A DNA stretch of 11,270 nt from Elusimicrobiaceae bacterium (GTDB taxonomy: Bacteria; Elusimicrobiota; Elusimicrobia; Elusimicrobiales; Elusimicrobiaceae), in the NCBI GenBank assembly GCA_017647245.1, contig JAGCKY010000112.1, positions 1 through 11,270 on the forward strand. Direction: 5' to 3'. The notes beneath the pieces were generated by a model. The model was not told where the DNA came from, did not search any database, and worked only from the letters and a program-made list of their open reading frames with translations. This document shows positions 1 to 11,270 of this stretch, piece after piece. A program made the translations under genes and the position numbers. Position 1 is the first letter of the stretch. The number at the start of each line of letters is the position of its first letter.

Positions 1-35
1 ATGTATCGGGTTTCCAATTAAACACCAATTTCTAC

Positions 36-506
36 TTATTTATATTCCAGCTTAATCAGTTTGTACGTGCGCGGACCTTTGGGCAATTGCGCCACAAATT
101 CATCGCCTTCTTTGTGCCCAAGCACGCCCGAAGCCAGCGGACTTTTCACAGACAGCAGTCCTTTATCCGGGTTGGATTCCATGGGGCCGACTAGCGTATA
201 GGTAAATTCCAAATCTGCCTCTACATCTTTAATCGTCACCGTAGCGCCGATGCGCGCTTCGCTTTGGTCCACCATTAAAGGGTCGGTAATTTCGGCACTG
301 CGCAAAGTCATTTCCAGTTCTTGAATGCGAATTAATGTCTCCGCTTGTTTTTCCTTTGCGGCGTGGTATTCGGCGTTTTCTTTCAAATCTCCCTGCGCGG
401 CCGCTTCACCGATTTCCTGCGACAGCTGGGCCTTGGTATCTTTTAAATTTTTCAGTTCCCCCACGAGGGCTTCATATTTTTTGCGACTAATATATACTTT
501 ATCCAT
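36..506 (-). CDS. greA: Transcription elongation factor GreA
   Basis: GreA binds in the secondary channel of RNA polymerase and stimulates cleavage of backtracked transcripts, rescuing stalled elongation complexes in the cytoplasm. The 156-residue product has the usual family length and architecture. Residues 1-75 form the antiparallel coiled coil, with the tip motif GDLKENAEYHAAKEKQ at about 39-54; D40 and E43 correspond to the acidic tip residues. Residues 80-156 form the FKBP-like domain, ending in the typical LPKGPRTYKLIKLEYK-type strand. I chose the ATG at 506 because TAGGAGT lies about 8 nt upstream of it. A GTG at 515 would add three residues (MCF) but falls inside that ribosome binding site. 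The gene has its own promoter and is divergent from the serine protease gene. No clear terminator is visible in the 35 bases left downstream. Confidence 0.96.
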   Translation of the reverse strand: MDKVYISRKKYEALVGELKNLKDTKAQLSQEIGEAAAQGDLKENAEYHAAKEKQAETLIRIQELEMTLRSAEITDPLMVDQSEARIGATVTIKDVEADLEFTYTLVGPMESNPDKGLLSVKSPLASGVLGHKEGDEFVAQLPKGPRTYKLIKLEYK

Positions 507-529
507 AAAACACACTCCTATTAAGTAAG

Positions 530-558
530 AGTGTACAATTTCTGCACCAAATTGGCAA
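530..558 (-). promoter_or_regulatory. Sigma-70-type promoter of greA
   Basis: Read on the minus strand, TTGCCA (553-558) is followed by a 17-nt spacer and TACACT (530-535). This is near consensus with ideal spacing. Transcription would start near 523, giving a short leader that carries the TAGGAGT ribosome binding site. An inverted repeat, ACACTC (512-517) and GAGTGT (529-534), straddles the expected start and could be an operator or chance. Confidence 0.7.
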
Positions 559-565
559 CTTTACT

Positions 566-595
566 TTTAACTTTGAAAATGCATAAATATATAAT
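566..595 (+). promoter_or_regulatory. Possible promoter of the serine protease gene
   Basis: A perfect TATAAT lies at 590-595, with a poor -35 candidate TTTAAC (566-571) 18 nt upstream. If this is the -10 box, transcription starts at or next to the ATG at 600, so the mRNA would be almost leaderless. An alternative pairing is TTGGCA (552-557) with GAAAAT (575-580), 17 nt apart. The region is AT-rich and the assignment is uncertain. Confidence 0.3.
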
Positions 596-599
596 AGGT

Positions 600-1349
600 A
601 TGAAATTTAGTTCCCTTTTAATAATAAGTATATTGTGTCTGTATGCGGCATCGCTTTATGCCAAAAACCGCGTGGATATCGTGGCGGAAAATGCCCCTGC
701 GGTGGTAGCGGTCAATGTACTTAAAGACGACGGCACCACCTTTACCGGTACCGGTTTTGTGCTTACTCCCGACGGCGTAATTGCCACCACCCGCCACCAT
801 TTAGACCATGCCGCCGCCGTTAACCTTACTTTTAATACGGGGGCAGTTTCCGGTCAAGCTATCACATTATCTGCAGATGAAAAAACCGACATCGCTTTAC
901 TCAAAATCGCCGCGCGGGATTTGCCCACTGTACAGCTTGCCGATTCTGATTATGTATTGCCGGGCCAAGATATTACGGTGATCGGCAATCCGCGCCGCCT
1001 GCAAAACACGGTTTCTTCCGGCCTGATTAGTCAAGTACGCAAGCAAACCGACGGCACCCTTTGGCATCAAATCAGCGCGCCGATTTCCCCCAGCTCCAGC
1101 GGTAGCCCCGTATTTAACGAAGACGGCCAAGTGATTGCCATGGCCTTTGCCACCTATCCGGGCGACGGAAATCAAAATCTTAATTTCGCTATCCCGTCCA
1201 ATTATATCAGCCAACAGCTACAACAAGCCGGCTACCCCGCCAGCGCTTTTATTGCGCAACCTACCCCGCCTACTTTATGGGAGCGTTTTGTGCAACACGT
1301 CAAACTCTCTTGGCAAAGCTTGTGCAATCTTTTTACTGCTCAGCGCTAG
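600..1349 (+). CDS. Exported trypsin-like (HtrA/Do-type) serine protease without PDZ domain
   Basis: A predicted periplasmic or envelope serine endopeptidase of the trypsin/HtrA fold (249 residues). Residues 1-21 form a Sec signal peptide (MKFSSLL... ending SLYA). The catalytic triad can be read in order: H66 in the IATTRHHLDHA segment (compare ITNNHVV in HtrA), D97 in KTDIALLKI, and nucleophile S167 in ISPSSSGSPVFN. IGNPRRLQNTVSSGLIS matches the HtrA strand before the active serine. The chain ends about 40 residues after the protease fold with a short tail (WERFVQHVKLSW...), so the PDZ domains of classical DegP/DegS are missing. I chose the ATG at 600 because the signal peptide begins there. 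In-frame upstream starts (531, 579) add a non-signal-like extension, and 531 lies in the greA promoter region. No good Shine-Dalgarno is visible. Whether it digests or senses misfolded protein cannot be told from sequence. Confidence 0.85.
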   Translation: MKFSSLLIISILCLYAASLYAKNRVDIVAENAPAVVAVNVLKDDGTTFTGTGFVLTPDGVIATTRHHLDHAAAVNLTFNTGAVSGQAITLSADEKTDIALLKIAARDLPTVQLADSDYVLPGQDITVIGNPRRLQNTVSSGLISQVRKQTDGTLWHQISAPISPSSSGSPVFNEDGQVIAMAFATYPGDGNQNLNFAIPSNYISQQLQQAGYPASAFIAQPTPPTLWERFVQHVKLSWQSLCNLFTAQR

Positions 1350-1358
1350 GTAAAAAGC

Positions 1359-1387
1359 TTGCGCTGTATCCTTAAAACCGCTACACT
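1359..1387 (+). promoter_or_regulatory. Promoter of the 615-residue membrane-anchored protein gene
   Basis: TTGCGC (1359-1364), a 17-nt spacer and TACACT (1382-1387) form a sigma-70-like promoter. The -10 box is identical to that of greA. The start would fall near 1394, just before the CGGAG ribosome binding site at 1397-1401. This makes the gene at 1409 an independent transcription unit despite the short gap after the protease gene. Confidence 0.55.
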
Positions 1388-1408
1388 AATATATATCGGA
1401 GAACAACT

Positions 1409-3256
1409 ATGTCCAGCGAGAAATCAAAAGTTATCGGAAAATTTATTGTTATTTTGTTGTGCTGTGCAATTTTATTTTTTCTGCTCTTGCCGTTTTTAGA
1501 CGGCAGCGCTCAATCGGCTGCTCAAAACCGCACGGCCAAAAAAGCTCATCCGCAGATTTTTACCACCAATCCGTTGCATGAAATGGCGCAAAAAATTTTA
1601 ACTGCTTTCGGCCGCAAACCCAAACACCATAACGCTTTTTCGCGCGCTTCCGTACCGGCAGAAACCGCCGCTAATCAAGCCGCCGCGCTTGCCTCACCCA
1701 TCACACGCAGCCCGGCCCCATCTACCGGTGAAAGTGTATCTTTTTCCGATCCTTCGGCCAATTTTACACCCGACGGCTCGCAGGCCTCTTTTTTTAGTGA
1801 CGAGGGTGAATGGGTGCTCATTAATCAAACCGAACCTGTCAGCAGTAACCGCGGTATGCACGATATTAATTCCTCTGATTCCGCGTATGACAAACTGATT
1901 CGTTTGGAACGTCAGGCAAAATATACCGGCCGTCCGCGGCCGCAATCGCAATCCACGTGGGCCCGCGTATGGCAACCGATTAGAGAGATATTTTCCCGTA
2001 CCGATACTCCCACGCCCGTATCCACCAGACAGTTGGGCTCGCAACGCCGCACCACCGCGCCCGGCACTTCCACCGCAGCGCAACCGCAGGCACAAAAAGC
2101 CCGCACTGCCCGCACGCCGAGCCAGCCGTTAGGTACTGTTAGCAACGGAAATGATTTGTTGGCTTATTTATTAAATCCCGGCCAACAATTAGACGATTTG
2201 GGGCGTGAGTTAAAGAAATCTGCACATGATTTGTTGCCTGCTACCAAAGCCGCCGGCATGGACAAACAAATAGACCAACATACCCAACAAGCCAAGAACT
2301 GGGTAAATGACCAATTAACCGCCGAATTGGAACAAGCCGCCGAAGGTAAAGACAGCGGTGAATTAATTACCCGCGCGATTACGTGCATAGATCCAACGTC
2401 TTCCAGTTTATATAAAGACAAAGCGTGTACCACTTACAGCCCTACGCTGCATTCGGATCAGCAGGACCAACAAACCCAGCAACTTCATCAGCACAATAAG
2501 CAACGTATCAACCAAGAAGTAGCCAAAATGACCGGCACCTTACCGCAGGATACGCAAATCAAAACGATTGTTGCTTATGGTATTAGTCCGGCGGGAAAAA
2601 TTCAAACGGAAACGGATCCCTATGAAGACGATACCACCCGCATCTATTACGAATTTATTAATCATATTGCCAAAAGCCAAGGATGTGACGCGCAAGATTG
2701 TGTGTGGCTCTCTTTAGACCCTGCCGCACAAACCGACTTGTCCGCTCCGTACACTTTGCAAGGAGCCGGCACCACCCCTGTGGGCGTACCTGCAAAAAAT
2801 TTGTATAAAACTTTTCAAACATTCCAAAATGCGCATATTCAAAACGCCGCATCTGATGAAGAAGCAAACCGCTACATGAATGTGGATTTAAAAAATCTTA
2901 TTCCGCATGCTTGGCCCGTAAGCGCTTCTCAAGTTCCCCAATTTATCAAGGAACAAGGGCCGGCCGTCTTTGTGGTAACTACCAACGATGGTCAAGGAAA
3001 ACAATTGCATCAGTATGGGGTTAATCCGGCCCAAATTGTACTGGGCAACGAACAAATCTTTACACAATCGGCCCATGTCAATATCCAAGACAATGCTAAC
3101 TCTTTTACCGACAAAGTGATTCAACAGCTTAAACACATTGACCAATTGACTACTCAGGCCGCGCAACCCGTGGTAGAAAATGCCGCTAAAGACACCATTA
3201 AACAATCCATGCAAGAACCCAATAATAATTCGGCCATAAACAATATTCTTAAGTAG
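1409..3256 (+). CDS. Membrane-anchored protein of unknown function, low-complexity N-terminal half
   Basis: I do not recognise this 615-residue protein. GGAG sits 7 nt before the ATG. Residues 11-30 form one strongly hydrophobic helix (FIVILLCCAILFFLLLPFL) preceded by lysines, so it is probably a signal anchor with the bulk of the protein exported. Residues 35-245 are rich in Ala, Pro, Thr, Ser and Gln and probably disordered. Residues 250-380 look helical and are very rich in Gln (DQQDQQTQQLHQHNKQ near 350-365). Residues 383-560 look like a mixed alpha/beta domain. Apart from C18 and C19 in the helix, the cysteines fall into two pairs, C326/C340 and C426/C431 (CDAQDC), which suggests disulfides outside the cytoplasm. 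The last 30 residues are Asn-rich. It is monocistronic, with its own promoter and terminator. Candidates include a surface, conjugation-like or cell-envelope protein, none of them supported by a motif. Confidence 0.8.
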   Translation: MSSEKSKVIGKFIVILLCCAILFFLLLPFLDGSAQSAAQNRTAKKAHPQIFTTNPLHEMAQKILTAFGRKPKHHNAFSRASVPAETAANQAAALASPITRSPAPSTGESVSFSDPSANFTPDGSQASFFSDEGEWVLINQTEPVSSNRGMHDINSSDSAYDKLIRLERQAKYTGRPRPQSQSTWARVWQPIREIFSRTDTPTPVSTRQLGSQRRTTAPGTSTAAQPQAQKARTARTPSQPLGTVSNGNDLLAYLLNPGQQLDDLGRELKKSAHDLLPATKAAGMDKQIDQHTQQAKNWVNDQLTAELEQAAEGKDSGELITRAITCIDPTSSSLYKDKACTTYSPTLHSDQQDQQTQQLHQHNKQRINQEVAKMTGTLPQDTQIKTIVAYGISPAGKIQTETDPYEDDTTRIYYEFINHIAKSQGCDAQDCVWLSLDPAAQTDLSAPYTLQGAGTTPVGVPAKNLYKTFQTFQNAHIQNAASDEEANRYMNVDLKNLIPHAWPVSASQVPQFIKEQGPAVFVVTTNDGQGKQLHQYGVNPAQIVLGNEQIFTQSAHVNIQDNANSFTDKVIQQLKHIDQLTTQAAQPVVENAAKDTIKQSMQEPNNNSAINNILK

Positions 3257-3285
3257 AAAAACCCGCCCTTTGAGGCGGGTTTTTT
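3257..3285 (+). terminator. Rho-independent terminator of the gene ending at 3256
   Basis: ACCCGCC (3261-3267), loop CTTTGA and GGCGGGT (3274-3280) form a perfect GC-rich stem that can be extended by A-T pairs (A at 3257-3260). It is followed by a run of T residues to 3285. It begins directly after the TAG stop codon. Confidence 0.93.
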
Positions 3286-3313
3286 CCACCCCGAAATTAT
3301 TGTATAAATTTAC

Positions 3314-3343
3314 TTGCTATTTCCCGTCAAAAACAGCTATACT
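3314..3343 (+). promoter_or_regulatory. Promoter of the six-gene envelope operon
   Basis: TTGCTA (3314-3319), an 18-nt spacer and TATACT (3338-3343). The -10 box matches that of the pilin promoter downstream. Transcription would start near 3350, leaving a leader of about 40 nt before the lipoprotein start. No other convincing promoter was seen before the terminator at 8334, so this probably drives all six genes. Confidence 0.6.
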
Positions 3344-3388
3344 AGAAACTGGGGCTTTGTGCCCTATTTGTGTTGGAACGGAGAACCT

Positions 3389-3958
3389 ATGAAAAAATTG
3401 ATTTTTTCTGTTTGTTTGTTGCTTGCTGTAATGACTTTATCCGCTTGTCATAAGAAAGAAATTAAAGAAACTCCTTACAACCGCAATGCGCAAGCCGATA
3501 CCTATGAGCGCAATTTCAGCCGCAATATATTTGTGGCTTGCGTTAATCCAAATACCACTTACGCCACTTATTCATTGGCCCATTTAGATGCCAAACCTAC
3601 CGACTGTGAACCGCGCTACAAGGTTACTTTTGTCAACGGGCCCTGCAAAGGAAAAACGGTTTATAGCGACGATGTCATTTTGAAAACCGCTCCCATTGAC
3701 GGCGGGCAATTGCTCAAGGGAGATATTGTCTTGCGCGATTTTTGGAATCCGCGCAAGCTAAACCCCGACACAGATAAATTAGACCGCTGGAATATCGGCG
3801 TAGTTTATGATACGTCCCGCTTGCAAAAAGACGGTGTGGTAGAATTGGAATTTCCCCGCGACCGCAACGACTTTATGGCACCGCGCGAATTTATTTATGT
3901 ACAAAATATACGTTACATTGAAAAACCTGCGCAAAAACCCTTGCGCACTTGGTTATGA
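3389..3958 (+). CDS. Predicted lipoprotein, first gene of the envelope operon
   Basis: A 189-residue exported lipoprotein of unknown function. The N-terminus is a type II signal: basic MKK, hydrophobic stretch, then lipobox LSAC with C20 as the lipidated residue. The following residue is His rather than Asp, compatible with outer-membrane sorting by the E. coli rule, though that rule may not hold here. The mature part is charged and beta-rich with three further cysteines (CVNPN, DCEPR, GPCKGK), and I recognise no domain. I chose the ATG at 3389 because GGAG lies 5 nt upstream and the signal begins there. An in-frame ATG at 3314 would lie on the promoter. The stop codon overlaps the ribosome binding site of the next gene, so the two are probably translationally coupled. 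Confidence 0.85.
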   Translation: MKKLIFSVCLLLAVMTLSACHKKEIKETPYNRNAQADTYERNFSRNIFVACVNPNTTYATYSLAHLDAKPTDCEPRYKVTFVNGPCKGKTVYSDDVILKTAPIDGGQLLKGDIVLRDFWNPRKLNPDTDKLDRWNIGVVYDTSRLQKDGVVELEFPRDRNDFMAPREFIYVQNIRYIEKPAQKPLRTWL

Positions 3959-3967
3959 GGAGAATAT

Positions 3968-4660
3968 ATGAAGAAACTTTTTGCACTGGCTGTTTTACTT
4001 TTTCCGCTTTATGCACTGGCTCAAAGCGGTATACCCGAAACATTGGTAATAGATGTGCCCACAGCTTCGGTTTTAGATAAGTATCAGGCCTCTTTGATGA
4101 CACGCGCCTATTCCAACGGTACGGCTATGGAAAGCATAGATTTTGGTGTACTGCCGCAAGTAAATATCGGCGTATCTATAGCGGTGTATGAACTAATCGG
4201 CAATTCCGAAGACATCAAAATATTAACCCCGGATTTCCAAGCCAAATGGAAATTATTTGACGGCAACCTATATTTCCCGGCTATTGCTATCGGCTATGAC
4301 GGCCGCCGTTACGGTTATATCCGTCCGATTAAAAAGTATTTAGATGATCGCAAGGGCGGTTATTTAACCATGACGCGCGAGATTTTAATTCCCGGTTTTG
4401 ATGCCACCGCCGGCGTAAATTTGTCTGACTTTGACCACCATGATATTTATTTCTTTCTCGGCACTTCGTTGCGCTTGACGGATTGGGCCTCTTTACTGGC
4501 CGAGTGGGATAACATCAATAATATGCGTGATTCTCGTTTTAACGTCGGGGCGCGGCTTTATATTGCGCCGTCTTTGGCTTTATCGGCTGCGGTGCGCCGC
4601 ATCGGCCGCGGAGAAGAAAACGAACGCATTGTACAACTGCGCTACGTAACTAATTTCTAG
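3968..4660 (+). CDS. Predicted outer-membrane beta-barrel-like protein
   Basis: A 230-residue exported protein. Residues 1-18 are a Sec signal peptide ending ALA, cleaved before QSGIPE. The rest is made of alternating hydrophobic/polar stretches with many aromatic residues (IAIGYDGRRYGYI, IYFFLGTSLRL, FNVGARLYIAPSLALSAAV). It ends in YVTNF; a C-terminal Phe is typical of proteins assembled by the BAM machinery. The size would suit a small barrel of roughly 8-10 strands. GAGGAG, 5 nt before the ATG, overlaps the TGA of the lipoprotein gene, and the gap is 9 bp. No specific family is recognised. It could be a small porin-like channel, or a barrel that partners the lipoprotein encoded before it. 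Confidence 0.72.
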   Translation: MKKLFALAVLLFPLYALAQSGIPETLVIDVPTASVLDKYQASLMTRAYSNGTAMESIDFGVLPQVNIGVSIAVYELIGNSEDIKILTPDFQAKWKLFDGNLYFPAIAIGYDGRRYGYIRPIKKYLDDRKGGYLTMTREILIPGFDATAGVNLSDFDHHDIYFFLGTSLRLTDWASLLAEWDNINNMRDSRFNVGARLYIAPSLALSAAVRRIGRGEENERIVQLRYVTNF

Positions 4661-4667
4661 AGGATAT

Positions 4668-5114
4668 ATGGAAGAAAAAACGCCGCCCACCCGTTTTAAA
4701 AGACGCACGATTTTTGTTAAAAAAAATCTGCAGCTACGCTATATGCTGCTGATTATTTTAAGCGTTTTATCCGGTCTTTTGATTATAGCTTATGAGCTGA
4801 CTTTTACGCTCAATGAAGCTTTTGACAAATATCCCGTTTTGCTCCAACCGCTATACGACCAGTTCCCTTCCATGGCCTACAGCTTTATTTATAAATTAAT
4901 TATCTACGTCGTATTTGTAGTATTAATTTCCGCCATTTTATCGCATAAAATGGCCGGCCCGGTTTACCGTTTTGAGCAAACTTGCAAGGCCATTGCCAAA
5001 GGTGATTTTTCGCAACGCGTGCATTTGCGTAAAGGCGACCAACTAACCGAATTGCAAGAAGAATTTAACAAAATGATGGACCGGGTAGAAGCTGAAATCA
5101 ATAAGAAAAAATAA
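4668..5114 (+). CDS. Small inner-membrane HAMP-domain protein lacking an output domain
   Basis: A 148-residue inner-membrane protein. A basic N-terminal tail (1-24, RFKRRTIFVKKN) precedes helix 1 (about 25-42). A short external segment of about 30 residues and helix 2 (about 74-92) follow. A HAMP domain occupies about 93-146, with the conserved Pro after the membrane (GPVYRF), the KAIAKGDFSQRV region, and the second amphipathic helix GDQLTELQEEFNKMMDRV. HAMP domains relay signals from outside the membrane to a kinase, cyclase or chemotaxis signalling domain, but here the protein stops right after HAMP. That suggests it acts on a separate partner, or serves as a structural coiled coil. AGAGG overlaps the TAG of the preceding gene, 4 nt before the ATG. 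The TolC-like gene follows after 3 nt. Confidence 0.85.
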   Translation: MEEKTPPTRFKRRTIFVKKNLQLRYMLLIILSVLSGLLIIAYELTFTLNEAFDKYPVLLQPLYDQFPSMAYSFIYKLIIYVVFVVLISAILSHKMAGPVYRFEQTCKAIAKGDFSQRVHLRKGDQLTELQEEFNKMMDRVEAEINKKK

Positions 5115-5117
5115 AAT

Positions 5118-6413
5118 ATGAAAAAAATTATTGCTTTATGTGTGGGGTTATTTGCCGTACTGCCGCTGGCGGCGCAAACGGAGTACGGCGTGCAGTTTTC
5201 CAATTTAGTCAATGAAGAACTCACGTTGGAAAGTGCCATTCGTTTGGGGTTGGAAAACAACAATAAATTTCTTTCTGCCCAGCAGGGAATTATCATTGCC
5301 GAACAACAAGTCAAAGAGGCGCGCGCTTTGTTTTTACCGCAACTGGCTTTGCAAGGTTCCGCCACTTGGTATGATTTGGATTACCCTATGGTTTTGCCCG
5401 ACTCCGTCGGAAATCGCCTCATTCCCAGCAACAATAATACGGACAATAAACATCAGTTTTTTGGAGCAGGTATAACCGCTACCCAATATCTTTACAGCGG
5501 CGGACGTTTGCACAATACGCTTAAAATTGCGCAAGCTAATTTAAAACAAGCCCAAAGCCACTACGAAGCCATTAAAAATTCACTGGTGCGTGATATTAAG
5601 CAGGCCTTCTTTGCTTTGCTTTATGCCCAGTACAATGCACAGTTGGCTCAAACCGTACAAACCAAGGCCAAAAATTATACCCGTTCTATGAGTTTATCGG
5701 CGTGGGACAAAGTACGCGCGCAATACTTATCTTCAGTCTTGTCTTCTGTAAAAAATGCCGCTGATAATGATTTGCACAAAGCACAACTGGCCATGTTGGT
5801 AGTACTTAACAAGGAACTCAATTCAGACATCACCGTAAAAGGTGATTTTAAACCGGTAGAAGTGCAATTGGATTTGCCACATTTAAATTTATGGTCTATG
5901 CAGTTCAGACCCGAACTCAAATCCGCTATTTACGCATTAGAATTGGATAATTTGGCCATTGATTTGGCGCTTTCCCACCGTTATCCGGATATCCTTTTAA
6001 CCGGCACGTATGAGCGCTTGGGCTTTGAAGATTTATCTGATGAAAATAAACAAATTTCGTTGGCGATTCGCTTACCGATTTCTTACAAATTATTCACCCA
6101 ATCTACCCGCAGAAAAGCCGAACAAAAACAAAGCACTTTGCGTCGCTCCTCCATTGAAGATACTATTCGGGTAGAAGTGGCCGAAAATTATGCCAATATG
6201 GCTTTCTGGCAGGCCGAGGTGTTTACGCGCCAAAGCGCATGGAACGATGTGCAAAAATCACTTACCCATGCCGAAAAGGCCGCTCGCCCCGACGTACAAG
6301 CTTTGGAAGCACTCAACGCCTATTATCACATGGGTCAAAGCTATTACGAGGCCGTACGCAATAATTTATCTGCCAAAGCCGGATTGGAATGGGCCATCGG
6401 CCGCGATTTATAA
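5118..6413 (+). CDS. TolC-family outer-membrane efflux/secretion protein
   Basis: A 431-residue protein of the outer-membrane efflux protein (OEP/TolC) family. These trimerise into a channel-tunnel that spans the outer membrane and periplasm and export drugs, lipids or proteins together with inner-membrane pumps. Residues 1-19 are a signal peptide (ends PLAAQ). The first OEP half begins with the characteristic LTLESAIRLGLENNNKF, followed by a long helix and an aromatic strand segment (ITATQYLYSGGRL, matching the family's Q-x-ly-GGr pattern). The second half shows RPELKSAIYAL, LPDIL-like strand HRYPDILLTGTYERL, and a closing helical region. No periplasmic adaptor or inner-membrane pump is encoded in the operon, so any pump would have to come from elsewhere. 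No clear ribosome binding site precedes the ATG, and the 3-nt gap suggests coupling to the HAMP gene. Confidence 0.9.
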   Translation: MKKIIALCVGLFAVLPLAAQTEYGVQFSNLVNEELTLESAIRLGLENNNKFLSAQQGIIIAEQQVKEARALFLPQLALQGSATWYDLDYPMVLPDSVGNRLIPSNNNTDNKHQFFGAGITATQYLYSGGRLHNTLKIAQANLKQAQSHYEAIKNSLVRDIKQAFFALLYAQYNAQLAQTVQTKAKNYTRSMSLSAWDKVRAQYLSSVLSSVKNAADNDLHKAQLAMLVVLNKELNSDITVKGDFKPVEVQLDLPHLNLWSMQFRPELKSAIYALELDNLAIDLALSHRYPDILLTGTYERLGFEDLSDENKQISLAIRLPISYKLFTQSTRRKAEQKQSTLRRSSIEDTIRVEVAENYANMAFWQAEVFTRQSAWNDVQKSLTHAEKAARPDVQALEALNAYYHMGQSYYEAVRNNLSAKAGLEWAIGRDL

Positions 6414-6429
6414 GTACAAAAAATAAACT

Positions 6430-7380
6430 ATGAAACGCCTGATTGCTTGTCTGCTGCTTATTGCATGCTGGGGTCCCGTGGCCGCAGAGCTGCCCTATGT
6501 CACTCAAGACAATATCTTGCGTTCATTTCTGTGGGACGAATTTACACAACTGCCTAAGGAAGAACGTCCCAAAGTAGGCGTGGCTTTATCTGCCGGGGGC
6601 GTGCGCGGCTTTGCACACGTGGGCGTGCTGGAAGTATTGCACAATGCCGGCGTACCCATTGATATGATGGCAGGCACTTCCATGGGGGCGATTGTCGGCT
6701 CTTTATATGCCGCCGGAGTACCCATTGATAAAATGTGGGAAATCGGCAATCACATTACCATTAGTACCATTACCCCTGATTTTAATGTAATGGGTATTTT
6801 GCGCTTTGTATTTTTAAACAGACTTCCGTCATCTAGCAATCTGCAAACCTTTATTCACGAACAATTAGGCGATATGCAATTTGAGAATATGCCTATTCCG
6901 TTTGCTACCGCCGCTATGGACGTAAAAACGGGCGAGCAGGTGGTATTTGATTCAGGTCCGTTGGATATTGCCGTACGCGCCAGCATGAATTTACCCGGTG
7001 TATTTGAACCTGTGCAATACCGCCACCGCTATTTGGTAGACGGAGCCGTAGTAAATTATTTACCTGTTAATCTTGTAAAAAACAAAGGCGCTGACTATAT
7101 CATTGCTTCTATTACTCCGTTAGATTTCGCTTCCGAAACTCCCCATTCGGTAGCTGCTTATTTAATGCGTGTAGGCGATGTGCGGGCCGCGGCCATGATT
7201 CAGGAATCGGCCCAAAAAAGCAATTTTTCTATTGAAAACCGGGTCGTTAATACAAGCACTTTAGAACTAAACAAATTACCCTTTGCCGGAGAAGTAGGGA
7301 TTCGCTCGGCCAACAGAGCATTAGACGCCTTGCAGGAAGACCTACTGTTATTTGCGATAGATGACATTATTAAGAAATAA
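6430..7380 (+). CDS. Exported patatin-like phospholipase (RssA/NTE-type)
   Basis: A 316-residue patatin-fold lipid acyl hydrolase. Residues 1-19 are an export signal (MKRLIACLLLIACWGPVAA). LIAC at 10-13 could be read as a short lipobox, so lipidation is possible but less likely than normal cleavage. The patatin core starts at about residue 48: oxyanion-hole loop SAGGVRGFAHVGV (54-66), nucleophile elbow GTSMG with S84, and the dyad partner D204 in VDGAVV. The spacing is that of bacterial RssA-like proteins. The catalytic residues are intact, so it should be active. Cytoplasmic RssA-type proteins lack an export signal, so this one probably acts on envelope phospholipids. It lies 16 bp after the TolC-like gene, with no strong ribosome binding site, and its end overlaps the TPR gene by 20 bp. 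Confidence 0.93.
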   Translation: MKRLIACLLLIACWGPVAAELPYVTQDNILRSFLWDEFTQLPKEERPKVGVALSAGGVRGFAHVGVLEVLHNAGVPIDMMAGTSMGAIVGSLYAAGVPIDKMWEIGNHITISTITPDFNVMGILRFVFLNRLPSSSNLQTFIHEQLGDMQFENMPIPFATAAMDVKTGEQVVFDSGPLDIAVRASMNLPGVFEPVQYRHRYLVDGAVVNYLPVNLVKNKGADYIIASITPLDFASETPHSVAAYLMRVGDVRAAAMIQESAQKSNFSIENRVVNTSTLELNKLPFAGEVGIRSANRALDALQEDLLLFAIDDIIKK

Positions 7381-8320
7381 ATTTTTATTACTGATTTTAT
7401 GTTTTCTGACGGTACTGCCAATGCAGGCGGGGCTGTTTGGCATTTCTTTTAAAGACCGCAAGGAATATGTGCAAGCACGCGATTTATATGAACAGGGCCA
7501 ATACGAACAAGCCGTTACCGCATTGTCTAATTATATTTACAAAACAAAAAATATAAAACGCCGCGAAGCACGCGCCTACCGTTTATTGGGGTTGAGTTAC
7601 GAACAACTAAACCGCCCCGAAAAAGCATTGGAAGTGTATTTGGAAGCGTTGGAAGTTCACGATGACAATGTACCTTTATAAATAGCCGCCGCCGCGTTGT
7701 ATCAACGTACGCAACTCATAGACCAATCCATTGAGCTATACAACCGCGCATTGGAATTAGACTCCCACAATACCGAAGCCTTATCCGGCCAAGCCGACAA
7801 TTATATCCGCATGGGTTTTTATTCCAAAGCCCGCCAGTATTACAATCAGTTTTTCACGCTCAATCCACAGGCATCCGCCCGATACCGCGCGTCTTATGCT
7901 TATGCTTGTTTAAAACAACGCGACTTTGAAAAAGCTTTTATCAATATCACGATGGCCAAAACAGAGGACCCTTCGCAGGAAGCTTATTGGCTGCTCAGCG
8001 CGCACGCTTATAAAGGGCTGAGGCGCATGGCAGATGCGCTGGCTGATTTGGAAATAGCCATTTGGCTTGCACCCGATAATGCCGAGCTCAAAGCCATTAG
8101 AACGATTTGGTTATACCAACAAAAAGAGTCTGCCGCTTCTTTGCAAGCCGCACGTGAAATGCTCAAAGAAGACCCCCAAAACGAACTGGCGCTGTTTATG
8201 GTATACATGAATTTAAAAGACAGCAAACCCAAAGAGGCCCGCCGCGCCTTGCAACAGATTGTGGATTTGAACAATGATTCTTTTGCCCACCGCGTCGCCA
8301 AAAAGATTTTAGGAAAATAA
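7361..8320 (+). pseudogene. Exported TPR-repeat protein gene interrupted by an in-frame TAA
   Basis: Two reading-frame segments in the same frame, 7361-7681 and 7682-8320, are separated only by one TAA at 7679-7681. Read through, they form one protein of about 318 residues. It has a signal peptide (MTLLRNKFLLLILCF..., cleavage near MQA-G at about 23) followed by about eight tetratricopeptide repeats, for example ARDLYEQGQYEQAV, LGLSYEQLNRPEKALEVY, IDQSIELYNRALELDSHN and MGFYSKARQYYNQFFTLNP. The stop falls at the start of a repeat (VPL-stop-IAAAALYQRTQ). A Tyr codon there would restore the helix with one base change (TAT to TAA). Restarting in the second half is doubtful: the TTG at 7697 has no ribosome binding site and that part has no signal peptide. 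The rest of the frame is clean, so this is a very recent mutation, an assembly or sequencing error, or readthrough. TPR proteins scaffold protein complexes. This is the last gene of the operon. Confidence 0.82.
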
Positions 8321-8333
8321 TCTTTCTCAGCAC

Positions 8334-8363
8334 AAATCCCCTGCTTACACGCAGGGGATTTTT
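8334..8363 (+). terminator. Rho-independent terminator of the envelope operon
   Basis: AAATCCCCTGC (8334-8344), loop TTACAC and GCAGGGGATTT (8351-8361) form an 11-bp perfect stem, with T residues from 8359 to 8363. It lies 13 bases after the stop codon of the TPR gene and closes the six-gene run. Confidence 0.93.
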
Positions 8364-8393
8364 ATCACTATTTTAAGAAGGTAAAAATAGGGC

Positions 8394-8421
8394 TTGACTT
8401 GTTTTTTTTTTTTGGTATACT
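8394..8421 (+). promoter_or_regulatory. Pilin gene promoter with a T12 tract in the spacer
   Basis: TTGACT (8394-8399) and TATACT (8416-8421) are both one base from consensus and are separated by 16 nt. Twelve of those 16 bases are an uninterrupted T run (8402-8413). The expected start near 8428 gives a leader of about 90 nt. Slippage in the T run would change the -35/-10 distance, which is the classic layout of a phase-variable promoter. Confidence 0.75.
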
Positions 8422-8466
8422 TTCTTTGGAGCCGGATTTGCTATAGAACGTTTTTTGCTTCTGGCC

Positions 8467-8487
8467 CCTTGCGATTTATTCGCAAGG
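8467..8487 (+). promoter_or_regulatory. Hairpin in the 5' leader of the pilin mRNA
   Basis: CCTTGCGA (8467-8474), loop TTTAT and TCGCAAGG (8480-8487) make a perfect 8-bp stem, followed by four T residues and an AT-rich stretch up to the ribosome binding site GAGAGGAG (8503-8510). It could be a weak attenuator or a stabilising 5' structure. It does not itself cover the ribosome binding site. Confidence 0.5.
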
Positions 8488-8516
8488 TTTTAGAAATTTT
8501 TAGAGAGGAGAATGTT

Positions 8517-9152
8517 ATGGAAGAAAATAAAAAGGATATAAATAATACTGTCATCCTGAAAAGTCTTTGTTCAGGATCTCATCCGCTTACTCAGAAACGA
8601 CGAGGTCCTGAGCAAAAACACCTCAGGACGACAGATTCTTTTGGCTTTACCCTTATTGAATTATTAGTAGTCGTGCTTATCATCGGCATTTTGGCCGCGA
8701 TTGCCCTGCCGCAGTACAGAAAAGCGGTGATGAAAAGCAGATTTACGCAGCTTAAAGTATTGGCACACGGTTTGGCGCAAGCAGAGGAAGTTTACTACTT
8801 AGCCAACGGATACTATGCCACTAAACCGGAGGAATTGGATATACAACTTCCCGGCGGTACACCTAGCCCAAACCACGAAAACATTTATAATTATGACTGG
8901 GGATATTGCTATACAGAGATCAACGATTCCAAAGATACAAGTAAAAATCAAGTTGCTTGCCAAAATACAGATATAGGCATGGAGTATCAGGTCCGGCTAA
9001 TACATTCCACCGAGGGAAATCGGCAAACTTGCGCGACAACTAATACAGATTTGTCTTCTGTGCAAAATCAGATATGTAAAGTCGAAACAGGGCGGACCAC
9101 CTATACCACCCGAAACACTTCTGCCAATTACACCACTTGGAGATATAAATAA
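8517..9152 (+). CDS. Type IV pilin-like (pseudopilin) protein with an unusually long prepilin leader
   Basis: A 211-residue prepilin. The processing site is clear: G43 then F44-T-L-I-E48, followed by the hydrophobic helix LLVVVLIIGILAAIALPQY, as in type IVa pilins and type II secretion pseudopilins. A prepilin peptidase should cut after G43 and methylate F44, leaving a mature protein of 168 residues. Mature Glu5 (E48) is present. The C-terminal domain has four cysteines (GYCY, VACQ, QTCA, QICK), likely two disulfides. The ATG at 8517 has GAGAGGAG 6 nt upstream; the open frame extends back to 8394, but that region is promoter and leader. Leaders are usually about 5-25 residues; here 29 of the 43 leader codons come from a palindromic DNA element (8548-8634). 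No assembly ATPase or peptidase gene is nearby, so this is an orphan pilin locus. Confidence 0.93.
   Translation: MEENKKDINNTVILKSLCSGSHPLTQKRRGPEQKHLRTTDSFGFTLIELLVVVLIIGILAAIALPQYRKAVMKSRFTQLKVLAHGLAQAEEVYYLANGYYATKPEELDIQLPGGTPSPNHENIYNYDWGYCYTEINDSKDTSKNQVACQNTDIGMEYQVRLIHSTEGNRQTCATTNTDLSSVQNQICKVETGRTTYTTRNTSANYTTWRYK
8548..8634. repeat. 87-bp double-hairpin palindromic element inserted in frame in the pilin gene
   Basis: Two 33-bp arms, 8548-8580 and 8602-8634, are inverted copies matching at 26 of 33 positions, with most differences being transitions. They flank a 21-bp centre. Each arm is itself a hairpin: TCCTGAA/TTCAGGA on the left, and GTCCTGAG/CTCAGGAC on the right. The termini are CTGTC and GACAG. 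The length, 87 bp, is exactly 29 codons and contains no stop in the pilin frame, so the reading frame is kept. The layout is that of short palindromic repeats that invade coding regions, such as the Rickettsia palindromic elements. The TCATCCTGA-type end also resembles, from memory, dispersed repeats seen in several bacterial genomes. No target-site duplication is evident. Confidence 0.8.
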
Positions 9153-9163
9153 ATTCTAATCAC

Positions 9164-9197
9164 AAAAAGCGCAAGACAAACTGCCTTGCGCTTTTTT
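9164..9197. terminator. Bidirectional terminator between the pilin gene and kbl
   Basis: AAAAA (9164-9168), GCGCAAG (9169-9175), a 9-nt loop, CTTGCGC (9185-9191) and TTTTTT (9192-9197). Reading right gives a 7-bp stem with a U run for the pilin transcript. Reading left gives the same stem with a U5 run for the kbl transcript, whose stop codon is at 9221. Confidence 0.9.
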
Positions 9198-9220
9198 GTG
9201 TGTGTTTCAAACAATCAAAC

Positions 9221-10411
9221 TTATTTTATCAGGCCCATTTCTTTGCCGACTTTGGCAAATTTTGCCGCGGCAAATTCAAGATCCTTGCGCGTGTGGCCCG
9301 CCGTTACAATCGTGCGCAGACGCTCCTTGCCTTTCGGTACCGTCGGAAACACAATCGCCAGCGCAAACACGCCTTCGTCAAACAAGCGTTTGCTTAATTC
9401 CTTGGCTTTAGCGCTGTCGCCCACCATAACAGGGGTGACCGGCGTTTCGCTGTGGCCCGTATCAAAGCCCGCATCTTTGAGCGCCTGTTTAAAATAATGC
9501 GTATTATCCCACAAGGCTTTCAAGCGTTCCGGCTCGTTTTCAATCACATCTAAACCCGCCAAGCATGTAGCAATTACAGAGGGCGGTTGTGAACTGGAGA
9601 ATAGGAACGGACGCGCGGTAGAGACCATATAATCGCGCAGTTTTTGCGGACCGCACACATAACCGCCGACGGCCGCAAATGCTTTAGACAGCGTGCCGAT
9701 TTGAATATCCACTTTGCCCTGCATATGAAAATGTTCCACCGTGCCGTGTCCGTGCTCACCCAAAACACCCGACGCGTGTGCGTCATCAATCATGGTCAGC
9801 ACGCCGTGTTTGTCACACAGTTCCACAATGTCGGGCAAATTACAAATATCGCCGTCCATGCTAAATACACCGTCAGTTACCAATAATTTGCGGCGCGCGC
9901 GTTTAACTTCTTCGCTTTCCAAAATTTCTTTCAAATGTGCCATATCGCTGTGGCGGTATACTTTTTTTTGCGCTTTAGCCAAACGTCCGCCGTCAATGAT
10001 AGACGCGTGGTTTAGCTCGTCGGAAATCAATACGTCTTGCGGCGAAGTCATTAGACATTGGCAGGTAGCAGTATTGGCAGTAAAGCCGGACTGCGTCAAA
10101 ATGGCCGCTTCCGCGCCTTTAAATTTCGCTAGCCGCCGCTCCAATTCTTCGTGCATGGTCATCGTGCCGATAATCGTACGCACCGCCGCCGTGCCGATAC
10201 CGTATTTTTCTATGGCTTCCGTGGCGGCTTTTTTGACCTTCGGGTGCGTGGTCATATTGAGATAATTGTTAGACGTGAGATTGACTACTTTTTTGCCGTC
10301 AATCACCGCCACCGGGGCTTGCTCACTTTCCAAAATGTGCAACTTGATAAAGCGGTTTTCCGCTTTGAGTTGTGCGATTTCTTCGTCTAAAAAATCAAAC
10401 TTTTTGTTCAT
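9221..10411 (-). CDS. kbl: Glycine C-acetyltransferase (2-amino-3-ketobutyrate CoA ligase)
   Basis: A PLP enzyme of the alpha-oxoamine synthase family that cleaves 2-amino-3-ketobutyrate with CoA to give glycine and acetyl-CoA in the cytoplasm. At 396 residues it is full length. Visible motifs are LTSNNYLNMTTHP (45-57), AAVRTIIGTMTMHEELERRLA (75-95), LNHASIIDGGRLA, TDGVFSMDGD (179-188), IDDAHASGVLGEHGHG with D209 and H212 contacting the cofactor, and TLSKAFAAVGG with K243 as the Schiff-base lysine. Sequence alone does not fully exclude 8-amino-7-oxononanoate synthase, a close relative. The adjacent threonine dehydrogenase gene decides it. GGAG lies 5 nt before the ATG, and the gap to tdh is 9 bp, so the two genes form one operon. 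Confidence 0.95.
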   Translation of the reverse strand: MNKKFDFLDEEIAQLKAENRFIKLHILESEQAPVAVIDGKKVVNLTSNNYLNMTTHPKVKKAATEAIEKYGIGTAAVRTIIGTMTMHEELERRLAKFKGAEAAILTQSGFTANTATCQCLMTSPQDVLISDELNHASIIDGGRLAKAQKKVYRHSDMAHLKEILESEEVKRARRKLLVTDGVFSMDGDICNLPDIVELCDKHGVLTMIDDAHASGVLGEHGHGTVEHFHMQGKVDIQIGTLSKAFAAVGGYVCGPQKLRDYMVSTARPFLFSSSQPPSVIATCLAGLDVIENEPERLKALWDNTHYFKQALKDAGFDTGHSETPVTPVMVGDSAKAKELSKRLFDEGVFALAIVFPTVPKGKERLRTIVTAGHTRKDLEFAAAKFAKVGKEMGLIK

Positions 10412-10420
10412 AGTTTCTCC

Positions 10421-11270
10421 TTAAGGAATCATAATGACTTTGCCGCATTTGCGCTCCGGGTCCGTCATGGCCGCAAACGCTTTTTCAAAATCTTTCATCT
10501 CAAACTGATGCGTAATCACCGGGCGCGGATTGATTTTGCCCGCGCGCAAAAGTGCGTCCATAGTGTACCAACTTTCATATATTTGGCGGCCTGTGAGTCC
10601 TTGCACTTGCACGCCTTTAAACACAATGAGATTAGCATAGTCAATCGTAATCGGCCCGCCGGGCAACCCAAACGCCACAAAGTGTCCCGCGGGTTTAATC
10701 GCACGCAACGCCAAATCAATGCCCGCCGGGTGGCCGGACATTTCAATAACCACGTCCACGCCTTTTTCGTCGCCGGACGCTTGGATAATTTTTTGAAGCG
10801 CGCCGGATTCATTGGGGTCAATAATCACATCTGCGCCCATTTGCTCGGCGAGTTTCTTGCGAAAAGCGGAAGTTTCCGTGGCGATAACTTTGGCCGCGCC
10901 CGCGGCTTTAGCCACGTTGGCGGCAAACAAACCTTGCGCCCCCATACCGTTTACCAGCACCACTTTACCGACGATATCGTTTTTAAGGGTGGCATATACG
11001 GCATTGCCAAGCGGCTCCATAATTGAGCCGATATCTTTCAAACTATCGTCAGCATGTTTCCAACCGCAACGCGCGGGAATAGCCGCATACTGCGCAAATC
11101 CGCCGGGGCGGTCCAAACCAATCGTTTGGTTATGTGCACACACATCGCGGTGATTGTGGCGGCATTCATAGCATTGTCCGCACCAGACGTGCGATTCAAT
11201 AGAAATAAAATCGCCTTTTTTAAATCCTTTGGCTTCCGGGCCGACTTCTTCCACCGTACCGCACAGCTCG
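10421..11270 (-). CDS. tdh: L-threonine 3-dehydrogenase, zinc MDR type (5' end beyond the window)
   Basis: This enzyme oxidises L-threonine with NAD+ to 2-amino-3-ketobutyrate, the substrate of the kbl product. The frame is open to the window edge, so the first part of the gene, including the first catalytic zinc ligand, is missing. The visible 282 codons start at ELCGTVEEVG, just inside the zinc-binding GHE region; the GTG at 11254 is internal, not a start. The structural zinc site is present as CGQCYECRHNHRDVC. The family segment TIGLDRPGGFAQYAAIPA follows, then the Rossmann fold with GMGAQG and an acidic residue at the end of the second strand (VIATET), as in NAD-dependent enzymes. It resembles sorbitol dehydrogenases too, but the neighbouring kbl gene supports threonine. 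The TAA stop (10421-10423) is followed directly by the ribosome binding site of kbl. Confidence 0.92.
   Translation of the reverse strand, partial: ELCGTVEEVGPEAKGFKKGDFISIESHVWCGQCYECRHNHRDVCAHNQTIGLDRPGGFAQYAAIPARCGWKHADDSLKDIGSIMEPLGNAVYATLKNDIVGKVVLVNGMGAQGLFAANVAKAAGAAKVIATETSAFRKKLAEQMGADVIIDPNESGALQKIIQASGDEKGVDVVIEMSGHPAGIDLALRAIKPAGHFVAFGLPGGPITIDYANLIVFKGVQVQGLTGRQIYESWYTMDALLRAGKINPRPVITHQFEMKDFEKAFAAMTDPERKCGKVIMIP

Follow-up and report, generated by a model that had tools for sequence, protein, structure and literature searches.

Organization of the prepilin locus

The window, that is, the whole 11,270-nt stretch analyzed here, is contig C104 of an Elusimicrobiaceae MAG of 1.117 Mb (188 contigs, 78% complete). 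When named genomes were scanned with the patatin gene of the window, 19 loci were obtained; two come from an 'uncultured bacterium', and the named organisms are Elusimicrobiales, Elusimicrobiaceae, Elusimicrobium or Candidatus Avelusimicrobium. The window carries a type IV prepilin gene preceded by a promoter-like sequence, a structured 5′UTR and a ribosome-binding site, with an 87-nt palindromic element lying between the start codon and the GFTLIE motif (Table 1). Residues 43-64 of the encoded prepilin match the Pfam N_methyl family (7.2e-07), and GFTLIE provides the G or A at −1 and the E at +5 that characterize such proteins. A prepilin peptidase family protein (PF01478) is encoded in the host genome (G000:C146:7085-7432) and, judging from the motif, would cut off the leader of the window prepilin. 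Further upstream, a TPR protein gene is present as two same-frame ORFs (7361-7681 and 7697-8320) with a stop codon between them.

Table 1. Features of the prepilin gene and its 5′ region in the window
Feature	Position	Strand	Details
Sigma-70-like promoter	8394..8421	+	TTGACT 8394-8399, T-run, TATACT 8416-8421; read from sequence
5′UTR with two conserved hairpins	8428..8487	+	GGAGCCGGA/TTCTGGCCCC and CCTTGCGA/TCGCAAGG, then TTTT
Ribosome-binding site	8502..8511	+	AGAGAGGAGA, 5′ of ATG 8517
Type IV prepilin gene, 211 aa	8517..9152	+	leader, 42 residues ahead of G43
87-bp palindromic element, REP-like dimer, in leader coding region	8548..8634		fold z −6.6; genomic copies
First REP-like hairpin	8550..8580	+	tag TGTC, stem ATCCTGAA/TTCAGGAT, tail CTC
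Second REP-like hairpin, inverted to first	8602..8632	-	tag TGTC, stem GTCCTGAG/CTCAGGAC, tail CTC
GFTLIE prepilin cleavage motif	8643..8660	+	G codon 8643-8645; predicted cut after G, 8645/8646
Predicted mature pilin	8646..9149	+	translation

The first-pass annotation of this DNA had described the element as a palindrome adding exactly 29 codons to the prepilin leader. The palindrome is real, with a folding energy of −39.6 kcal/mol that was equaled by none of 200 dinucleotide shuffles, and its 87 nt contain no in-phase stop; the exact codon count is not general, as leader dimers in the host genome span 84-120 nt by one fixed rule, under which the window core measures 85 nt. The MFE structure is a single nested long hairpin, and either half alone fits a REP-like hairpin with the layout TGTC-stem-loop-stem-CTC, the tags facing outward and the tails inward. 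A true start downstream of the element, which the annotation named as a refuting outcome, is very unlikely: no in-frame ATG, GTG or TTG besides ATG 8517 occurs from this first ATG to the cleavage codon, which, together with AGAGAGGAGA ahead of it, makes the start at 8517 credible on sequence grounds.

The 5′UTR hairpins start right after the −10 box, and the second is followed by a T-rich stretch, an attenuator-like arrangement. The two-hairpin element (8428-8487) is present in 14 of 120 pilin 5′ regions of the host genome, across which the second hairpin shows some compensatory pairs. Rfam returned no match in the window at the gathering score; at E up to 10, it returned 12 weak matches, all under gathering scores and several of them to microRNA families.

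Repeat copies in the host genome

We distinguished two classes of repeat, class I being the window type and class II having the form CGTCAT...ATCCA with a loop of 6. Class I gave 36 DNA matches in the host genome, merged to 26 places, and class II gave at least 57, merged to at least 40 places (40 of 47 first-look candidates were scored, so this set is possibly incomplete). Among the matches listed, 54 of 66 places (22 of 26 for class I and 32 of 40 for class II) lie at most 450 nt 5′ of a pilin motif, these distances being taken from protein alignments and off by some nucleotides where gapped; C6 and C112, for example, read 9 nt by alignment, but direct dimer measurement puts them in the UTR, at 27 and 25 nt. 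Six of the 12 places away from pilins are within 110 nt of a contig end, and the others are on C59, C133, C99, C63, C52 and C68. The C133 copy adjoins a small GIY-YIG gene. On C59, a repeat dimer lies directly 5′ of a Flp-type pilin gene, by its look a member of another pilin family (L230 13379-13454, G000:C59).

A rule-based hairpin search, independent of similarity, of 251,262 bases of the host genome found 34 hairpins, compared with 1-3 in each of five shuffled sets. Thirty-one of them are within 400 nt 5′ of pilins, 15 of the 30 pilins in this 251-kb sample having such hairpins; of the other three, two form the C59 dimer and one lies inside a 1042-aa ORF and is chance-like. Apart from that last hairpin, repeats of this kind occur within coding sequence in the sample only in pilin leaders. 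The further copies for which the first-pass annotation had proposed to search are numerous, with 26 class I places and a second repeat class in addition. An invader of the host genome independent of pilins was dropped as an explanation, given the 31 of 34 hairpins and the 54 of 66 places, among the matches listed, that lie 5′ of pilins.

Repeats upstream of the start codon outnumber those in leaders, and copies lie either 5′ of the ribosome-binding site or in frame just ahead of the cleavage motif. Measured directly, leader dimers are 9-15 nt from the motif, and UTR dimers either 25-44 or 111-269 nt. All three reading phases are represented among the 15 leader dimers (7, 7 and 1), indicating that the DNA, and not the peptide, is what is shared; the element is hence a DNA repeat and not a conserved protein sequence. 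That all 15 leader dimers are open follows from the leader-calling procedure, and only 5 of 38 UTR dimers are open in the phase of their pilin.

Leader lengths in the pilin family

A search of the host genome with the window prepilin gave 147 matches, some to the element alone, from which 120 distinct motif-bearing pilin genes were extracted. Their leader lengths are bimodal, with 87 genes at 3-11 aa, none at 12-24 and 33 at 25-63 aa. By a strict rule, 57 of the 120 have a short leader and no repeat, 30 a short leader and a repeat at most 400 nt upstream, 21 a long leader with a repeat in it, and 12 a long leader without a strict hit, several of the latter containing palindromes that lack the tag. 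When long leaders are chosen by length alone, 30 of 33 fold at z<−3, vs none of 33 body windows of the same genes; long leaders are rich in palindromes. The possibility that the true starts lie after the element, or that the long leader is a conserved protein feature, is very remote: N-terminal REPs may often be misannotations in other genomes, according to the parts of Di Nocera et al. (2013, PMC3733652) consulted, and three long leaders (L009, L094 and L116, retained among the 33) probably do start later, but 30 of the 33 have a Shine-Dalgarno-like motif ahead of the chosen upstream ATG, the other three being cut by contig ends, and neither the absence of another start in the window nor the three reading phases fits this idea.

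In L097 and L070, an ordinary start (MKNR-AFTLI and MKK-AFTLI, respectively) is followed by a palindrome and then by a second motif, GFTLIE, and the first motif copy is altered in other long leaders (AFTQI in L021 and L009, AFTF in L130). Different palindromes occupy one leader position in different paralogues: L016 and L130 have in common a 5′UTR repeat, the ribosome-binding site, ATG AAA AAA CAA and the mature part (71%), while their leader palindromes differ.

Many pilin genes appear as mosaics of 5′ modules and bodies

We compared 5′ modules, defined as promoter, 5′UTR, repeat, ribosome-binding site, start codon and leader, with the mature bodies that follow them, using pairs of paralogues and not same-site orthologues. 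L067, with a 56-aa leader, and L093, with the 4-aa leader MKNR, encode mature proteins that are 85% identical and have no 5′ match, DNA similarity starting at the motif codons; this pair supplies, by paralogue, the comparison with an insert-free leader that had been called for. The opposite case is provided by L038_+1500 and L038_+710, which have 99% identity across the 219 nt preceding the motif and 29% in the mature protein, and by L024 and L055 (93% in the 5′ part, 27% in the mature protein). In the best 40 5′-similar pairs listed, identity is 82-99% over 139-257 nt, and mature identity is 21-41% in 39 of them, L078/L089 being the only pair with a similar body (73%). Among the pairs listed, 33 have a mature identity of at least 55%; 27 are testable on the 5′ side, the other six involving L026 or L095, whose fetched 5′ ends are too short, and 9 of the 27 have no 5′ match while 18 have a match of 38-152 nt.

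Shared modules commonly, though not always, start at the −35 region or slightly 5′ of it, and many stop 0-3 nt short of the motif. The window conforms to this pattern, its promoter being the left part of a 5′ module common to other pilins and its motif region the place where modules and bodies meet across the family. Past the motif, the pairs are about as alike in their coding regions as the family at large (74-82% identity over the first 75 nt, falling to about 45% beyond 90 nt). The joint lies at the cleavage codon or within about 75 nt after it, a resolution set by the roughly 80% identity of the whole family in this stretch.

On a weakly supported tree of mature parts, the UTR-repeat state is scattered like shuffled labels (35 changes vs a shuffled mean of 35.8), and the long or short leader state takes 24 changes vs a shuffled mean of 29.1, with 1 of 200 shuffles as low. 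This clustering, along with the 18 of 27 similar-body pairs with some 5′ match, indicates that a part of the pattern is inheritance with the body. Overall, these comparisons show that a 5′ module and the mature body behind it often differ in their history.

Repeats and pilins in related genomes

The set of relatives comprised 36 other genomes of the host genus, and the window element was matched in 9 of 61 genomes, the host included. A congener, G010 (99% complete, 40 contigs), repeats the host pattern of repeats at pilin 5′ ends: in 393 kb with 62 pilins, 23 of 27 hairpins are at most 450 nt 5′ of pilins, vs 1-3 hairpins in shuffled sets, and 14 of 18 long leaders (one, of 121 aa, doubtful) have a hairpin inside. 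Many of the G010 leader palindromes differ from those of the host genome. In the closest relative, G035, 339 kb contained 31 hairpins, of which 20 lie within 400 nt 5′ of a pilin and 11 do not; G036 had 24 in 229 kb, split evenly between the two locations (12 and 12), and none of 9 G036 pilins has a repeat inside its reading frame. Shuffled sets for these two genomes gave 0-2 hairpins by a looser rule. The element is 10-20 nt ahead of the motif in 6 of 7 loci inspected in G035, G019 and G004, and class I copies without a pilin on the fetched locus were found in G016 (5 of 5), G036 (4 of 4) and G033 (3 of 5).

Pilin matches numbered 67 in G036, 55 in G029 and at least 150 in G010, indicating that the size of the family varies within the genus. 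The G010 figure, in a genome of 1.5 Mb, refers to matches with the N-terminal part of the pilin and comes from scoring 150 of 237 first-look candidates. The G035 pilin nearest to that of the window (54% identity, C14:15395) has another leader. Same-site orthologues were sought at ten KBL loci (L147-L156) and at patatin/TPR loci (L199-L217) of relatives, and nearby pilins, where present, are oriented otherwise than in the window.

Origin and persistence of the element

Bacterial palindromic repeats are usually viewed as intergenic litter with rare in-frame accidents. Here, in a genome with more than 100 pilus-protein genes, small palindromes are found mostly at the front ends of these genes, and many of the front ends seem to have been exchanged regardless of the body. 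We consider it probable that the window element is a CGTC-REP-like inverted-repeat dimer and part of a 5′ module that can be exchanged among the members of a very large pilin gene family. The repeats appear to travel mainly with such modules, joined to bodies near the cleavage site, expression and cleavage being predicted from the DNA. Most copies would have spread when paralogues recombined within their conserved N-terminal coding block and not by fresh insertion each time, with a few insertions of different repeats into short MKK- or MKNR-type leaders also required. As prepilin peptidase would remove the leader, any open leader should leave the same mature N-terminus, which would make the leader the one coding place where repeats survive and the 5′ modules interchangeable. 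Against this reading stand the 57 of 120 pilins that have neither a repeat nor a long leader, and the repeats away from pilins in G035, G036, G016 and G033.

A less likely, though possible, alternative is that the repeat is a selected regulatory RNA hairpin of the pilin 5′UTR, acting in stability, translation or attenuation, and that copies in leaders retain this structure, their translation being incidental. The preferred spacing of UTR dimers, the nearest of which end 25-44 nt before the motif, is consistent with such a role, as are the promoter-like sequence 5′ of the repeat in L112-type modules and in the window, the other conserved UTR hairpin pair, found in 14 modules, and the strong folding of the leaders. 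However, about half of the pilins are without any repeat, and the three reading phases and several repeat types suggest that no fixed RNA is maintained.

The first-pass annotation had proposed that the leader is a safe harbor for invading repeats. This holds for the leader but is not supported as random invasion plus tolerance, since the repeats cluster at pilin 5′ ends, keep preferred distances from the ribosome-binding site or the motif and are shared within longer modules; more than the chance arrival of a generic invader at a harmless site is involved. In its plain form, which has mobile palindromes landing anywhere and being retained within genes only in the disposable leader, the idea is doubtful. 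It accounts for the single, chance-like hairpin inside any other ORF of at least 100 aa in the 251-kb sample, for the different palindromes at the same leader position (L016 and L130) and for the part of the repeats of relatives that is away from pilins. A generic invader would nevertheless be expected in most intergenic regions, whereas nearly all sampled hairpins are at pilin 5′ ends, many of them untranslated, and the shared modules extend beyond the repeat.

We regard as improbable a purely ancestral trait, in which repeated duplication of a single pilin that already had a repeat in its 5′ end accounts for everything. Near-identical 5′ modules, the somewhat clustered leader state and the 5′ sequence common to 18 of the 27 testable similar-body pairs could be so explained; 5′ ends of 82-99% identity on dissimilar mature parts, the reverse case and different palindromes at one leader position speak against it. 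As a sole cause, it would need mature parts evolving extremely fast and 5′ ends remaining static.

The repeats of this genome are bound to a single gene family, and whether one of them can be coding seems to depend on where the protein itself is processed, so that the persistence of repeats in genes becomes a testable question. Expression modules and bodies of a surface filament appear to be reassorted genome-wide in a little-studied gut lineage. In Neisseria pilE/pilS gene conversion, the conserved pilin N-terminal block is likewise the recombination joint. The silent Neisseria cassettes are promoterless, unlike most genes here, which have their own start and ribosome-binding site, and it is the 5′ modules that here differ from the bodies.

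Relation to known palindromic repeats

The available text of Di Nocera et al. (PMC3733652) describes CGTC REPs in five phyla, with intragenic copies, and defines them by a tag CGTC (or TGTC/CCTC), an 8-9 bp stem starting AT, a loop of 4-5 and a tail that is mostly CCA; Elusimicrobiota is outside the five phyla named there. The repeats described here resemble them in being tagged hairpins with 8-bp stems, in forming inverted dimers, in having intragenic copies and in the lack of a dedicated transposase among the genes found. TGTC is at both outer ends of the window element, and CGTC is in most class II hairpins; class II stems and the first stem of the window element begin AT, the second stem of the window element GT. 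The loops differ, being 9 in the window type and 6 in class II, as does the unpaired tail of the window type (CTC, vs CCA in class II). With loops outside 4-5, we name the element REP-like and do not count it as a CGTC-tagged REP. A further difference is that CGTC REPs are predominantly downstream of coding regions in the same source, whereas the present repeats are 5′ of one gene family. It also states that N-terminal intragenic REPs may often be extragenic, with translation starting later, and equates RPE-4 and RPE-6 with CGTC REPs.

Like Rickettsia palindromic elements, the leader copies are palindromes translated in frame. Unlike those elements, which are in many different proteins, they are confined to one protein family, in a segment expected to be removed; in the 251-kb sample, they occur only in prepilin leaders, one chance-like hairpin aside. 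The location of a repeat in a disposable N-terminal segment had been put forward as a distinct idea, and it has a precedent: the Yersinia palindromic sequence/RU-2 is part of the predicted signal peptide of YPO1552, according to the sections of PMC2229807 consulted, which likewise places a repeat within a cleavable N-terminal segment. The Yersinia case is a single locus at which the repeat helps form the signal, unlike the dozens of paralogues here, in which the leader need only stay open. Pilins are mentioned in Endomicrobia, with no family expansion in the text seen of PMC8809381 and PMC11257099. A literature search covering few subscription papers turned up, in the texts retrieved, nothing on REPs within prepilin leaders, on gut-Elusimicrobia pilin families or on a link between GIY-YIG and REPs.

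A candidate mobilizer

A RAYT/IS200 transposase was rejected as the mobilizer because no PF01797 was found in the host genome (78% complete). CGTC REPs also have no associated transposase gene. A GIY-YIG nuclease is a possible candidate, as a lead only. A family search of 22 congeners and the host genome found 8 small GIY-YIG genes, 5 of which have a repeat at most 150 nt away, vs none of 13 loci in the order's other family, and one further such gene, in G035, was found through its repeats. It is conceivable, though doubtful, that these elements are part of an intragenomic pilin-shuffling system, in which dispersed pilin genes, numbering from 120 to more than 150 in some genomes, trade 5′ modules and bodies close to the codons of the cleavage site. 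REP-like palindromes would mark module ends or serve as breakage sites, and small GIY-YIG nucleases may cut them. If so, the removable leader would hide the joint from the mature pilus. Stand-alone small GIY-YIG genes near REP-like hairpins are at L240 4397-4992 (G035), L285 and L343 (G018), L291 (G004), L293 (G010) and L297 (G000:C133).
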